Below the pieces are notes generated by a model. The model saw only the letters and a program-made list of their open reading frames with translations. It did no database searches and was not told where the DNA came from. The position numbers and the translations under genes are program-made. From Castellaniella sp. (GTDB lineage Bacteria > Pseudomonadota > Gammaproteobacteria > Burkholderiales > Burkholderiaceae_B), in NCBI RefSeq assembly GCF_004321985.1, contig NZ_SCQN01000045.1, positions 1-62,800 of the forward strand: a stretch of DNA of 62,800 nt. The letters are read 5' to 3'. Shown piece after piece: positions 1 through 62,800 of this stretch. How positions within the stretch are numbered: position 1 is the first letter of the stretch; the number at the start of each line of letters is the position of its first letter.

Positions 1-162
1 GCTATCTTGCCCGTGCGCATGACCCACCGCCGGGCAATCTCGTCATGTGGCGCGGGATGCGCCGACTCAGTGATCTCGAACTGGGCGCCGAGCTGGTGCG
101 TAAATGTGGGTAATCGCAAGACTGGCCGGACGCTTACCGCGAGTCTAACGTCACGGCTTAGA
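1..162 (-). other. Unassigned open frame running off the left edge
   Basis: Downstream of the broken DUF927 gene one minus-strand frame stays open to the window edge. It would encode about 50 residues, including FTHQLGAQFEITESAHPAPH. I do not recognise it. It is not in frame with the DUF927 fragment, so either a new gene begins here or foreign DNA was joined at about position 162. The true start and end are not visible. Confidence 0.2.
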
Positions 163-597
163 TTACCATCCGGTGGTAGTCGCCGCCCGCATGCGCTTGC
201 GGGTGAATTGGCTGTTGATGTAATCCAGGATGCGCCCCTTATTCTTGCGGTCCAGCGCCAGGCCATCGGCCAGCAGCACGGCCAGCACTTCCACACCGTC
301 GCCGGCGAGCATTTGCATGGGCATGGCCCACGGCTTCCAGTTGCCCGAGACGTTGCGGTAGCGCAAGAGCCTGCCGTGATCGCCATCCTCTTGATTGGCG
401 GTTGTCGCCTCGACGTGCAGCGGCCCACAGATCCACGTATCTGTCGGTATGGGCGGCATATCCGCCTTGCCATCCTTCAGCCCGTGGTACCAGACCCCGG
501 CGGGTACCTTCTTGCCGTGGCGCTCCACCGCGTCGTCATAGCAACTCCAGGTGGGTCGCTCATTCATCGCCGGAAAGGGATCGGCAGGGTTGAAGTG
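163..597 (-). pseudogene. DUF927-domain phage protein, N-terminal fragment
   Basis: The residues PGVWYHGLKDGKADMPP, DTWICGPLHVEA and NWKPWAMPMQMLAGDG match the start of DUF927 proteins, which sit in primase/helicase modules of integrated phages and plasmids. Only about 145 codons remain. The frame ends at TAA just after a TTGW that in family members continues into the ATPase-like domain. At its 5' side it enters directly from the primase gene in another frame, and no start codon with a ribosome site is seen. It is therefore cut at both ends. Identification is from remembered family patterns, not a search. Confidence 0.6.
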
Positions 598-1091
598 ACC
601 GCCGCAAGCATCGCTGGATGCACACTCACATTGCCGTCGTCGTGCCAGTAGTCCAGACTCGGCACGAACCGCAGCGCATCGCTGGCGGGCACCGGCAGGC
701 CCCGGCGCGCGAGGTGGAGGCCGGCTGCACAGTCTGGCGTGAGCGGTACCGCCTCGTCCCAGAAGCGCGTCAGGTAATCGCGGTTCTTCGCCCACTGCGC
801 GGCTTGCTCCAGATCGCGTTCACGGCGGGCCTGCTCCACCATTTGCCGGTGGCGGATGCGGTCGGTATCGGTGAGTGGCCTGTCGGCAGACACCCAGACG
901 CCAGACGTGCTCGCCTTCCAGTTCCACCATGGGCAGGCGGGCAGGTCGTCATCGAAGAGCCGATAGGCCCCGGATTTCTTGCCGCCATGGTCACCCTCCA
1001 CCTTGCAGCGGATCAGCCGACCGGCCTCGATGTCACCGGGGATCAAGCCGCCGGCCGCGAGGGCGAGCCGCAGGGATTGGTAATCAGTCAT
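564..1091 (-). pseudogene. Phage primase-type protein, truncated at the C-terminus
   Basis: This begins at ATG 1091, overlapping the rha stop in an ATGA, and runs about 175 codons. The sequence (GDIEAGRLIRCKVEGDHGGK, then WWNWKAS, then SLDYWHDDGNVSVHPAMLAAVT) resembles the N-terminal half of phage toprim-type primases. In those proteins the YWH...PAM segment is followed by a catalytic region of several hundred residues. Here the frame shifts straight into DUF927 sequence and stops at 564. An internal deletion most simply explains this. It would not make an active primase. Confidence 0.6.
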
Positions 1092-1762
1092 GGTCGCACT
1101 CCTGCTGCGCCGCTTCCCAGTCGTTGCAACGCGGCCTTGGCTTGTTGGTAGCCTTGATGGTGGTCGTGCGCGCCAGCCATCGCCTGGGCCGCGAGGAACT
1201 GCGCCACCACCAGTGTGGACTGCCGGGCCGCACTCAGGCACTTGCGGCTTCCTGACTCGATCCCCACCGCCCGATTGATGGCACGGTTCACGTTCAGATG
1301 CACGAATCGCGCATTGCTGGAATCGTAGGCGAGCCTGGCGATTTCATCATGCAGCTCGTGATAGGTCGGCAGATATTCGGTACCGTGCAGGTCTGCACGC
1401 TGGCGGGCCTCGCGGAAAGCCAAGACAAGGCGCACCTTCAATTCACGCACGCGCTTCGTGTTGCGGCTGTAGGTCAGCAGCAGATAGGCTTGATCCTCGT
1501 TCAGCAAGGCGTAGCGTTCGGGCTGTCCACGGCCACGGATTTCTCCGATTTCAAATCGGAGTATTCCCACCTCGCGAAAGTCATCCGTATAGGCGGTCAG
1601 CAACTTCACGACGCTTTCGTGCCGATTGCCCAGATACTGCGCGAGCAAGCGGGAATCGACACGCGGTTCGTTTCCGGGGCTGACCAGGATGATAGAATCT
1701 GCCTTGGTCGTCGGGGTCGCGCTCTTGCCGGAGTCGCGGCCCATTTTCTTGGTCGTCGTCAT
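1088..1762 (-). CDS. rha: Rha-family phage regulatory protein
   Basis: A protein of 224 residues with the pRha signature: SRLLAQYLGNRHESVVKLL, then FREVGILRFEIGEIRGRGQP and YALLNEDQAYLLLTYSRN. Rha proteins are DNA-binding regulators of temperate phages whose expression interferes with growth in hosts lacking IHF (known for the P22/phi-80 type). The start at 1762 is preferred over the upstream in-frame codon at 1906 because AAGGGGG lies just before it. It overlaps the truncated primase gene by 4 bp. It is the only apparently intact gene of the prophage remnant and was probably its early regulator. Confidence 0.75.
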   Translation of the reverse strand: MTTTKKMGRDSGKSATPTTKADSIILVSPGNEPRVDSRLLAQYLGNRHESVVKLLTAYTDDFREVGILRFEIGEIRGRGQPERYALLNEDQAYLLLTYSRNTKRVRELKVRLVLAFREARQRADLHGTEYLPTYHELHDEIARLAYDSSNARFVHLNVNRAINRAVGIESGSRKCLSAARQSTLVVAQFLAAQAMAGAHDHHQGYQQAKAALQRLGSGAAGVRP

Positions 1763-1812
1763 GGTCAGGCCCCCTTGTGCGAGGCCTGCCAGGCGATCGG
1801 ATCTGCCGCCCA

Positions 1813-1876
1813 GGTACCCAAGTTGGTACCCAAAAGCAATAGATTCTATTAGACGAAAATCAGACGGTATTAGACC
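1813..1876. repeat. Tandem GGTACCCA pair and three helically phased ATYAGAC repeats
   Basis: GGTACCCA occurs at 1813-1820 and 1825-1832 (period 12). ATTAGACG, ATCAGACG and ATTAGACC begin at 1848, 1859 and 1869, about one helical turn apart. The block sits between rha and the tRNA-Leu terminator. That position suits either the rha promoter/operator or arm-type sites for a phage integrase or excisionase beside the att site. The repeats are seen directly; the role is inferred. Confidence 0.4.
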
Positions 1877-1884
1877 CGTTGATA

Positions 1885-1926
1885 GCAAAAAACCCGCAGG
1901 ACTCAATGTTCATGCGGGTTTGTCTT
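1885..1926 (-). terminator. Rho-independent terminator after tRNA-Leu (probably bidirectional)
   Basis: An 8-bp stem, AACCCGCA (1891-1898) with TGCGGGTT (1913-1920), closes a 14-nt loop. On the minus strand it is followed by six T, about 58 nt beyond the tRNA 3' end. On the plus strand a looser T-run follows at 1921-1929. Confidence 0.75.
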
Positions 1927-1977
1927 TTTATCGTCAGGACTACATGAGACGATATCGGTACTGCTTGAAGTACCTAC

Positions 1978-2062
1978 TGGTGCCCGAGGTCGGACTCGAA
2001 CCGACAAGCCTTGCGGCGGGGGATTTTGAGTCCCCTGCGTCTACCAATTCCACCACTCGGGC
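1978..2062 (-). tRNA. tRNA-Leu, anticodon CAA
   Basis: Read on the minus strand it starts GCCCGAG and ends CTCGGGC-A-CCA, giving a perfect 7-bp acceptor stem and an encoded CCA. The anticodon stem GGGGA/TCCCC encloses loop CTCAAAA, so the anticodon is CAA. The T-arm carries GGTTCGAACCC, and a long variable arm typical of tRNA-Leu is present. Total length is 85 nt. The prophage remnant lies on its 3' side, the usual side for tRNA-targeted integration. Confidence 0.97.
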
Positions 2063-2103
2063 CGGATCGGGATGACAGATCGTCACCCCGGAAATGGACC
2101 GCC

Positions 2104-2109
2104 ATTATA
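2104..2109 (-). promoter_or_regulatory. Candidate -10 box of the tRNA-Leu promoter
   Basis: A perfect TATAAT on the minus strand lies about 42 bp before the mature tRNA 5' end and shares its bases with the TAA stop codon of the upstream GlxA-type gene. No good -35 hexamer stands at 17 bp spacing, so this is moderate evidence only. Confidence 0.4.
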
Positions 2110-3124
2110 CGGTGTTTTTCACCCCAACCGACCGGCGTCGCCAGAGCCCGGGCGCCACGCCAAAGGCGGTGCGAAAGGTACGACCCATGTGGGCGGCGTC
2201 GGCGAAGCCGCAATCCGAGGCGATCATGGCGATGCTCTTGCCGGTGTGCGCCAACATCCACTCCGCCAGCCGCAGCCGAACGCGGCGCGCATAGGCCTGC
2301 GGCGTCATCTGCAGGTGCCTTCCGAACAGGCGCTGCAATTGTCGGGGCGACATCCCCACCCTGTCGGCCAGCGCCGGCAGGGTGAGCGCGTGGCCGGCGT
2401 ACTGCTCGATCAACAGCGCGGCTCTCTGCACGGCGGCGGGGCAGCCGGGCGGCAAGTCCGCGGGTGGCGGCTGGCTCTGCTGCGATGATTCAGCGGGCTC
2501 CAGTTGTAGCCGGCGCAGGGCGCGCTGCACGTCCGCCTCGGGCAGATGGCGACAGAGAATACGCACGGCTATTTCGGTGACTGCGCCGCCACCCACGCAC
2601 GTCATGCACCGGCGGTCGGAGACCGACTGGCGATCGACCACGACCTGCTCGGGACTAAACGACGGGAATCTCTGGGCGAAGTCCCGATAATGCGCGCTGG
2701 CCACACAAACGCGGTGACCAGCGAGCACGCCAGCGGTGGCCAGCGCAAACACCCCGTTGCACAGCCCCGCCAGATAGCGCCCGCCGCGCGCCGCCTGGCG
2801 CAGCCAGATCGACAGCTCACGTGGATAGGCATCCGGCGGCGCCAGGGGACCGCCCACCACGATCAGCTCGTCAAAGCGCAATGGGTTGCCCAGAAGATCG
2901 GTGGGCACAACCTGGATGCCGCTTGCCGAACGCACAGGAATCAGCGTATCGGCCACCACTTCCCACGCGCAGTGCCCAGATGTTTCGTCATCGGCGCCCA
3001 GCACCCCCAGCAGATCCATGAAGGCCGCGAATGCGGCCATGGTGAACTGAGGTAGCAGCACGAATCCAAGTCGTACTGTAATGTCGTCTTCATTCAATTT
3101 ATAGCTTTTTATGTCGTTTTTCAT
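2105..3124 (-). CDS. GlxA-family transcriptional regulator (DJ-1/PfpI domain plus AraC HTH)
   Basis: A 339-residue protein. Residues about 15-190 form a DJ-1/PfpI-like ligand domain, with the elbow-type motif GLCNGVFALA and FDELIVVGGPLAPP. The last 100 residues are an AraC helix-turn-helix pair (LPALADRVGMSPRQLQRLFG; IAMIASDCGFADAAHMGRTF). GlxA-type regulators often control catabolism of amino acids and quaternary amines. It is divergent from the L-serine deaminase gene across a 148-bp AT-rich intergenic region, so control of sdaA, perhaps by serine or a related amine, is the obvious inference. The ligand is unknown. Confidence 0.85.
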   Translation of the reverse strand: MKNDIKSYKLNEDDITVRLGFVLLPQFTMAAFAAFMDLLGVLGADDETSGHCAWEVVADTLIPVRSASGIQVVPTDLLGNPLRFDELIVVGGPLAPPDAYPRELSIWLRQAARGGRYLAGLCNGVFALATAGVLAGHRVCVASAHYRDFAQRFPSFSPEQVVVDRQSVSDRRCMTCVGGGAVTEIAVRILCRHLPEADVQRALRRLQLEPAESSQQSQPPPADLPPGCPAAVQRAALLIEQYAGHALTLPALADRVGMSPRQLQRLFGRHLQMTPQAYARRVRLRLAEWMLAHTGKSIAMIASDCGFADAAHMGRTFRTAFGVAPGLWRRRSVGVKNTV

Positions 3125-3272
3125 CTGAAAATAAGAGAGTTGCTCGGATACGCTTTAGTAATGGAAAGCTCAATAAAAATAAACATTCCCCCAATACGTC
3201 GTAATCGTTCAATTCGGATTTCACCACATCACTAGAATCAGAACCAGCAACAGATCTTTTCAGGAGCGCACC

Positions 3273-4685
3273 ATGGCGCTTTCAGTCTTCGATATCTTCA
3301 AGATCGGCATCGGACCGTCCAGCTCCCACACCGTGGGGCCCATGCGCGCAGCTCGCAATTTCGCGCACAACCTGGATGCACGCGGTCTGCTGACGCATGT
3401 CACACGGCTGGCGGTGCACTTGTACGGATCGCTGGCCGAGACCGGGGCCGGCCACCGCACCGACATGGGCATCATGCTGGGCCTGATGGGCGAAGCCCCG
3501 GACACGGTGGATCCCGCCGCGATCGACGATCTGATCGCGGGCGTGGAACACGATCACCGCCTGGTAATCTGGCGTAAACACAGCATCGCCTTCAACCCCG
3601 CGCACGTTTTCTCCGGCCGTGTGAAGCCGATGCCGGAACACCCGAACGGGATGCGTTTCATCGCCTACGACGCGCGGGGCGACGTGGTGCTGGACGAGCG
3701 CTACCTGTCGATCGGTGGCGGCTTCATCCGCGCGCTGGACAGCGTGGAAACCGACGAGACGGTGCCGGAGCACGACCCCATGCCCTACCCGTTCTCCTCG
3801 GGTGCGGAACTCATGGCGGCCTGTCGCAAGCACAAGCTGACCATTGCCCAGCTCATGATGGCCAACGAATCCACGCTGCGCCTGGAATCGGAAGTCCACG
3901 CCGGGGTACTGCGCATCGCCCGGGTCATGGACGACGCAATCGACCGGGGCTGCGGCCTGAGCGGGACCATCGCCGATCCTATCCTGCCCGGCGGCTTGAA
4001 GGTCCGGCGCCGCGCCCCGGCGCTCTACACTGAGCTCAAAGCCAAATCGGGCCGTACCAATCCCCCCTTTCCGGCCAACCCGGATGATGTGATGTTCGCC
4101 ATGGACTGGGTGAACCTGTATGCCATGGCAGTGAACGAGGAAAACGCCGCCAGCGGCCGCGTGGTGACGGCTCCGACCAACGGCGCATCGGGCCTGCTGC
4201 CTGCGGTACTGCGCTACTACCGCACCTTCATCCCGGGATGGTCCGAAGACGGTGTGGTGAACTTCCTGCTGACGGCGGCGGCCATCGGTTTTCTGTACAA
4301 GGAAAATGCATCGATTTCCGGCGCGGAAGTCGGCTGCCAGGGCGAGGTGGGTGTGGCCTGTTCCATGGCGGCGGCCGGCCTGACCGCCGTCCAGGGCGGT
4401 AGCGTCGCACAGATCGAGAACGCAGCCGAAATCGGCATGGAACACAATCTGGGCCTGACCTGCGACCCGGTCGGCGGACTCGTCCAGATTCCCTGCATCG
4501 AGCGCAACGCCATGGGTGGCAACAAGGCCATCAACGCATCCCGCCTGGCGCTGCACGGCAATGGCAAGCACCATGTGTCCCTGGATACCGTGATCGAGAC
4601 CATGCGGCAGACGGGTGCCGACATGAAGTCCAAATACAAGGAGACCTCGCGCGGCGGACTGGCCGTGAATGTGGTTGAATGCTGA
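3273..4685 (+). CDS. sdaA: L-serine ammonia-lyase, iron-sulfur type
   Basis: A 470-residue single-chain L-serine deaminase converting L-serine to pyruvate and ammonia. The N-terminus [21 protein letters not shown] is the family hallmark (beta domain). The alpha domain carries Cys355 (VGCQGEVG), Cys397 and Cys408 ([19 protein letters not shown]), which match the three cysteine ligands of the labile [4Fe-4S] cluster; the fourth position is left to substrate. AGGAG stands 8 bp before the ATG. It is divergent from a GlxA-type regulator and followed closely by a flavin-dependent oxidoreductase gene. Length agrees with the family (about 455-460). Confidence 0.95.
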
Positions 4686-4720
4686 TTGACCCACTTCACA
4701 AAGCCACTGCGGCCGCAAGC

Positions 4721-5725
4721 ATGAACCACCCCATTCCCCTCTCCGTACTGGATCTGGCACCCATCAACGAGGACGGCAGTGCCGGCGAATCCTTCGCGCA
4801 TTCAGTCGACTTGGCCCAACACGCCGAACGCTGGGGCTACCAGCGCTATTGGATGGCGGAACACCACGGCATGCCCGGTATCGCCAGCGCCGCCACTTCC
4901 GTACTGATTGGCCACGTGGCCGGTGCGACGCGCAGCATCCGCGTGGGGGCAGGCGGCATCATGCTGCCCAACCATGCGCCCATGATCATCGCGGAACAAT
5001 TCGGCACACTGGACGCGCTCTATCCGGGCCGCATCGACCTGGGGTTGGGCCGGGCACCCGGCTCGGACCAGGCGACCGCCCGCGCCCTGCGCCGCACGCT
5101 GGCGTCAGACCCGGATGCCTTCCCAAGAGACGTGTCCGAACTGATGGACTACTTCGACGGCTGTGGCCCAGTGCCGGCCGTGCCGTGCGCAGGCGCCGCC
5201 GTCGAGGTCTGGATCCTGGGCTCCAGCCTGTTTGGCGCGCAGCTCGCGGCTTACCTGGGTCTGCCCTACGCCTTCGCCTCGCACTTCGCGCCAGCTCAGA
5301 TGATGGACGCCATTGCGCTTTACCGCGCGCGGTTCAAGCCATCCCGATACCTGGACAAGCCACATGTCATGCTGGGCTACAACGTCTTTGCGGCCGACAC
5401 GGACGATGAGGCGCGATTCCTGGCCACGTCCTGGCAGCAGTCCTTCATCAACCTGCGTACCGGGCGCCCCAGCCGCCTGCCGCCTCCCGTTCGGGGTTAT
5501 GCGGAATCGCTGCCACCCATGGCCCGCGAACTGCTGGACCACATTCTGTCCTGCACGGCCATTGGCAGCCCTGACACGGTAGCCAGACAAATGCAGGCGT
5601 TCACGGACGAGACGCAGCCCGACGAGCTCATCGTCACCTGCAACATGCATGATCACGCCGCCCGACTGCGGTCGTTCGAGATCGTGTCCCAGGTCCGCGA
5701 AAGGGCTCTGGTGCCCGCCCGCTGA
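4721..5725 (+). CDS. LLM-class flavin-dependent oxidoreductase
   Basis: A luciferase-like TIM-barrel protein of about 334 residues. The start [50 protein letters not shown] and [14 protein letters not shown] are typical of the MsnO8/YhbW branch, which binds FMN or reduced flavin. The substrate cannot be predicted. An alternative ATG at 4679 overlaps the sdaA stop (ATGCTGA) and would add 14 residues by translational coupling. I prefer 4721 because homologues begin close to PLSVLDLAP, but neither start has a clear ribosome site. It is probably co-transcribed with sdaA. Confidence 0.85.
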
Positions 5726-5768
5726 ACGAGCCAAACACCCGCCACGGCACTGGCAACCAGGCGATGGA

Positions 5769-6599
5769 TCAGGGTGCGACGGGCAGCGCGCGCTTGTGGG
5801 CGCTGCGCCGCCAGGTCCCCACGATGACGTCGAAGACCTCTGACGGCACGTCCTTGCCCTCCAGAAAATCGTCGATCTGCGCATAGGTCACGCCGAAGGC
5901 GTCTTCGTCGGGCTTGAGCGGCTTGAGCAGTTCCAGATCCGCCGTCGGCGTCTTGTAGACCAGCGAATCGGGCGCCCCCATGAGCCCCGCCAGCGCGCGC
6001 ACCCGCCGCTTGTTCAGGCCGGCCAGCGGCGTGACATCGGCCGCGCCATCGCCGAACTTGGTGAAGAACCCCATGAGCGATTCGGCCGCATGATCCGTCC
6101 CGACCACCAGCCCGCCGCGGGCGCCGGCGACGGCGTACTGCGCAATCATGCGTTGGCGCGCCTTGATGTTGCCGTGCAGGAAATCTCGCTGGGCGGCATC
6201 GCGAAACGTCTGGCCCGCCGCTTCAACCGAGGCCAGCACGGCATCCGAGGCCGGTTTGACGTCCACCACCAGGACCTCGTCGGCATGGATCACACGCAGG
6301 CTGGCCTGGGCATCAGCCTCGTCCAGTTGTGTGCCATACGGCAGGCGCATGGCGACGAAGTGCACATTGGCACCCTGGGCCCGGACCTGCTCCACGGCGC
6401 GCTGCGACAGGCAGCCCGCCGTGAGCGAATCGACCCCGCCGCTGATGCCCAGCACCAGGGCACGGGCCCCGGTACTGCGCAGCATCTCGGCCAGAAAGTC
6501 CACGCGGCGGGCGAGTTCCGCCGACGCATCGAAGGCCTCGGTGACCCCCAGCGACAGCCTGATCTGCATCCGCAGCGCCTGTTGTTCGAAATTCAGCAA
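5769..6599 (-). CDS. nadE: Ammonia-dependent NAD+ synthetase
   Basis: This adenylates nicotinic acid adenine dinucleotide and amidates it with ammonia to give NAD+. The P-loop-type motif LVLGISGGVDS (about residue 53), the NIKARQRM segment, GTDHAAESLMGFFTKFGDGA and the C-terminal KTPTADLELLKPLKPDE are diagnostic. There is no glutaminase domain, so it is the short ammonia-dependent form. I place the start at TTG 6599, with GGGAG upstream, giving 276 residues (E. coli NadE is 275). The nearest in-frame ATG, at 6569, would give 266. It lies downstream of ilvD on the same strand. Confidence 0.9.
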   Translation of the reverse strand: MLNFEQQALRMQIRLSLGVTEAFDASAELARRVDFLAEMLRSTGARALVLGISGGVDSLTAGCLSQRAVEQVRAQGANVHFVAMRLPYGTQLDEADAQASLRVIHADEVLVVDVKPASDAVLASVEAAGQTFRDAAQRDFLHGNIKARQRMIAQYAVAGARGGLVVGTDHAAESLMGFFTKFGDGAADVTPLAGLNKRRVRALAGLMGAPDSLVYKTPTADLELLKPLKPDEDAFGVTYAQIDDFLEGKDVPSEVFDVIVGTWRRSAHKRALPVAP

Positions 6600-6664
6600 A
6601 GAGATCTCCCGGGCAGATGCCAAAAGAGCACATCCCCGGGCTGGAGACATGCTCGCACCGAAAC

Positions 6665-8359
6665 TCAGTTTCTGTCTTCGAAACGATCCAGAACGGCGCC
6701 GGTGCTGGCATCCGAGCAGTTGAAGGCGAACTTCGCCTGTACACCGCGCGTATAGCGGGGCGCCGGCGCCTTCCATGCGGCCCTACGCTTCGCAATCACA
6801 TCGTCGGGCACGTTCAGTTGCAGCAACTGCTGGTGCGCATCGATGGTGATGGAATCGCCGTCTTCCACCAGCGCGATCGTGCCGCCCGTTGCCGCCTCCG
6901 GCGCGACGTGGCCGACCACCATGCCCCATGTCCCGCCAGAGAAGCGCCCGTCGGTGATCAGGCCGACTGAGTCCCCCAGGCCCTCGCCCACCAGGGCGCT
7001 GGTGGGGGCCAGCATCTCGGGCATGCCCGGACCGCCCTTGGGGCCCAGATAGCGCAGCACCATCACATCGCCCTTGTGGATCTTGCCGCCCAGGATGGCG
7101 TCCATGGCAGATTGCTCGTCCTCGAAGACCCGTGCCGGCCCGGTCATGACCGGGTTCTTCAGGCCGGTGATCTTGGCTACAGCGCCAAGCGTGGCCAGAT
7201 TGCCCTTCAGAATTGCGAGGTGCCCCTGTTTGTACATCGGCCTGTCGATGGGATGAATGACGTCCTGGTCGGGGCTGGGTGAATCCGGCACGTCCGCCAG
7301 CACCTCGGCAATCGTCTGCCCTGTGATCGTGATGCAATCGCCGTGCAGCAAGCCAGCGTTCAACAGCATCTTCATGACCTGCGGGATGCCGCCTGCCTTG
7401 TGGAAATCCACCACCAGATATTTGCCGCTGGGTTTCAGGTCGCAGATGACCGGGACCTTGCGACGCATGCGTTCGAAGTCGTCGATCGTCCATTCGACGT
7501 CGGCCGCATGCGCGATGGCCAGGAAATGCAGGACGGCATTGGTGGATCCGCCCACTGCCATGATGACCGCCACGGCGTTTTCAATGGATTTACGCGTGAC
7601 GATGTCGCGCGCCTTCAGGTCCATTTCCACTGCCTTGAGCAGCACTCGTGCGGATTCCGCCGAAGAATCGATCTTTTCCTGGTGTACGTTGGCCATGGTC
7701 GAGGAATACGGCAGGCTCATGCCCATGGCTTCGAAGGCCGAGCTCATGGTGTTGGCCGTATACATGCCACCACAGGACCCACTGCAGGGAATCGCATGGG
7801 TTTCGATCTCGTGCAGGTTTTCCATGGACATGCGCCCGGCGGCATGTTCACCCACCGCCTCGAAGACGCTGACGATATTGAGATCCCGGCCACAGTATTC
7901 GCCCGGCAGAATCGTGCCACCGTATACATAGATGGCCGGCACATTGGCGCGCAGGATGCCCATCATGCCGCCCGGCATGTTCTTGTCGCAGCCACCGATG
8001 ACCAGCGCCCCGTCCATCCACTGCCCTTGGACACAGGTTTCCACGCAGTCCGCGATGACTTCGCGCGAAACCAGCGAGTACTTCATGCCCTCGGTCCCCA
8101 TGGCCATACCGTCTGAAATCGTCGGTACGCCAAACACCTGCGGATTGCCGCCGGCGGCCTTCACGGCTTCGACCGCCGCGTCGGCCAGCGGCTGCAGGCC
8201 GCTGTTGCAGGGCGTGATCGTGCTCTGGCCATTGGCGATGCCGATCATCGGCTTGTTGAAGTCCCCCTCGGTATAGCCCAGGGCGTAGTACATGGAACGG
8301 TTTGGCGCACGCGCCACACCCTGCGTGATATGAGAGGAACGCAACGGCTTCTTGGACAT
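6665..8359 (-). CDS. ilvD: Dihydroxy-acid dehydratase
   Basis: Catalyses the dehydration step of isoleucine and valine synthesis (2,3-dihydroxy-3-methylvalerate or -isovalerate to the 2-keto acid). The Fe-S ligands are visible as Cys51 (TPCNSG), the CDKNMPGG cysteine near 124 and [15 protein letters not shown] near 197. The tail [19 protein letters not shown] is typical. The start at 8359 (MSKKPLRSS) is chosen because GGAG precedes it at suitable spacing; the ATG at 8377 has none. This gives 564 residues, as in the family. Its upstream neighbour on the same strand is a Crp/Fnr gene, 103 bp away. Confidence 0.95.
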
Positions 8360-8462
8360 GGGAATCGTCTCCGGCATTATCAGTTCAGCAAAGAATGTTT
8401 CAGTTTAAAGCCTGCGGCACCGAGAGGGCGATTCCACCCGCACCGGCACCGGGTATTGTGCT

Positions 8463-9164
8463 TCAGAAGCTGCGGCGCACCGGGCGCGTCAGCGCCTCCA
8501 GGAATTCGGTGTTCTGGACGACCCAGTTACGGCGCCCACCCGCCAGCACCCCCTGGTCCACCCAGTCCGCCAGCAGCCGGCTCAGCGTCTCGGCGCGCAC
8601 CCCGAGGTGCAGGGCCAGCTGCCGCTGCGTCAAGGGTAGGCGGATGGTCCCCTGCACCACTGGCTGGCGCAACAGATAATCCGCCAGGCGCTGTGCCGCA
8701 GTGCTGTCGGCGAACCATTCGACTTCATTGATGCGATGATAGACGCGATCACTCAAGCGGGTGAGCAGCCGCATGGCCAGTTCAGGCCAGACCCGGCAGA
8801 CTTCGAGCAGCCCCTGGCGCTTCAGGCACAGCACCACGGCATCGCCCCGCGCGCGAGCCTGCATCGGATAGCGGCCATGGCTCATGAACATGGCTGTCTC
8901 AGCCAGCAGCTGCCCCGCCTCGAAAATATGGAAGACCCGGTCCTGAAGATCACGCGTATGCCGCAGGACCTCCACACCACCGCTGAGGACATACAGGTAC
9001 TCGATGGCCTCCGCGCCCTCGTGGAACAGCGTCTCGCCATCCTGGATATGCAGCGTCGCCGCGTCGCGCAGCAGAATGGCCGCAACGTCCTGCGGCACGT
9101 CCCGGAACAGGGGGTGCCCCAGAACCTGGGCGGGGAAGTCCTCTTTCAGGGCGGGCTTGGTCAT
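8463..9164 (-). CDS. Crp/Fnr-family transcriptional regulator
   Basis: About 233 residues: a cyclic-nucleotide-binding fold (LFHEGAEAIEYLYVLSGGVEVLR, then LLAETAMF) and a C-terminal winged HTH with RLPLTQRQLALHLGVRAETLSRLLADW as recognition region. The N-terminus has no cysteine cluster, so it is not an FNR-type Fe-S oxygen sensor. The effector is unknown. It is divergent from ppc. The start may be 9164 or 9179; both are in frame and neither has a strong ribosome site. Confidence 0.88.
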   Translation of the reverse strand: MTKPALKEDFPAQVLGHPLFRDVPQDVAAILLRDAATLHIQDGETLFHEGAEAIEYLYVLSGGVEVLRHTRDLQDRVFHIFEAGQLLAETAMFMSHGRYPMQARARGDAVVLCLKRQGLLEVCRVWPELAMRLLTRLSDRVYHRINEVEWFADSTAAQRLADYLLRQPVVQGTIRLPLTQRQLALHLGVRAETLSRLLADWVDQGVLAGGRRNWVVQNTEFLEALTRPVRRSF

Positions 9165-9254
9165 TTCTTCATCATACAAAAAACCGCTTTATGATGAATG
9201 ACTTCTCGCTGTAACACAGACCGGGCGGCAGCCGTCCACCCATCAGGAGCCCTC

Positions 9255-12095
9255 GTGAATTCGTCAGAAGTCATCACCCCGCTGCGTCAGGACATCCGGC
9301 TGTTGGGCCGGACACTGGGAGAAGTCATCCGGGAGTGCGAAGGCCGCCAGGTCTATGACGTCATCGAAAGGCTGCGCCGTGCCGCCGTGCGCTTCCGGCG
9401 CGAGGGACTGGACCGCGACGGCCGCCTGCTGGAACGCCAGATCCGGCGCCTGGCCGACGGCGAAGCCCATTCCGTGGCACGGGCCTTCGGGTATTTTCTG
9501 CACCTGTCCAACATCGCGGAGGACCGCGAACAGACCAGGCGGCAACTCCAGACAACGGGTACGGGCAGCACCGCGCCGGCCGGAACCCTGCTGCACGCCA
9601 TCGAACAGCTGAAAAATGGCGGCGTGAGCGGTACACGGATCCGCCAGCATCTGGCCGCTGCGTGCATCATGCCGGTACTGACGGCGCACCCGACCGAAGT
9701 CCAGCGCAAAAGCACCCTGGACTGGCATCAGTCCATCGCCCAGCAACTCCGGCTGCATGACGCCCAGCAGACCGCGCTGCAGGCGGCCCGCCACCAGGAA
9801 CGGCTCACAGGACTGATCGCGGGCCTGTGGCAGACCCGCATGCTGCGCCAGAACAAGCTGACGGTCCTGGACGAAATCGACAATGCGCTGTCCTACTACA
9901 CCAGCACATTCTTCAGCACACTGCCGCAACTGCACCTGGACATGGGGACGCTGTTGCGCAAACCAGGGCGTACCGTCTTCGACGTCGACAATGCGCCATT
10001 GCCGCCCTTCGTGCGGATGGGAAGCTGGATCGGCGGCGACCGCGACGGCAATCCGAACGTCAACGCGCACACCCTGGAACAGGCGCTGCTGCGCCAATGC
10101 ACGCACGCCCTGCGCTATTACCTGGAAGAAATCCAGATGCTGGGCGCCGAGCTGTCGGTGTCGCAATCCCTGATGCCGGTCAGCCCGGCACTGGCTGACC
10201 TGTCGGCAAAAAGCCAGGACCCCTCGTATCACCGCCAGGACGAACCCTACCGCCGGGCCTGCATCCACGTCTACGCCAGGCTGGCCGAAACCGGGCAGGT
10301 CCTCGTCAGACGAGCGCTCGCGCGGCGAGCCACCTACCCAGCAGCGCCCTACGCCTGCGCCGAGGATCTGGCCAATGACCTGGCCACCATCGCCGAGTCG
10401 CTGGACACCCACCACGGCACCCTGGTGGCGCGCCTGCGCCTGGCACACCTCCGTCAGGCCGTAGCGATTTTCGGCTTCCATCTGGCAACCGTAGACTTGC
10501 GGCAGAGCTCCGATGTCCACGAACGGGTTCTGGACGAGCTCATGCACTACGCGCACGTCACGCTGGACGGCAAGCCCGTGCGCTATGCACGGCTTTCCGA
10601 GCCGGACCGCATCCGCGTGCTGCGCCAGGAACTGCACGAGACCAGACCGCTGGTTTCACCGTGGATCGAATATTCTGCGGAAACCGCCAAAGAACTCGCC
10701 ATCCTGCGGATGGCAGCCGACTGCCGGCGACGCTTCGGACAGGCCGCGATCGGGCAGTCCATCGTGTCACACACAGAGACGCTCAGCGACCTGCTGGAAC
10801 CATTGCTGCTGCAACAGGAAACCGGTCTGATTCTCCCCGGCCCCGACACACCCGGACAAACGAGCGGCCTGATGGTCGTGCCGCTATTCGAGACCATCCC
10901 GGACTTGGAACGCAGCCCCGACATCATGGACTCCTGGCTGTCGCTGCCAGAGGTCGCAGCGCGCGTCCGCCAGGCCCACCAGGGCATCCAGGAGGTCATG
11001 CTGGGGTATTCGGACAGCAACAAGGACGGCGGATATCTCACGTCGAACTGGTCGCTCTACCAGACCGAGCGGCGCCTGGTGCCCGTATTCCGCAAGCACC
11101 ACACACGGTTGCGCCTCTTTCACGGACGCGGCGGATCCGTGGGCCGAGGCGGCGGGCCCAGCTATGACTCCATCCGCGCACAACCGCCCGGCACCGTGAA
11201 CAACCAGATCCGCTTGACGGAACAGGGTGAAATCATCCAGGGGCGCTACAAAGATGCCGATGTGGGGCGCTGGCACCTGGAATTGTTCGTGGCGGCTACG
11301 CTGGAAGCCAGCCTGGCCTCGCCACCGGCGACCCAGGCCGAAGACGAACGAGCCTCCCGCTTCGGTGAAGCGCTGGCCTGGATGTCGCAGACCGCTCGCC
11401 AGACCTACCGCAGCCTGGTCTACGAGACGCCCGGCTTCACGGACTACTTCTTTGCCTCCACGCCCATCCGCGAGATCGCCGGGCTGAACATCGGTTCGCG
11501 CCCCTCGTCCCGGAAAGCCCTGCAGCGCATCGAGGACCTGCGGGCTATCCCATGGTCATTCTCCTGGGCGCAGTGCCGCCTGGCCCTGCCTGGCTGGTAC
11601 GGTATGGGGACCGCTCTGGCGGCTTACGTGGAAAGTGGCGGACCAGACCGACACCTTTCGCGAGAAGAACGCCTGCAGCGCCTGCAGGCGATGGCACGGG
11701 AATGGCCATTCTTCCGCACCCTGCTCTCCAACATGGAGCAAGTACTGGCCAAGGCTGACCTGGTGATCGGCCGCGCCTATGCGAATCTGGTGGAAGACAA
11801 GACCCTGCGCAACCGGATCTTCACCCGTATCGAAACAGAGTTCCGGACTACGCTGCGGATGTTTCACGCCGTCACGGGCCACGAACTGCTAGCGCATGAC
11901 GAACCGCTGCGCGCCGCACTGGCCGAGCGATTCGCCTACATCGATCCGCTGAACCACCTGCAGGTGGAGCTGCTGCGCCGCATGCGCTCGGGTCCGGCTC
12001 GCACGGTCCATGCCAACGAACCTGAAAGCAGCGATCAGCGCGCCATCCACATCACCATCAACGGCATTGCCGCAGGGTTGAGGAACTCGGGGTGA
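9255..12095 (+). CDS. ppc: Phosphoenolpyruvate carboxylase
   Basis: Anaplerotic carboxylation of PEP with bicarbonate to oxaloacetate. Conserved blocks in order: [13 protein letters not shown] (catalytic His), [40 protein letters not shown], and the C-terminal [14 protein letters not shown] set the start at GTG 9255 because AGGAG lies 6 bp before it, giving 946 residues. An upstream ATG at 9198 lacks a ribosome site and adds a non-conserved stretch. It needs bicarbonate as substrate, which is of interest given the DabAB carbon pump in the same window. Confidence 0.95.
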
Positions 12096-12111
12096 TCGCG
12101 GGCAGGGGCCG

Positions 12112-13032
12112 CTATAGGTGCGAGCGCCGCGAGTACTGGGGCTCTTCAATCCCCCGCACCCCAGGCCGCAAGGCGAACACCGCCCCGTCCAGCGCATCCG
12201 GCGCAGATCCCGGCAACCGAATCGTGGTCACGAACAACGTGTCCAGATTGGGGCCGCCAAAGGCGCACATCGAGGGCTTGGCCACCGGCACGCGCAGGCT
12301 GCGATCCAGCTGGCCAGCAGGGGTGTACCGATGCACCAGCCCGGCATCATTACCCGTGATCCAGTAGCAGCCATCAGCGTCGACCGCCGCACCGTCCGGG
12401 CGTCCGCCCGGCAGCGACTCGATGAACACCCGGCGATTGCCAGGCACGCCTTCCGTCGTGTCGTAGTCGAAGGCCCAGACACACCGGCGCCGCGGGTGTG
12501 AGTCCGACAGATACATGGTCCTGCCGTCCGGGCTGAAAGCAAGACCATTGGGCGTCAGAAAATCATCCAGCATCCGGTCCAGCCTCGCGGACGACCCCCA
12601 TCCCTGCAGGCGGTACAGCGCACCCGCCGATGACGCCAGGGACATGTCCATCACCATGGACCCCACCCAGAGTCGCCCTTGCCGATCGCAGCGGCCATCA
12701 TTGAAGCGCATGCCCGTACGGGCATGGCTGACGGCCACGACCCGGTCCGCCGTCGCCGAACCATCCGCCCCCGGGGTCAGCTGATAGACACCGTCTTCCA
12801 TGGCACCCAGCCAGCCCTCCGAACCCAGCGATGCGATGCACGCAAGCTGCTGGTCGAACCGCCAGCTCTGATGCTGCTGATCCGTCATTCGCCAGCAATG
12901 CAAGCGGCCCGCAGGGATGTCGACCCAGTACAGCGCCTGCTCTCCAGCGTGCCAGACGGGGCTCTCGCCCGTCTGGCAGCGCAGATCCAGCACCAGTTCG
13001 GCGTCAGCACCGAAAGAACGCGACGAAGACAT
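12112..13032 (-). CDS. SMP-30/gluconolactonase-family sugar lactonase
   Basis: A six-bladed propeller lactonase of about 306 residues. The likely metal ligands are in GESPVWHAGE (Glu), LTPNGLAFSPDG (Asn) and RPDGAAVDADGCYW (Asp). It sits immediately downstream of kdgD (9 bp apart) in an aldarate operon. The natural substrate is therefore probably an aldarolactone or an aldonolactone formed on the way to glucarate/galactarate; the exact sugar is inferred. The start is set at ATG 13032. A TTG four codons earlier overlaps the kdgD stop and is an alternative. Confidence 0.85.
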   Translation of the reverse strand: MSSSRSFGADAELVLDLRCQTGESPVWHAGEQALYWVDIPAGRLHCWRMTDQQHQSWRFDQQLACIASLGSEGWLGAMEDGVYQLTPGADGSATADRVVAVSHARTGMRFNDGRCDRQGRLWVGSMVMDMSLASSAGALYRLQGWGSSARLDRMLDDFLTPNGLAFSPDGRTMYLSDSHPRRRCVWAFDYDTTEGVPGNRRVFIESLPGGRPDGAAVDADGCYWITGNDAGLVHRYTPAGQLDRSLRVPVAKPSMCAFGGPNLDTLFVTTIRLPGSAPDALDGAVFALRPGVRGIEEPQYSRRSHL

Positions 13033-13040
13033 GCCGGGAC

Positions 13041-13946
13041 TCAAAGCGCTTCGATGATCTTGCGCAGATCGGCTTCCTCGGCGGCCGTCAGGTCGCTCAG
13101 GGGTGCACGCACCGGGCCGGCGGGGTGACCCACGATCCGGGCGCCCGCCTTCACGATGCTGACGGCATACCCCGGCTTGTGCTTGCGGATCTCGAGCAAC
13201 GGCAGGAAGAAAGTGTCCAGAAGATGACCGACCGTCGCGTCGTCGCCAGCCTTCACGGCAGCGTAGAACTTCATCGCAGTGTCGGGAATGAAGTTGAACA
13301 CGGCGGACGAATACACCGGCACGCCCAGCGCGCGGTAGGCCTGCGCAAAGACCTCGGCGGTCGGCAAGCCGCCCAAGTACGCCAGCCGGTCTCCCAGGCG
13401 GCGATGCACGCGCACCATGTTTTCGATGTCACCCACCCCATCCTTGAAGCCAATGAGATTAGGGCACTGATCGGCGACCTGCTCCAGAACGTCAGCCTGC
13501 AGACGACACTGCCCGCGGTTGTAGAGGATGACGCCGATATCTACCGAACGGCAGACCTCGACCACGTGACGGGCAATGCCGTCCTGCGGCGCATCCGTCA
13601 GATAATGTGGCATGAGCAGCACGCCTGCCGCACCCTTTTTCTGCGCCTCGCGGGCAAACGCGATCGCGTTGCGGGTCGGGCCGCCGGCACCGGCCAGGAT
13701 GGGGGTATGTCCCTGGCATGTCTTGACCGCCGTTTCCACGACGCTGGAGAATTCATCCAGCAACAGCGAAAAGTATTCACCAGTGCCACCCGCGGCAAAC
13801 AATGCCTTGGCGCCAAAGGGCATGAGCCATTCGAGGCGTTTCTGATAACCCTTTGCGTCGAAGTCGCCATTGGCATCAAAGTCCGTCACCGGGAAGGACA
13901 GCAGGCCGTCGAGCAGGATTGTCTTGAGTTCTTGATGAGAGATCAT
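13041..13946 (-). CDS. kdgD: 5-dehydro-4-deoxyglucarate dehydratase
   Basis: A class I aldolase-fold decarboxylating dehydratase turning 5-keto-4-deoxyglucarate into 2-oxoglutarate semialdehyde. It has 301 residues. GGTGEY (53-58), Tyr142 (ILYNRGQ) and Schiff-base Lys168 (GFKDGVGD) are in place. The start at 13946 follows GAGG at a somewhat long spacing; an upstream in-frame codon at 14006 adds an unlikely tail. It is transcribed with the lactonase. A promoter and palindrome lie just upstream (14001-14040). Confidence 0.93.
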
Positions 13947-14000
13947 GTGAATAGCGTCCTCGAAGGGGGACAAGGAAGCGGCCGCCTCATCCCAGTGATG

Positions 14001-14040
14001 TGTCATACGTTATCATATGACATCAGACGACAAGCAGCAA
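14001..14040 (-). promoter_or_regulatory. kdgD promoter overlapped by operator palindrome
   Basis: On the minus strand, TTGCTG (14040-14035) and TATGAT (14017-14012) stand 17 bp apart, a fair sigma-70 promoter about 65 bp before the kdgD ATG. The -10 box lies inside a perfect inverted repeat TGTCATA-N8-TATGACA (14001-14022). A related half-site, TTGTCGTC, occupies the spacer. This geometry suits repression, most likely by the GntR-type regulator next door. Confidence 0.6.
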
Positions 14041-14110
14041 GACTTCGACTCAAAAGCTAGTGATTTCCCTTATCCGCTCGCCCCTGAGACTCCGATTGCA
14101 GGAATCGCAG

Positions 14111-14124
14111 AACTCATACGATGA
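14111..14124. promoter_or_regulatory. Operator-like palindrome TCAT-ACG-ATGA
   Basis: TCATACGATGA (14114-14124) has perfect TCAT/ATGA arms around 3 bp and closely matches the sites at 19021 and 25636. It lies between kdgD and the GntR gene. The rest of 13947-14206 (260 bp) shows nothing else recognisable. Confidence 0.45.
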
Positions 14125-14206
14125 CCCAGAGACGATCCTGGTCTTCCGCCGGCACCACCCAGACCGGTCCCGCCATGCCGTCAATCCGGGCCGATGTAGC
14201 GGGTCG

Positions 14207-14941
14207 TCACGAATCCTGGGCAGCCGCCGCCTGCGCGCGCCGCAGCCGCTCGCGACTGTTGGCCAGGTGCGTTCGCATGGCGGCGCGGGCGGCATCCGGG
14301 TCCTTGCGCACGATTGCACTGTAGATGTCCTCGTGCTCGAGATGGACACGGCTCAGGTAGCTGGCCCGATCGCCTTCCGCCAATGACACCGAATCCACTC
14401 GCGTGCGGGGAATGATGGCCTTGCCCAGCTGCTTGAGGATGTCGTGAAAATAACGGTTGCCCGTCGCGGTTGCTACCAGCAGGTGAAACGCCACATCCGA
14501 GGTCACGGCATTGCCGGTCTTCTTGTGGATGTTCTCGGCGAACTCGTCCAGCACCGCCCGCAGTTGCTGGAGCTGCGCGTCGGTGCGCCGCAAAGCCGCC
14601 AAGCCGGCGGCTTCGGTTTCCAGGCTGATGCGCAGCTCCAGGATCGCCAGCACGTCCAGCATGGTCAGGATGCTTTCAGTGCGAATCCGCAATTGCTGCT
14701 CGTTCTGTGGCTCCAGGAGGAACGTCCCGATGCCGTGCCGGGTCTCGACCAGCCCAGCCGCCTGCAAGCGCGAGAGCGCCTCGCGGATCACAGTGCGGCT
14801 GACGCCAAAAGAATCCATGAGCTCGGACTCAGTGGGCAGCTTCTCGCCCACATGGAACTCGCCGCTGCGGATGCGTTCGGAAAGCGCCGACACCACAGTC
14901 TGGGTCAGGCTGCGCGAACGCCGAGCTGGTACAGTTGCCAT
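14207..14941 (-). CDS. GntR-family regulator, FadR subfamily
   Basis: A 244-residue protein. Residues 8-72 form the GntR winged helix (LTQTVVSALSERIRSGEF, ESELMDSFGVSRTVIREALS, LVETRHGIGTFLL). Residues about 95-235 form an all-helical FCD ligand domain with metal-ligand-type residues (FHLLVATATGN, HLEHEDIYSAI). FCD regulators commonly sense sugar acids. It sits between kdgD and an aldarate dehydratase on the same strand. A site TTGTATGACGAC lies 55 bp before its own start, so autoregulation is likely. Confidence 0.9.
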   Translation of the reverse strand: MATVPARRSRSLTQTVVSALSERIRSGEFHVGEKLPTESELMDSFGVSRTVIREALSRLQAAGLVETRHGIGTFLLEPQNEQQLRIRTESILTMLDVLAILELRISLETEAAGLAALRRTDAQLQQLRAVLDEFAENIHKKTGNAVTSDVAFHLLVATATGNRYFHDILKQLGKAIIPRTRVDSVSLAEGDRASYLSRVHLEHEDIYSAIVRKDPDAARAAMRTHLANSRERLRRAQAAAAQDS

Positions 14942-14995
14942 GTGTCACCCTACAGGTTGGAGAGCGTCCATCATACAGCGCGGCATATCCGGGGC

Positions 14996-15007
14996 TTGTA
15001 TGACGAC
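14996..15007. promoter_or_regulatory. Operator-like site before the GntR gene
   Basis: TTGTATGACGAC closely matches TTGTATGATAAC at 25728 before the semialdehyde dehydrogenase gene. A further partial site, TCATACAG, is at 14971. Both lie upstream of the GntR gene start at 14941, as expected for autoregulation. Confidence 0.45.
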
Positions 15008-15020
15008 GGACTATTAAATT

Positions 15021-16295
15021 TCAAAAACGTGGCGCCTGGCCACCCCATTCCGGCTGGTACTTACGCATCTGTGCAGCATCATTGCGCGAGCGAATGCCGC
15101 ACTCCAGAAATTGCTGGTGCAGCCGCGCCAGCGCATCCTGGTCAATGTCCACCCCCAGGCCCGGCGCCTCACCCAGCACAATGGCCCCCTCGTGGAATCG
15201 AAGCTGGCCGCCCTGAATCACTTCCTCGGCCGGATCCAGCCATGGATAGTGGGTATCGCAGGCGTAGCTCAGCAGCGGTACGCTGGCAGCCAGGTGCGTC
15301 ATGGCCATCAGACTGATGCCCAGGTGCGAATTCGAATGCATGGACAAGCCCATGCCAAAGACTTCACACATGCGCGCCAGCAACTGGGTCTCGCGCAGGC
15401 CGCCCCAGTAATGGTGATCCGACAGGATGATCTGGCAGCCGTTGGCAGCCACGTTCTCGCGGAACTGCGCCATATCCGTCACCACCATATTGGTGGCCAG
15501 CGGCATGCCGGTGGCCCGGTGCAGCTCGGCCATGTCGGCAAGTGTCGGACAAGGATCCTCGTAGTATTCAAGCAAGCCTTCGAGCTTCCTGCCCATTTCG
15601 ATGGCGGTCGGCAACGACCAGTTCCCATTGGGATCGATGCGCAGTGGCTTGCCCGGGAAATGGCGCGCCAGCGCCTGAATGCTGGCCAGTTCCTGATCGG
15701 GCGGCAGCACCCCGCCCTTTAGCTTGAAGCTGCCAAATCCATGCCGATCCACCATGGTCTGAGCCTGGACCACGAGCTGTTCGGGCGTGAGCGTCTCGCC
15801 CCAGGCGTCCGCCGGATAGTCGGCATCGATGTGATGCGCATACTTGAAGAACAGGTAGGCACTGAACGGAACCTCATCCCGCACCCGACCGCCCAGCATA
15901 TCCACCAGCGGTCGGTCCAGCGAGCGCGCCTGCATGTCCAGCATGGCGACTTCAAAAGCCGAGAACAGTTTCTGGGCGTTCTTGACCGGGTCGGTGCCAG
16001 GCGCCAGCAGGAACTCTGCGCCGGCCTCCACCCGGGTGCCCGAGACCACCTTCTGTACCCGTGCCCTGAGGCCATTGAGATCAAACGGATCCAGCCCGAC
16101 CAGGCTGGGCTGCAGCGCAGACGTGAGCCGCAGGAACGACGCATCGCCATAGGACTCGCCCAAGCCGATCTGGCCGGTGTCGCTTTCCAGCTCGATGATG
16201 GAGCGCAGGGCGTAGGGTTCGTGGATGCCGGCCGCATTGAGCAGCGGCGGATCACGAAAGGCAATCGGAGTGATCTTGACGGATCGCAACTTCAT
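15021..16295 (-). CDS. Glucarate-dehydratase-family enolase (acid-sugar dehydratase)
   Basis: A mandelate-racemase-fold protein of 424 residues, GlucD subgroup. The catalytic set is complete by eye: KxK at Lys191/Lys193 (FKLKGG), Asp221/Asn223 (IDPNGNW), Glu246 (YYEDPCP), Asn269, Asp293 (LSDHHYWGG) and His320 (SMHSNSHLG). It should dehydrate an aldarate or a closely related diacid sugar to a 5-keto-4-deoxy product. It is distinct from the GudD-like gene at 27358, so its substrate may differ (for example idarate or glucarate). It is upstream of the GntR gene on the same strand and next to a transporter operon. Confidence 0.88.
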   Translation of the reverse strand: MKLRSVKITPIAFRDPPLLNAAGIHEPYALRSIIELESDTGQIGLGESYGDASFLRLTSALQPSLVGLDPFDLNGLRARVQKVVSGTRVEAGAEFLLAPGTDPVKNAQKLFSAFEVAMLDMQARSLDRPLVDMLGGRVRDEVPFSAYLFFKYAHHIDADYPADAWGETLTPEQLVVQAQTMVDRHGFGSFKLKGGVLPPDQELASIQALARHFPGKPLRIDPNGNWSLPTAIEMGRKLEGLLEYYEDPCPTLADMAELHRATGMPLATNMVVTDMAQFRENVAANGCQIILSDHHYWGGLRETQLLARMCEVFGMGLSMHSNSHLGISLMAMTHLAASVPLLSYACDTHYPWLDPAEEVIQGGQLRFHEGAIVLGEAPGLGVDIDQDALARLHQQFLECGIRSRNDAAQMRKYQPEWGGQAPRF

Positions 16296-16341
16296 GAATG
16301 GTTGTCCAGATAAGGAGAGGGATGAATCGCTCGACGAAACC

Positions 16342-17205
16342 CTAGCTTTGCATGCCCCAGCGGCGCACGGTTTTTCGTTCGATCAGCCGGAACACGATGT
16401 TTTCGACCAGCAGCCCGATGATGATGACAGTCAGCAAGCCGGCAAAAACGGCTGGAATATTCAACAGATTGCGGTTTTCAAAGATGTACCAGCCCAGTCC
16501 GCCCTTGCCGGATGCGACCCCGAACACCAGCTCGGCGGCAATCAAAGTGCGCCACGCAAACGCCCACGCTACCTTCATGCCCGTCAGGATGGATGGGAAA
16601 GCAGCTGGGATCAGGATCTTCGCAACATAGTTCAGCCCGGTCAGCTCGTAATTGCGCCCCACCATGCGAAGGGTATGCGAAACAGCGAGGAATCCCCCCT
16701 GGGTGTTGAGCGCCATGACCCAGACCACCGAGTGCAGCAGCACGAAGACGATGCTGGTGGCACCCAGCCCGAACCACAGCAAAGCCAGCGGCAGCAGCGC
16801 AATGGCTGGCAGCGGATTGAACATCGCCGTCATGACTTCCAGAAAATCGGTCCCGATCCGGGTGCTGATGGCGAGAATCGTGATGATCGCCGCAATGGCA
16901 ATGCCCAGCGCGTACCCCATCAACAACAGGCGAATGGAGGTCCATACCCGATCCAGCAAGACGCCACTGCGAATGCTGTCCACGAAAGACACAAAGGTAT
17001 CCGACAGCGTCGGAAACAGGAGATCGTTGTCGACGATGTGGCCATACACCTGCCAGGCGACAGCCAGCACCAGGATGATCAGCGTCTTTCTCAGGAAGGT
17101 ATTGGCCCAGAACCTTTGCCAGCTGGAGAGTTCCCGGCGCAGCACCAGAGATCGTGTTTCTGAGGTATCGCCGGCCTTCCGCATCGTAATTGTGGCGTGA
17201 CCCAT
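16342..17205 (-). CDS. NitT/TauT-type ABC transporter permease
   Basis: A 287-residue membrane protein of the SsuC/TauC family with about six transmembrane segments. The EAA-loop region is GLNYVAKILIPAAFPSILTG, followed by AWRTLIAAELVFGVASGKGGLGW. It is the last gene of a three-gene importer operon on the minus strand (binding protein, ATPase, permease), 2 bp after the ATPase gene. Beside aldarate catabolic genes it probably imports a sugar diacid, although this family is better known for sulfonates, nitrate and other small anions. Substrate is inferred only. Confidence 0.88.
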   Translation of the reverse strand: MGHATITMRKAGDTSETRSLVLRRELSSWQRFWANTFLRKTLIILVLAVAWQVYGHIVDNDLLFPTLSDTFVSFVDSIRSGVLLDRVWTSIRLLLMGYALGIAIAAIITILAISTRIGTDFLEVMTAMFNPLPAIALLPLALLWFGLGATSIVFVLLHSVVWVMALNTQGGFLAVSHTLRMVGRNYELTGLNYVAKILIPAAFPSILTGMKVAWAFAWRTLIAAELVFGVASGKGGLGWYIFENRNLLNIPAVFAGLLTVIIIGLLVENIVFRLIERKTVRRWGMQS

Positions 17206-17207
17206 GG

Positions 17208-17969
17208 TTATCCCTTTGCGGTCTCACTGAAAAGCATGTCGTGGATTTCTTGTTCCAGCGACGCCGCGCTGCCGTCCGCCGACGAGACGGCATCCACATC
17301 GCTGACCTCGGCCTTGACCTCGCCCGGGTGCGGTGACAGCAGCAGAATGCGATTGCCGATGCGGATGGCCTCGGCAATCGAATGCGTCACGAACATCACG
17401 GTAAAGTGCGTGTCCTCCCAAAGCTGCAGCAATTCGTCCTGCATCTGCTGTCGGGTCAGGGCGTCCAATGCTGCAAAAGGCTCATCCATCAACAGCACGT
17501 CTGGCTCCATGGCCATGCCGCGCGCAATTGCCACCCGTTGCTTCATGCCGCCCGAGAGCGTATGGGCGTAGCTGTCGGCAAAATTCTCCAGGTGGACTTT
17601 TCGCACATACGCCATCGCCCGGTCGCGGGCCTCTTTTTGTGGCATCTCGCGGGCCACGACCAACGGGAACATGACGTTTTCCACCACCGTTTTCCAGGGT
17701 AGCAACTGGTCGAACTCCTGGAAGACCATCATCCGGTCGGCCCCAGGCCGCACCACCGGCTTGCCCTTGATCCGGATTTCTCCCTCGTCGGGAGCCAGAT
17801 AGCCGCCGACCGCCTTCAACAATGTGGACTTGCCGCACCCCGAAGGCCCCAGCAGCACGAAGCGGTCGGCGCCATTCACGCTGAAGCTCACTCTGTCCGT
17901 GGCGGTCACAATACTATCCTGGGTCCTGTAACGCAGCGTGACAGAATCGACTTCAAGCAGGTGCGGCAT
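17208..17969 (-). CDS. NitT/TauT-type ABC transporter ATPase
   Basis: A 253-residue ATPase: Walker [11 protein letters not shown]-loop MVFQEFDQLLPW, signature LSGGMKQRVAIARG, Walker B VLLMDEPFAALD, H-loop VTHSIAEA. GGAGG precedes the ATG at 17969; the longer frame to 18035 would run into the binding-protein gene. It works with the permease at 16342 and the binding protein at 17987. Confidence 0.93.
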   Translation of the reverse strand: MPHLLEVDSVTLRYRTQDSIVTATDRVSFSVNGADRFVLLGPSGCGKSTLLKAVGGYLAPDEGEIRIKGKPVVRPGADRMMVFQEFDQLLPWKTVVENVMFPLVVAREMPQKEARDRAMAYVRKVHLENFADSYAHTLSGGMKQRVAIARGMAMEPDVLLMDEPFAALDALTRQQMQDELLQLWEDTHFTVMFVTHSIAEAIRIGNRILLLSPHPGEVKAEVSDVDAVSSADGSAASLEQEIHDMLFSETAKG

Positions 17970-17986
17970 GAGGTCCTCCAGAAAGA

Positions 17987-19003
17987 TCAGTTGCCGTTCA
18001 AAGACGCCGACACCGGCAGGAAATAATCCGTCCATTTCGCGGGCTTGACCTTCAGGATGCCGACCTTGTGCATGTGCTCGGCAAACTGCATGGATCCAGC
18101 GGGAGCAAGCCCGAAATCCATCATGCCGGGCTGCTTGAGCAGGTCCATCAGTTCGTCCACGCTGGTCTTGTCGCCGCTCAGTTCCCGATAGATTTCCACC
18201 GATTCACGCGTATGGCCCTTGATGTAGTCCACTGCTTGCTGGGAGGCTTCCAGGACCGCCTTGATAATCTTGGGGTTGGCGTCCGCGAACTTGGTCGTGG
18301 TGAACAATGTGGACTGTGACAATCCACCCTTCACGATGTCAGCCGAGCGAATGACGATGTGCGCATTGGGAACCGACTTGAGTTCCCGGTAGGAATATGG
18401 CGGCGCCCCGAAGTGGGAAGTGACCTCGCCCCGAGGATTGGCCAGCATGGCGGCTGCGTCCGGGTGCCCCAGCTGCACGGTGTTTGCATCCAGTCGCGAC
18501 CATTGATCCGCCCCAAAGAGCTGTGCGCTGGCCATTTGCAGCAAAAGTGCCTGCGTGGAGACGCGCACGGTCGGCACGGCGATCTTGTCCTTCGGACCGT
18601 AGTCCTTCAACGAATGGATCTTCGGGTCGCGCGTGACCAGGTCTTCCGGCAAGGCCGAATTAGTGGCGATGCCCTTGACCTTGCCCTTTGTGCGGTCCCA
18701 GAGCAGCAGCATGTTTCCCAACCCGCTGTTGACGATCTGGACGTTGCCCGAGAGCAGCGCATCCGTTGCCGCTCCGCCCCCGCTGAACGTACGCCAGGTG
18801 ACCTTCAGATCGGGGACGCCGTTCTTGGCGGCGGCCTTGGCGATCAGGCCCTGCTTCTCCATGACGAGCGCGGGCAGATAAAGGATGCTCGGCTGCTTGG
18901 TGATGGTGATTTCGTGTGCTTCCTGGGCCTGAACCGACAGCCCTGAGAACGTTGCGGCCGCACAGAGCAGCGCACCCAGACCTATCCGCGATACGAATTT
19001 CAT
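17987..19003 (-). CDS. NitT/TauT-type ABC substrate-binding protein
   Basis: A periplasmic NMT1/THI5-fold protein of 338 residues with a Sec signal peptide (MKFVSRIGLGALLCAAATFS, cleavage near VQA-Q). ITKQPSILYLPALVMEKQGL and GAATDALLSGNVQIVNSGLGN are typical. It is the first gene of the importer operon. The operator-like TTGTCATACGACGA lies 18 bp before the start codon. Likely ligand: an aldarate or other organic anion used by the surrounding pathway (inference). Confidence 0.9.
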   Translation of the reverse strand: MKFVSRIGLGALLCAAATFSGLSVQAQEAHEITITKQPSILYLPALVMEKQGLIAKAAAKNGVPDLKVTWRTFSGGGAATDALLSGNVQIVNSGLGNMLLLWDRTKGKVKGIATNSALPEDLVTRDPKIHSLKDYGPKDKIAVPTVRVSTQALLLQMASAQLFGADQWSRLDANTVQLGHPDAAAMLANPRGEVTSHFGAPPYSYRELKSVPNAHIVIRSADIVKGGLSQSTLFTTTKFADANPKIIKAVLEASQQAVDYIKGHTRESVEIYRELSGDKTSVDELMDLLKQPGMMDFGLAPAGSMQFAEHMHKVGILKVKPAKWTDYFLPVSASLNGN

Positions 19004-19310
19004 AAGGCCTCCGAGTTATGTTGTCATACGACGAGATACTCTAGAACCGGGGCCATGAGCCGACTATTAGGGAATGTACTGATCTGATCTAGATATTGAT
19101 TTTTATTATTATTAATCAGTTAGTTATATACACAAATTCCTCTTTCGATCGACCTGGAAGCTACTCCTTTTAAGAAAAATATTGCGCTTCGTCAGAATCA
19201 GCTTATATGATGACTTATAAGGAAGGACCCACGGGGCATCTGCACATATAGACCCATTCCAAATGGTCACTTCCTTCCGCGTACCAGTGAACCTCACTAG
19301 GAGACACTCC
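19004..19310. promoter_or_regulatory. Divergent control region between two importer operons
   Basis: A 307-bp AT-rich region without a gene. TTGTCATACGACGA (19021-19034) lies beside the minus-strand binding-protein gene. A perfect CTTATA-N8-TATAAG repeat (19202-19221), containing TATATGATGAC, lies about 90 bp before the plus-strand binding-protein gene. Both resemble the sites at 14001, 14996, 25636 and 25728. A shared regulator, probably the nearby GntR protein, is inferred. AGGAG at 19300 serves the plus-strand start. Confidence 0.5.
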
Positions 19311-20483
19311 ATGAATCGCATCAAACAGTCCCTGCGGCTGGGACGATTGTCCGCGCTTGCAGGCGCCGTCACGCTAGCCTGCTCGGCCACAGTCGCGCAG
19401 GCCGCGCCCGTCGCACTGAACGTCGTGGACGTGGCGGGCGACCTCGCCGTCACACAGAAAGCACTGGAAGCCTTCCGCGACCAGAATCCGGACCTGGTGT
19501 CCAGCATGACTTTCACGAATGCGCCGGCACCACAGTTGCCCGGCAAGATCAAAGCCATGCAGAACGCCAACCGCGCTGACATCGACCTGGTGCTCACCGG
19601 TACGGACGCGCTGGCGGCCGGTATCGAGCAGGGGCTGTGGATCAAGCTGCTGCCCGACCACGAAGATCTGTTCAAGGCAGACGTCGCCAGCTACCATCCG
19701 GCGGCCGCGAAGATGCAGAAGCTGGCTCAAGGCTACGGCCTGGAAGTCGCTTTCATGCAGTCCGGTCCTTTGCTGGAATACAACCCCAAGACCGTCAAGA
19801 ATCCGCCCAAGACACCCGAAGAGCTGCTGAAGTGGTGCCAGGCCAATCCCGGCAAATTCCTGTATGCGCGCCCCGCGAACTCGGGACCAGGACGCACGTT
19901 CCTGATGGGTCTGCCCTACCTGCTGCACGACAAGGATCCCTACGATCCCATCAACGGCTGGGACAAGACCTGGAAGTACCTGAAAGAACTGAACTCCTGC
20001 GTGCCATACTATCCGGGTGGAACCTCGGCCATCATGAAGGAACTGGGTCAGGGCAGCCGCGACATGACAGTCACCGTCACGGGATGGGACATCAACCCGC
20101 GTGCGCTGGGCATCGTGCCAGAGGACTTCAAGATCCAGGCATTCGACAACTTCACCTGGGTGACCGACGCCCACTACATGGTGATCCCCAAGGGCGTTTC
20201 GGCCGAAAAGCAAAAGGTTCTGTTCAAGCTCATGAACTTCATGCTGCAGCCCAAGCAACAGGCCATGACGTATGACGCCGGCTACTTCTACCCCGGCCCT
20301 GCCGTCGACCACGTGCCCCTGTCGGCCGCACCGAAGGAAAGCCAGGACATCATCAACCGATACGGCCGCCGCGAATACGCTTCGCTGACCGCGAGCCGCC
20401 CCAGCGCCGTGCCGCTGGACGCCAAGGCGATGGTTGCCGCGTTCCAGAAATGGGACAACGAAGTCGGCGCCCTGAAGAAGTAA
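19311..20483 (+). CDS. ABC transporter substrate-binding protein, family 1 type
   Basis: A 390-residue periplasmic protein with signal peptide (ending TLACSATVAQA-A) and the fold of iron/polyamine/2-aminoethylphosphonate-type binding proteins: NVVDVAGDLAVTQKALEAF, LVLTGTDALAAGIEQGLW, GRTFLMGLPYLL, FYPGPAVDHVPL. ATG 19311 is preceded by AGGAG. The following four genes give an ATPase, two permeases and an aldose epimerase on the same strand. In this context the ligand may be a sugar acid; the family itself does not tell. Confidence 0.9.
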   Translation: MNRIKQSLRLGRLSALAGAVTLACSATVAQAAPVALNVVDVAGDLAVTQKALEAFRDQNPDLVSSMTFTNAPAPQLPGKIKAMQNANRADIDLVLTGTDALAAGIEQGLWIKLLPDHEDLFKADVASYHPAAAKMQKLAQGYGLEVAFMQSGPLLEYNPKTVKNPPKTPEELLKWCQANPGKFLYARPANSGPGRTFLMGLPYLLHDKDPYDPINGWDKTWKYLKELNSCVPYYPGGTSAIMKELGQGSRDMTVTVTGWDINPRALGIVPEDFKIQAFDNFTWVTDAHYMVIPKGVSAEKQKVLFKLMNFMLQPKQQAMTYDAGYFYPGPAVDHVPLSAAPKESQDIINRYGRREYASLTASRPSAVPLDAKAMVAAFQKWDNEVGALKK

Positions 20484-20498
20484 ATCTGGCGTGATACA

Positions 20499-20533
20499 CC
20501 GTTCGCGCCCCCTCCGACAGGAGGCGCGAACGG
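20499..20533 (+). other. Strong hairpin between binding-protein and ATPase genes
   Basis: CCGTTCGCGCC pairs with GGCGCGAACGG, with an inner TCC/GGA stem around a GACA loop and a CCC bulge. No T-run follows, so it is better read as an mRNA-stabilising or processing hairpin that favours the binding protein over the membrane genes than as a full terminator. Confidence 0.65.
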
Positions 20534-20557
20534 CCCGCATTCTCTGGATATTGCAAC

Positions 20558-21637
20558 ATGAACGAATCCTTCAAGCAGCTCCGCCTGGATGCCGTGGGCC
20601 GCACCTATCCCACCGCCTCTGGATCGACCGTCGCAGCCCTGAGCGATCTCAGCCTGGACATCCAGCGTGGCGAATTCATCGCTTTGCTGGGGCCCTCAGG
20701 CTGCGGCAAATCCACCGCGCTGAATTGCCTTGCGGGGTTGACGGAGCTGACGTCGGGCAGCGTCTGGCTGGATGAAACCCGGATCGATGTCCTCCCCCCG
20801 GAGCAACGGGGCTTCGGCATGGTTTTCCAGAACTATGCCCTGTTTCCTCACATGAGCGTGGAACGCAACGTCGGCTTCGGCCTGCGAATGCGGGGTGTGC
20901 GCAAGGACGAAATGGCCAGACGCGTGGCGGCCGCCCTGTCTCTGGTACAGCTCGAAGGCCATGCCAAGAAGCTCCCGGGCCAGCTTTCCGGCGGCCAGCA
21001 GCAGCGTGTGGCCATTGCCCGCGCCATCGTGATTGAACCGCCCGTCATCCTGATGGACGAACCATTATCCAATCTGGACGCGAAGCTTCGCGTGGAGATG
21101 CGCGCCGAGATCCGCCGCATCCACACACAGCTGGAGCGCGCCACCATCTATGTGACCCACGACCAGGACGAGGCCCTCTCCATGGCCGACCGGATCGTGG
21201 TGATGCGCGCTGGCAGCGTCCAGCAGGTCGGCACTCCGCGCGAAGTCTACGGCCGCCCGCGCAATCTGCATGTGGCCCGCTTCATGGGGTACCGCAATGT
21301 GATGCCCTTCGACGTCGCGCAGCACGAGGGCGAGACGCTGACGCTGCAATCCGGACAAGTAACCCTGCGGGGCACGTCCATGGCCGTCCCCACAGGCACC
21401 GCCAACACCGCAGTGGCCATGCGTCCGGACGATTTCGAACTGGCTGGCGACCACGCGGACAACAGCCTTGATGTTGCCGTAAAAACCCAAGAATTCGGCG
21501 GCCGCACCTCGCTGCTCATCGTCAGCAGCGCCATCGGCGATCTGTTCGTGCGCCTGCCCGGCCATTTCGAACAGGGTGACCGTCTCCGGCTGCACATTCC
21601 GGCGGACCGCACACTGGCCTACGCGGAGACGCCATGA
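20558..21637 (+). CDS. ABC transporter ATPase, PotA/FbpC type
   Basis: A 359-residue ATPase with a C-terminal TOBE-like domain (from about residue 240). Walker [11 protein letters not shown]-loop [15 protein letters not shown], signature [14 protein letters not shown], Walker [14 protein letters not shown]-loop VTHDQDEA. It overlaps the next permease gene by 4 bp and belongs to the importer begun at 19311. Confidence 0.93.
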
Positions 21638-22506
21638 GTGCCGCCGATTCCGTGCTCAGGCCCGGAGACCGACGGGGCTGGCTGGCCGCGCCGGCGGTCC
21701 TGGTGCTTCTGGCGCTGTTCGTGTACCCCTTCCTCTATGGGGTGGTGATCTCCTTCCACCCAATGAACGGCGGCCACTTCTGGTCGAATTACGCGCACTT
21801 CTTCAGCACCGCCACTCAATGGGGGACGCTCTGGATCACCTTCAAGCTGGCGGCGCCGGCCACCCTGATCAACGTGGCGATGGCCGTCCCCGTCGCTTTC
21901 GCCCTGCGCCGGAACAGCCGCTCGCAGCGAATCGTGACGACTCTGCTGGTCATCCCCATCACCCTGGGCACCGTGCTGATCGCCGATGGCATGCTGACCT
22001 TTTACAGCCCGTCGGGCTGGTTTCCGCAGATCATCCACGCGCTGGGCCTGTACAGCGGCGAGGTCCGATTGACCCATAATTACTGGGGCGTCCTGATTTC
22101 GCTGATCATCTCGGATTTCCCATTCGTCTTTCTGCTGACGCTGTCATATATATCGGGAATAGACCCCACGCTGGCGAAGGCAGCCGGCACGCTGGGCGCG
22201 GGCGCCTGGCAGCAGTTCCGGCTGATCTACCTGCCCCTGCTGGTGCCCGGCCTGAGCATGGCCGCCGCCCTTTCGTTCGTGCAAACCTATGCCGTGTTCC
22301 CATCGGCCATCCTGCTGGGCGCGCCTGCAGGACCCACCCGCGTGATTTCCATCGCCGCCTACGAGGCTGCCTTCGAACAATATGACTACGGCATGGCATC
22401 AGCCATTGCGATCGTCATGGGCTTCGTGCAGCTGCTGATCGTAGGCGCCATCTTCGCATTCCGCCAGGCGTTCTACACCGGCCCGGCGACCAGTGGCAAG
22501 GGGTGA
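21634..22506 (+). CDS. ABC transporter permease, spermidine/iron-type importer, subunit 1
   Basis: A 290-residue inner-membrane protein with about six transmembrane helices and the coupling-helix region AAGTLGAGAWQQFRLIYLPL. ATGA overlap with the ATPase gene indicates translational coupling. It pairs with the permease at 22510. Confidence 0.9.
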   Translation: MSAADSVLRPGDRRGWLAAPAVLVLLALFVYPFLYGVVISFHPMNGGHFWSNYAHFFSTATQWGTLWITFKLAAPATLINVAMAVPVAFALRRNSRSQRIVTTLLVIPITLGTVLIADGMLTFYSPSGWFPQIIHALGLYSGEVRLTHNYWGVLISLIISDFPFVFLLTLSYISGIDPTLAKAAGTLGAGAWQQFRLIYLPLLVPGLSMAAALSFVQTYAVFPSAILLGAPAGPTRVISIAAYEAAFEQYDYGMASAIAIVMGFVQLLIVGAIFAFRQAFYTGPATSGKG

Positions 22507-22509
22507 CAC

Positions 22510-23376
22510 ATGCCGACACTCAATCAATATGCTCCGAGAACCGCGAGGCGGTGGGGCTGGCTATGGCGGGTGACGATCTGGACCCTGATGGGGTTCTTCC
22601 TGCTGAATGTCGTCTTCATGATTCTCACCGTGGTCGTGGACTCGGTCGCGACCCGCTGGTTCGGCACGCTGCTCCCGGAAGGCTTCACACTGCGCTGGTA
22701 CGCCCAGGCCTGGAATGAATTCCAGCTTTCACACATCCTCATCGTGACCCTGGAAGTCGTGGCATCCGTGGTCACCCTCTCCATCCTGCTGGGCGTGCCG
22801 GCGGCGTATGCGCTCGCCCGGGCGAAATTCCCCGGCAAGCGGCTGGTCATGCTGCTGATCCTGATCCCCATGCTGGTCCCCTCGGTCACCTACGGCATCC
22901 CGATGGCCACCGCCTTCTACCAGGCGGGGGTCGGTGGAACGCTGCTGGGGGTGATCCTGGCGAACCTGGTTCCCGCACTGCCTTTTGTGATCCTGGTGAT
23001 GACACCCTTCATCGAGCAGATCGATCCCAGCCTGGAATCGGCCGCTCGCATCTTCGGCGCACGGACCTTCCAGTACTTCCGCTTCGTGCTCATGCCGCTG
23101 CTGGTGCCCGGCATGCTGGCTGCGGGCCTGCTGGTCCTGGTGCGCACGATCGGCCTGTTCGAGCTGACCTTCTTCACGGCCGGACCCGATTCGCAGACCC
23201 TGGTCGTCGCGCTGTACTACGCGGTGTTCTCGTCTGGCGTGCGCGCGCCGCAAGCCATCGACGCCATGGCCATGATGTACATGGCGATCACTCTGATCTG
23301 GGTGCTGATCGCGCTGAAATTCGTGAGCCCCACGCAACTGGTGAGCCGCGTGAAGGAAGCTCCGCGCGAGGCCTGA
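22510..23376 (+). CDS. ABC transporter permease, spermidine/iron-type importer, subunit 2
   Basis: A 288-residue inner-membrane permease. The EAA-type loop is ESAARIFGARTFQYFRFVLMPL, and there are about six hydrophobic helices. It starts 4 bp after its partner and ends 4 bp before the epimerase gene, so the whole set is one transcript. Confidence 0.9.
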   Translation: MPTLNQYAPRTARRWGWLWRVTIWTLMGFFLLNVVFMILTVVVDSVATRWFGTLLPEGFTLRWYAQAWNEFQLSHILIVTLEVVASVVTLSILLGVPAAYALARAKFPGKRLVMLLILIPMLVPSVTYGIPMATAFYQAGVGGTLLGVILANLVPALPFVILVMTPFIEQIDPSLESAARIFGARTFQYFRFVLMPLLVPGMLAAGLLVLVRTIGLFELTFFTAGPDSQTLVVALYYAVFSSGVRAPQAIDAMAMMYMAITLIWVLIALKFVSPTQLVSRVKEAPREA

Positions 23377-23379
23377 ACC

Positions 23380-24282
23380 ATGCCGTCCCTGTACGATGCC
23401 CGGATGAACGCAGCACCCGACACCTGTCTGACGCTGCGCCACGGGCCTCATCAGGCCCGCATCGCCCCGCTGGCGGGTGGGCGCATCCTGAGCTGGTCCA
23501 CGGCGTTGCCTGACGGCCAACGGGACTGGCTGGTGCCCATCACCGCAGAAGGCTGGCCTGCCCACACCTGGCCCAAGGGAGGGATTTTCCCACTGGCACC
23601 GTTTTCTAACCGGGTACGGAATGCCCGACTGCACTGGCAGGGGCGCACCATCCCTCTGGAGCCGCTGCCAGGTACCCCCCACGCCCTCCATGGCCAGGCC
23701 CAAGCCATGGCCTGGAACGTCACCGATGCCGGCGAAGACCATGCCACATTGACGCTGTCCCACCCCGCAGACCTGGGCGGCTGGCCCTGGGCTTGGCATC
23801 TGCGGCAGACGATCGGGCTGACCGACTCGGGCTTGCAGATCGGTCTGACGCTGGAAAATCAAAGCGCCACCGTCATGCCGACAGGACTGGGCATCCACCC
23901 CTATTTCACGGCGCAGAGCGTGCATCTCGCGGCCCGCACCCGCTGGGCGCACGAGCACGAGCTCGCGCTAGCCCAGGAGGAGAACCTCGAATCACACTGG
24001 GCCCGCTCGGCGGCAACCTGGACCGAATTTCTCTCGGATTGGGCTGGAGAAGCCTGGCTCCATTGGCCTCAAGGCCCTGGGCTGCGCCTGCACACCCGGG
24101 GGCCGTTGACCCATCTCATCCTGCATTGCAACGAAGGACGCTACCTGTGCGTCGAACCTGCGACCCATGTCTGCGATGCCGCCAATCTGGCCGCAAGGGG
24201 CATCCCGGGCACGGGAATCCAGGTCCTTTCACCCGGCGAAGTGCTGGCTGTGGAAATGGCGCTGGACGTGCAGCCAGGCTGA
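23380..24282 (+). CDS. Aldose 1-epimerase family protein
   Basis: A galactose-mutarotase-fold protein of 300 residues. RIAPLAGGRILSW, FPLAPFSNRVRNARLHWQG, PHALHGQA (catalytic-type His) and LGIHPYF (second His) are in family positions, with a Glu in the C-terminal ILHCNEGRYLCVEPAT region. It interconverts sugar anomers and might feed a particular anomer to a dehydrogenase or the transporter. It is the last gene of the importer operon. Start 23380 or ATG 23404, both plausible. Confidence 0.88.
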   Translation: MPSLYDARMNAAPDTCLTLRHGPHQARIAPLAGGRILSWSTALPDGQRDWLVPITAEGWPAHTWPKGGIFPLAPFSNRVRNARLHWQGRTIPLEPLPGTPHALHGQAQAMAWNVTDAGEDHATLTLSHPADLGGWPWAWHLRQTIGLTDSGLQIGLTLENQSATVMPTGLGIHPYFTAQSVHLAARTRWAHEHELALAQEENLESHWARSAATWTEFLSDWAGEAWLHWPQGPGLRLHTRGPLTHLILHCNEGRYLCVEPATHVCDAANLAARGIPGTGIQVLSPGEVLAVEMALDVQPG

Positions 24283-24392
24283 CGGACATCCGGCGCTGGA
24301 TCACACCGCCGGGTCGGTATGCAATTCACGATCCGACGGCTCAAGACGCCGAGCGCATGGGCGCCCGGTATCCGAGATGAGCCTCGCCCCGT

Positions 24393-25583
24393 TCAGGGGC
24401 GCTTGCCGCACTCGAAGGTTTCTTTCGTCCAGGCGACCGCCTGGTCGCTCAACGTGAAGCCCAGCCCCGGCCGGTTCGGCACCAGCATGCGGCCGTCTTT
24501 CATGACCAGACGCTCGTTGAACAGCGGTTCCAACCACTCGAAGTGTTCCAGCCACGGCTCGCGCGGGTAGGCGGCAGCCAAGTGCAGGTGGATTTCCATC
24601 GCGAAGTGCGGCGCCATGCTCAAGCCATGGTAATCGGCCAGCTGCATCACCTTCAGGAACTCGGTGATCCCACCGACGCGCGGCGCATCCGGCTGCACGA
24701 AATCAGAGGCCCGCTTCTCGATCAGGTCGGCATGCTCGCGGAAGCTGGTGAGCATTTCACCCGTAGCGATTGGTGTGTCCAGGGCCGCAGCCAGCGCGGC
24801 ATGGCCGTCGGCGTCGTAGGCGTCCAGAGGCTCCTCGATCCAGGTCAGGTTGTACTGTTCCAGAATGCGGCAGATACGCGCAGCCGTGGGACGATCCCAC
24901 TGCTGGTTGGCATCCACCATGAGCGGGAAGTTGTCGCCAAGCTTCTTGCGCACCGCTTCCACACGCTGCAGATCCACGTTGCGGTCGGGATGGCCGACCT
25001 TGATCTTGATGCCGCCCAGGCCGCGCGCCAGCGACGCATCGATGTTTTCCAGCACCTGGGGCAAGGCCGTGGACAGGAACCCGCCGGATGTGTTGTAGAG
25101 GCGAACCGAATCGCGATGTGCACCCAGGAGCTTGGCCAGCGGCAACCCGGCACGCTTGGCCTTCATGTCCCATAGCGCGACGTCGAACGGCGCAATGCCC
25201 TGAGCCGACAGGCCGCTGCGCCCGACCGAGGCCGCCGCCCAGCTCAGCTTGATCCAGAGGCGCTGGATGTCGTTGGGGTCTTCGCCCAACAGTTCGTGGG
25301 CGATTTCCTTCCCGTGGGCATACATGCCCGGACCGCCGGCGCGCTTGGAGTAAGCAAAACCCAGGCCCTCATGACCATCCCGCGTACGAATCTCGGCAAA
25401 GATCATGGCGACTTCGGTCAGCGGCTTCTGGCGACCCGTGAAGACCTTGGCATCGCTGATGGGCGTCGCCAGCGGCAAGAACGCGAGCGACAGCTTCACC
25501 CAGACGATACGGTCACCTTGGCCGTCGGCCGCCAGGGCCTCGCCCAACTGGAAGGTGGACTGGGCGGATTGAGGGGTAGACAT
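24393..25583 (-). CDS. L-talarate/galactarate dehydratase (enolase superfamily)
   Basis: A mandelate-racemase subgroup protein of 396 residues. Its catalytic residues fall exactly two positions before those of the characterised Salmonella TalrD/GalrD: Lys193 and Lys195 (GIKIKVG), Asp224 (MVDANQQW), Glu250 (WIEEPL), Glu276 (ATGEML) and His326 (MAPHFAMEIHLHL). Expected reaction: dehydration (and epimerisation) of galactarate or talarate to 5-keto-4-deoxy-glucarate, the KdgD substrate. It is divergent from the semialdehyde dehydrogenase-gudD operon through a 203-bp region with several operator-like sites. Confidence 0.93.
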   Translation of the reverse strand: MSTPQSAQSTFQLGEALAADGQGDRIVWVKLSLAFLPLATPISDAKVFTGRQKPLTEVAMIFAEIRTRDGHEGLGFAYSKRAGGPGMYAHGKEIAHELLGEDPNDIQRLWIKLSWAAASVGRSGLSAQGIAPFDVALWDMKAKRAGLPLAKLLGAHRDSVRLYNTSGGFLSTALPQVLENIDASLARGLGGIKIKVGHPDRNVDLQRVEAVRKKLGDNFPLMVDANQQWDRPTAARICRILEQYNLTWIEEPLDAYDADGHAALAAALDTPIATGEMLTSFREHADLIEKRASDFVQPDAPRVGGITEFLKVMQLADYHGLSMAPHFAMEIHLHLAAAYPREPWLEHFEWLEPLFNERLVMKDGRMLVPNRPGLGFTLSDQAVAWTKETFECGKRP

Positions 25584-25604
25584 GCGGATACTCTCCTTCG
25601 GGGA

Positions 25605-25739
25605 CGATACGACAAGACGAATTTCTCAGAACTACGTCATCGTACGACAACTGAATAATCTGGCGCAAGAATCATCACTGTCCAGCCAACATATAATGAC
25701 TACGCCTCACCGCTCACAGATTCTTAGTTGTATGATAAC
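25605..25739. promoter_or_regulatory. Operator cluster in a divergent aldarate control region
   Basis: Three related sites: CGATACGACAAG (25605-25616), GTCATCGTACGACAA with perfect core TCGTACGA (25640-25647), and TTGTATGATAAC (25728-25739). A TATAAT at 25692-25697 lies 30 bp before the last site, a repression-like arrangement for the plus-strand operon, though its -35 is weak. The sites share the core found at 14001, 14114, 14996 and 19021. Confidence 0.55.
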
Positions 25740-25786
25740 CCGCTAGAAAGCTGCCTCGTCCACTCATTCAGATCGAGAATTCGCCC

Positions 25787-27355
25787 ATGACCATTACCGG
25801 TACCCAACTCATCGGCCACCAGGACATCCCTGGAACTGGAGCCCAATTCCACGCTGTCGACCCGGTAACGGGCAAGACCCTGCCGGTCACCTGGCAAGGC
25901 GCCGATGCCGGTCAGGTCGATCGGGCCGTACAGCTCGCGTTGGCCGCCTTCCCCATCTATCGCGAGACCACGCTGACCCAACGGGCAGACTTCCTGGAGG
26001 CCATCGCCCAGGCGATCCTGGATCTGGGCGACGAACTCATTACCCGCACCATGCAGGAGACCGGTCTGCCCCGCCCCCGCCTGGAAGGCGAACGCGGGCG
26101 CACGGTCAACCAGCTGCGGCTGTTCGCCCGCGTAGTGCGCGACGGCGACTGGCTGGACGCACGCATCGACCATGCGCAGCCCGACCGCAAGCCGGCGCCG
26201 CGCAGCGACATCCGCACCCGCCACATCCCGGTCGGTCCGGTGGCCGTCTTCGGTTCCAGCAACTTCCCGCTGGCATTTTCGGTCGCGGGTGGGGACACGG
26301 CCTCGGCGCTCGCAGCTGGCGCCCCGGTCGTCTGCAAGGCGCACCCGGCCCACCCAGGCGCTTCCGAACTGGTTGGCCAAGCCATCCGCAGCGCCGTCCG
26401 GCAATGCGGCTTGCCCGAAGGCGTCTTCTCTCTGTTGGCGGGTCCGGGCAACGATCTGGGCATGGCGCTGGTCGGCCATCCGGGCATCCAGGCGGTCGGG
26501 TTCACCGGATCACGGCGCGGCGGCGTGGCGCTCATGCAGGCGGCCGCCCGGCGCCCCGTCCCCATTCCGGTCTACGCCGAAATGAGCAGCACCAACCCAG
26601 TCTACCTGCTGCCCGGCGCGCTCGCCGCCCGCGTGGATGACATCGCCCAGAAATTCGTCGTGTCGCTGCTGGGCAGCGCGGGCCAGCTGTGCACCAATCC
26701 GGGGCTCATCATTGCGCTGGATGGCCCAGACCTCGATCGCTTCGTCAATCTCACAACAGCTGGCGTCCAGGCGGCTCCGGCGGCTACCATGCTCACGGCC
26801 GCGATCGCACAGGCCTATCACAGCGGGGTCTCGAAACTGGCGGCGCACCCGGGCGTGGAAACCCTGGCACGCGGCCAGAACGCCGATGTCCCCGCACCCT
26901 GCCAAGCCAATCTGGCCGTCACAACGGCCCAGGCCTTCCTGGCCGATCCCGAAACGCTGGGCGCGGAAATCTTCGGCGCCAGTTCGCTGGTGATCCGCTG
27001 TGCCAATACCCAGGAGTTCCTGGCCATCGCACAGGCCATCGAAGGCCAACTCACGGCCACGCTGCATCTGGAACCCGGCGCCGACGACGCGCTGGTATCC
27101 ATGCTGCTGCCGACCCTGGAAGTGAAAGTCGGCCGCATCCTGGCCAACGGCTTCCCGACCGGCGTCGAAGTCTGCGACGCCATGGTGCACGGCGGCCCCT
27201 TCCCGGCGACTTCGGACGGTCGCACCACCTCAGTGGGCACGCTCGCCATCCGCCGGTTCCTGCGTCCGGTGTGCTACCAGGACATACCCGACAACCTGCT
27301 GCCTGCGGCGCTGCAAGCCGCCAACCCCTGGAACATCCACCGAGCGGAACGCTGA
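25787..27355 (+). CDS. 2-oxoglutarate semialdehyde dehydrogenase (NADP-type aldehyde dehydrogenase)
   Basis: A 522-residue aldehyde dehydrogenase of the type that finishes aldarate and pentose oxidation, giving 2-oxoglutarate from the KdgD product. [22 protein letters not shown] is the cofactor-binding segment, Glu265 (YAEMSSTNP) the general base and Cys302 (GQLCTNPG) the nucleophile. The C-terminal [20 protein letters not shown] is typical of this clade. gudD follows 2 bp later, so the operon codes for the first and last enzymes of the route. Confidence 0.93.
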
Positions 27356-27357
27356 TC

Positions 27358-28707
27358 ATGTCGCAAGCCGAACATTCCGGTGCCAGCACACCCCTGGTCA
27401 CCCAAGTCACCGTCGTGCCCGTTGCCGGGCAGGACAGCATGCTGCTGAATCTCAGCGGCGCCCACGGCCCCTACTTCACTCGCAACATCGTGCTGATCCG
27501 GGACAGCGACGGGCATCAAGGCATCGGCGAAGTCCCTGGCGGTGAACCCATCCGCCACGAAATCGAACGCTTGGGCCAGCTGATCATGGGTCAGCCCATC
27601 GGCCATTACAACGAATTGCTGTCACACTGCCGCGAGTCCACGCTGGGCCAGGAAGACGACCGGCGCGGCACGCAGACATTCGACCTGCGCACCGGCGTGC
27701 ATGCAATCACGGCACTGGAATCCGCCCTGCTGGACCTGTTCGGCCAGCATATCGGCGTGCCGGTCGCCAGCCTGCTCGCCGAGGGCCGGCAGCGCGACGC
27801 GGTGGAAGTACTGGGGTATCTGTTCTACGTGGCTGACGCCCGCAAGACCACGCTGGGATACCGCGAGGAGCCCGACGCCGACAACGACTGGTTCCGGCTG
27901 CGCAATCAGGAAGCCCTGACTGCCGAGACCGTGGTGCGCCTGGCAAAGGCCGCACGCGACCGTTATGGCTTCCGGCACTTCAAGCTCAAAGGTGGCGTGC
28001 TGGCGGGAGATGCGGAAATCGAAGCCGTCACGGCGCTCGCCGAACAGTTCCCGGACGCCAACATCACGCTGGACCCCAATGGTGCCTGGTCTCTGAAGGA
28101 AGCAGTCCGGCTCTGCCGTGACCAGCACGACGTGCTCGCCTACGCCGAGGACCCCTGCGGCGCCGAGCCGGGCTACTCAGGACGCGAAGTCATGGCGGAA
28201 TTCCGTCGTGCCACCGGCCTGCGGACCGCCACCAACATGATCGCCACCGACTGGCGCGAGCTCTACCACGCCATCCAGGCACAGGCCGTGGACATCCCGC
28301 TCGCCGATCCGCACTTCTGGACCATGCGCGGCTCCGTCCGCGTCGCCCAGCTGTGCCACGAATGGGGACTCACCTGGGGCTCGCATTCCAACAACCACTT
28401 CGATGTCTCGCTGGCCATGTTTACCCATGTGGCGGCCGCTGCCCCGGGCCACATCACAGCCATCGACACGCACTGGATCTGGCAGGACGGACAGCACCTG
28501 ACCAAAGATCCGCTGCGCATCCAGGACGGTATGATCCGGGTGCCCGACACCCCGGGCTTGGGCGTGCAGATCGACCCCGACCGCCTGGCCAAGGCCCATG
28601 AACTTTACCAATCCAAGGGCCTGAACCGCCGCGACGACTCGATCGGCATGCAGTTTTTGATCCCGGGGTGGAAATTCAACAACAAACGCCCGAGCCTGGT
28701 CCGTTAA
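27358..28707 (+). CDS. gudD: Glucarate dehydratase
   Basis: A 449-residue enolase-superfamily protein. Its catalytic residues are each four positions beyond those of E. coli GlucD: Lys209 and Lys211 (FKLKGG), Asp239 (LDPNGAW), Asn293 (ATNMIATD), Asp317 (LADPHFW) and His343 (GSHSNNHFD). It dehydrates D-glucarate (and L-idarate) to 5-keto-4-deoxyglucarate. ATG 27358 follows the dehydrogenase stop by 2 bp; longer upstream extensions overlap that gene and are not real. Confidence 0.95.
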
Positions 28708-28750
28708 ACTTCAACTTTCAGCTCCCTGCCGCCGGCAGCCGCGCGTTGTC

Positions 28751-29653
28751 ATGAGCAACCCCATCCGCACACAGAACTGGCAAGGCCCAGCTCTGATGTG
28801 CGTCGCCAGCCTGTTCTTTGCGCTCCTGGATACGGGAACCAAGTATCTGGCAACCAGCCACCCGCTGATGCAGATTGTCTGGCTACGGTATGTGGCCCAG
28901 ACACTGGCCATTGTCGCGATCTTCACACCGCGCATGGGGGTCCGGCTGTACGATGCCCACAGCTTTGCACTGCAAGGCTTTCGCGGCCTTTGCCTGTGCA
29001 GCGGTAGCGTGCTTGTGATCAATGGCCTGGCCCGACTGCCGCTGGCGGAGGCCACCGCCATCGTGTTCGTGGCGCCCGTGATGGTCACCCTGCTGTCGGG
29101 CCTGCTGCTGAAGGAAAAGGCACGGACCATGGACTGGGTGGCCGTCGCTTGCGGTTTTGTGGGGGTACTGATCATCGCCCGGCCGGGCGGCGGGCTGCTC
29201 ACCTGGGCCATTCTGTTTCCACTCGGCGCAGCGACGACCAACGCCATCTACCAGATCGTCACGCGCCTCTCGCGCCACTCCGAAAACGCCGCGACCAGCA
29301 ACTTCTATACCGGCCTGGTCGGCGCCCTGGTGCTGATGCCGTGGGGAATCGGCGAATGGGCGCCAATGCCCCTGTTCGACCTGTTCCTGATATTCGCTCT
29401 GGGTACCGTGGCGGCGGTCGGCCACCTGACGATCACCTACGCGCTGCTGCGCGCATCCGCAGCCAGCCTGAGCGCCTACAACTATTCACAGATCGGCTGG
29501 GCGACGCTGCTGGGCTGGGGAGTCTTTCTGGCGATCCCCGACCCCATTGCGTGGATCGGCATACTGGTCATCGCGCTCGGCGGCGTTCTGTTATCCGTGC
29601 CCCGCCTCATGCGCCTGGCGGCGACGATGGTCAGCCGTTTGCGTGCGCCATGA
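28751..29653 (+). CDS. EamA/DMT-family transporter
   Basis: A 300-residue integral membrane protein with about ten hydrophobic segments in two EamA repeats (ALLDTGTKYLATSHPLMQIVWLR in the first, YNYSQIGWATLLGW in the second). Family members export or import metabolites; the substrate is unknown. It follows gudD at 43 bp on the same strand and may be its operon's last gene. Its end overlaps the convergent msrC gene by 23 bp. Confidence 0.88.
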   Translation: MSNPIRTQNWQGPALMCVASLFFALLDTGTKYLATSHPLMQIVWLRYVAQTLAIVAIFTPRMGVRLYDAHSFALQGFRGLCLCSGSVLVINGLARLPLAEATAIVFVAPVMVTLLSGLLLKEKARTMDWVAVACGFVGVLIIARPGGGLLTWAILFPLGAATTNAIYQIVTRLSRHSENAATSNFYTGLVGALVLMPWGIGEWAPMPLFDLFLIFALGTVAAVGHLTITYALLRASAASLSAYNYSQIGWATLLGWGVFLAIPDPIAWIGILVIALGGVLLSVPRLMRLAATMVSRLRAP

Positions 29654-30122
29654 ACGCACGGCACAGGGCTTCCATGCCCTGACGGTCTTCGTCATCGAAC
29701 CGTTCCGTGACGAAACTGTCGCAATCCCAGACTCCCAGCAACGTGCCGTCCGTACGTACCAGCGGTACCACGATCTCGGACTTGGACGTCGAGTCGCAGG
29801 GAATGTGGCCCGAAAACTGGCTCACATCCTGAACCACCTGAGTCTGGCGGGTCTGGGCGGCAGTGCCGCAAACCCCCGCGCCAATGGCAATGCGGATGCA
29901 CGCAGGCTTGCCCTGGAAGGGTCCCACCACCAGCTCCTTGCCATCATACAGATAGAACCCGGCCCAGTTCATCCGGGGCAGGCTGTGAAAGACTAGCGCG
30001 CTGAAGTTCGCGGCATTGGCGATCAGATCGGGCTCGCCCGAAATCAGGCTGCGGGCCTGCTCCACCAGGTCGGCGTAGTGCTCCGACTTGGTGGCATAAG
30101 TGTTCGAACTCAAGGCAAACAT
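29631..30122 (-). CDS. msrC: Free methionine-(R)-sulfoxide reductase (GAF-domain fRMsr)
   Basis: A 163-residue single GAF domain that reduces free methionine-R-sulfoxide. The three family cysteines are present: PACIRIAIG, GAGVCGTA and HIPCDS. NWAGFYLYDGKELVVGPFQG and the C-terminal DDEDRQGMEALC are typical. The gene stands alone between the EamA transporter, with which it overlaps tail to tail, and a CopC-CopD gene on the same strand. Confidence 0.93.
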   Translation of the reverse strand: MFALSSNTYATKSEHYADLVEQARSLISGEPDLIANAANFSALVFHSLPRMNWAGFYLYDGKELVVGPFQGKPACIRIAIGAGVCGTAAQTRQTQVVQDVSQFSGHIPCDSTSKSEIVVPLVRTDGTLLGVWDCDSFVTERFDDEDRQGMEALCRAFMAHANG

Positions 30123-30159
30123 GAGAAACGTCCAAGGTCAGTCATCAAAATCATCACCT

Positions 30160-31791
30160 TCAGGGGCGTCCGACCGGCGCACCGAGAGGCGCCGGTCCCT
30201 TCGGCAGTGTCACAGTCCCCTGCAGCGTGACCTGCTTGAAGTCGCCGACCCACACGTCCACCTGGACATGCCACTGTCCGGCAGCGGACAGCGCCGGCAA
30301 GTCCACCCGCCAGCGCCCATCGGGCTGGCGTAATGCAACGTATTCGACGGGCTCCACCCCTGCCCCCGGGTTACCCAGGGTCAGGACGACGCGCTGCGGA
30401 TTCAGCGGCACACCGTCAATGGAAATCACCTCGATCCGCCATGGACCCGCGGCCAGCCGGGGCAATTCAACCAGCGCCCGGACCGCGCGATTCTCCAGGG
30501 CGACGATGGGGCCCGACGGCTCATTGACGACGGCCTGATCGTGGGGAGGCGGCGCAAAGTGCCAAAGCGAGACGACGCTGAGAAGGCCCGCAGCCAGAAT
30601 GAGCTCCGTCCCGAGTCCACGTCTGGCGCGTGCCCGCGCCTGGAAGGACTCGCGCAGTTCAGGTGCCGCCAATCGCCACCGATTGCGGACTGCCACGAAG
30701 AACAGCACAACTGCCAGTATCAACGTCGCCAATAGTACATTGCCGTAATTCGTATGGAGTAGGCCCGAGACACGGCCCAGCCGCAGGAAGCCCAGCACCA
30801 GACCACTCAGAATCAGCGGCAGAGCAACCAGCAAGACCCACGCGAATGGATTCAGCGCCAGACCTGGCCACCTTTCTGACGGACGCCGAGCGTCCGGCCT
30901 GGCCGGAACCTGCGCGTGCAGCAGCCGATACAACGGCAGCAGCGTGCCCACCCAGATCATGGCAATCAATACATGCAGGACCACCAGCGGGCGCGCAACC
31001 CATGAGTACGCTCCGGCGACCTGCCCGCCTACGGCCAATGCCACACCCGGCAACAACACGCTGGCGAGCGCCCACAGCCACAGCAATCCGGTGCGGGTCA
31101 CTCTCAACGAGACGAGCCCCGCCAAAAACCCAAGCGCCATGAGCCCCAATGTCAGCGCATGAGCGCTGGACAGCGCCACCCGCCAGGGCGCCATGCCGAA
31201 CAGCGCCGTCCAGGGAACGTCCAGCAGCTCCATCCCCCACAGCGCCAGATCAACGAGTAGCAGCACGAGCCCCAGAATCGCCGGCAGCCGCACCCAGCCC
31301 TGTTCACAATTGCGAAACCGGATATGGAACAACGCCGCTCCACCGACCGCAAACAGACACAGATAGATCAGCCAGCGAGTCAGCCAGATCGCAGCATCGC
31401 GCGCAACGGACGTCTGGGCCAGCACCGAGGCGGGCGGTTGGCTGATCGTGCCAATGGAATATTCCAGCAGGCCCCGCACCGGATGACCATCTCGCGACAG
31501 TACGCGCCAGTTCAACACGTAGGTCCCCGCCCCAGCCGTGCTGCGGGGAAGCGCCAGACGCAGGCCATTGTTCTCGTCGGCCTGCACGCCGATGTTCAGA
31601 ACGTGGCCGCTGGGGTCGAACAGCCGCAGCGTCGTCGCCTGTATCGGTTCGTCGAACCTCAACACGATTTCCTGAGGCGCTTGCGCCAGCACCGCGCCCG
31701 CCGCCGGAGATGTAGCCACCAGCACCGCGTGGCCAAAGGCCACCTGGGACCAAACAAAAAGACAGCACGCCAGGGTAATCAGCGTTTTCAA
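30160..31791 (-). CDS. CopC-CopD fusion copper-resistance/uptake protein
   Basis: A periplasmic CopC domain fused to a CopD membrane domain. From TTG 31791 the protein is 543 residues, with a signal peptide ending VAFG and mature N-terminus HAVLVATSPAAG. His1 plus the Asp and His of SRDGHPVRG match the Cu(II) site of CopC. Residues about 145-440 hold roughly eight membrane helices with CopD histidines (VLHVLIAMIWVGTLLP). A C-terminal soluble domain of about 100 residues follows. A TTG at 31869 would add 26 residues before the signal peptide; I think this unlikely. Confidence 0.85.
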   Translation of the reverse strand: MKTLITLACCLFVWSQVAFGHAVLVATSPAAGAVLAQAPQEIVLRFDEPIQATTLRLFDPSGHVLNIGVQADENNGLRLALPRSTAGAGTYVLNWRVLSRDGHPVRGLLEYSIGTISQPPASVLAQTSVARDAAIWLTRWLIYLCLFAVGGAALFHIRFRNCEQGWVRLPAILGLVLLLVDLALWGMELLDVPWTALFGMAPWRVALSSAHALTLGLMALGFLAGLVSLRVTRTGLLWLWALASVLLPGVALAVGGQVAGAYSWVARPLVVLHVLIAMIWVGTLLPLYRLLHAQVPARPDARRPSERWPGLALNPFAWVLLVALPLILSGLVLGFLRLGRVSGLLHTNYGNVLLATLILAVVLFFVAVRNRWRLAAPELRESFQARARARRGLGTELILAAGLLSVVSLWHFAPPPHDQAVVNEPSGPIVALENRAVRALVELPRLAAGPWRIEVISIDGVPLNPQRVVLTLGNPGAGVEPVEYVALRQPDGRWRVDLPALSAAGQWHVQVDVWVGDFKQVTLQGTVTLPKGPAPLGAPVGRP

Positions 31792-31895
31792 GACAGGCAA
31801 CCAAATGCGGGGGGACTTGAGTATAAAGCGGAAATCCGCCCGGCCGCTGACGCCGAGCGAACCCCGCAAACATTGACGTCACGAATCACTGCGGT

Positions 31896-34418
31896 TCACA
31901 CCTCGAGGGGCAGCCAGCGGCCCTGTTCATAGCGCTGAAGTTCGTCTCCCTCATGACGCCACAGCAGCATCCAGCCGTTGTCACACAGCTGGCCCAGCAC
32001 GGCGTTGCGCGCCACGATGCTTTCGATGGACGCCGCAGGCGCATCGATGACGACTGTCAGGCGAACGGGCTGATGGTACCAACCCTCGCCGTTGTGCAGC
32101 GACTGCTTGGGCAGTCCTATGCGAAGATCACCACCGTTACCCTCGAAGACGCCAACGTGACCGTCCACGACGTTGTGCAGCACCTTGTTCCCGGACCCAT
32201 AGTGCAATGGATCACAGGTCGAGGCGTGATATTGCCAGGAGAGCCAGTGCGTGACCAGCATCGGCCCCATCATGAGTTTTTCGAGTACGGTCCCGTCCTC
32301 ATCGAAGCGTGCATCGTAGTCGTGAAGATAGGTGCGGCTGAGCACCCTGTCGCGACTGCGGTCACGCGGACCAATCATGAACGCCGCATTGCGCGTCAGT
32401 CCCCACTCGGGCCGCGTCTGGGAACCGTCATTGGCTCTGCGCCGGAAGGACGTCAGCAACGCCCTCTGATCCAGAGCCTCGTCCATATGCAGTGCCGGGG
32501 CACGCTCACGACGGATACGGTCGCCGGCCTGCACAAAAACCTGCTCCATCATTTTCCAACGGGCTTGCGCCTGCGGTGGCAGAAGGTCCAGGTCGAAACC
32601 CGTCACCTCGTCGGTGGTTGTGACGTGCAACGCCCCCATGAAGACCGTGTCGTCGGGGATTCTGAGCCCGCGCCGACTCAGGCCTTCCCGCACCCGGGCG
32701 TCGTTCAGCAAGAGTGCCAGCGCCCGTGCATTCGCTTCGCCGGGACGCCCATAGCAAGCTCCGCAGTCCAGCGTCGAAGCGTGAGCGTTGTTGGTGCAAT
32801 GCCCCGCATGGCCGCACAGCACGACCAGCGGAGCCAGACGATCATCCAGCCCCATCGTGTGCAAAATGCCCGCCGCCAGCTCCACCTTCTGTTCATCGTC
32901 GAGCCCGACAACCATGGGACGACAGGGGTCCGTGGAAGTACTCGGCAAGCCAATGCGGTCCTTGTCGACACGCGGTCCGGCGGGCGGCCGAATCCAGTGC
33001 GCGATCTTGCCCAGATAGCCCGCACCGGCAGCCTCGACGAACGAAAAGGTCGTACTCGACCAGCGCACGGTTCCAAGCCACTGGTCGACGCGGGCCAGCC
33101 GCTTCCAGCGAACCGCACGAGCCCGTGCGGATCGTGCGTCGCCCTCAGCGGTAGCCTGCCCGGTCGCCGTCACGACATCCTGCACCGCGATACTGGGAAA
33201 GGCGAGCCCGGGCAGCTGCGGCCTGTGAATGTCCGTACCCAGCAGGTTGTACCGCATCGGAAGCCCAAAAAAGCCCGCGAAGGCCCGCGTCTCGACATCG
33301 GGCGAAATCGCCTCCAGCGCGCGGCGCATCCGTTCACTGCGAGTGTCGATGCAGAAGACGGCCTGCACTTCGGGCCGCCGCAACGGGGCTGGCGCCACAC
33401 GCGTGCGCAATTTCTGCACGAACTCACGCTGGTAGCTGGCCTCGAGTGCTTCCTGCCACAATTCGTCGGCCACCAAAGCAGCATCCGCTTCATCGACCCG
33501 CCGGTCGAAATCGCGCCAGTTCGCATCGAGCTCTGCCACGGCCACCCGCTTCCTGGAAGAAGGCACCGCGCAAGCGAGCAACGCTTCCCACGCCACCCGG
33601 CACACCAGGAGTTCCCGCAGGCGCGGGTCATCCTGCCCCGCCGGGATATTCTGCCAACCTACGTAGGCGCACCAAGAGGCCCAGCCATTGATCGACAGCA
33701 GCAGCGCCTCGAAGTAGTCTTCCCAGGCCGACGCGCTCAATGAAAGCTCAGACAGCGCCCAATGCAGCGCCTCTCCGGAATCCACCGGCAATTCGCGCAG
33801 CTGCCTCGCAAATCCAGCCAGACCCAGCATCGAACTCAGGCCATGGTCACCAACCATGCTCTCGCGCCAGAAACCATACAGGCTCCGGCTGCCCGCGGCA
33901 CGCCAGTCGGCCTGGTGACGGTCGAAATACGCTGCACAGGTCTGGCTCATCTGGAAAACGATGGCGGCACGCCAAGGCCAGCGTTTGTTCCGCTGCACCT
34001 TGTCGTCGAGCAGATCCACCAGAAGAGGTTCGCGACGGATCGACGCGCCGCCCGCGAGCCCGGCCACGCAGTCCTCGGCGGCCAGGGAGCAGACCTCGCG
34101 GGTGGCGTGAACCTTCAGCGCCACATCCAAATCAGCGGGCAAAATGCGCCCGGCTTCCCATTCCTGCAAGATGTAATCGCGGGACGGAAAGACGTGAAAA
34201 TCGCCCAGCACAGCCAGCCGCGCCGCCACACGGCGGATCGGCTTGTCGATCCGCCGCCAGTGCGGGTTGACTGCGACGGCCTGATCCAAAGGCCACGCAG
34301 GCATGATGCTGGCACACGCACGGGCCAACACGCCCTGCAGCAGCGCATCATCGAACCCGGTGGAGGTCCCGGCTGGCTCGGGACTGACGGCGGTCATTGC
34401 AAGCATCGAATCACTCAT
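31896..34418 (-). CDS. dabA: DabA: carbonic-anhydrase-like subunit of an inorganic-carbon pump (DUF2309)
   Basis: An 840-residue cytoplasmic, membrane-attached protein. The zinc site of Halothiobacillus DabA (Cys351, Asp353, His524, Cys539) is matched by Cys356 and Asp358 (VFCIDTRS) and His537 and Cys552 (LCGHAGHC...LDCGACYG), with identical internal spacing. DabA with DabB couples ion flow to one-way CO2 hydration, accumulating bicarbonate. ATG 34418 overlaps the dabB stop as ATGA. Confidence 0.95.
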   Translation of the reverse strand: MSDSMLAMTAVSPEPAGTSTGFDDALLQGVLARACASIMPAWPLDQAVAVNPHWRRIDKPIRRVAARLAVLGDFHVFPSRDYILQEWEAGRILPADLDVALKVHATREVCSLAAEDCVAGLAGGASIRREPLLVDLLDDKVQRNKRWPWRAAIVFQMSQTCAAYFDRHQADWRAAGSRSLYGFWRESMVGDHGLSSMLGLAGFARQLRELPVDSGEALHWALSELSLSASAWEDYFEALLLSINGWASWCAYVGWQNIPAGQDDPRLRELLVCRVAWEALLACAVPSSRKRVAVAELDANWRDFDRRVDEADAALVADELWQEALEASYQREFVQKLRTRVAPAPLRRPEVQAVFCIDTRSERMRRALEAISPDVETRAFAGFFGLPMRYNLLGTDIHRPQLPGLAFPSIAVQDVVTATGQATAEGDARSARARAVRWKRLARVDQWLGTVRWSSTTFSFVEAAGAGYLGKIAHWIRPPAGPRVDKDRIGLPSTSTDPCRPMVVGLDDEQKVELAAGILHTMGLDDRLAPLVVLCGHAGHCTNNAHASTLDCGACYGRPGEANARALALLLNDARVREGLSRRGLRIPDDTVFMGALHVTTTDEVTGFDLDLLPPQAQARWKMMEQVFVQAGDRIRRERAPALHMDEALDQRALLTSFRRRANDGSQTRPEWGLTRNAAFMIGPRDRSRDRVLSRTYLHDYDARFDEDGTVLEKLMMGPMLVTHWLSWQYHASTCDPLHYGSGNKVLHNVVDGHVGVFEGNGGDLRIGLPKQSLHNGEGWYHQPVRLTVVIDAPAASIESIVARNAVLGQLCDNGWMLLWRHEGDELQRYEQGRWLPLEV

Positions 34419-36013
34419 GGTTTCCAAGGCCCGCTCAAAGGTTCGGAAAGGACCCAGGGAGCGGACGTGGTCTTGCTGTCCGCCCCTGCCCACCGAGCAG
34501 GCCACAATCTCAACACCCAATGGGTGTAACCCTCATCCATGTAAAAGCCCGCATACACCCAGCGGCGCACGACGACGACCGAACGCGGCCAGAGCTGGAA
34601 CGCGGCCATCTCCAGATACATTGCCCCCATCCCGATCAAGGCAACGATGCCGGCCGCATCCAACGGATCATTGCCGGCCCCGACCGGCATATGGTCCATG
34701 ATGCTGGTCACCAGCGTGAGGAAGGCGGCCACCACCACTGCGGTCGTCACGCGTACCGCGACAATGCCGGTGCGATCGGGGATCGCCTTGGGAACCCACA
34801 AGAGCGGCGCCCACGCGAGCGCCAGCACGGCGCTCCACCACCAGGGCCAGGCATGACCGTTCACGAAAGACTGAAGGGTGAACACGATGATCAGTGCAAC
34901 AGGCACCGCGATAATCATGCTGAAGCTTGAATTTTCGAACGTGCCGGTGATGAGCTTGCGATTGCTCTCTTCGACAGCACTGGAGGCATTCAGGAAATTG
35001 TGCGCCTTGTACAGAGAATGGCCCAGCAAGTGCAGCGCGGCAAAAAGATACAGCCCCAAGCCGCACTCGAGCACCATGAATCCCATTTGTGCGATCGTCG
35101 ACCAGGCCAGATGGACCTTCTGGCTGACCCGCGTCAGCAGCACCAGTCCGGCCACCACAGCGGACACCAAGCCGAACACCACCAGCAGCCAGCGCGCCCC
35201 GAGCGATACCCCGAGCAAGGGCGCAAAGAGCACCAATACATAGCCGCCCAGATTGACCACGCCCGCGTGCAAAAGAGCGGATACCGGCGTCGGAGCCTCC
35301 ATCACCTGTACCAGCCAGCCGTGGACCGGCATCAGCGCCGTGCGCGCGATCACCGCAAGCGCCAGGCATACGCCGCTCCAGGCAAGCGCAGTGGACGCGT
35401 GACCGGCCTCAATGTATGCCCACAAGTCAGAGAACGAACCACTGCCAACCTGTGTCCACGACAGAATGGCCGCCACAATCAGGAGCACGTCGGCCGCGCG
35501 GTCCGTCACCATTTTCTTGTGCGCCGCGAGCAGCGCGAACGGCCGATCCCTGTAGAAGCACAAGAGATAATGCATGGCATATTCAATGGCTGCCCACGCC
35601 GCAATCAGGACGACCCAGTGATTCGCAAGCAACAGAAAATGGACCGAAGACAACACGGCCGCCAACGCTGCGATGTAGACCGCCTGACGGGGCTCGCCCT
35701 CGAGGTGGCGAGATGAAAAAGTCCCGATGGCCACGCCAAGCAGCTGCACCAGGAGGCTGACCCAGGCGCCGAACAGGTTCGCCGCCAACCAGCCATCCGC
35801 GCCCGCCCCCACGGGGGCGTCCGCAGACACAGGCAACACCTGTGTGACGAGCGCAACCAGTGAAAAGACCAAAGCAGCAATCGAAAGGCCGTTGAACCGT
35901 CGCCACAAATTCCGCACCGGCGTACGGTCGCTCCAGACACATGTGGCCGCAACCAGCATGAGGAGCGCGGGCACCAGCGCAAACGCAAAATTCAGAACGT
36001 ACGGTGAACTCAT
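34415..36013 (-). CDS. dabB: DabB: NuoL/MrpA-like ion-conducting subunit
   Basis: A 532-residue membrane protein of the proton-conducting transporter family (ND5/NuoL like) with about 13 helices. The segment ALMPVHGWLVQVMEAPTPVS is the family hallmark, followed by LLHAGVVNLGGYVL and a conserved helix KVHLAWSTIAQMGFMVLE. It supplies cation movement to drive DabA. It begins at 36013 (GAG upstream), 94 bp from a divergent LysR gene. Confidence 0.93.
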   Translation of the reverse strand: MSSPYVLNFAFALVPALLMLVAATCVWSDRTPVRNLWRRFNGLSIAALVFSLVALVTQVLPVSADAPVGAGADGWLAANLFGAWVSLLVQLLGVAIGTFSSRHLEGEPRQAVYIAALAAVLSSVHFLLLANHWVVLIAAWAAIEYAMHYLLCFYRDRPFALLAAHKKMVTDRAADVLLIVAAILSWTQVGSGSFSDLWAYIEAGHASTALAWSGVCLALAVIARTALMPVHGWLVQVMEAPTPVSALLHAGVVNLGGYVLVLFAPLLGVSLGARWLLVVFGLVSAVVAGLVLLTRVSQKVHLAWSTIAQMGFMVLECGLGLYLFAALHLLGHSLYKAHNFLNASSAVEESNRKLITGTFENSSFSMIIAVPVALIIVFTLQSFVNGHAWPWWWSAVLALAWAPLLWVPKAIPDRTGIVAVRVTTAVVVAAFLTLVTSIMDHMPVGAGNDPLDAAGIVALIGMGAMYLEMAAFQLWPRSVVVVRRWVYAGFYMDEGYTHWVLRLWPARWAGADSKTTSAPWVLSEPLSGPWKP

Positions 36014-36073
36014 CACGCATCTCAAAGGACAACGGACACATTCTTCAATTTTTTGGGAATTCTGTAAATCGCA

Positions 36074-36106
36074 TTTATAGAGGTTTATTGTTCTATAAAA
36101 TAGAAC
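36074..36106. promoter_or_regulatory. Nested palindromic operator of the dabBA-LysR region
   Basis: GTTCTAT-AAA-ATAGAAC (36090-36106) is a perfect 7-3-7 palindrome ending one base before the LysR ATG. A second repeat, TTTATAGA-N10-TCTATAAA (36074-36081 with 36092-36099), shares its right arm. LysR regulators bind such dyads between divergent genes. TATAAA at 36094 lies so close to the ATG that a leaderless lysR transcript is possible; no ribosome site is present. Confidence 0.65.
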
Positions 36107-36107
36107 C

Positions 36108-37010
36108 ATGAATATCGACCGACTGAACTTCAAGCATTTGTTCTACTTCTGGCGGGTGGCCAAAGAAGGCTCACTCACCCGCGCAGCCGCGCAGATTCAC
36201 ACGTCCCAATCCGCCGTCTCAACACAGATCAAGCAACTGGAAAGCCGGCTGGGAAAGCCCTTGTTCGACCGCAACGGCCGGCACATGGAACTCAACGCCA
36301 CAGGGCAGCAGATCTTCACCTACGCCGACAACATCTTCGGATTGGGCGAGCAGATGCTGGGCTGGCTGGACGGTCGAGCCGGGGACGCGATCCGCGTCCG
36401 GGTGGGGAGCGTTTCAACAATGTCGCGCAACTTCCAGGTCAACTGGCTGCGCCCACTGTTCCGGGACCCGGCGGTGATTCTTTCCGTGGACTCCGGATCG
36501 CTGCAACTGCTGGTGGAACGCCTCCTTCGCCACCAACTGGACGTCGTGCTCGCCAACGACCCCGTTCCGTCCGATCCGGCTCATCCGGTCTCCTCGAGCT
36601 TCCTCGGAAGCCAGGTCATCTCGCTGGTGGGCCGGGCCGATCGCTGGGCTGGCACGACCCTGCGAGTTCCACAGGATCTCGACGCCGTCGAAATGGCCAT
36701 GCCCAGCACTCGCCACAGCGTGCGCACGCAGTTCGACGCCCTGTGTTTTTCAGCCGGCGTACAGCCAAGGCTGCGTGCCGAGATCGACGACATGACGATG
36801 CTGCGGCTGGTCGCGCGCGACAGCGAGTGGATCACGGTCCTGCCTGAAGTGGTCGTACAGGATGAACTGCGCTCCGGCGAACTGACACACGTCGGAGAGT
36901 CCTCGCAACTGACCGAGCATTTCTACGCCATCACGGTTCAACACAGTCACCCGGTGGGCCCGCTCCACCGGCTTCTGCTTCGCGCGGCGGCTGGAGATGT
37001 CTTCACCTGA
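36108..37010 (+). CDS. LysR-family regulator divergent from dabBA
   Basis: A 300-residue protein. The N-terminal HTH is LNFKHLFYFWRVAKEGSLTR through QSAVSTQIKQLESRLGKPLF; an effector domain follows, with NhaR/CynR-like features (LVERLLRHQLDVVLANDP). Location points to control of the DabAB carbon pump, perhaps in response to CO2 or a metabolite that reports carbon limitation. The palindrome abutting its start implies autoregulation. Confidence 0.9.
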   Translation: MNIDRLNFKHLFYFWRVAKEGSLTRAAAQIHTSQSAVSTQIKQLESRLGKPLFDRNGRHMELNATGQQIFTYADNIFGLGEQMLGWLDGRAGDAIRVRVGSVSTMSRNFQVNWLRPLFRDPAVILSVDSGSLQLLVERLLRHQLDVVLANDPVPSDPAHPVSSSFLGSQVISLVGRADRWAGTTLRVPQDLDAVEMAMPSTRHSVRTQFDALCFSAGVQPRLRAEIDDMTMLRLVARDSEWITVLPEVVVQDELRSGELTHVGESSQLTEHFYAITVQHSHPVGPLHRLLLRAAAGDVFT

Positions 37011-37252
37011 AGCCTCGGAAATTCGGCCTATCAGACAACGAGCGCATTCAACGGCGCGCCTCGCCGCCGATGCGGCTCTTGTCTACGTATACCCTGATTG
37101 ACAAGTTTTCCATGCGCAGCGCACACTCACGTCCAATTACAAAAAAGCGGGCGTAGTTCCAGTAGTTCGTTATGCACTCTTCCTGACTCACCCATCAAGT
37201 TGTGCTGGCTGATGTGTCTCACGCCAGCTTGTCGCTTTGGAGGAATTTCTAG

Positions 37253-38518
37253 ATGAACGACAATTTTGGCAGTTCAAAGGCAATCAGTCGCCGCACGGCG
37301 CTCAAGGTAGCCGCCACGATGGGGGTGGCGACAATCGCGGCGCCCCGTATCGTCATGGCGACTGGTGAACAACCCGTCAAACTGGGGGTGGACAATCCCC
37401 TGACCGGGACCTATGCGATTACCGGCCGCAACGAGCTCCACGGGATGGAACTCGCCGTCGAGGAGATCAACGCAAAGGGCGGCATTCTCGGCCGTCCCGC
37501 CAAGCTGATCGTCGAAGACTCCACCAGCGGCGACGCGGGCGTGGCAGTGCAAAAGGCGCGCAAGCTCATCGACAAGGACAAGGTCGACTTCCTGGTCGGC
37601 AACGTCAATTCCGGGCTGACCATGGCCATGTCTGCAGTCGCCTACGAAAAGGGCGTCTTCATGATGGACCCGGGCGGGCACGCAGACCCCATCACGGGCA
37701 AGGAATGCCACTGGAACGTCTTCCAGGTGGATCCGTCCACCACGTTGCTGGTCAACGCCATCGCTCCTTCGCTGGTGAAGCGCTTCGGCAAGAAGTTCTA
37801 CTTCCTGGTGCCGGATTACGCGTTCGGCCACGGGCTGCTCGACGCCTACAACGTCAACCTGAAGAAGCTGGGCGCCACCAATGTCGGGACGGACCTGATC
37901 CCGCTGGGCACCACGGAATACTCGTCCTACCTGATCAAGGCCCAGGCCGCCAGCCCGGACGTGGTCGTCATCCTGCAAAACGGTGAAGACCAGACCAACG
38001 TACTCAAGCAAGCCGTGCAGTTCGGGCTGGACAAGCGCTTCCACATCGCGGGCGCCAACATCGAACTCGAAACCCTGGAGGCCCTGGCGCCGGAATCCCG
38101 CATCGGCAACTGGGTGATCGAATGGTACTGGAACCAGCCCGGCGTGGCTCACGTGAAGGAATTCACCGACGCCATCAAGAAAAAGACCGGCCGCGTTCCG
38201 ACGGCACGGACCTGGTTCGGCCACACAGCCATCCACGCCTGCGCACTGGCGGCCAATACGGCCAAGTCGCTGGAACCGGTCAAGATGGCACGCGCGCTGA
38301 ATGGGCTCACACTGCCGCCTGAAGTCGCGCTGCAGCCGCACCCGGCAACATTCCGTGCAGAGCAGCACCTGCTGATCGGCACACTGTGGGCGGGTCACGC
38401 ACAGGCAAAAGGCGATGCCGGTGCCGATGATCTGTTCAAGGTCGACGAAGTCATCGAGAGCAAGACCATTGCTCCAACCGTCGAGGAAACCCAGTGCAAG
38501 ATGACGTGGCCGTCCTGA
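37253..38518 (+). CDS. ABC transporter substrate-binding protein, branched-chain (Liv/Fmd) type
   Basis: A 421-residue periplasmic protein with a twin-arginine-like leader (SRRTALKVAATMG...IVMA). VKLGVDNPLTGTYAITGRNELHGMELAVEEINAKGGILGRP is characteristic of the peptide/amide/aromatic-type Liv binding proteins. GGAGG lies before the ATG. It is first in a transporter operon (livHMGF follow), separated from livH by a strong hairpin. In the 242 bp upstream I see TTGACA at 37098 but no convincing -10. Confidence 0.9.
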   Translation: MNDNFGSSKAISRRTALKVAATMGVATIAAPRIVMATGEQPVKLGVDNPLTGTYAITGRNELHGMELAVEEINAKGGILGRPAKLIVEDSTSGDAGVAVQKARKLIDKDKVDFLVGNVNSGLTMAMSAVAYEKGVFMMDPGGHADPITGKECHWNVFQVDPSTTLLVNAIAPSLVKRFGKKFYFLVPDYAFGHGLLDAYNVNLKKLGATNVGTDLIPLGTTEYSSYLIKAQAASPDVVVILQNGEDQTNVLKQAVQFGLDKRFHIAGANIELETLEALAPESRIGNWVIEWYWNQPGVAHVKEFTDAIKKKTGRVPTARTWFGHTAIHACALAANTAKSLEPVKMARALNGLTLPPEVALQPHPATFRAEQHLLIGTLWAGHAQAKGDAGADDLFKVDEVIESKTIAPTVEETQCKMTWPS

Positions 38519-38539
38519 ACGACTCCGCCATCGCCTCAA

Positions 38540-38571
38540 CGGGCCGCCCGCAGAGCATCGCGGGCGGCCCG
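38540..38571 (+). other. Perfect 12-bp hairpin between binding protein and livH
   Basis: CGGGCCGCCCGC and GCGGGCGGCCCG enclose an 8-nt loop, with no U-run after it. It lies 22 bp after the binding-protein stop and 69 bp before livH. It probably stabilises the upstream mRNA so the binding protein is made in excess over the membrane subunits. Confidence 0.7.
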
Positions 38572-38639
38572 CCCCGCATCACAGAGACACGTTTCGTGAT
38601 GACCGCTCACCCGAGCATAGCTACCTCCGGAGAACTGGT

Positions 38640-39512
38640 GTGACCCAGTTGGTCCTTTTCAACGTATTCAACGGACTGGTCATAGGTGCCTTCTACGCCC
38701 TGATGGCACTGGGTCTGTCCCTCATCATCAATCTCACCAATGTGATCAATTTCGCCCACGGCGGGTTTCTTGCCTTGGGCGCCTACTTCGCCTACACGCT
38801 CGAGCCCTACCTGGGATTCTGGGGCGCATTGATCATCTCGCCGTTCTTCGCAGCCCTGGTCGGCATCATCGTCGAACGGGTGCTCATCCGGCCGCTCTAC
38901 AGCCGCGACCCGCTTTACAGTCTGCTGCTCACCTTCGGCCTGGCCTACGTGATCCAGGATTCCATCCGCTACATCTGGGGCGCCCAGGGCCTGCCGCTGA
39001 AGGTCCCTGCCGCACTGCAATCGTCCCTGAGCCAGACGCTGTTCTTCCTCACTGGATACCGCGTCTTCATGGTGGTTCTGGTGGCCGTCACCGTCGCGGT
39101 CCTGTTCATCATCCTCAAGAAGACCCGGCTGGGCATGCGCATCCGCGCAGGCACGCTGGATCTGGAAATGGTGTCCGCCCTCGGGGTCGATGTGCGCATC
39201 CTCCGCAATCTGAACTTCGGGCTCGGGATTTTCTTTGCCGGCCTCGCAGGGGTGCTGGCGGCGGGCATGCTGGGCCTCACGCCGACCATCGGCGACGGGC
39301 TCATCATGCCGAGCTTCGTGGCGGTGATCGTAGGCGGTCTGGGCAGCCTGATCGGAACGCTCTTTGGCGGCATCCTGATCGGCGTGGCAACCGGCGTCGT
39401 CACCGTGTTCTTTCCATCGGCTTCCGAGGCGACCATCTACGTGATGATGGCGCTGGTGCTGTTGGTCCGGCCGCACGGTCTGTTTGGTGAAGAAGGCGGG
39501 ACAAAGCTGTGA
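38640..39512 (+). CDS. livH: Branched-chain-type ABC permease LivH
   Basis: A 290-residue inner-membrane permease: NLTNVINFAHGGFLALGAYFAY near residue 30 and the coupling region GLAGVLAAGMLGLTPTIGDG are family hallmarks. It starts at GTG 38640 with GGAG upstream and overlaps livM by 4 bp. Confidence 0.92.
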   Translation: MTQLVLFNVFNGLVIGAFYALMALGLSLIINLTNVINFAHGGFLALGAYFAYTLEPYLGFWGALIISPFFAALVGIIVERVLIRPLYSRDPLYSLLLTFGLAYVIQDSIRYIWGAQGLPLKVPAALQSSLSQTLFFLTGYRVFMVVLVAVTVAVLFIILKKTRLGMRIRAGTLDLEMVSALGVDVRILRNLNFGLGIFFAGLAGVLAAGMLGLTPTIGDGLIMPSFVAVIVGGLGSLIGTLFGGILIGVATGVVTVFFPSASEATIYVMMALVLLVRPHGLFGEEGGTKL

Positions 39513-40459
39513 ACAACCAATCCATCCTCAACAAAGCCATGTCCGGCGCGGTCGTGTGGTTCATCCTCATCACCATGCCGCTCTGGATCTCTCATGTCGG
39601 CGGCTACACGGATCTGGGTACGCGAGTACTGGTGATCGGCCTGGCTGCCATGGCCACCAATCTCCTGGTGGGGCACTCCGGCGTCATGGCCTTCGGCCAC
39701 GCCGCCTACTTCGGGCTGAGCGCCTACGGAACAGGGCTGCTCATCAAACTCCTGGTGCCCAGCACGCCGCTGGGGTTCGTCGTGGGCGTCCTGGTCGGAA
39801 CCGCGGGCGGCGCGATCGTCGGCTATCTGCTGGCGAAGCTGCGCGGGATCTACTTTGCGCTGGCCACCATCGCCTTCGGCCAGGTGTTCTACTTCATCGC
39901 CTTCCGCTGGAACTCAGTGACGGGCGGGGACAACGGCCTGACCTTTCAGCGGCAGCCCATTCACCTGGGCTTCACAACTATCGATCTCACATCCAGCCAG
40001 ACGTTCTACTACCTGGCCCTGGTGGTCTTCGCCGTCTGCGCGTTCGCCATGGCCGTGATCCTGAAATCCCCCTTTGGCCATACGCTCCTGGCCATGCGCG
40101 AGAACGAGCGCCGGGCGCGGTTCCTCAGCATTCCGGTCAATCGCCATCTGTGGATCGCATACACGATTTCATGCCTGTTCGTGGCCGTGGCCGGCTCACT
40201 GTACGGCATGCTGAACAACTTCGTGAGCCCACACAATCTCCACTGGACGCAGTCCGGCGACTTCGTGCTCATGGCGGTGATCGGCGGCATGCGCTCCTTC
40301 TGGGGGCCGCTGCTGGGCGCTGCCATCTTCGTGGTGCTGCAGGATTACCTGTCCAGCATCACGGGGAACTGGATGTTCTTCATCGGGATGATCTTCGTCC
40401 TGGTCGTGTTGTTTATCCCGCGGGGTATCGTCGGGCTGATGCAGAGAAAAACGTCATGA
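39509..40459 (+). CDS. livM: Branched-chain-type ABC permease LivM
   Basis: A 316-residue permease with eight or more hydrophobic helices. NLLVGHSGVMAFGHAAYFGLSAYG and MRENERRARFLSIPVNRHLW (coupling loop) identify the family. GTG start overlapping livH; its stop overlaps the livG start (ATGA). Confidence 0.92.
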   Translation: MNNQSILNKAMSGAVVWFILITMPLWISHVGGYTDLGTRVLVIGLAAMATNLLVGHSGVMAFGHAAYFGLSAYGTGLLIKLLVPSTPLGFVVGVLVGTAGGAIVGYLLAKLRGIYFALATIAFGQVFYFIAFRWNSVTGGDNGLTFQRQPIHLGFTTIDLTSSQTFYYLALVVFAVCAFAMAVILKSPFGHTLLAMRENERRARFLSIPVNRHLWIAYTISCLFVAVAGSLYGMLNNFVSPHNLHWTQSGDFVLMAVIGGMRSFWGPLLGAAIFVVLQDYLSSITGNWMFFIGMIFVLVVLFIPRGIVGLMQRKTS

Positions 40460-41214
40460 GTTTGCTCGAGGTCCACAACGTTTCGCAGCATTTTGGCCAA
40501 CTCGCTGCGGTGAAAGACGTTTCGCTCAACGTCGAAGAAGGTGAGCTGCACGCGATCATCGGTCCGAACGGGGCGGGTAAAACCACGTTCTTCAACATGA
40601 TCAGCGGCTTCTATCGTCCCACCAAGGGGCACATCGTGTTCGATGGCGTCGACGTCACCGAAATGCCACCCCAGATCCGTGTGGCCAGAGGCATGGCGCG
40701 CACGTTCCAGATCACGGAAGTGTTCCCGGAACTCACGGTGCGCCAGAATCTGCGCATCGCCGTGGAAGTCACTCAGGGGCTGCGCCTGAAGATGTTCCAC
40801 TCGGCGCGACAGTCCCGGGAAACCGAGGCTCGCGTCGACGAACTGCTGGAAACAGGGGGCCTGACGGCCAATGCCGATCGCAACGTGGGAGAACTATCCC
40901 ACGGGGACCAGCGCTCGACCGAAATCATGATGGCCCTGGCGCTCAAACCCAAGCTGCTGCTGCTCGACGAACCGGCGGCCGGCATGGGCAACCAAGAAAC
41001 ATTCGAGACCGCGGTCCTGATCCGCAGGCTCCACCGCACACAGAAGCTCACCATCATCCTGGTCGAGCACGACATGCGCGTGATCTTCAATCTGGCCGAC
41101 CGCATTACCGTGCTGGCCGAGGGCGAGATGCTCGAACGAGGCACGCCCGACGAAATCGCGGCCAGCGAAAAGGTGCAGGTCGCTTACTTGGGGAAAAAGC
41201 GTGAAGGCTCTTGA
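40456..41214 (+). CDS. livG: Branched-chain-type ABC ATPase LivG
   Basis: A 252-residue ATPase: Walker A GPNGAGKTT, Q-loop TFQITEVFPELTV, signature LSHGDQRSTEIMMAL (a natural LivG variant of LSGG), Walker B LLLLDEPAAGM, H-loop VEHDM. The start is fixed by the ATGA overlap with livM; the frame extends far upstream only as a shadow of livM. Confidence 0.93.
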   Translation: MSLLEVHNVSQHFGQLAAVKDVSLNVEEGELHAIIGPNGAGKTTFFNMISGFYRPTKGHIVFDGVDVTEMPPQIRVARGMARTFQITEVFPELTVRQNLRIAVEVTQGLRLKMFHSARQSRETEARVDELLETGGLTANADRNVGELSHGDQRSTEIMMALALKPKLLLLDEPAAGMGNQETFETAVLIRRLHRTQKLTIILVEHDMRVIFNLADRITVLAEGEMLERGTPDEIAASEKVQVAYLGKKREGS

Positions 41215-41926
41215 GATCCACCAACTGAACACCTATTACGACAAGAGCCATATTCTCAAAGGCGTGGATCTGGAAGTCGGCGAAGGAGAACTCGTCACAC
41301 TGCTGGGCCGCAACGGAGCGGGGAAATCCACCACGCTGCGAAGCATCATGGGTCTGACGCCAGCGCACTCGGGGAGTGTGAAGATCTTCGGTACGGACTC
41401 CACGCATCTGGCGCCGTTCCGGATCGCGCGCCTCGGCGTGGGTCTGGTGCCCGAAGGTCGCCGCGTCTTCGCCAACCTGACCGTCGAGGAAAACCTCAAG
41501 GTCCCGGTCGATCGTCCGGGGCCGTGGAACATCCCCAGGATATACGAGCTTTTCCCGCGGCTGGCGGAACGCAAGCTCCACAAGGGCAAGGAACTCTCCG
41601 GCGGCGAACAGGAAATGCTGTCCATCGCCCGCGTGCTGCTGCTCAATCCCAAGCTCCTGATGCTGGACGAACCCTCCCAAGGCCTCGCTCCCATCATTGT
41701 GCAGAACGTGTTCAATGTCATCGTGGCGGCGCGCAACGAAGGGACTTCGGTGCTGCTGATCGAACAGAACGTCCGGGCGGCCATCGAGATCGCCGACCGC
41801 GCCTATGTGCTGGAACGCGGCGCGATCACCTACACGGGGGTTGCGGCGGAGTTCGGCCAAGACGAGGCCCGTGTCCAGGAGCTCGCCGGTGCGAGCGCTC
41901 AGAAATGGGAATTTCCGGACGACTGA
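41201..41926 (+). CDS. livF: Branched-chain-type ABC ATPase LivF
   Basis: A 241-residue ATPase: GRNGAGKST, signature LSGGEQEMLSIARVL, LMLDEPSQGLAP and IEQNVRAAIEIADRAYVLERG are typical of LivF. GTG start overlapping livG by 14 bp. The 3' end overlaps the sugar dehydrogenase gene by 22 bp. Confidence 0.93.
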   Translation: MKALEIHQLNTYYDKSHILKGVDLEVGEGELVTLLGRNGAGKSTTLRSIMGLTPAHSGSVKIFGTDSTHLAPFRIARLGVGLVPEGRRVFANLTVEENLKVPVDRPGPWNIPRIYELFPRLAERKLHKGKELSGGEQEMLSIARVLLLNPKLLMLDEPSQGLAPIIVQNVFNVIVAARNEGTSVLLIEQNVRAAIEIADRAYVLERGAITYTGVAAEFGQDEARVQELAGASAQKWEFPDD

Positions 41927-43113
41927 ACCACCAGACCCTCAGGGCGGCCCTGCGGGCGGCCTTGATGGTCCTTCTGTGGCAGTCTCTTGCAACTCCCAGC
42001 CTGGCTGCCGCAGGACGGCAACCGATCTCACAGCCTGCATCCTGCATCGAAAACGCCGGCCCATTGCCGGCCAGCCACCCGCTACCCTTCAGGGCGCAGC
42101 GGGTGGCGACCTTCGAATATCCCTGGGCTCTTGCCTTCTTGCCGGACGCGCGGCTGCTGGTCACGGAAAAGCCCGGACGGATGTTTCTCGTCACCCAGGA
42201 CGGCCACAAGACCGAGATCAATGGGATCCCTAAGGTCTATTACCAGGGTCAGAACGGCCTGCTGGATGTGGCCATTGCACCGGGTTTCGCCCGCGATGCC
42301 GCGATCTATTTCACATATGTCCAGCCTGAGGTGCGCGGAGGCGGATCGCTGGTCCTGGCACGCGCCCGCCTGAACCCGGACGATCCCCACCCGCGCCTGC
42401 AGCAGCTGACAACGATCTGGCGCCAAACGCCACCCAGCACGGGCGGGCAACCCGGGGGCATCATCGCTTTTGCCCCGGACGGCCAGCACCTGTTCCTGAG
42501 CGTGGGAGACCGCCAAGAGCCCGACACCGCACAGGATCCGAACCTGGCGCGGGGCAAGATCCTGCATATGAACCTGGATGGCTCGACCCCTGCGGACAAT
42601 CCAAAGGCCCGGCAGGGCGGCATCCGGGCCCTGACCTGGAGCACGGGCCACCGTAACCCTTACGGACTGGCGTTTGCGCCAGATGGTCAGCTCTGGGAGC
42701 ACGAAATGGGCCCCCGAGGCGGCGACGAGCTGAATCGCATCCAACGCGACGGCAACTACGGTTGGCCTCTGGTGTCCTACGGCGACCAATACAGCGGCAA
42801 ACCCATCGCGCGGCCACCCAGCCGGCCAGAATTCCTGGAACCGTCGATCTACTGGACGCCAGTCATCGCACCCGCCGGGATGGTCTTTTACTCAGGGGCG
42901 CTGTTCCCAGCCTGGCGCGGATCGGCCCTTATCGGCGGCCTGCAATCCAGGGGGCTGGTACGCGTCGTGTTTGCGGACGACGGGTCCGCACGTCAGGCCG
43001 ACCGCTGGACGCTGGGGCAACGCATCCGCAACGTCGCGGTCGCCCCCGACGGCGCCGTCTGGACCATCGGGGACCAGGCTCAGGGCGCCTTGATGCGGCT
43101 CACACCGAGGTGA
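41905..43113 (+). CDS. PQQ-dependent soluble sugar dehydrogenase (Asd/YliI family)
   Basis: A 402-residue periplasmic six-bladed propeller with an N-terminal signal sequence (hydrophobic MVLLWQSLATPSLAAA). PWALAFLPDARLLVTEKPGRM, QNGLLDVAIAPGF, STGHRNPYGLAF and EMGPRGGDELNRI are signature blocks; the His and Arg of GHRNP and the Asp of GGDE are the usual PQQ/substrate residues. It oxidises aldoses in the periplasm. Start ATG 41905 lies inside livF; a shorter start near residue 21 is possible. Confidence 0.87.
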   Translation: MGISGRLNHQTLRAALRAALMVLLWQSLATPSLAAAGRQPISQPASCIENAGPLPASHPLPFRAQRVATFEYPWALAFLPDARLLVTEKPGRMFLVTQDGHKTEINGIPKVYYQGQNGLLDVAIAPGFARDAAIYFTYVQPEVRGGGSLVLARARLNPDDPHPRLQQLTTIWRQTPPSTGGQPGGIIAFAPDGQHLFLSVGDRQEPDTAQDPNLARGKILHMNLDGSTPADNPKARQGGIRALTWSTGHRNPYGLAFAPDGQLWEHEMGPRGGDELNRIQRDGNYGWPLVSYGDQYSGKPIARPPSRPEFLEPSIYWTPVIAPAGMVFYSGALFPAWRGSALIGGLQSRGLVRVVFADDGSARQADRWTLGQRIRNVAVAPDGAVWTIGDQAQGALMRLTPR

Positions 43114-43173
43114 TCACTGCGCCCGCGACCCGCGCATCATCAGCCGAGCGACGCGAGCCCCACGCCGCCAGCG

Positions 43174-44352
43174 TCAATAACCGGCCTTGGCCGGATCCTT
43201 CACGGCCTTCATCACATCAAACTCCACGTTCTGAACCACGCCGTTGACCCGCTCGGTCTTGCGGATATATTCGTTCTGGATGATGTCACGTGTAGCCGGG
43301 TCGATCTGTACCGGGCCGCGCGGGCTGGTCCAGCGCATGCCCTTTGCTGCGCCGACGAAGGCATCGCCGCTGGCATCACCCCCGGTTTTCTTCAAGACCA
43401 TGTCGATCAACCGCATCCCGTCGTAGCCACCCACCGACATGAAATCAGGCCGGTCCTTCGGGAAGGCCTTGGTATAGGCTCGAACGTAGGCATGGTTTTC
43501 GGGGGAATCGTGAGCCTGGGAATAGTGGAAGGCAGTGATCAGCCCCACAGCCGAATCGCCCATCGCCGACAATTGGCCCTCGCCGGTCGAGTCCCCCGTT
43601 CCCAGCACCCGTATGCCGTGCTTTTCCATCAGGCCCAGATTCCGGATTTCCTTTACCGCGCCGACCAGCGAACTGCCCGTCGGAATCAGCATGAACAGGG
43701 CATCGGGTTTCGCATCGATGACCCGCTGCAGATAGGGTGAGTAGTCCACGTTCTCCACGGGCGTACGGACGCTCCCCACGATGTGCCCCCCCAGCCCCGA
43801 GAAGGTCTTCGTAAACTGCGCTTCGGCATCATGGCCCGGCCCATAGTCCGCCGACAGCGTATACACCTTCCGGATTCCGTTCTTGTAAGCCCATTGGGCC
43901 ATGGCCCAGGCGCCCTGAGGCACCGTCATCGAAGTCCGCAGAATATAAGGGGACCGCTCCGTGATGGACGCCGTCGCCGCATTCATGATCACCATCGGAA
44001 TCTTGGCCTGGGTGGCCAGCGGAGCTACCGAGATCGCATTCGGGGTCAACGCAAACCCGGCCAGCAAATCGACCTTGTCCTTGATGATCAGTTCCTGTGC
44101 CGCCCGCTTGGCCACCGCGGGGGCGATCCCGCCCGTGTCCTTCACGATCAGCCGGACCTTGCGGCCCCCCACCATCTCCCCGTGCTGCGCCAGGTACAGA
44201 TCGATGCCGTTTCTGATCTGGCGAGCCGCATCTGCATAGAAACCGGACGCCGACAGTACCAGGCCGACTTTCAGGTCTTTTGCCTGGGCGCCGGCACAGA
44301 GGGCCATCATCGCCAGCGACACCATCATCGAGTGGATCAAGCGCATCTTCAT
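43174..44352 (-). CDS. Second branched-chain-type ABC substrate-binding protein
   Basis: A 392-residue Liv-type binding protein with a Sec signal peptide (cleavage near GAQA-K). KVGLVLSASGFYADAARQIRNGIDLYL and the type 1 periplasmic fold are clear. AGGAG precedes ATG 44352. It is on the strand opposite to livHMGF, 60 bp beyond the sugar dehydrogenase, and downstream of a Rieske oxygenase gene. It may serve the same importer with an aromatic acid as ligand, as for many Liv-type proteins beside ring-hydroxylating oxygenases (inference). Confidence 0.9.
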   Translation of the reverse strand: MKMRLIHSMMVSLAMMALCAGAQAKDLKVGLVLSASGFYADAARQIRNGIDLYLAQHGEMVGGRKVRLIVKDTGGIAPAVAKRAAQELIIKDKVDLLAGFALTPNAISVAPLATQAKIPMVIMNAATASITERSPYILRTSMTVPQGAWAMAQWAYKNGIRKVYTLSADYGPGHDAEAQFTKTFSGLGGHIVGSVRTPVENVDYSPYLQRVIDAKPDALFMLIPTGSSLVGAVKEIRNLGLMEKHGIRVLGTGDSTGEGQLSAMGDSAVGLITAFHYSQAHDSPENHAYVRAYTKAFPKDRPDFMSVGGYDGMRLIDMVLKKTGGDASGDAFVGAAKGMRWTSPRGPVQIDPATRDIIQNEYIRKTERVNGVVQNVEFDVMKAVKDPAKAGY

Positions 44353-44410
44353 GTTGTCTCCTGTGATCGGATATTTTTGATTTGAACGACCTGACTATCC
44401 CGCCACCCTG

Positions 44411-45502
44411 CTACGCCATGAACTCCTCCAGAACAGCAAAGGAGTGTTCGGGCACGAGCGGTGGCGGCAAGACGGTGTAGGCTGGATCATCATGCTCCTG
44501 CTTCAAGCGGTTTTGCAGCATGCGGCGTGCACGGATCGGCGACTGATCCTGCACCGTGGCAACCCTGGGCACGGTCTGGCCGGTTTCCATGATCCGCCTT
44601 TGCTGCGCTTCCACGATACCCCGGTCTTCGTCGAACGTACGCGAGTTGCCAACTCGCAGTTCTTCAGTCAGATCGGCGTCGTCGATCCTGAAATTACGGA
44701 CCACCGCCCAGAAGTAGTGTGTGCTGGATTCGGTCTCGGGCGTCAGCAGATGCAAGACATGCGCCACCCGTGCCGTCGCACGGTCTTCTTCCACCGGATG
44801 GATTCCAAGGACCGTCAGATTGATCGACGGCACGAGGTGAATGGCCGACTGCCAGCGGTTGATGATGCAGTCATGTCCTATCATCGTGGCAAAGAAGGGT
44901 GGCGCCTCGATCCCGCGCATCTCCCGATGCGCCCGCACCACGCAATCACCCCCCATCGTGACCTTGGGCGTGAAGTTCGCAATGGGTTCCTCTTCGCGCG
45001 TGCCGATGGTGCTTTTGTGTACGTAGGTCTCGTGGCTGAGATCGAGGAGATTGTCGTTCATCAGCGTGTAATTGCAGTCGAAGTGGTGATAGCCGCGTGA
45101 AGCCGCCCACCGATCGCTGGAATTCCAGTGTAGGTCGGGGATCAATTCAGGAGCGGCGAGATCGCGATTCCCCATCCAGATCCAGATAATGCCATGGCGC
45201 TCCACCAGCGGATAGGTGTCGACGCGGGCCGCTTCGGGGATCTTGTCTTGGCCGGGAATGCTCGTGCAGGCGCCATCGCTGGAAAAGCACATCCCGTGGT
45301 AGCCACACTGGATGCAATCGCCAACCCGCTCGCCCAGCGACAGCGGCACCAGCCGGTGGGGACATTCGTCCTTCAGGGCCACATAGCGGCCCGCCAACGA
45401 CCGGTACATGAGAACGGGTTCGCCCAAGATACGTCGTGCGACAAACGGCGCCTCGAAGTCTTTCTCGAAGCCAACGACGTACCAGACATTTCTGACAAAC
45501 AT
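44411..45502 (-). CDS. Rieske non-heme iron oxygenase, VanA-like
   Basis: A 363-residue oxygenase. Rieske ligands: Cys47 and His49 (DECPHR), then Cys66 and His69 (CGYHG). Mononuclear iron ligands: His157 and His162 (LLDLSHETYVH) with Asp154 bridging. The architecture is that of vanillate or phenolic O-demethylases and related aromatic acid oxygenases. Its partner reductase is not in the window. GAGGAG precedes ATG 45502; longer upstream starts are unlikely. It is divergent from a PobR-like activator. Confidence 0.92.
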   Translation of the reverse strand: MFVRNVWYVVGFEKDFEAPFVARRILGEPVLMYRSLAGRYVALKDECPHRLVPLSLGERVGDCIQCGYHGMCFSSDGACTSIPGQDKIPEAARVDTYPLVERHGIIWIWMGNRDLAAPELIPDLHWNSSDRWAASRGYHHFDCNYTLMNDNLLDLSHETYVHKSTIGTREEEPIANFTPKVTMGGDCVVRAHREMRGIEAPPFFATMIGHDCIINRWQSAIHLVPSINLTVLGIHPVEEDRATARVAHVLHLLTPETESSTHYFWAVVRNFRIDDADLTEELRVGNSRTFDEDRGIVEAQQRRIMETGQTVPRVATVQDQSPIRARRMLQNRLKQEHDDPAYTVLPPPLVPEHSFAVLEEFMA

Positions 45503-45701
45503 GAGTGTCTCCTCAACATCAATCTTTTTCGAAGATGCCAGAGGTCTTCCGAACAGGCCGCCACGCCCGATGTCCACTCGACATGTGTGGGGACTGGCCG
45601 GAAAATCCAACGCATCGATCATCAGGATCGCCCGAAACCACACAACTTGACATGAGAATAAGAGACAATTACCTGTACTTTCCGGACAGAGGCCCGCCCC
45701 T

Positions 45702-46610
45702 ATGAACTCAGCCGTCCGCCACGAACGCATTCCGCTTTATTCGCTGTACGGCCAGCTCGACCAAACCGTGCCCTTGGACTTCTTACACCTGGAACCGATC
45801 GAGGCCAGCAACCGCATCTATCAGTGGAACATTCGGCCGCACCGCCACCACGATCTGCATCAGATCATCTGGGTCGCAGACGGCCAGGGAATGGTCGAGC
45901 TCGACACGAGGACGCTATCGCTGCAGGCGCCCGTCCTGATCAACGTGCCCCGAACCGTCGTGCATGGCTTCCAGTGGCTTCCCGGCACCGACGGGCTGGT
46001 TCTGACGCTGGCCGAGAGTTTCATGCAAGATATCCTGCGGATTTCACGGGATCCGTCCACGATGGACATCGTGCGTTCGGCCCATGCGATCTCCGGCGCA
46101 ATTCCGGCCAAGGATCTGGCACGCCTGAAGCTGCTGTTTCGCACACTGGTGGACGAATACATCCACGATCGCGGCGGGCGCATCTCGGCATTGGCCGGCC
46201 TCACCAGCGTCCTGGTCGTCGAAGTCGCCCGCCTGCGGCATCTCAGCGTGCAGCCCACCGAAGATACGCAGGACACCGAATCCTATGCCATCTGCCAACG
46301 CTTTCGCGATCTGGTAGAGACGCATTTCAGGGACCACTGGCCGGTTGCCGACTACGCCGAGCGGCTGGCGACCACGGAACGCAGCCTGCGCCGCCACTGC
46401 CTGGACGGTATAGGACTTTCGCCGCTGCAGATCATCCATCGCCGTCTGTTCATCGAGGCCCGGCGCGAACTGATCTACACCCAGCAGACCACATCCGAAA
46501 TCGCATACCAGCTCGGCTTCAGCGATCCAGCCTATTTCACACGATTCTTTGCCCGCAACAGCGGCAACGCGCCGACGGAGTTTCGGCGCCGGTACCGGCC
46601 CAATTCATAG
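45702..46610 (+). CDS. AraC-family regulator, PobR-like
   Basis: A 302-residue protein: a cupin-type ligand domain (NIRPHRHHDLHQIIWVADG, LQAPVLINVPRTVVHGF) and a C-terminal double HTH (VADYAERLATTERSLRRHCL; TSEIAYQLGFSDPAYFTRFF). PobR-type proteins activate 4-hydroxybenzoate and related aromatic acid genes. It is divergent from the Rieske oxygenase across 199 bp, which also holds a TTGACA at 45647 but no clear -10. Control of that oxygenase is the natural inference. Confidence 0.9.
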   Translation: MNSAVRHERIPLYSLYGQLDQTVPLDFLHLEPIEASNRIYQWNIRPHRHHDLHQIIWVADGQGMVELDTRTLSLQAPVLINVPRTVVHGFQWLPGTDGLVLTLAESFMQDILRISRDPSTMDIVRSAHAISGAIPAKDLARLKLLFRTLVDEYIHDRGGRISALAGLTSVLVVEVARLRHLSVQPTEDTQDTESYAICQRFRDLVETHFRDHWPVADYAERLATTERSLRRHCLDGIGLSPLQIIHRRLFIEARRELIYTQQTTSEIAYQLGFSDPAYFTRFFARNSGNAPTEFRRRYRPNS

Positions 46611-46639
46611 CAACCCGGATTGACCAACCAGACGGGACG

Positions 46640-47170
46640 CTAAGTCATTCTGGATAGCGTGTCGTCACGCCGTACGATCCGGTGATAGAGGGCTCCGCAT
46701 ACGTGCAGCACGATCAGCGCCAGGATGACCCACGCCACGTAAAAGTGGATCGCCAGGATCGCATCGGCCGCATCGGTCTTGCCAAACGGGCTCCAGATCG
46801 GAATCAGGTCGAACCAAACCAGCGGGTAGCCCTGGGCATTGGTCGTCAGGTACCCCAGGATGGGCTCGACCAGAAGCACCACATAGAACAGCCGATGATT
46901 CAGGATTCCCAGGCGCGCGGCCCACGCCGGCGTCCCGGCGGCGCTGGCAGGAATCTGCGTGCGCCGGCGCACGCTCAGGCGCAGCAACATGAGCAGAAAG
47001 ACCGTGAACCCCAGGTTCACATGCCAGAAGTTCACGACGTCGTAGACGTTGTCCTTCACCAGCTTCTGCAGAAAGCCCAGCGGCAAGACAAAAAACAGCA
47101 GCAGCGCCACCAGCCAATGCAAAGTGACCAGCGCCGGATGATATCGTCGTGCCTGTTGATCCGTGTCCAT
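46640..47170 (-). CDS. Cytochrome b561-family protein
   Basis: A 176-residue four-helix membrane cytochrome. Candidate haem histidines lie in TLHWLVAL (helix 1), NFWHVNLGF (helix 2), AIHFYVAW and LHVCGALYH (last helix). It mediates quinol-linked electron transfer of unknown partner. ATG 47170 has GGGGAA upstream; the longer frame to 47269 lacks such a site. Confidence 0.88.
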   Translation of the reverse strand: MDTDQQARRYHPALVTLHWLVALLLFFVLPLGFLQKLVKDNVYDVVNFWHVNLGFTVFLLMLLRLSVRRRTQIPASAAGTPAWAARLGILNHRLFYVVLLVEPILGYLTTNAQGYPLVWFDLIPIWSPFGKTDAADAILAIHFYVAWVILALIVLHVCGALYHRIVRRDDTLSRMT

Positions 47171-47361
47171 GAGTTCCCCGCCCCATCGCCGAACTGACAA
47201 GACTGCCGTGCCGAAAATTATAGTCTGCCGGTGATCACGCGCCCAATCCCGCGCGGGGCCCGACCCCAAGCCGGCCCTCGGGTATCGGGCTTCGCCAAAG
47301 CGTCATACCATGGAGGCTTGACACACATTCACGACAAGCCCTTCCATCCCCCTGTACGCCC

Positions 47362-48195
47362 ATGACACCGATAGACGCCGAGTCCGCCTGGAAACTCATC
47401 CGCGCCATCCGCCATCACGGCTGCAAGGCACCCGGTGTGCTCAAAGCGGGGCTTCACATCCGGCCGGATGGGCGATGGTCGGCCGACCATGCCGTGACAC
47501 CCGAAGCCGCGCTGCTGCTGGACATGCTGCTGCCGCTTGCCTGCAGCAGTGCATCGCTGGTGATCGCACAAATCGGCCAGAGTCTGGACGGGCGCACTGC
47601 AACGGTGAGCGGACACTCCCGATACGTCACCGGCTACGCCAGCCGGGTTCACCTCCACCGCTTGCGGGCGCTGGTCGATGCAGTGGTGATCGGTGCCAAC
47701 ACTGCCATCCAGGATAACCCACAGCTGACGGTGCGCCATGTCGCGGGCGACAATCCCGTGCGCGTCGTTCTGGATCCCAACGGACGCGTCCCCCACCATT
47801 GCCATGTCTTCACGGACGGGGGACCGCCGACCTGGCACGCTGTCCGCGCGGGTATCGCAGCCGCCCCAGGCGCAAGACGCCTGGCATTGCCCCAGGATGC
47901 GGCAGATATCCCCGGCAGCCTGCTAGCTGGACTGGCGTCACGGGGAATGTCACGCGTGCTGATCGAAGGCGGTGGCACTACGATCTCCCGCTTCATCGAA
48001 GCCGGGTGTGTAGATCGGCTGCACATCGTGGTCGCGCCCTTCATCATCGGATCGGGCAGACCTGGCTTGAGCCTGAGGGAAATCGACACGCTGGACGACG
48101 CCTTACGCCCCCAATGCCGCAGCTTCGCGATCGGCGAGGACCAGCTCTATGATCTGATCCTGGCGCGAGCCGGCAGGCCCAGAACGTCCACATGA
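47362..48195 (+). CDS. RibD-like reductase (dihydrofolate-reductase fold)
   Basis: A 277-residue protein. Residues about 60-270 are a RibD C-terminal-type reductase: IAQIGQSLDGRTAT, GANTAIQDNPQLTVR and VLIEGGGTTISRFIEAG are the NADPH and substrate motifs. There is no deaminase domain; instead about 55 residues of different sequence precede it. So it is not the housekeeping bifunctional RibD. It probably reduces a ribosylamino-pyrimidine, pterin or similar substrate. Its 3' end overlaps the convergent glycosyltransferase gene by 49 bp. Confidence 0.85.
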   Translation: MTPIDAESAWKLIRAIRHHGCKAPGVLKAGLHIRPDGRWSADHAVTPEAALLLDMLLPLACSSASLVIAQIGQSLDGRTATVSGHSRYVTGYASRVHLHRLRALVDAVVIGANTAIQDNPQLTVRHVAGDNPVRVVLDPNGRVPHHCHVFTDGGPPTWHAVRAGIAAAPGARRLALPQDAADIPGSLLAGLASRGMSRVLIEGGGTTISRFIEAGCVDRLHIVVAPFIIGSGRPGLSLREIDTLDDALRPQCRSFAIGEDQLYDLILARAGRPRTST

Positions 48196-50099
48196 CCCAC
48201 CGTCAAGGACAATTCCCCCCGCACCAGCGCGTCAATGCGGCGGGCCGCCCAGGCGGCTATTGCCTTTTCGCTTGAAGGGCTGCGGCGCTGAGCCGCGATC
48301 CGCCAGCCATCGATCAGCGCTCGTCCCAGGTCCGCATCGCCGCGATCCAGATGCCAGTCGCTAGGGCGCACCGACACGTCATAGCCCATGGCCTCCAGAG
48401 CCTTGGCCAGGGTAACGGGCGCCATTGCGCCCAGCGCCGGCCCCAGGCCCTTATCCCGCTGCTGATCCTGCGCCACCCAAGCGCCCACCGAAGCATCCAT
48501 GGGATCATCGTCCGAAAAGCGCACCCGGCCATCGATGCTCAGTGCCATCAGAACGGCCGTCTGCGCCGACGCACAGACCTCACACAAAGCCTTGAGCCAG
48601 TCTGCCGAGACCAGATCGAGCAAGGCGGAGGCGGTCACGACATCGGCTCCCGCCAGCATGGAGGCCGACAGAACCGCGAGATCCCGCACTTCGCAATCAA
48701 CGACATCACCAGCCCGTCCGCCCCGGACGGCCGACAGCAGCCTGGCATCGTGATCCAGCAGACGCCAGTGCAGCGGTTGCGGCAGGCGATCCGACAGATA
48801 GCGCATGTTGGAACCATCCCCCGCACCCAGATCGACCAGCGTCGGCGTCAAAGGCCGGGTGCCGACGGCTTCCTCGCAGATGCCGGGTGACCCGCCCGCC
48901 TGCGGCGCGGCCGCCAGGTCCGTACGTCGCTGCAAATGATCGGACAGCAGGACCGCCAGATCGTGGGCGCGGCTGCGATGATCCACCGGCTCTCGAAGCG
49001 CGAGCCAGGCACTCGCAAAATAGGCGGCCTCTCCCCCCACACAAGGCCCGACTCGATCCAACGCCGCCACGAACCGCATGCCGGCCATCTCCCAGTTCGG
49101 CAGAGAAGCCGCCGCAGTCCTGGCCCCAGCCGACAGAGATTCGCACAGCACCGGATCAGTCAGCACGCGCCGCATCGCGACCGCCAATCCGCTGGCGTCA
49201 CCGGGCAACACCGCGATCCCCGTCTGCGGCGGCAGCGTCTGCGCCAGCGCCCCACCCGTGGTGCTGACGACCGGCAAGCCATGCTGCAGCGCCTCAGCCA
49301 CCACCATGCCATAGCCCTCGTACCAGGACGGCAGCACGAAGAGCCGGGCATGGGCATACGCATGCTCCAGCGCTTCAGGCGCCAGGATGCCCCGTAGGCG
49401 CACACGGTCTCCCAGCCCGTGGCGGGCAATTTCTCCGAGCACGGCTCGCGTGCACGCCGGATCCCGCTGCGCATCGCCGACGCAGTCACAGGACCAATCC
49501 AGATCCAGCAGTTGTGACAGCGCCTGCACCAGCACCTCATGGCCCTTGCGGGGAACCAGCGTGGCTACACAAAGAATGGACGGCGGCGCGTGCTTCCGGC
49601 TGCCCAGGGACTCCAGGCCCGCCACAGGATCCACGCCGGGCTCCACGACGTCGATGGCGGATTCGAGGACGCCATAGACGTCCGCCAGGCGGCGCGCAGT
49701 GAAGGGACTGCTCACGACGACGCGCGCCACCGCGGCAAGCGCCTGCCGCTCTGTCTCGCGATACCGTGCCGCCAACTCGGCATCCAGGCCGACTTCGTCC
49801 GCCAGCGGATGATGGATCAGGGCCACCAGCCGCAACCGCCCGGCGTGCCTGACCAGGACCTGCGGCAACCCACCCGACACCAGGCCATCCAGGATGACGC
49901 ACGCGTCATCCTTGCACCGGGCCAATGCACTGTCCAGCGCATCCGCCGATTCACCACTCGCACCCGGAAAGGTGCCGGCCAGCTCGATCACTTCGACGGG
50001 TCGGCCCGATCGCCGCAGCGCCTCGACCATCCGCGCATCGTAGCGGTAGCCGCCCGTCACCTGGCGGATATCACCCGCCACGACGAAATAGCGCTTCAC
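48147..50099 (-). CDS. Glycosyltransferase family 4 - SAM methyltransferase fusion
   Basis: A 650-residue two-domain protein. Residues 1-355 form a GT-B glycosyltransferase: TGGYRYDARMVEALRR, IHHPLADE, CVATLVPRKGHEVLVQAL, and an E-x7-E motif near 261-269 (SWYEGYGMVVAEALQHGLPV). Residues about 420-640 form a Rossmann methyltransferase with VDLGAGDGSNMRYL at 422-435. GTG start 50099 overlaps the upstream PTPS-like stop by 4 bp. The sugar donor and acceptor are unknown; coupling to the PTPS-like protein suggests a pterin-like or other soluble acceptor. Confidence 0.85.
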   Translation of the reverse strand: MKRYFVVAGDIRQVTGGYRYDARMVEALRRSGRPVEVIELAGTFPGASGESADALDSALARCKDDACVILDGLVSGGLPQVLVRHAGRLRLVALIHHPLADEVGLDAELAARYRETERQALAAVARVVVSSPFTARRLADVYGVLESAIDVVEPGVDPVAGLESLGSRKHAPPSILCVATLVPRKGHEVLVQALSQLLDLDWSCDCVGDAQRDPACTRAVLGEIARHGLGDRVRLRGILAPEALEHAYAHARLFVLPSWYEGYGMVVAEALQHGLPVVSTTGGALAQTLPPQTGIAVLPGDASGLAVAMRRVLTDPVLCESLSAGARTAAASLPNWEMAGMRFVAALDRVGPCVGGEAAYFASAWLALREPVDHRSRAHDLAVLLSDHLQRRTDLAAAPQAGGSPGICEEAVGTRPLTPTLVDLGAGDGSNMRYLSDRLPQPLHWRLLDHDARLLSAVRGGRAGDVVDCEVRDLAVLSASMLAGADVVTASALLDLVSADWLKALCEVCASAQTAVLMALSIDGRVRFSDDDPMDASVGAWVAQDQQRDKGLGPALGAMAPVTLAKALEAMGYDVSVRPSDWHLDRGDADLGRALIDGWRIAAQRRSPSSEKAIAAWAARRIDALVRGELSLTVGHVDVLGLPARARIRS

Positions 50100-50497
50100 T
50101 GCAGATCCGCTTCGTAGGCTGCCCAGGCAAACGGCGACTCGTGCAACACGACCGACAATCGGACAAGACCCTGGGCGCCCGTCCCCAGGCGCCCGCTGCG
50201 GATCGCCTGGCGCACCCGGTCGAACACCACGCGTGCCATGAACTCGGTGGTGGTGTTGTGACCTGCCAGATCCGGCAGATCATCGAGATTGCGCAAATTG
50301 AATTCAACCAGAATTTCGCCCAGCACCGAACGGGCCGCGCCGATATCGACCACCAGGCCATCGGCGTCCAGTGCCGGCCGCCCGAACGTCACATCGACCA
50401 CATAGGTCGCGCCGTGCAGGTTCTGGGCCGGGCCAAAGGCAGCTCCCGTGAAACTGTGTGCGATCATCATCTGGTCGCGAACCGTCAAGCTGTACAT
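50096..50497 (-). CDS. PTPS/QueD-fold protein lacking canonical catalytic residues
   Basis: A 133-residue T-fold protein, usually labelled 6-carboxytetrahydropterin synthase. His14 (IAHSF) and His28 (NLHGA) fit two zinc ligands. The third, His33 of E. coli QueD, is Ala30; the catalytic Cys27 position is Ala24; the Asp-His pair (LDHxxLND) reads FNLRNLDD. Only the late Glu (Glu120, LHES) remains. It is therefore unlikely to perform the standard QueD reaction. Start and stop are each coupled to neighbours (TGATG, GTGA). Confidence 0.8.
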   Translation of the reverse strand: MYSLTVRDQMMIAHSFTGAAFGPAQNLHGATYVVDVTFGRPALDADGLVVDIGAARSVLGEILVEFNLRNLDDLPDLAGHNTTTEFMARVVFDRVRQAIRSGRLGTGAQGLVRLSVVLHESPFAWAAYEADLQ

Positions 50498-51483
50498 CAC
50501 ACTTCCCGAAGATAAGAAACCCGCTGGCACAGGGTCCGGTCGACCGGATCCGCCAGCCGGGTAAAGGCAGCCGGCAAGGCCTCGAATGATATATCCGGCG
50601 CAAACAGCACATCCAGACGTGGATCGGCACACAGCGAAACCGCCAGCGCGAGCCGCCTGGCATGATCCCAGCGCGCGGCCCGGGCAGGCGCCACAGTCCC
50701 GACCTGGCTCGCCCGCAGCGTCAGGCGCTGCGAGTGAAAGCTCCCGCCCAGCGCCACCGTCGCGGGGCGCGCCCCGAACCAGCTCAGCTCGATGATCTCG
50801 GCCTCCCGGCCCGCCAGCGACAACGCGGTGTTCAGGCCCGCCGTGCTGGCGCTCGCGTGGAACACCAGATCGCGGCCAGCCGCCGCATTCTGCGGGACGG
50901 CAAAATCCACCCCCAGCGCCCGCGCAACCAGAGCGCGGTCCGCGTCGATGTCCACGAGTTCCACCCGCACCCCTGGCACCCGTGAGCACAGGCTCGCCAC
51001 CAGACAACCCAACACACCAGCGCCCACAATGCTGATCCTGTCCCCCACCCGGGGAGCCGCATCCCACAAGGCGTTGACCGCCGTCTCCATGTTGGCGGCC
51101 AGCACGGCCCGCCCAGGCTCTACCGACTCAGGCACAGCCACCACGGCAGTTTGCGGCACGACATAGGCCGTCTGATGTGGGTACAAACAGAAAACGGTAC
51201 GGCCCAGCCATGCGGGAGGACCCGCCTCGACCACGCCGACGCTCGCATAACCGTACTTGACCGCACTCGGCAGGGTCCCCGCCTGGAAGGGTGCCCGCAT
51301 GCGGGCGTATTCAGTTTCCGGGACCTCCCCACGATAGACCAGCGTCTCCGTCCCGCGGCTGACGGCGGAATAATGGGTTCGGACCCTCAGGTCCTGCGGG
51401 CCGCACTCGGGCAACAGCTCGTCTCGAATCGACGCATGCCGGGGTGGCTCCAGCCAAAGTGCCCGTGCAATCACCGGCTTCAT
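50497..51483 (-). CDS. Medium-chain dehydrogenase/reductase without the usual zinc site
   Basis: A 328-residue MDR protein: GroES-like N-terminal part, then a Rossmann NAD(P) site (ISIVGAGVLGCLVASL, VELVDIDADRA). The catalytic zinc cysteine position of alcohol dehydrogenases (GICGTD) reads AVSRGTE and the GHE motif is KYGYASVG, so no catalytic zinc is expected; this resembles BchC-type members. It is the first gene of the minus-strand trio and its stop overlaps the PTPS-like start (TGATG). ATG 51483 is preferred over the upstream start at 51543. Confidence 0.82.
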   Translation of the reverse strand: MKPVIARALWLEPPRHASIRDELLPECGPQDLRVRTHYSAVSRGTETLVYRGEVPETEYARMRAPFQAGTLPSAVKYGYASVGVVEAGPPAWLGRTVFCLYPHQTAYVVPQTAVVAVPESVEPGRAVLAANMETAVNALWDAAPRVGDRISIVGAGVLGCLVASLCSRVPGVRVELVDIDADRALVARALGVDFAVPQNAAAGRDLVFHASASTAGLNTALSLAGREAEIIELSWFGARPATVALGGSFHSQRLTLRASQVGTVAPARAARWDHARRLALAVSLCADPRLDVLFAPDISFEALPAAFTRLADPVDRTLCQRVSYLREV

Positions 51484-51588
51484 CCCGCATCGCTCCCATG
51501 AACGCGAACCCCCACCATGATAAGCGCCATTGGCCACGGACACGATGCGGAAGGACTAGCATGTCAGTCATCCACCAGGACACTGAAC

Positions 51589-53343
51589 ATGCATGAGGCC
51601 ATCCGGCGAAGACGACGTATTTTTCTGGCCCTGAATGCCGTCACGCTGGCGTCATTCACCGCCATGATGCTGGGGCTCATCATCGGTGGGGGCATGACCA
51701 TTTCCGAATGGCTGATAGGGGTGTGCTTCCTGCTCACCATCCCCTATGTGGTGCTGGGCTTCTGGAACTCGGCCATCGGCCTCTGGCTGCTGCATCGACG
51801 CCCGGATGTGATCCACAGCATGCCCGGCGTGGCCGAGATCCTGGATCCCACACCACCCCCGCTGCTGGACTGCCGCGTGGTGCTGATCCTGACGCTGCGC
51901 AACGAACCACCCGCTCCCATTTTCGAGCGTCTGGAACGCATGCGGGCATCGCTGCTGGCCACCGGCCAGCTCGGACGTTTCTGCTTCACTGTCCTGAGCG
52001 ACAGCGACAAGCCTGACATCCTGGAAGCAGAGACCGCGGCCTTCTCTGGCTTCCTGGCCCACCGCACCGAGGACGAACCGCCGCCGCTCCACCGGCACCG
52101 TCCACACAACACCGGCTACAAGGCCGGCAACATCGCCGAGTTCCTGGAGGTACGCGGGTTCGAGTTCGACTATTTCGTGCCGCTGGATTCCGACAGCCTC
52201 ATCGCCGGCGGGACGCTGATCCGGATGGTGGCTGCCATGCAGCGGCACCCGGAGATCGGCATTCTGCAAAGCCTGGTCGTCGGCATGCCCAGCTCCAGCC
52301 GCTTCACCCGCGTGTTCCAGTTCGGCATGCGCCATGGCATGCGGGTCTTTACGACCGGCGCTGCCTGGTGGACCGCTGACTGTGGCAGCTACTGGGGGCA
52401 CAACGCCGTGGTGCGGTTGGCCCCGTTCCACCAGCACTGCCGCCTGCCGCAACTGCCTGGCTCACCGCCCTTCGGCGGAGCCGTCCTGAGCCACGACCAG
52501 CTCGAGGCGGTCTTCATCCGCCGGGCGGGTTTCGAAGTTCGCGTCATCCCGGTCGAATCGGACAGTTTCGAAATCAACCCGCCCACCCTGCTGGACTTCA
52601 TCCGTCGCGAACTGCGCTGGACCCAGGGGAACATGCAGTACTTCCGCTTTCTGGGCGCACCGGATCTCAAGCCCGTCAGCCGCATCCAATTGTGCATCGC
52701 CATCGGCATGTACCTGGCCCAGGCCGCGTGGATCCTGATGATCGCCGTGTCCTGCATCGGTTCCATGATCGGCAACTTCCGCTTCCAGGACCTGACGCTG
52801 GGGATGACGCTGTTCGTCGGCGTGTTCGTGCTGTCCGTTGCGCCCAAGTTCTTTGGTGCCATGGACGTCTGGCTGTCCAGGGGAGGTCCTACCCGGTACG
52901 GCGGCCTGGGCGTCTTCAGCCTGTCGGTGCTGGTGGAACTGGTGGCCTCCACGCTGATGGCCCCCATCGTGGCAATGTCGGTCACCCTCTTCCTGATCGG
53001 GCTGCTGTTCGGCAAAAGTGTGTACTGGGGCGGCCAGAACCGCGACCGTCTGGGAGTCGCCTGGCACACTGCCGCACGCGCCCTGGCGCCGCACACCCTG
53101 GCCGGGCTGGCTCTGGCCACCGCGTTCTGGCAGCTCGGCGGCCTCACGGCCGTCCTCTGGGGGCTCCCCATCATCACCGGATGGGTGCTGGCCATCCCCT
53201 ATACCGTCTTCAGCGCAGGGCCGGCGGCAACCCGCAGACGGCTGTTCTGCATTCCGGAAGAGGTGCAGACCCCCGCGGTGTTGATCACCAGCCGCCGCGA
53301 CGGGCCCATGGCTTCAGCCGGACCCTCGGCACAACGGCCCTGA
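51589..53343 (+). CDS. OpgH/MdoH-like membrane glycosyltransferase (GT2), short form
   Basis: A 584-residue protein with two N-terminal helices, a processive GT2 domain (LSDSDKPD near 137, VPLDSDSL near 199, LSHDQLEA and RRELRWTQGNMQYF near 339) and about five C-terminal helices. Family members polymerise glucose from UDP-glucose into periplasmic glucans. E. coli OpgH is about 847 residues; this one lacks the long terminal extensions, and no opgG is adjacent. It is divergent from the MDR gene across 105 bp. It may extend or export the product of the neighbouring cluster, or work alone. Confidence 0.85.
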   Translation: MHEAIRRRRRIFLALNAVTLASFTAMMLGLIIGGGMTISEWLIGVCFLLTIPYVVLGFWNSAIGLWLLHRRPDVIHSMPGVAEILDPTPPPLLDCRVVLILTLRNEPPAPIFERLERMRASLLATGQLGRFCFTVLSDSDKPDILEAETAAFSGFLAHRTEDEPPPLHRHRPHNTGYKAGNIAEFLEVRGFEFDYFVPLDSDSLIAGGTLIRMVAAMQRHPEIGILQSLVVGMPSSSRFTRVFQFGMRHGMRVFTTGAAWWTADCGSYWGHNAVVRLAPFHQHCRLPQLPGSPPFGGAVLSHDQLEAVFIRRAGFEVRVIPVESDSFEINPPTLLDFIRRELRWTQGNMQYFRFLGAPDLKPVSRIQLCIAIGMYLAQAAWILMIAVSCIGSMIGNFRFQDLTLGMTLFVGVFVLSVAPKFFGAMDVWLSRGGPTRYGGLGVFSLSVLVELVASTLMAPIVAMSVTLFLIGLLFGKSVYWGGQNRDRLGVAWHTAARALAPHTLAGLALATAFWQLGGLTAVLWGLPIITGWVLAIPYTVFSAGPAATRRRLFCIPEEVQTPAVLITSRRDGPMASAGPSAQRP

Positions 53344-53349
53344 ACCGTC

Positions 53350-54348
53350 TCACCGGGTCTGCCGCACCGCCAGGATCCGGATGATGGCAGCATCGCGCTC
53401 CGCTGCCAGATCGTCGATCGACCGACCGGCACTTTCCTGTTCCAGGCCCGCCAGCAGCGCTGCCCGGGTGGTCTCATCCAGACGCGCGTCACCCAGGTCA
53501 TCCCACCAGCTCTGCACGGGCCCCTTGAGGTGATCCAGGAAATGGCCCATCCCGCCCTGTCCTCCCCCCAAATGGAAAGTCATGTGCGGACCGAATACCG
53601 CCCAGCGCAGCCCCGGGCCCTGTGACATGGCCGCATCTATGTCCTCGACCGAGGCGACATTTTCCAGCGCCAGATGGATGGCCTCGCGCCAGACGGCCGC
53701 CTGCAGGCGGTTGGCCACGTGGCCAACCACTTCCTTGTTGATCCGGATCGGATGCTTGCCCACACGCCGGTAGAACGCCATGGCTCGGGCGATGGTGTCG
53801 GGGGACGTCTGCTGGCCGCCCACGACCTCCACCAGCGGAATCAAGTGCGGCGGGTTGAACGGGTGACCGATCACACAGCGATCGGGCCGGCGGCAACGAC
53901 TTTGCAGGCGGCTCATGATCAGCCCCGAGGAGCTGGATGCCAGAATCACGTCTGGGCGCGCCGCCTCGTCCATACGGGCAAACAGATCGATTTTCAGCGA
54001 CTCCCGCTCGGGTGCGTTTTCCTGTACGAAATCCGCCACCGCGACGGCGGCTGCAGGGTCCGGCTGCAGATCCAGCGACAACCAGGGAACCTGCAGTGGC
54101 GCCACACCCAGCGCCACCAGCGTGGGCCAAGCCTGGCTGATCAGCGCACGCAGCGCCGGCTCGGCGTCCGGCAGCGGATCGCTGACGGTCACCCGCAAGC
54201 CATGCGCCAGGAACAGCGCCGTCCAGCTGGCACCGATGGTGCCCGCCCCGATGACCGTGACGTGACGGACCGCCGCAGCCACTGCATCAGGTCCGGAAGC
54301 AGCCTGCGTCGCTGCGGTTGAGCTTGCTGGAACGTGTGCCTGCGGCAT
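53350..54348 (-). CDS. 3-hydroxyacyl-CoA dehydrogenase-family NAD dehydrogenase
   Basis: A 332-residue protein: Rossmann motif VTVIGAGTIGASW near residue 30, SSSSGLIMSRLQ, catalytic His in GHPFNPPHLIPLVEVVGG, and NRLQAAVWREAI. Single-domain proteins of this type include L-carnitine dehydrogenase and L-gulonate 3-dehydrogenase. GAGGAG precedes ATG 54348. It is divergent from a HpcH-type aldolase gene. Substrate not determined. Confidence 0.87.
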   Translation of the reverse strand: MPQAHVPASSTAATQAASGPDAVAAAVRHVTVIGAGTIGASWTALFLAHGLRVTVSDPLPDAEPALRALISQAWPTLVALGVAPLQVPWLSLDLQPDPAAAVAVADFVQENAPERESLKIDLFARMDEAARPDVILASSSSGLIMSRLQSRCRRPDRCVIGHPFNPPHLIPLVEVVGGQQTSPDTIARAMAFYRRVGKHPIRINKEVVGHVANRLQAAVWREAIHLALENVASVEDIDAAMSQGPGLRWAVFGPHMTFHLGGGQGGMGHFLDHLKGPVQSWWDDLGDARLDETTRAALLAGLEQESAGRSIDDLAAERDAAIIRILAVRQTR

Positions 54349-54425
54349 TTTTGGTCTCCTCTCTTATTCCAATCCTGCCTGGCCGATTCGAACACCAGAA
54401 GGCGCCATGCGGGATGACAGTTACG

Positions 54426-54434
54426 ATTGTACGA
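54426..54434. promoter_or_regulatory. Candidate operator ATTGTACGA before the aldolase gene
   Basis: ATTGTACGA resembles the perfect TCGTACGA core at 25640 in the aldarate region. It lies in the 140-bp divergent space between the dehydrogenase and aldolase genes. The match is short, so it is suggestive only. Confidence 0.3.
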
Positions 54435-54488
54435 GCGGCAAGTAGAATCAGAGTTTGTCGATCTCTCGAACCCTCATCGGACCCATTC

Positions 54489-55271
54489 ATGGAACTGCCC
54501 CGGAATTCCTTCAAAGCCATGCTCGCCACGACACCTGCCTTTGGTTGCTGGGTGGGCCTGGGCGATGCCTATGGCGCAGAACTCATCGCCACCACCGGGT
54601 TCGACTGGCTGGTCATCGACGGCGAGCACGCCCCCAACACCGTGCGGTCCATCCTGGACCAACTGCGCGCCGTGGAGCCTTACCGCGCGGCGCCCATCGT
54701 CCGATCCGTAAACCAGGATCCGGCGCTGATCAAGCAACTGCTGGACATCGGCGCCCGCACCCTCATGGTCCCCATGGTGGATACGCCGGAGCAGGCCGCC
54801 GCCATCGTGGCCGCCATGCGATACGCGCCGGGGGGCATGCGCGGGATGGCGGCAGGCGCCATCCGTGCCGATCGCTGGGGCTCTATCGTAGGCTATGCCG
54901 ACCACGCCGAGGAATCGCTGTGCCTGGTCGCACAGATCGAGTCGCGCACGGGGGTTGAAAACGCGGCGGCCATCGCCGCAACGGACGGCGTCGACGCCGT
55001 CTTCATCGGCCCGTACGATCTGTCCAACAATCTGGGGCATCGCGGAGACGCGAACCACACGGTAGTGCAGACCGCGATCGCTCAGGTCCTGAAAGCAGTC
55101 CACGCGGCGGGCAAAGCGGCGGGCATCCTGGCCCCCGTGGACGCGGATGCCGACCGCTACGCGCAGGCCGGGTTCGACTTCATCGCCACCGGCCTGGACG
55201 TGCTGCTGCTGAAATCCGCCGCCGAGGCCAAGGTGGCGCGGCACCGGTCAGCGGGGGTGCCGCGGGACTGA
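54489..55271 (+). CDS. HpcH/HpaI-family class II aldolase
   Basis: A 260-residue metal-dependent pyruvate aldolase. His47 (DGEHAPN), Arg72 (VRSVNQD), Glu151 (QIESRTG) and Asp177 (GPYDLSNN) are each two residues beyond the HpaI set (His45, Arg70, Glu149, Asp175). Likely substrates are 2-keto-3-deoxy acids; 2-keto-3-deoxyglucarate (GarL-type) or a related sugar acid would fit this genome. ATG 54489 begins at the homologous N-terminus; the open frame further upstream crosses the divergent promoter region. Confidence 0.9.
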   Translation: MELPRNSFKAMLATTPAFGCWVGLGDAYGAELIATTGFDWLVIDGEHAPNTVRSILDQLRAVEPYRAAPIVRSVNQDPALIKQLLDIGARTLMVPMVDTPEQAAAIVAAMRYAPGGMRGMAAGAIRADRWGSIVGYADHAEESLCLVAQIESRTGVENAAAIAATDGVDAVFIGPYDLSNNLGHRGDANHTVVQTAIAQVLKAVHAAGKAAGILAPVDADADRYAQAGFDFIATGLDVLLLKSAAEAKVARHRSAGVPRD

Positions 55272-55282
55272 TAACAACTCGT

Positions 55283-56056
55283 TTACCTGTTGAACCTTGG
55301 GGGGCGTTTTTCGAAAAACGCGGCAGCCCCCTCAGCCATGTTCGCATGCCCAAAAAGGTTGGTGAACTCCTCGATTTCGACAGTCTGCCCCTGCTCGTAG
55401 CTGCCGGTATACGCAGTATTGAGCGCACGCTTGGCGGCAGTGAGTGCATTCCCCGGCAGTTTGCTCAGACGATCCGTGAATCGGGCAACCGTTGAATCGA
55501 GTTCCCCGGGCGGGACCAGCCGGTTGATCAGCCCCGCCGCAAGGGCCTCTTCGCCGCCTACAGGCTCACCCAGCAGCACCAACTCCTTTGCCTTGATCAT
55601 CGGAATCTGCCGGGCCACGAAATGGGTTCCGCCACCCGCCGGGAAAACGCCAACCTTGATCTCCGGAAAGCCAATGCGGACGCCTTGTGCCGCGACGCGC
55701 AGATCACACGCAAGCATGACCGCCGCCCCCCCGCCCAAGACGTGCCCACGGAGCTTGGCGACGGTAATCTGAGGAAGGTTCATGAGGCGATCGAGTACGT
55801 GCTGCTCCACACGGACCTTTCCGCAGCCAGTCATGGCATCCTTGGGGAACTCCTTGATATCGGAGCCTGCGCAAAAGGCTCTTTCGCCGGATCCTTCAAT
55901 CACAACCGCCAGAACGTCACCCCGCTGGCTGAGGTCCCGCGTGAATTCAAGCAGCATGCGGCGCATGTTGGCGGTCAGAATATTCAGTGGGGGGTTGTCG
56001 ATCGTGATCGTTGCGACGGGCCCGTTGACGGCCATTCGAATGTTATCGCCATTCAA
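55283..56056 (-). CDS. Crotonase-family protein (enoyl-CoA hydratase-like)
   Basis: A 257-residue crotonase. The oxyanion-hole segments are present (FCAGSDIKEF; HVLGGGAAVMLACD). The first catalytic Glu of rat crotonase (Glu144, GGGCE) is Ala112 here, while the second (Glu164) is kept as Glu132 (FPEIKVG). So it may be an isomerase, hydrolase or other crotonase reaction rather than a standard hydratase. It is on the same strand as, and 137 bp downstream of, the CoA transferase gene. Confidence 0.87.
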   Translation of the reverse strand: MNGDNIRMAVNGPVATITIDNPPLNILTANMRRMLLEFTRDLSQRGDVLAVVIEGSGERAFCAGSDIKEFPKDAMTGCGKVRVEQHVLDRLMNLPQITVAKLRGHVLGGGAAVMLACDLRVAAQGVRIGFPEIKVGVFPAGGGTHFVARQIPMIKAKELVLLGEPVGGEEALAAGLINRLVPPGELDSTVARFTDRLSKLPGNALTAAKRALNTAYTGSYEQGQTVEIEEFTNLFGHANMAEGAAAFFEKRPPRFNR

Positions 56057-56193
56057 TCTTTCTCTCCTTCAGTAGTGCCCCGCGTTTTGGCCTCTGCAGT
56101 GCCAATGACGGACGCGCAGGTTCGTCCGCACCGGCGAGGCACGTGAGTAAATAGTGGTCTGAGTCGGGCCAATCATCATCCCCGATACCGTTG

Positions 56194-57381
56194 TCAAACC
56201 ACACCTTCATGTCGGAGCAAGCGGATATCGGCCGCATCAAGCCCGATCTCCATGAGCAATTCGTCAGTATTTTGCCCAAGCGTCGGAGGCGCGTTATTCG
56301 GAAGCGCAGAAAGGGGGGAACCCGACAATCGAAGCGGAGAGCGGATCATATGGACCTCACCGACCTTGGGATGAAGGACAGTGTGCAGAAAATCGAGATA
56401 CCGGAACTGCGGGTCCTCGACCAGAGAGTGATAAGTCAGGACTGGAGCACACCACACGTCGTACTTTTTGCAGACATCCAGCCACTGCGCCGTCGACTTC
56501 GTCGGTGTCACCTGGTCAAGGAGCCGCTTGATCTCATCACGCCGTTGCGTCGCCTCGCTCTGGTCAATCTTGCTCAACTCCGGTATCGCAAAAACCGTCG
56601 CGAGCGTCTGCAAAGGAACCACTGAAAGTACAAAACTGCCATCGCTCGACTGATAAACTCCGTAGGGAGCTGGATGGTAGGGCGAGGCAAGGCCCGACTT
56701 GCTTCGCTTGGTGATGTCCCATCCGTTGACGAAGTAGAACAGCGGCTCCGCCTGCAGGTGAACGGCGGCTTCCAGCAGACTGGTTTCGATGAGCTGACCG
56801 CGACCGGTGCTCCCACGTTGAATCAGCGCCATACATACGCCAAGTGCCAACAGGGCTGCCGCATGCATATCGAGAATGGGGATACTGGCCGGCACCGGTA
56901 ATTCACCATCCTTGCCACCCATCGCCGCCAGCCCAGAGACGCCTTGAACCAATAGATCCTGACCAGGAAGGTCCCGATACGGGCCTTCGCTACCATACCC
57001 AGTCGAGCGCGCATAGACGAGGCGAGGGTTCAGCCCGGAGAGGCGATCGTAGCCCAGATCGAGGCGATCCATCACGCCTGGCCGATAGTTCTCGACGACG
57101 ATATCGACGGTCGGGATCAACTGATCAATGATCTCGATGGCGCGCTTGTCCTTGAGATTCAGGGTAAAGCTCTTTTTATTGCGATTGAGCGAGAGGAAAA
57201 AGAAATTCTCGCCATCCCGAAAACACCCCGCGCCAGACGTTCCGCGTTCCCAGGCACCGACACCAGGCCGCTCAACCTTGATGACCTCGGCACCATAGTC
57301 ACCAAGCATCTGCGTAGCAGCGGGCCCTTGCCCGAGCTGGGCAAAACTGAGGACACGGATTCCTTCCAGTGGCAACGCCAT
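56194..57381 (-). CDS. CaiB/BaiF-family CoA transferase (class III)
   Basis: A 395-residue family III CoA transferase. PLEGIRVLSFAQLGQGPAAT, GAEVIKVERPGVG, FFLSLNRNKKS and the catalytic Asp171 (PILDMHAAALLA), matching Asp169 of formyl-CoA transferase, are clear. AAGGAG precedes ATG 57381. With the crotonase it probably activates and processes an organic acid as CoA ester. Confidence 0.93.
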   Translation of the reverse strand: MALPLEGIRVLSFAQLGQGPAATQMLGDYGAEVIKVERPGVGAWERGTSGAGCFRDGENFFFLSLNRNKKSFTLNLKDKRAIEIIDQLIPTVDIVVENYRPGVMDRLDLGYDRLSGLNPRLVYARSTGYGSEGPYRDLPGQDLLVQGVSGLAAMGGKDGELPVPASIPILDMHAAALLALGVCMALIQRGSTGRGQLIETSLLEAAVHLQAEPLFYFVNGWDITKRSKSGLASPYHPAPYGVYQSSDGSFVLSVVPLQTLATVFAIPELSKIDQSEATQRRDEIKRLLDQVTPTKSTAQWLDVCKKYDVWCAPVLTYHSLVEDPQFRYLDFLHTVLHPKVGEVHMIRSPLRLSGSPLSALPNNAPPTLGQNTDELLMEIGLDAADIRLLRHEGVV

Positions 57382-57638
57382 TCTCAACTCCTTGTGGATC
57401 CCTATCAACGGAAAAACACCAACCCCTCAACCATATCAGCCGACACGCCCCAAAAGTCCGGGGGTATCAGAACTCAATTATCCGAACACAAACAGCAGGT
57501 GTGCTGACGACACTGGTTAGGATCAACCTCAGAATGAAATCGTTCGCATAATGACCATAGGCATATGGAAAACAGGCATCATTGACCAAAATGCGAGGCA
57601 ACGCACCATCGACACGATGCGTCACCCCGTCAGGCAGA

Positions 57639-58436
57639 TCAGAAAACAGGCATGTTTTTCGACATCGGGTGACCAGTCCACTTCATCGAGATCTTATCCA
57701 GCTCACCATTCCCCTTCACATATGCCAGTGTCGTATTGAGCCATTGAAGCAACTCAAACGAACCCGTGCGGACGGCAATGGACTGGAAGAAATCATGCAA
57801 AGACAGCTTGATGGCAATATCTGCATCTGGCTTCGACTTCACGATTTCCTTGTAAATGGTCTCAGGAATAGCGACTGCATCAACTTGACCCGTGAGGAGA
57901 GCCTGGGCTGCAGTCAGGTCATCACCAAACCGTGACAACACAGCATCCTTGGGCACTGCCTGCATCAACGCCGCTTCCTGAGGCGTGCCTCCGGCAACCC
58001 CCACCTTTTTCCCATGCAAATCCGCTATGGAACCAAAGGTAGCGCCCTTGTGCCCCGCGATCACGATAGGGAAGACGTTGTACGAACCGGTGAACATGAC
58101 TGCCTTGGCACGCTCAGGGGTCGCAGTCAGTGTCGCGATCAGCAGATCGACCTTCTTGGCCTGTAGCGCCGGAATGCGCGCAGCAGTCGTGTACGTGGTG
58201 ATTTCGACCGGAACTCCCAGATAATGTCCAAAAAGATTCCCGAGATCTACATCAAGACCTTCTGCCTTGCCATTCGAGTCCACAAAACTGAATGGTGGAG
58301 CACCACTGTTCACGCCAATCAGGACCTTACCGCGCTTGACAATATCGTTGATGGTCTGGGCATTGGACACCGAAGACATCAACAAAAACATGATAGCTGT
58401 CAAACAACCTATCAGAGTATTTCGCCACAATTTCAT
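57639..58436 (-). CDS. Orphan polar amino-acid-type ABC substrate-binding protein
   Basis: A 265-residue family 3 binding protein with signal peptide (MKLWRNTLIGCLTAIMFLLM, cleavage near SNA-Q). VLIGVNSGAPPFSFVDSNGK and LHGKKVGVAGGTPQEAAL are typical of glutamine/cystine-type proteins. GAGGA precedes ATG 58436. No permease or ATPase is nearby, so it must use a remote importer or act as a sensor. A strong promoter lies about 400 bp upstream. Confidence 0.9.
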   Translation of the reverse strand: MKLWRNTLIGCLTAIMFLLMSSVSNAQTINDIVKRGKVLIGVNSGAPPFSFVDSNGKAEGLDVDLGNLFGHYLGVPVEITTYTTAARIPALQAKKVDLLIATLTATPERAKAVMFTGSYNVFPIVIAGHKGATFGSIADLHGKKVGVAGGTPQEAALMQAVPKDAVLSRFGDDLTAAQALLTGQVDAVAIPETIYKEIVKSKPDADIAIKLSLHDFFQSIAVRTGSFELLQWLNTTLAYVKGNGELDKISMKWTGHPMSKNMPVF

Positions 58437-59245
58437 AGTTTCCTCTACCTTGTATTTGTGTGACCACCATGACCCCGCGGGAGTCAGATCTCCAACCACT
58501 TCGATCGAATTTGCGGGGTGACCTCCAAGCAGTTCCGGCGAAACCGGACTGTTGAATTCAACAAACCACTCCGACTGCGCTACAACTCAATTTGATCTTG
58601 GTCTTGCCTGTTCATCCCATCCACAGACAACATCAAAAGCGCAATGAAACATACCCCTATAAGGAGCTGTCACCAGCTCTTTCATTGCCAGCCATCGGAT
58701 TTTCCACAGCACATACCAGGTAAATATTCAGTCATGTCAGAATTGACCCCTGGCGTGACGTACCTGTACAGTCACTGCGAAGGCTGAATACACTCAGTGC
58801 CATACCTTTCCGTATCCCCAACCATGATTGAATGAAATCGTTTTCATTTAATTAAACTGGATGTAATCCAGCTTGTCAACCTAGGGTTTTGTCCAGCCCC
58901 TCCCCCCCTGCACCCCAGTGGTCAGGCGTTGACATACCGACATGCAAAGCCATACCCGCACAAACAATCCTTCGAAAACTGGATAAAAGCCTTGTTTTCT
59001 CCACAAGTGGCATTAAAGCTCAAATGTATCAAAATGTTCCGTATATAATTACGGAAACTTGATCGCAAAAGGCATCCATCCTTGCGTGACCCGAGGCGTG
59101 GTAGCAAGAAAGGAATGAGCCAAAACAGTGAACGCAAGTGCCTATGACCACTCCGCAAGCAGCACCTTCAGCGACGTCAGGGCACAGATGGCGGTCACGA
59201 GCTGGCGCGTCGCAAACATGAACCGGCTGCCCAATACCATCAGCA
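58437..59245. other. 809-bp intergenic region with long leader of the binding-protein gene
   Basis: A region of lower GC than its flanks. Besides the promoter and palindromes at 58831-58879 and a 41-codon ORF at 59128, it contains GTGAC-N10-GTCAC (58755-58775) and, near the binding-protein start, hairpin-forming ACCCCGC/GCGGGGT segments (about 58473-58521). No convincing larger gene; a 78-codon minus-strand frame at 58922-59158 lacks a ribosome site. Confidence 0.45.
58831..58879 (-). promoter_or_regulatory. Sigma-70 promoter with two nested palindromes
   Basis: On the minus strand, TTGACA (58879-58874), a 17-bp spacer and TTTAAT (58856-58851). The spacer contains CTGGAT-GTA-ATCCAG (58857-58871), a perfect 6-3-6 dyad. 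Around the start site lies AATGAAA-N4-TTTCATT (58831-58848), a perfect 7-bp dyad. It reads toward the orphan binding-protein gene and implies a leader of about 400 nt. Confidence 0.65.
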
Positions 59246-59253
59246 ATGCCTAG
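59128..59253 (+). CDS. Possible 41-codon ORF coupled to the MFS gene
   Basis: A GTG-initiated frame (begins MNASAYDHSASSTFSDV) ends with a TAG 5 bases inside the MFS coding region. AAGGA lies about 12 bp upstream of the GTG. The MFS start itself has no ribosome site, so coupling is conceivable. The peptide has no recognisable domain; it may be chance. Confidence 0.2.
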   Translation: MNASAYDHSASSTFSDVRAQMAVTSWRVANMNRLPNTISNA

Positions 59254-60478
59254 AATTGCGCGCGAAACCGGCTTTGGTCTCCTGCTGGTGGCGGTGCTGC
59301 TGGCGGGGCTGAACATGCGGGCGATGCTAACCGCCATGGGGCCGGTGCTCGGCGACATACGCGCCAGCCTGGGTCTGTCGCCCAGCGCGGCCGGGCTGAT
59401 GGTGGCCCTGCCCACCATGTACTTCGGTCTTTTCGGCCTGTTCGCACCCCGGCTGCTGCGCATGTTTTCAATGCGTCGCGTGATCGTGGGCTCGCTCGTG
59501 GTCGTGGCCCTGGGCGTGGGGCTGCGCAGTGTGCTGGGGATCTTTGGCATGCACGCCGGCCTGCTTGTTGCCAGCGCCGGCATCAGCGTCGGCATGGTGC
59601 TGGTACCCGTCGTCGTCAAGAACGCCTTCCCCCAGCGCATCAGCTTGGTGATGAGCCTCTATACCATGGCCTTTTGCCTGGGCGCCTCGTTGGGCGCCGG
59701 CCTGGTGGTGCCGATGGCCCATCTGCCGAACAGCTCATGGCAATGGGCACTGGCCTTCTGGGTGCTCCCCGCGCTGGGCGCGGCTGCGGTGTGGCGCGCA
59801 GTACCCCAGGCCAGCCTGGAAATGCGAAGCGTACCCGGAGAGACCATCGCACCGCCCAAAGGGCTGTTTCGCGATCCACTGGCGTGGCAGGTCACCCTTT
59901 ACATGGGACTGCAGTCCTGCATCGGCCAGAGCCTGATCGGCTGGCTCCCGGTGATCCTGATCAACCGAGGCCTGCCCCCCGCCGAGTCTGGCGCAGTGAT
60001 GTCGGTGGCTTTGCTTGCACAACTCGGCACCAATCTGGCGGCACCCTGGTTGGCGATGCGCGGCCGTGATCAGCGCGCCGCCATTACGCTGATGATCTGG
60101 ATGGTTGCAATCGGCACGCTGGCGATATTCTATGCGCCGCTGTCCTGGATCTGGCCGTGCGCCATCGTGTTGGGCCTGGGCATGGGTGGAACCTTCAGCA
60201 TCGCAGTGTCGCTGCTGGTGCTACGCAGCCGTTCATCGCGCGACGCTACAGCACTGTCGGGCATGGCTCAGGGTGTAGGCTATACCGTGGCTTCGATCGG
60301 GCCAGTACTGGTGGGAATACTGTATGAATTCACTGGCACGTGGAACGCCGTGGCGGTGATGCTCGCGGGCCTGTGCATCGCGACTTGGGTCATGGGGATG
60401 AAGGCGGGACGAAACGGTGTGGTCCTGGCGGGCACCACAGATAGCCCCATTCAGTTCAGCCAACATACATCGAGGTGA
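59246..60478 (+). CDS. CynX/NimT-family MFS transporter
   Basis: A 410-residue, 12-helix transporter. The N-terminal segment LLLVAVLLAGLNMRAMLTAMGP and the GLFGLFAPRLLRMFSMRRVI loop are typical of the cyanate/2-nitroimidazole (CynX/NimT) branch. Substrate unknown. No ribosome site before ATG 59246, which may be translated by coupling to a short upstream ORF. It overlaps the convergent GGDEF-EAL gene by 23 bp. Confidence 0.9.
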   Translation: MPRIARETGFGLLLVAVLLAGLNMRAMLTAMGPVLGDIRASLGLSPSAAGLMVALPTMYFGLFGLFAPRLLRMFSMRRVIVGSLVVVALGVGLRSVLGIFGMHAGLLVASAGISVGMVLVPVVVKNAFPQRISLVMSLYTMAFCLGASLGAGLVVPMAHLPNSSWQWALAFWVLPALGAAAVWRAVPQASLEMRSVPGETIAPPKGLFRDPLAWQVTLYMGLQSCIGQSLIGWLPVILINRGLPPAESGAVMSVALLAQLGTNLAAPWLAMRGRDQRAAITLMIWMVAIGTLAIFYAPLSWIWPCAIVLGLGMGGTFSIAVSLLVLRSRSSRDATALSGMAQGVGYTVASIGPVLVGILYEFTGTWNAVAVMLAGLCIATWVMGMKAGRNGVVLAGTTDSPIQFSQHTSR

Positions 60479-62615
60479 AGGAATCCGCCGGTTCGGGCCT
60501 TCCAAAGAGATAGCCCTGCGCCTCCAGGCAGCCGTATTGACGCAAGATATCTCGTTGCGCCTGGGTCTCCACACCTTCGGCGATGACATCCAGATCAAAG
60601 TTGCGCGCAATGTCGAGAATGGCTCGAACGACCGCATCGTCCTGCCGTGACTCCGCGATCTGCTGCACGAAGGAGCGATCAATTTTGATGCGCGTCAGCG
60701 GATAGTGTTTGAGCAAACTGAGGGACCCGTATCCGGTGCCAAAATCGTCGAAGGCAATGCCGACCCCACTATCGCCCAACTTCCGCAAAGGGGGAAGAAC
60801 GGCCTCCTCATTGTCGAGTGCAATGTTTTCCGTGATCTCCAATTCCAAAGCCTGCGGAGGCAGCCGATACCGGGCAAGGGCTCCCATCACCTTTTCCGGC
60901 AAATCCCCTGCCCGGAACTGCGCTTCGAAGAGATTCACCCCCATACGGAAATCGCCCATGCCGGCATCTCGCCAGCGCATGGCCTGGGAGCACGCTGCAT
61001 CAAGGATCCAGTTGCCCACGGTCACCGCCAAAGGCCCACCCTCCAACACAGACAGGAATTCTCCGGGCGTGAGTAATCCGCGCTGGGGGTGCTGCCAACG
61101 AATCAAGGCCTCTGCTCCGACCACTGAACCGTCCCCGATGCGAACCTGGGGCTGGTAGTAGAGCAGCAGCTCGCCATTGTCCACCGCGCGGTACAGTTCG
61201 CTGCCATACTGCCGGCGCGAACTGGCCGCCGACCGCAGCTTCGGCTTGAAGACCAGGGCATGGCCTCTCATGTTCGCTTTTGCATTGAAAAGCGCCAGAT
61301 CGGCATTCCCGACGAGTTCAGCCGCCTCGTCAGCATGTTGCGGCGCCAACGCGATCCCACAACTGACAGCGACGTGCAGGTCGTGCCTGTCAACGTCAAT
61401 GGGGCGCTTGATCTCGCGGATCACCGCATCGGCGACCATTTGAGCGGTTTCTACCGTCTCCACATCCAGAAGATGGAGGGCAAACTCATCACCTCCGATG
61501 CGGGCAACGACGTCGCCGGATCTGACGACGCCACACAATCGACGACCGATCTCACAAAGAATATGGTCTCCAACGGAGTACCCCAAGGTATCGTTGATGT
61601 CCTTGAAACCATCCAGATCCAGAACCAGAACGGCGCTCTTCCGCCCGGCGACGACACTGTCGTGAATGGATCGGAGGTAGAGCCCCCGATTGGCCAACCC
61701 GGTGAGCGTATCGAAATTCGCCAGCCGCGTCAGCTCTTCCTGATGCCGCAGCCGCTCGCCGATGTCCTGCGCGACAGCGCCAAACTGGATCTGTCCGCGG
61801 TCTTCCCACAGGGAGGCAGTCAACTCGACATGGAATTCAGAGCCATTCTTGCGCAGGCCGATAAACTCGATGGGAGTCTCGCACGATTCGTCCTTGTGTG
61901 CCACCGCGCCGGCGATACGCAACCGGAACGCCGCGCGCTGGTGTTCGGGCATGAGCATTTCGATGCTTTGCCCTAGCAGCTCGGCCCGTTGATAGCCAAA
62001 CATTCGAGTTGCGGCGGCGTTCCACGCGACGATTTTGCAATCCACGCCAAACGACACGATTGCTGATGGGGAATGCTCCGTCAAGGCATCGAATCGGGGC
62101 GTTCCTCTGTGCAATGCCCTGTCCATGCGCCGCAATTCCAGCTTGTCGGCGACGATGCGGGCCAATTCGCGTAAAGCGATTTTATCGGGATCCGACAATC
62201 CTGCACGCGGCTGGTGATCTATGACGCACAGCGCACCCAGAGGCCACCCCTTGGGCGAGACCAACGGTACACCGGCGTAGAACCTGATCCCCGAGTCCCG
62301 CTGCACCAATGGGTTGTCATGAAAGCGCTCATCACGCAACGCGTCCGGCACGACCATGACATCTTCCTGTGTAATGGCATGAGCACAGAACGAAACATCC
62401 CTGCGCATGTCGGCACCACTGATGCCGGTGCTGGCAGCGAAGAACACGTGATCATTCCCGACGAGATTGACGGCTGACACAGGAACGTTGAAGATTTTCG
62501 TCGCCATCGACACAACGGGCTTCAGGCTGGGGAGCTCTTCACCCTCGTCGAATTCGTACTCTGCCAGTGCTGCCAGGCGCTGCGACTCACTGTGGAAGAC
62601 AGGTGGGCATCGCAT
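60456..62615 (-). CDS. GAF-PAS-GGDEF-EAL cyclic di-GMP signalling protein
   Basis: A 719-residue soluble protein: GAF (about 20-155), PAS (165-290), GGDEF (300-455) and EAL (465-715). The cyclase motif is intact (RIGGDEF near 373) with an RxxD inhibitory site five residues before it. The phosphodiesterase set is intact too: AEALIRW near 501, GVNLFEAQF, ELEITEN, FDDFGTGYGS, KIDRSF and EGVET. Both activities are possible. GGGGGA precedes ATG 62615. There are no membrane helices, so the signal is probably cytoplasmic. Confidence 0.93.
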   Translation of the reverse strand: MRCPPVFHSESQRLAALAEYEFDEGEELPSLKPVVSMATKIFNVPVSAVNLVGNDHVFFAASTGISGADMRRDVSFCAHAITQEDVMVVPDALRDERFHDNPLVQRDSGIRFYAGVPLVSPKGWPLGALCVIDHQPRAGLSDPDKIALRELARIVADKLELRRMDRALHRGTPRFDALTEHSPSAIVSFGVDCKIVAWNAAATRMFGYQRAELLGQSIEMLMPEHQRAAFRLRIAGAVAHKDESCETPIEFIGLRKNGSEFHVELTASLWEDRGQIQFGAVAQDIGERLRHQEELTRLANFDTLTGLANRGLYLRSIHDSVVAGRKSAVLVLDLDGFKDINDTLGYSVGDHILCEIGRRLCGVVRSGDVVARIGGDEFALHLLDVETVETAQMVADAVIREIKRPIDVDRHDLHVAVSCGIALAPQHADEAAELVGNADLALFNAKANMRGHALVFKPKLRSAASSRRQYGSELYRAVDNGELLLYYQPQVRIGDGSVVGAEALIRWQHPQRGLLTPGEFLSVLEGGPLAVTVGNWILDAACSQAMRWRDAGMGDFRMGVNLFEAQFRAGDLPEKVMGALARYRLPPQALELEITENIALDNEEAVLPPLRKLGDSGVGIAFDDFGTGYGSLSLLKHYPLTRIKIDRSFVQQIAESRQDDAVVRAILDIARNFDLDVIAEGVETQAQRDILRQYGCLEAQGYLFGRPEPADSFTSMYVG

Positions 62616-62680
62616 GAGTGTCCCCCATAGGAACGACAATCAGTCAGTTAGGATTAACAAGTGACGACACACCTGTCAAG

Positions 62681-62800
62681 TGAATCGAACCGGGAATCGC
62701 GGAGGCAGTTTGGTTAAAGTAAAGCAGGCTCTGCGGCCTGGACTGCGAGCTGCTGATAGTACCGTTGTTCAGCCTCCGCCGGCGGAATATCTCCGATCGA
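62681..62800 (-). mobile_element. End of an IS3-family insertion sequence
   Basis: The terminal sequence TGAATCGAACCGGGAATCGC at 62681 resembles the TGAACCG..CCGGG ends of the IS51/IS1404-like group of IS3. It is followed by the 3' end of a transposase gene. The rest lies beyond the window. The end lies 65 bp before the start of the GGDEF-EAL gene, so the element may have displaced or supplied its promoter. Confidence 0.6.
62714..62800 (-). CDS. IS3-family transposase, C-terminal fragment
   Basis: Twenty-eight residues ending at TAA 62714: SIGDIPPAEAEQRYYQQL then AVQAAEPALL. This matches the conserved tail of IS3 OrfB transposases (IGxIPPAEAExxYY). The gene continues past the right edge, so whether it is intact is unknown. 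Confidence 0.75.
   Translation of the reverse strand, partial: SIGDIPPAEAEQRYYQQLAVQAAEPALL

What the first reader, a model, noticed from the sequence alone, without database searches (positions are those of the whole stretch)
47362..53343. Compact, undescribed-looking pathway for a glycosylated, methylated pterin-like molecule
Seen: a RibD-fold reductase, a GT4-methyltransferase fusion, a PTPS/QueD-fold protein, a medium-chain dehydrogenase and an OpgH-like membrane glycosyltransferase lie together. The three minus-strand genes are coupled (TGATG, then GTGA). Known: RibD and PTPS folds act on pyrimidine or pterin intermediates, and GT4 and Rossmann methyltransferases decorate small molecules. 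Inference: the set builds a reduced, glycosylated and methylated pterin-like or other compound, not queuosine, since no queC/E/F is nearby.
Basis: partly seen in the sequence, partly recalled or inferred. Interest (0 to 1): 0.78.

Follow-up and report, generated by a model that had tools for sequence, protein, structure and literature searches.

The report
Conserved pterin-type locus with membrane enzyme
Five neighbouring bacterial genes belong to a widespread, uncharacterised pathway that probably turns a GTP-derived, pterin-like compound into a sugar-bearing, methylated molecule and hands it to the cell membrane, using a type of membrane sugar-transferase that, in the genomes sampled, occurs only alongside this pathway.

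Summary
Confirmed: a RibD_C-only reductase, a GT4-methyltransferase fusion, a PTPS-fold protein, a zinc-less MDR dehydrogenase and an OpgH-like glycosyltransferase lie at 47362-53343, with TGATG and GTGA overlaps. The PTPS is the published, unassigned PTPS-IV subfamily (FGPAQ). It lacks the catalytic Cys and one zinc His but keeps the Glu recalled to hold the pterin ring. New: two largely exclusive membrane modules accompany the core, CDP-alcohol phosphatidyltransferase (often with LPG_TM, sulfatase-like, YceI) or OpgH (often with cytochrome b561 or a glucan-type ABC exporter). This OpgH is a separate clade; OpgG was absent in 22 of 22 genomes searched. Its ten strong matches in the sample all lie in PTPS-IV genomes (26 of 397 are positive; p 2e-13, kinship ignored). 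Most likely: a GTP-to-pyrimidine/pterin pathway whose glycosylated, methylated product is anchored or exported at the inner membrane. Product and chemistry are inferred. The structure 3d7j and the GCH II and RibD_C neighbours were already published.

The parts
46640..47269 (-). cytochrome b561 (PF01292), probable membrane redox partner
   Evidence: Pfam E 4.7e-24; b561 near 7 of 26 PTPS-seeded loci against 0.49 expected, all 7 confirmed by Pfam
47362..48195 (+). RibD_C-only reductase (diaminopyrimidine 5'-phosphate reductase type, no deaminase domain)
   Evidence: PF01872; best solved match MthRED 6p8c by profile and by fold; near 22 of 26 PTPS-seeded loci
49020..50099 (-). GT4 glycosyltransferase half of the fusion (GTG start, GTGA overlap)
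   Evidence: PF13692/PF00534; separate gene in most relatives
48147..49019 (-). class I SAM-dependent methyltransferase half of the fusion
   Evidence: phmmer to separate MT genes in relatives; Pfam Methyltransf_12/25 on the homologue L002 just below cut-off
50096..50497 (-). PTPS-IV subfamily protein (FGPAQ...LHGAT)
   Evidence: alignment of 94; closest solved 3d7j/SCO6650, TM 0.94
50497..51483 (-). MDR dehydrogenase without conserved zinc ligands (TGATG overlap with PTPS)
51484..51588 (.). divergent intergenic stretch between the MDR-PTPS-GT4/MT run and OpgH, likely shared regulatory region
   Evidence: gene layout; inference, no promoter scan made
51589..53343 (+). dedicated OpgH-clade membrane glycosyltransferase (ORF opens at 51517)
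   Evidence: NCBIfam MdoH 639 bits; single clade of 31 rows, SH-aLRT 100; OpgG absent in 22 of 22 genomes

Best explanation
The genes form a dedicated biosynthesis-and-anchoring locus. Shown by comparison: the core MDR-PTPS-GT4-MT(-RibD_C) is inherited together, and in 101 of 129 loci one of two membrane modules (rarely both) lies with it. Inferred: GTP is opened by GCH II (encoded in the locus in some relatives, presumably the housekeeping one here) to the 2,5-diamino-6-ribosylamino-pyrimidinone phosphate. The RibD_C-only protein reduces the ribose to ribityl. The MDR oxidises a side-chain hydroxyl. The metal-free PTPS-IV binds the 2-amino-4-oxo ring and closes or rearranges it to a reduced pterin-like compound. 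The GT4 half glycosylates it and the MT half methylates it. The OpgH-clade glycosyltransferase (here), or a CDP-alcohol phosphatidyltransferase with or without an LPG_TM protein (elsewhere), then couples the compound to a glycan or lipid at the inner membrane, facing the periplasm, where cytochrome b561 may keep it reduced.
For: Within about 8 kb of 26 strong PTPS-IV matches from an even sample: MDR 26, GT4 25, MT 24, RibD_C 22, GCH II 11. Same core or most of it on plasmids of Streptomyces, Microbacterium, Rhizobium, Thiodictyon and Methylosinus (8 of 24 hit records viewed). PTPS-IV keeps E120 (94/94) but has Ala for the catalytic Cys (94/94) and for a zinc His (93/94). RibD_C is nearest archaeal 2,5-diamino-pyrimidinone reductases. 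GCH II keeps its three cysteines in the 22 aligned and the Tyr105 equivalent in 37 of 39. Over 129 loci: OpgH only 31, CDP-alcohol PT only 68, both 2, neither 28; the two 'both' OpgHs lie outside the dedicated clade. The module state changes at least 7 times on the MDR tree. Strong OpgH matches: 10 of 10 in PTPS-IV genomes. b561 and YceI are enriched. Four of four exporters scanned from OpgH-type loci are glucan ABC transporters by NCBIfam cut-off.
Against: No product, activity or phenotype is known. GCH II is near only 11 of 26 PTPS-seeded loci and 39 of 101 others, and not in this window. The window genome has three other RibD_C proteins. A haloarchaeal relative sits in a similar context but has an HSH-containing PTPS without FGPAQ. 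One Streptomyces PTPS-IV (L129) has none of the partners, and L128 lacks the GT4. 28 of 129 loci show neither membrane module (some contigs end early; two have the OpgH on another contig: G545, G433). b561 and YceI could serve neighbouring functions. A glucan exporter beside OpgH also fits plain glucan synthesis.
Confidence: 0.5

Rival explanations
1. The product is a ribityl-pyrimidine or flavin/deazaflavin-like compound, not a pterin: the locus is an offshoot of riboflavin or F420 chemistry and PTPS-IV acts on the ribityl-pyrimidine.
For: GCH II, RibD_C and, in some loci, a creatininase-family protein (recalled: archaeal ArfB deformylase belongs to that family) are the linked enzymes. PMC5041015 (passages read) says PTPS-IV is involved in F420 synthesis, unpublished. 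One Streptomyces plasmid locus has an annotated F420-dependent oxidoreductase nearby.
Against: No F420 or flavin condensation enzyme stood out among the conserved neighbour clusters that I looked at by eye; no family search for them was made. The conserved Glu fits a 2-amino-4-oxo ring. Presence in Variovorax, Chromohalobacter and Salinisphaera does not suggest F420 (recalled).
Confidence: 0.22
2. Envelope decoration: the locus makes a modified lipid head group or glycan substituent whose role is structural (surface chemistry, osmotic protection), with no redox function.
For: CDP-alcohol PT, LPG_TM, sulfatase-like and OpgH-clade proteins are envelope enzymes. Glucan-type ABC exporter in OpgH-type loci of the window's family. 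The GT4 half matches PimB' and MshA type enzymes among solved structures.
Against: Does not by itself explain linkage to cytochrome b561 (7 of 26 against 0.49 expected).
Confidence: 0.18
3. A soluble pterin glycoside like cyanopterin or limipterin is made by the core, and the OpgH gene (with its glucan exporter where present) is an unrelated glucan system.
For: Pteridine glycosyltransferases exist in cyanobacteria and Chlorobium (PMC5683033, passages read). The exporter in four scanned loci scores as a glucan ABC transporter.
Against: OpgG is absent from 22 of 22 genomes searched with the linked OpgH. The linked OpgHs form their own clade and track PTPS-IV 10 of 10, two of them unlinked.
Confidence: 0.05
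4. Queuosine/7-deazapurine synthesis: the PTPS is the genome's QueD.
For: It is the only PTPS-family protein in the genome, and QueC is present elsewhere.
Against: QueD score 39.8 bits against a cut-off of 89.25. Catalytic Cys and one zinc His missing. None of nine other genomes of the genus has a PTPS protein. QueC sits beside a gene scoring as a queuosine-precursor transporter.
Confidence: 0.03

Closest known systems
PTPS-IV subfamily of COG0720 (FGPAQ motif), structure SCO6650 / PDB 3d7j
   Same: Same motif; 57% identity over the fold alignment to 3d7j; published neighbours GCH II (PF00925) and RibD_C (PMC5445326, section 19)
   Different: Function unassigned in what I could read; the MDR, GT4, MT and membrane modules were not named in the section read
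OpgH/MdoH osmoregulated periplasmic glucan synthase
   Same: Same family (639 bits to NF003963); DxD-like and RRxLRW-like motifs visible in the sequence (motif names recalled)
   Different: Separate clade of 31 rows; no OpgG in 22 of 22 genomes; tied to PTPS-IV
ChvA/NdvA-type cyclic glucan export system
   Same: Glucan ABC transporter (NF010178 above cut-off) beside OpgH in the four family loci scanned
   Different: Paired with an OpgH-clade enzyme and the PTPS core; I did not look for NdvB; no such exporter found near the window's own OpgH
Archaeal/fungal-type 2,5-diamino-6-ribosylamino-4(3H)-pyrimidinone 5'-phosphate reductase (MthRED 6p8c, MjRED 2azn)
   Same: Best or near-best solved matches by profile and by fold; reductase without deaminase domain
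   Different: N-terminal extension of about 66 residues; embedded in this locus; activity untested
Pteridine glycosyltransferase pathway (cyanopterin, Chlorobium PGT)
   Same: Pterin-type enzyme next to a GT-B glycosyltransferase is the same general idea
   Different: GCH II branch; membrane module added; no GCH I or sepiapterin reductase noticed in the locus (not searched by family)
BchC (TIGR01202) MDR family
   Same: Best NCBIfam match of the MDR, 49 bits
   Different: Far below the 291-bit cut-off

Membership tests
PTPS-IV (COG0720) | FGPAQ signature (PMC5445326) | tested here: met
   F21 G22 P23 A24 in 94/94 and Q25 in 89/94
PTPS-IV (COG0720) | neighbours GCH II and RibD_C | tested here: met
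   family-level: RibD_C 22/26, GCH II 11/26; in this window RibD_C only
QueD (PTPS-I) | CxxxHGH catalytic/zinc motif | tested here: not met
   AQxLHGA instead; TIGR03367 39.8 of 89.25 bits
OPG synthase OpgH | MdoH/OpgH sequence family | tested here: met
   639 bits to NF003963 (below its 884 cut-off), above the cut-offs of NF003958 and NF003962
OPG synthase OpgH | OpgG partner (recalled as required for OPG) | tested here: not met
   MdoG/OpgG absent in own genome and in 22/22 genomes with the linked OpgH (own genome included)
Diaminopyrimidine 5'-phosphate reductase | RibD_C fold closest to REDs, no deaminase domain | tested here: met
Diaminopyrimidine 5'-phosphate reductase | catalytic activity | not testable with these tools
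   needs an assay
Classical zinc MDR dehydrogenase | Cys/His/Cys catalytic zinc ligands | tested here: not met
   no invariant or nearly invariant Cys before C319 in A3; mostly the Rossmann part aligned to solved zinc enzymes
BchC | TIGR01202 cut-off | tested here: not met
   49.1 of 291.25 bits
Pteridine glycosyltransferase | pterin acceptor | not testable with these tools
   GT4 half matches PimB', MshA and Tll1590 among solved structures

The most novel reading that the evidence does not exclude
The locus makes a membrane-bound reduced pterin: a glycosylated, methylated pterin that is either a phospholipid head group (CDP-alcohol PT type) or glucan-linked (OpgH type, with a glucan exporter in some genomes), faces the periplasm and is recharged by cytochrome b561. 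It would be a new kind of envelope redox carrier, made by a GCH I-independent route in which a reduction (RibD_C), an oxidation (MDR) and a metal-free PTPS replace the Amadori step.
Probability: 0.2. Interest if true: 0.92.

Novelty: new variant of a known kind. Interest (0 to 1): 0.7.

Why it matters
PTPS-IV has had a structure and published neighbours for years without an assigned function in what I could read. This work gives it a full gene set, two alternative membrane modules and a dedicated OpgH clade that co-occurs with it in the sample. That makes the product findable: the same core with a lipid module or a glycan module predicts where to look (membrane lipid extract or glycan fraction). 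It also questions two annotations that spread by homology: '6-carboxytetrahydropterin synthase' and 'glucans biosynthesis glucosyltransferase MdoH'.

Tried and rejected
Queuosine: rejected on motif, score and genus distribution. Classical OPG synthesis by the OpgH: rejected by OpgG absence and by the tree. FAPy route for all loci: the GCH II Tyr105 equivalent is Tyr in 37 of 39, Met in Streptomyces L122 and Ile in L075 (by pattern), so an ArfB-like role for the creatininase-family protein is not supported in most loci. Phage origin: no match in phages at E 1e-5. Literature: searches listed no description of this locus; the library lacks most subscription papers, including Phillips 2012 and Spoonamore 2008, so 'not in print' holds only for these searches. 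Recalled, from no call: statements on SCO6650 (no zinc, pterin-binding residues kept), SCO6655 making FAPy, ArfB, YceI, b561 and OpgG function, E. coli QueD/RibA residue numbering, MDR zinc positions. Mended on checking: an L027 b561 hit is only a fragment in a broken frame without a Pfam match, so b561 is counted in 6, not 7, of the 80 MDR-seeded loci; an ABC exporter first called MsbA-like scores as a glucan exporter. Several neighbour clusters found by script were shadow ORFs and were ignored by eye. The MDR structure was not modelled (both jobs spent on PTPS and RibD_C). The MDR tree is a quick LG+G4 tree with 44 of 122 inner branches open and two long rows; the OpgH tree is a quick tree with four long rows, the window's among them. 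Loci from named and unnamed sources may overlap in species, and kinship is not corrected in the p values.
Full report
What is there. The five reported genes are real, complete and in the stated order. The minus-strand run MDR (50497-51483), PTPS (50096-50497), GT4-MT fusion (48147-50099) is overlap-coupled (TGATG, GTGA). RibD_C (47362-48195) converges on the fusion with a 49-base overlap. The OpgH ORF (51517-53343) diverges from MDR; homology to relatives starts near 51589. A cytochrome b561 gene (46640-47269) lies just beyond RibD_C.

Does the set recur? Seeded with the MDR, genome contigs gave 392 relatives, of which the best 80 were kept. In these 80 (MDR by construction), PTPS and GT4 are found in 80 of 80, MT in 75, RibD_C in 70, GCH II in 27, a creatininase-family protein in 24, CDP-alcohol phosphatidyltransferase in 52, LPG_synthase_TM in 27, a sulfatase-like protein in 24, YceI in 22 and OpgH in 13, two of these weak. 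b561 is in 6 (one search counted 7; L027 is only a fragment). Some contigs end inside the locus. The sulfatase-like proteins score just under the Pfam cut-off (two scanned; a third had no hit). Because that set is MDR-seeded and score-ranked, I repeated the test from the other side. A PTPS-IV profile was run over 398 evenly drawn genomes of the window's phylum (inferred to be Pseudomonadota). It found 27 genomes with strong matches (173 bits or more), the window's own included, and two weak ones (about 60 bits). Of the 26 others, 26 have the MDR, 25 GT4, 24 MT, 22 RibD_C, 11 GCH II, 12 CDP-alcohol PT, 10 OpgH (two of them the classical type), 7 b561 and 4 YceI within about 8 kb; the two weak ones have none of them. 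Of 24 plasmid records with a PTPS match I viewed eight. Six show MDR-PTPS-GT4-MT: Streptomyces fungicidicus, Microbacterium, Methylosinus, Rhizobium, Thiodictyon and, with the MT-position gene annotated hypothetical, Haloarcula, whose PTPS has HSH and no FGPAQ. Against: Streptomyces anthocyanicus L129 carries a PTPS-IV alone, and L128 lacks the GT4.

The PTPS. It is the PTPS-IV subfamily: FGPAQ is the published signature, and GCH II and RibD_C are its published neighbours (PMC5445326, section 19 read). PMC5041015 (passages read) mentions an unpublished F420 link. In 94 aligned members the position of the QueD catalytic Cys is Ala (94), the HGH motif is HGA (93), and E120 is invariant (mapping to QueD numbering by recall). 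The model (pLDDT 94.8) superposes on 3d7j, SCO6650, at TM 0.94 and on QueD at about 0.74. From recall, SCO6650 was described as lacking zinc and the catalytic triad but keeping pterin-binding residues. So the fold and ring-binding residue are kept and the known chemistry is probably lost.

The other enzymes. RibD_C has no deaminase domain hit, and its profile and model are closest to MthRED, with MjRED and RibG-type reductases next. The linked GCH II keeps three invariant Cys (22 aligned; matched to 2bz0) and the Tyr equivalent of E. coli Tyr105 in 37 of 39; Streptomyces L122 has Met, L075 Ile. The MDR has no conserved Cys in the catalytic zinc positions; its Rossmann part resembles polyol dehydrogenases, among other MDR enzymes. 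The GT4 half is nearest Tll1590, PimB' and MshA in the PDB. GT4 and MT are separate genes in most relatives. They share one open frame here, in L053 and L074, and in L130, L134, L135, L140, L141 and L142 (same stop-to-stop frame).

Two alternative membrane modules. Over 129 loci (80 + 12 + window + 8 + 28), OpgH at E below 1e-40 occurs without CDP-alcohol PT in 31, CDP-alcohol PT without OpgH in 68, both in 2 and neither in 28 (Fisher p 4e-11, not corrected for kinship). On a quick MDR tree the OpgH/CDP state changes at least 7 times, so this is not one ancient split. The OpgHs of the locus (29 of the 31 OpgH-only loci were in the tree; L003 and L042 were not) form one clade with two unlinked ones, 31 rows, SH-aLRT 100, branch 0.9, apart from the other 22 OpgHs sampled, E. 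coli included. The OpgHs of the two 'both' loci (L130, L139) fall outside the clade, and L139 has an OpgG match within its stretch. L070 and L074 have weak OpgH hits at the locus end and were counted as CDP type. OpgG is absent from 22 of 22 genomes with the linked OpgH that were searched. In the 398-genome sample, OpgH matches above 400 bits to the window protein, own genome excluded, number 10. All 10 are in the 26 PTPS-IV genomes (hypergeometric p 2e-13, kinship ignored), two of them on another contig (G545, G433), and the next match drops to 303 bits. In the window's own family, 11 of the 12 loci L109-L120 have an ABC exporter beside OpgH; four scanned (L109, L112, L115, L117) pass the cut-off of NCBIfam's glucan ABC transporter. 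So the OpgH type points to a glucan. The window itself has no such exporter beside OpgH.

Redox hints. b561 is near 7 of 26 PTPS-seeded loci against 0.49 expected from 115 copies in 99.1 Mb, all seven confirmed by Pfam. The 20 genomes used for the density were partly chosen for OpgH loci. Near the MDR-seeded loci it is 6 of 80 against 1.4 expected (p 0.004). In L154 its open frame begins right behind the RibD_C stop codon; in Thiodictyon it lies between MT and RibD_C, in Rhizobium SL42 beside RibD_C. YceI is near 22 of 80 MDR-seeded loci against 0.57 expected (the density set was enriched for YceI loci, so the expectation is if anything too high; many of the 22 are Variovorax kin), and near 4 of 26 PTPS-seeded ones, three of them one genus. 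YceI goes with the CDP type (21 of 22 in the 101-locus set), b561 mostly with the OpgH type (and 6 of the 7).

Reading. A dedicated pathway from GTP through a ribityl-pyrimidine to a pterin-like, glycosylated, methylated compound, coupled to the inner membrane by either module, fits all of this. The order of steps, the role of PTPS-IV as a metal-free cyclase or isomerase, and the redox role are inference. The window's copy may have come by transfer: none of nine other genomes of the genus has any PTPS protein (two are under 90% complete), 14 of 151 family genomes have a strong MDR match (E below 1e-90), and its MDR is nearest Salinisphaera in the tree, which left out the kindred contig L003.

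Known versus new. Known: subfamily, structure, GCH II and RibD_C neighbourhood. Not listed in the searches made: the full core, the alternative membrane modules, the dedicated OpgH clade and the b561/YceI link. I therefore rate it a new variant of a known kind, with a bolder reading left open.

Noticed in passing
L108:7582-8999 (own genome, contig C19): QueC gene beside a gene scoring as the 7-cyano-7-deazaguanine/queuosine-precursor transporter (329.9 of 252 bits) while the genome has no QueD-type PTPS; looks like precursor salvage.
   Followed up: partly
L109-L113, L115-L120: ABC exporter gene next to the dedicated OpgH in 11 of the 12 family loci L109-L120; four scanned are glucan ABC transporters by NCBIfam cut-off. 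L114 has the CDP-alcohol PT module instead.
   Followed up: partly
L125:9001-9375 (Haloarcula plasmid): Archaeal PTPS in the same kind of context keeps an HSH motif, so it may represent a zinc-keeping form.
   Followed up: no
L122:13392-14135 (Streptomyces plasmid): Locus GCH II has Met at the position of E. coli Tyr105, the change recalled to make the enzyme stop at FAPy; a creatininase-family gene is adjacent.
   Followed up: partly
L126:5151-5906, L154, L155 and others: A second, FkbM-family methyltransferase is linked in 9 of 101 and 8 of 28 loci.
   Followed up: no
window 44411-46610: VanA-type Rieske oxygenase and a divergent AraC-family regulator beside the locus; apparently unrelated catabolic genes.
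   Followed up: no
G000 C77:46375-46929 and C42:4672-5265: Two further RibD_C proteins besides the best-scoring one (C57) and the window copy.
   Followed up: no
L027:1-873: A piece resembling cytochrome b561 and a piece of OpgH share one open frame at a contig edge of a metagenome bin; looks like broken or misassembled genes.
   Followed up: partly
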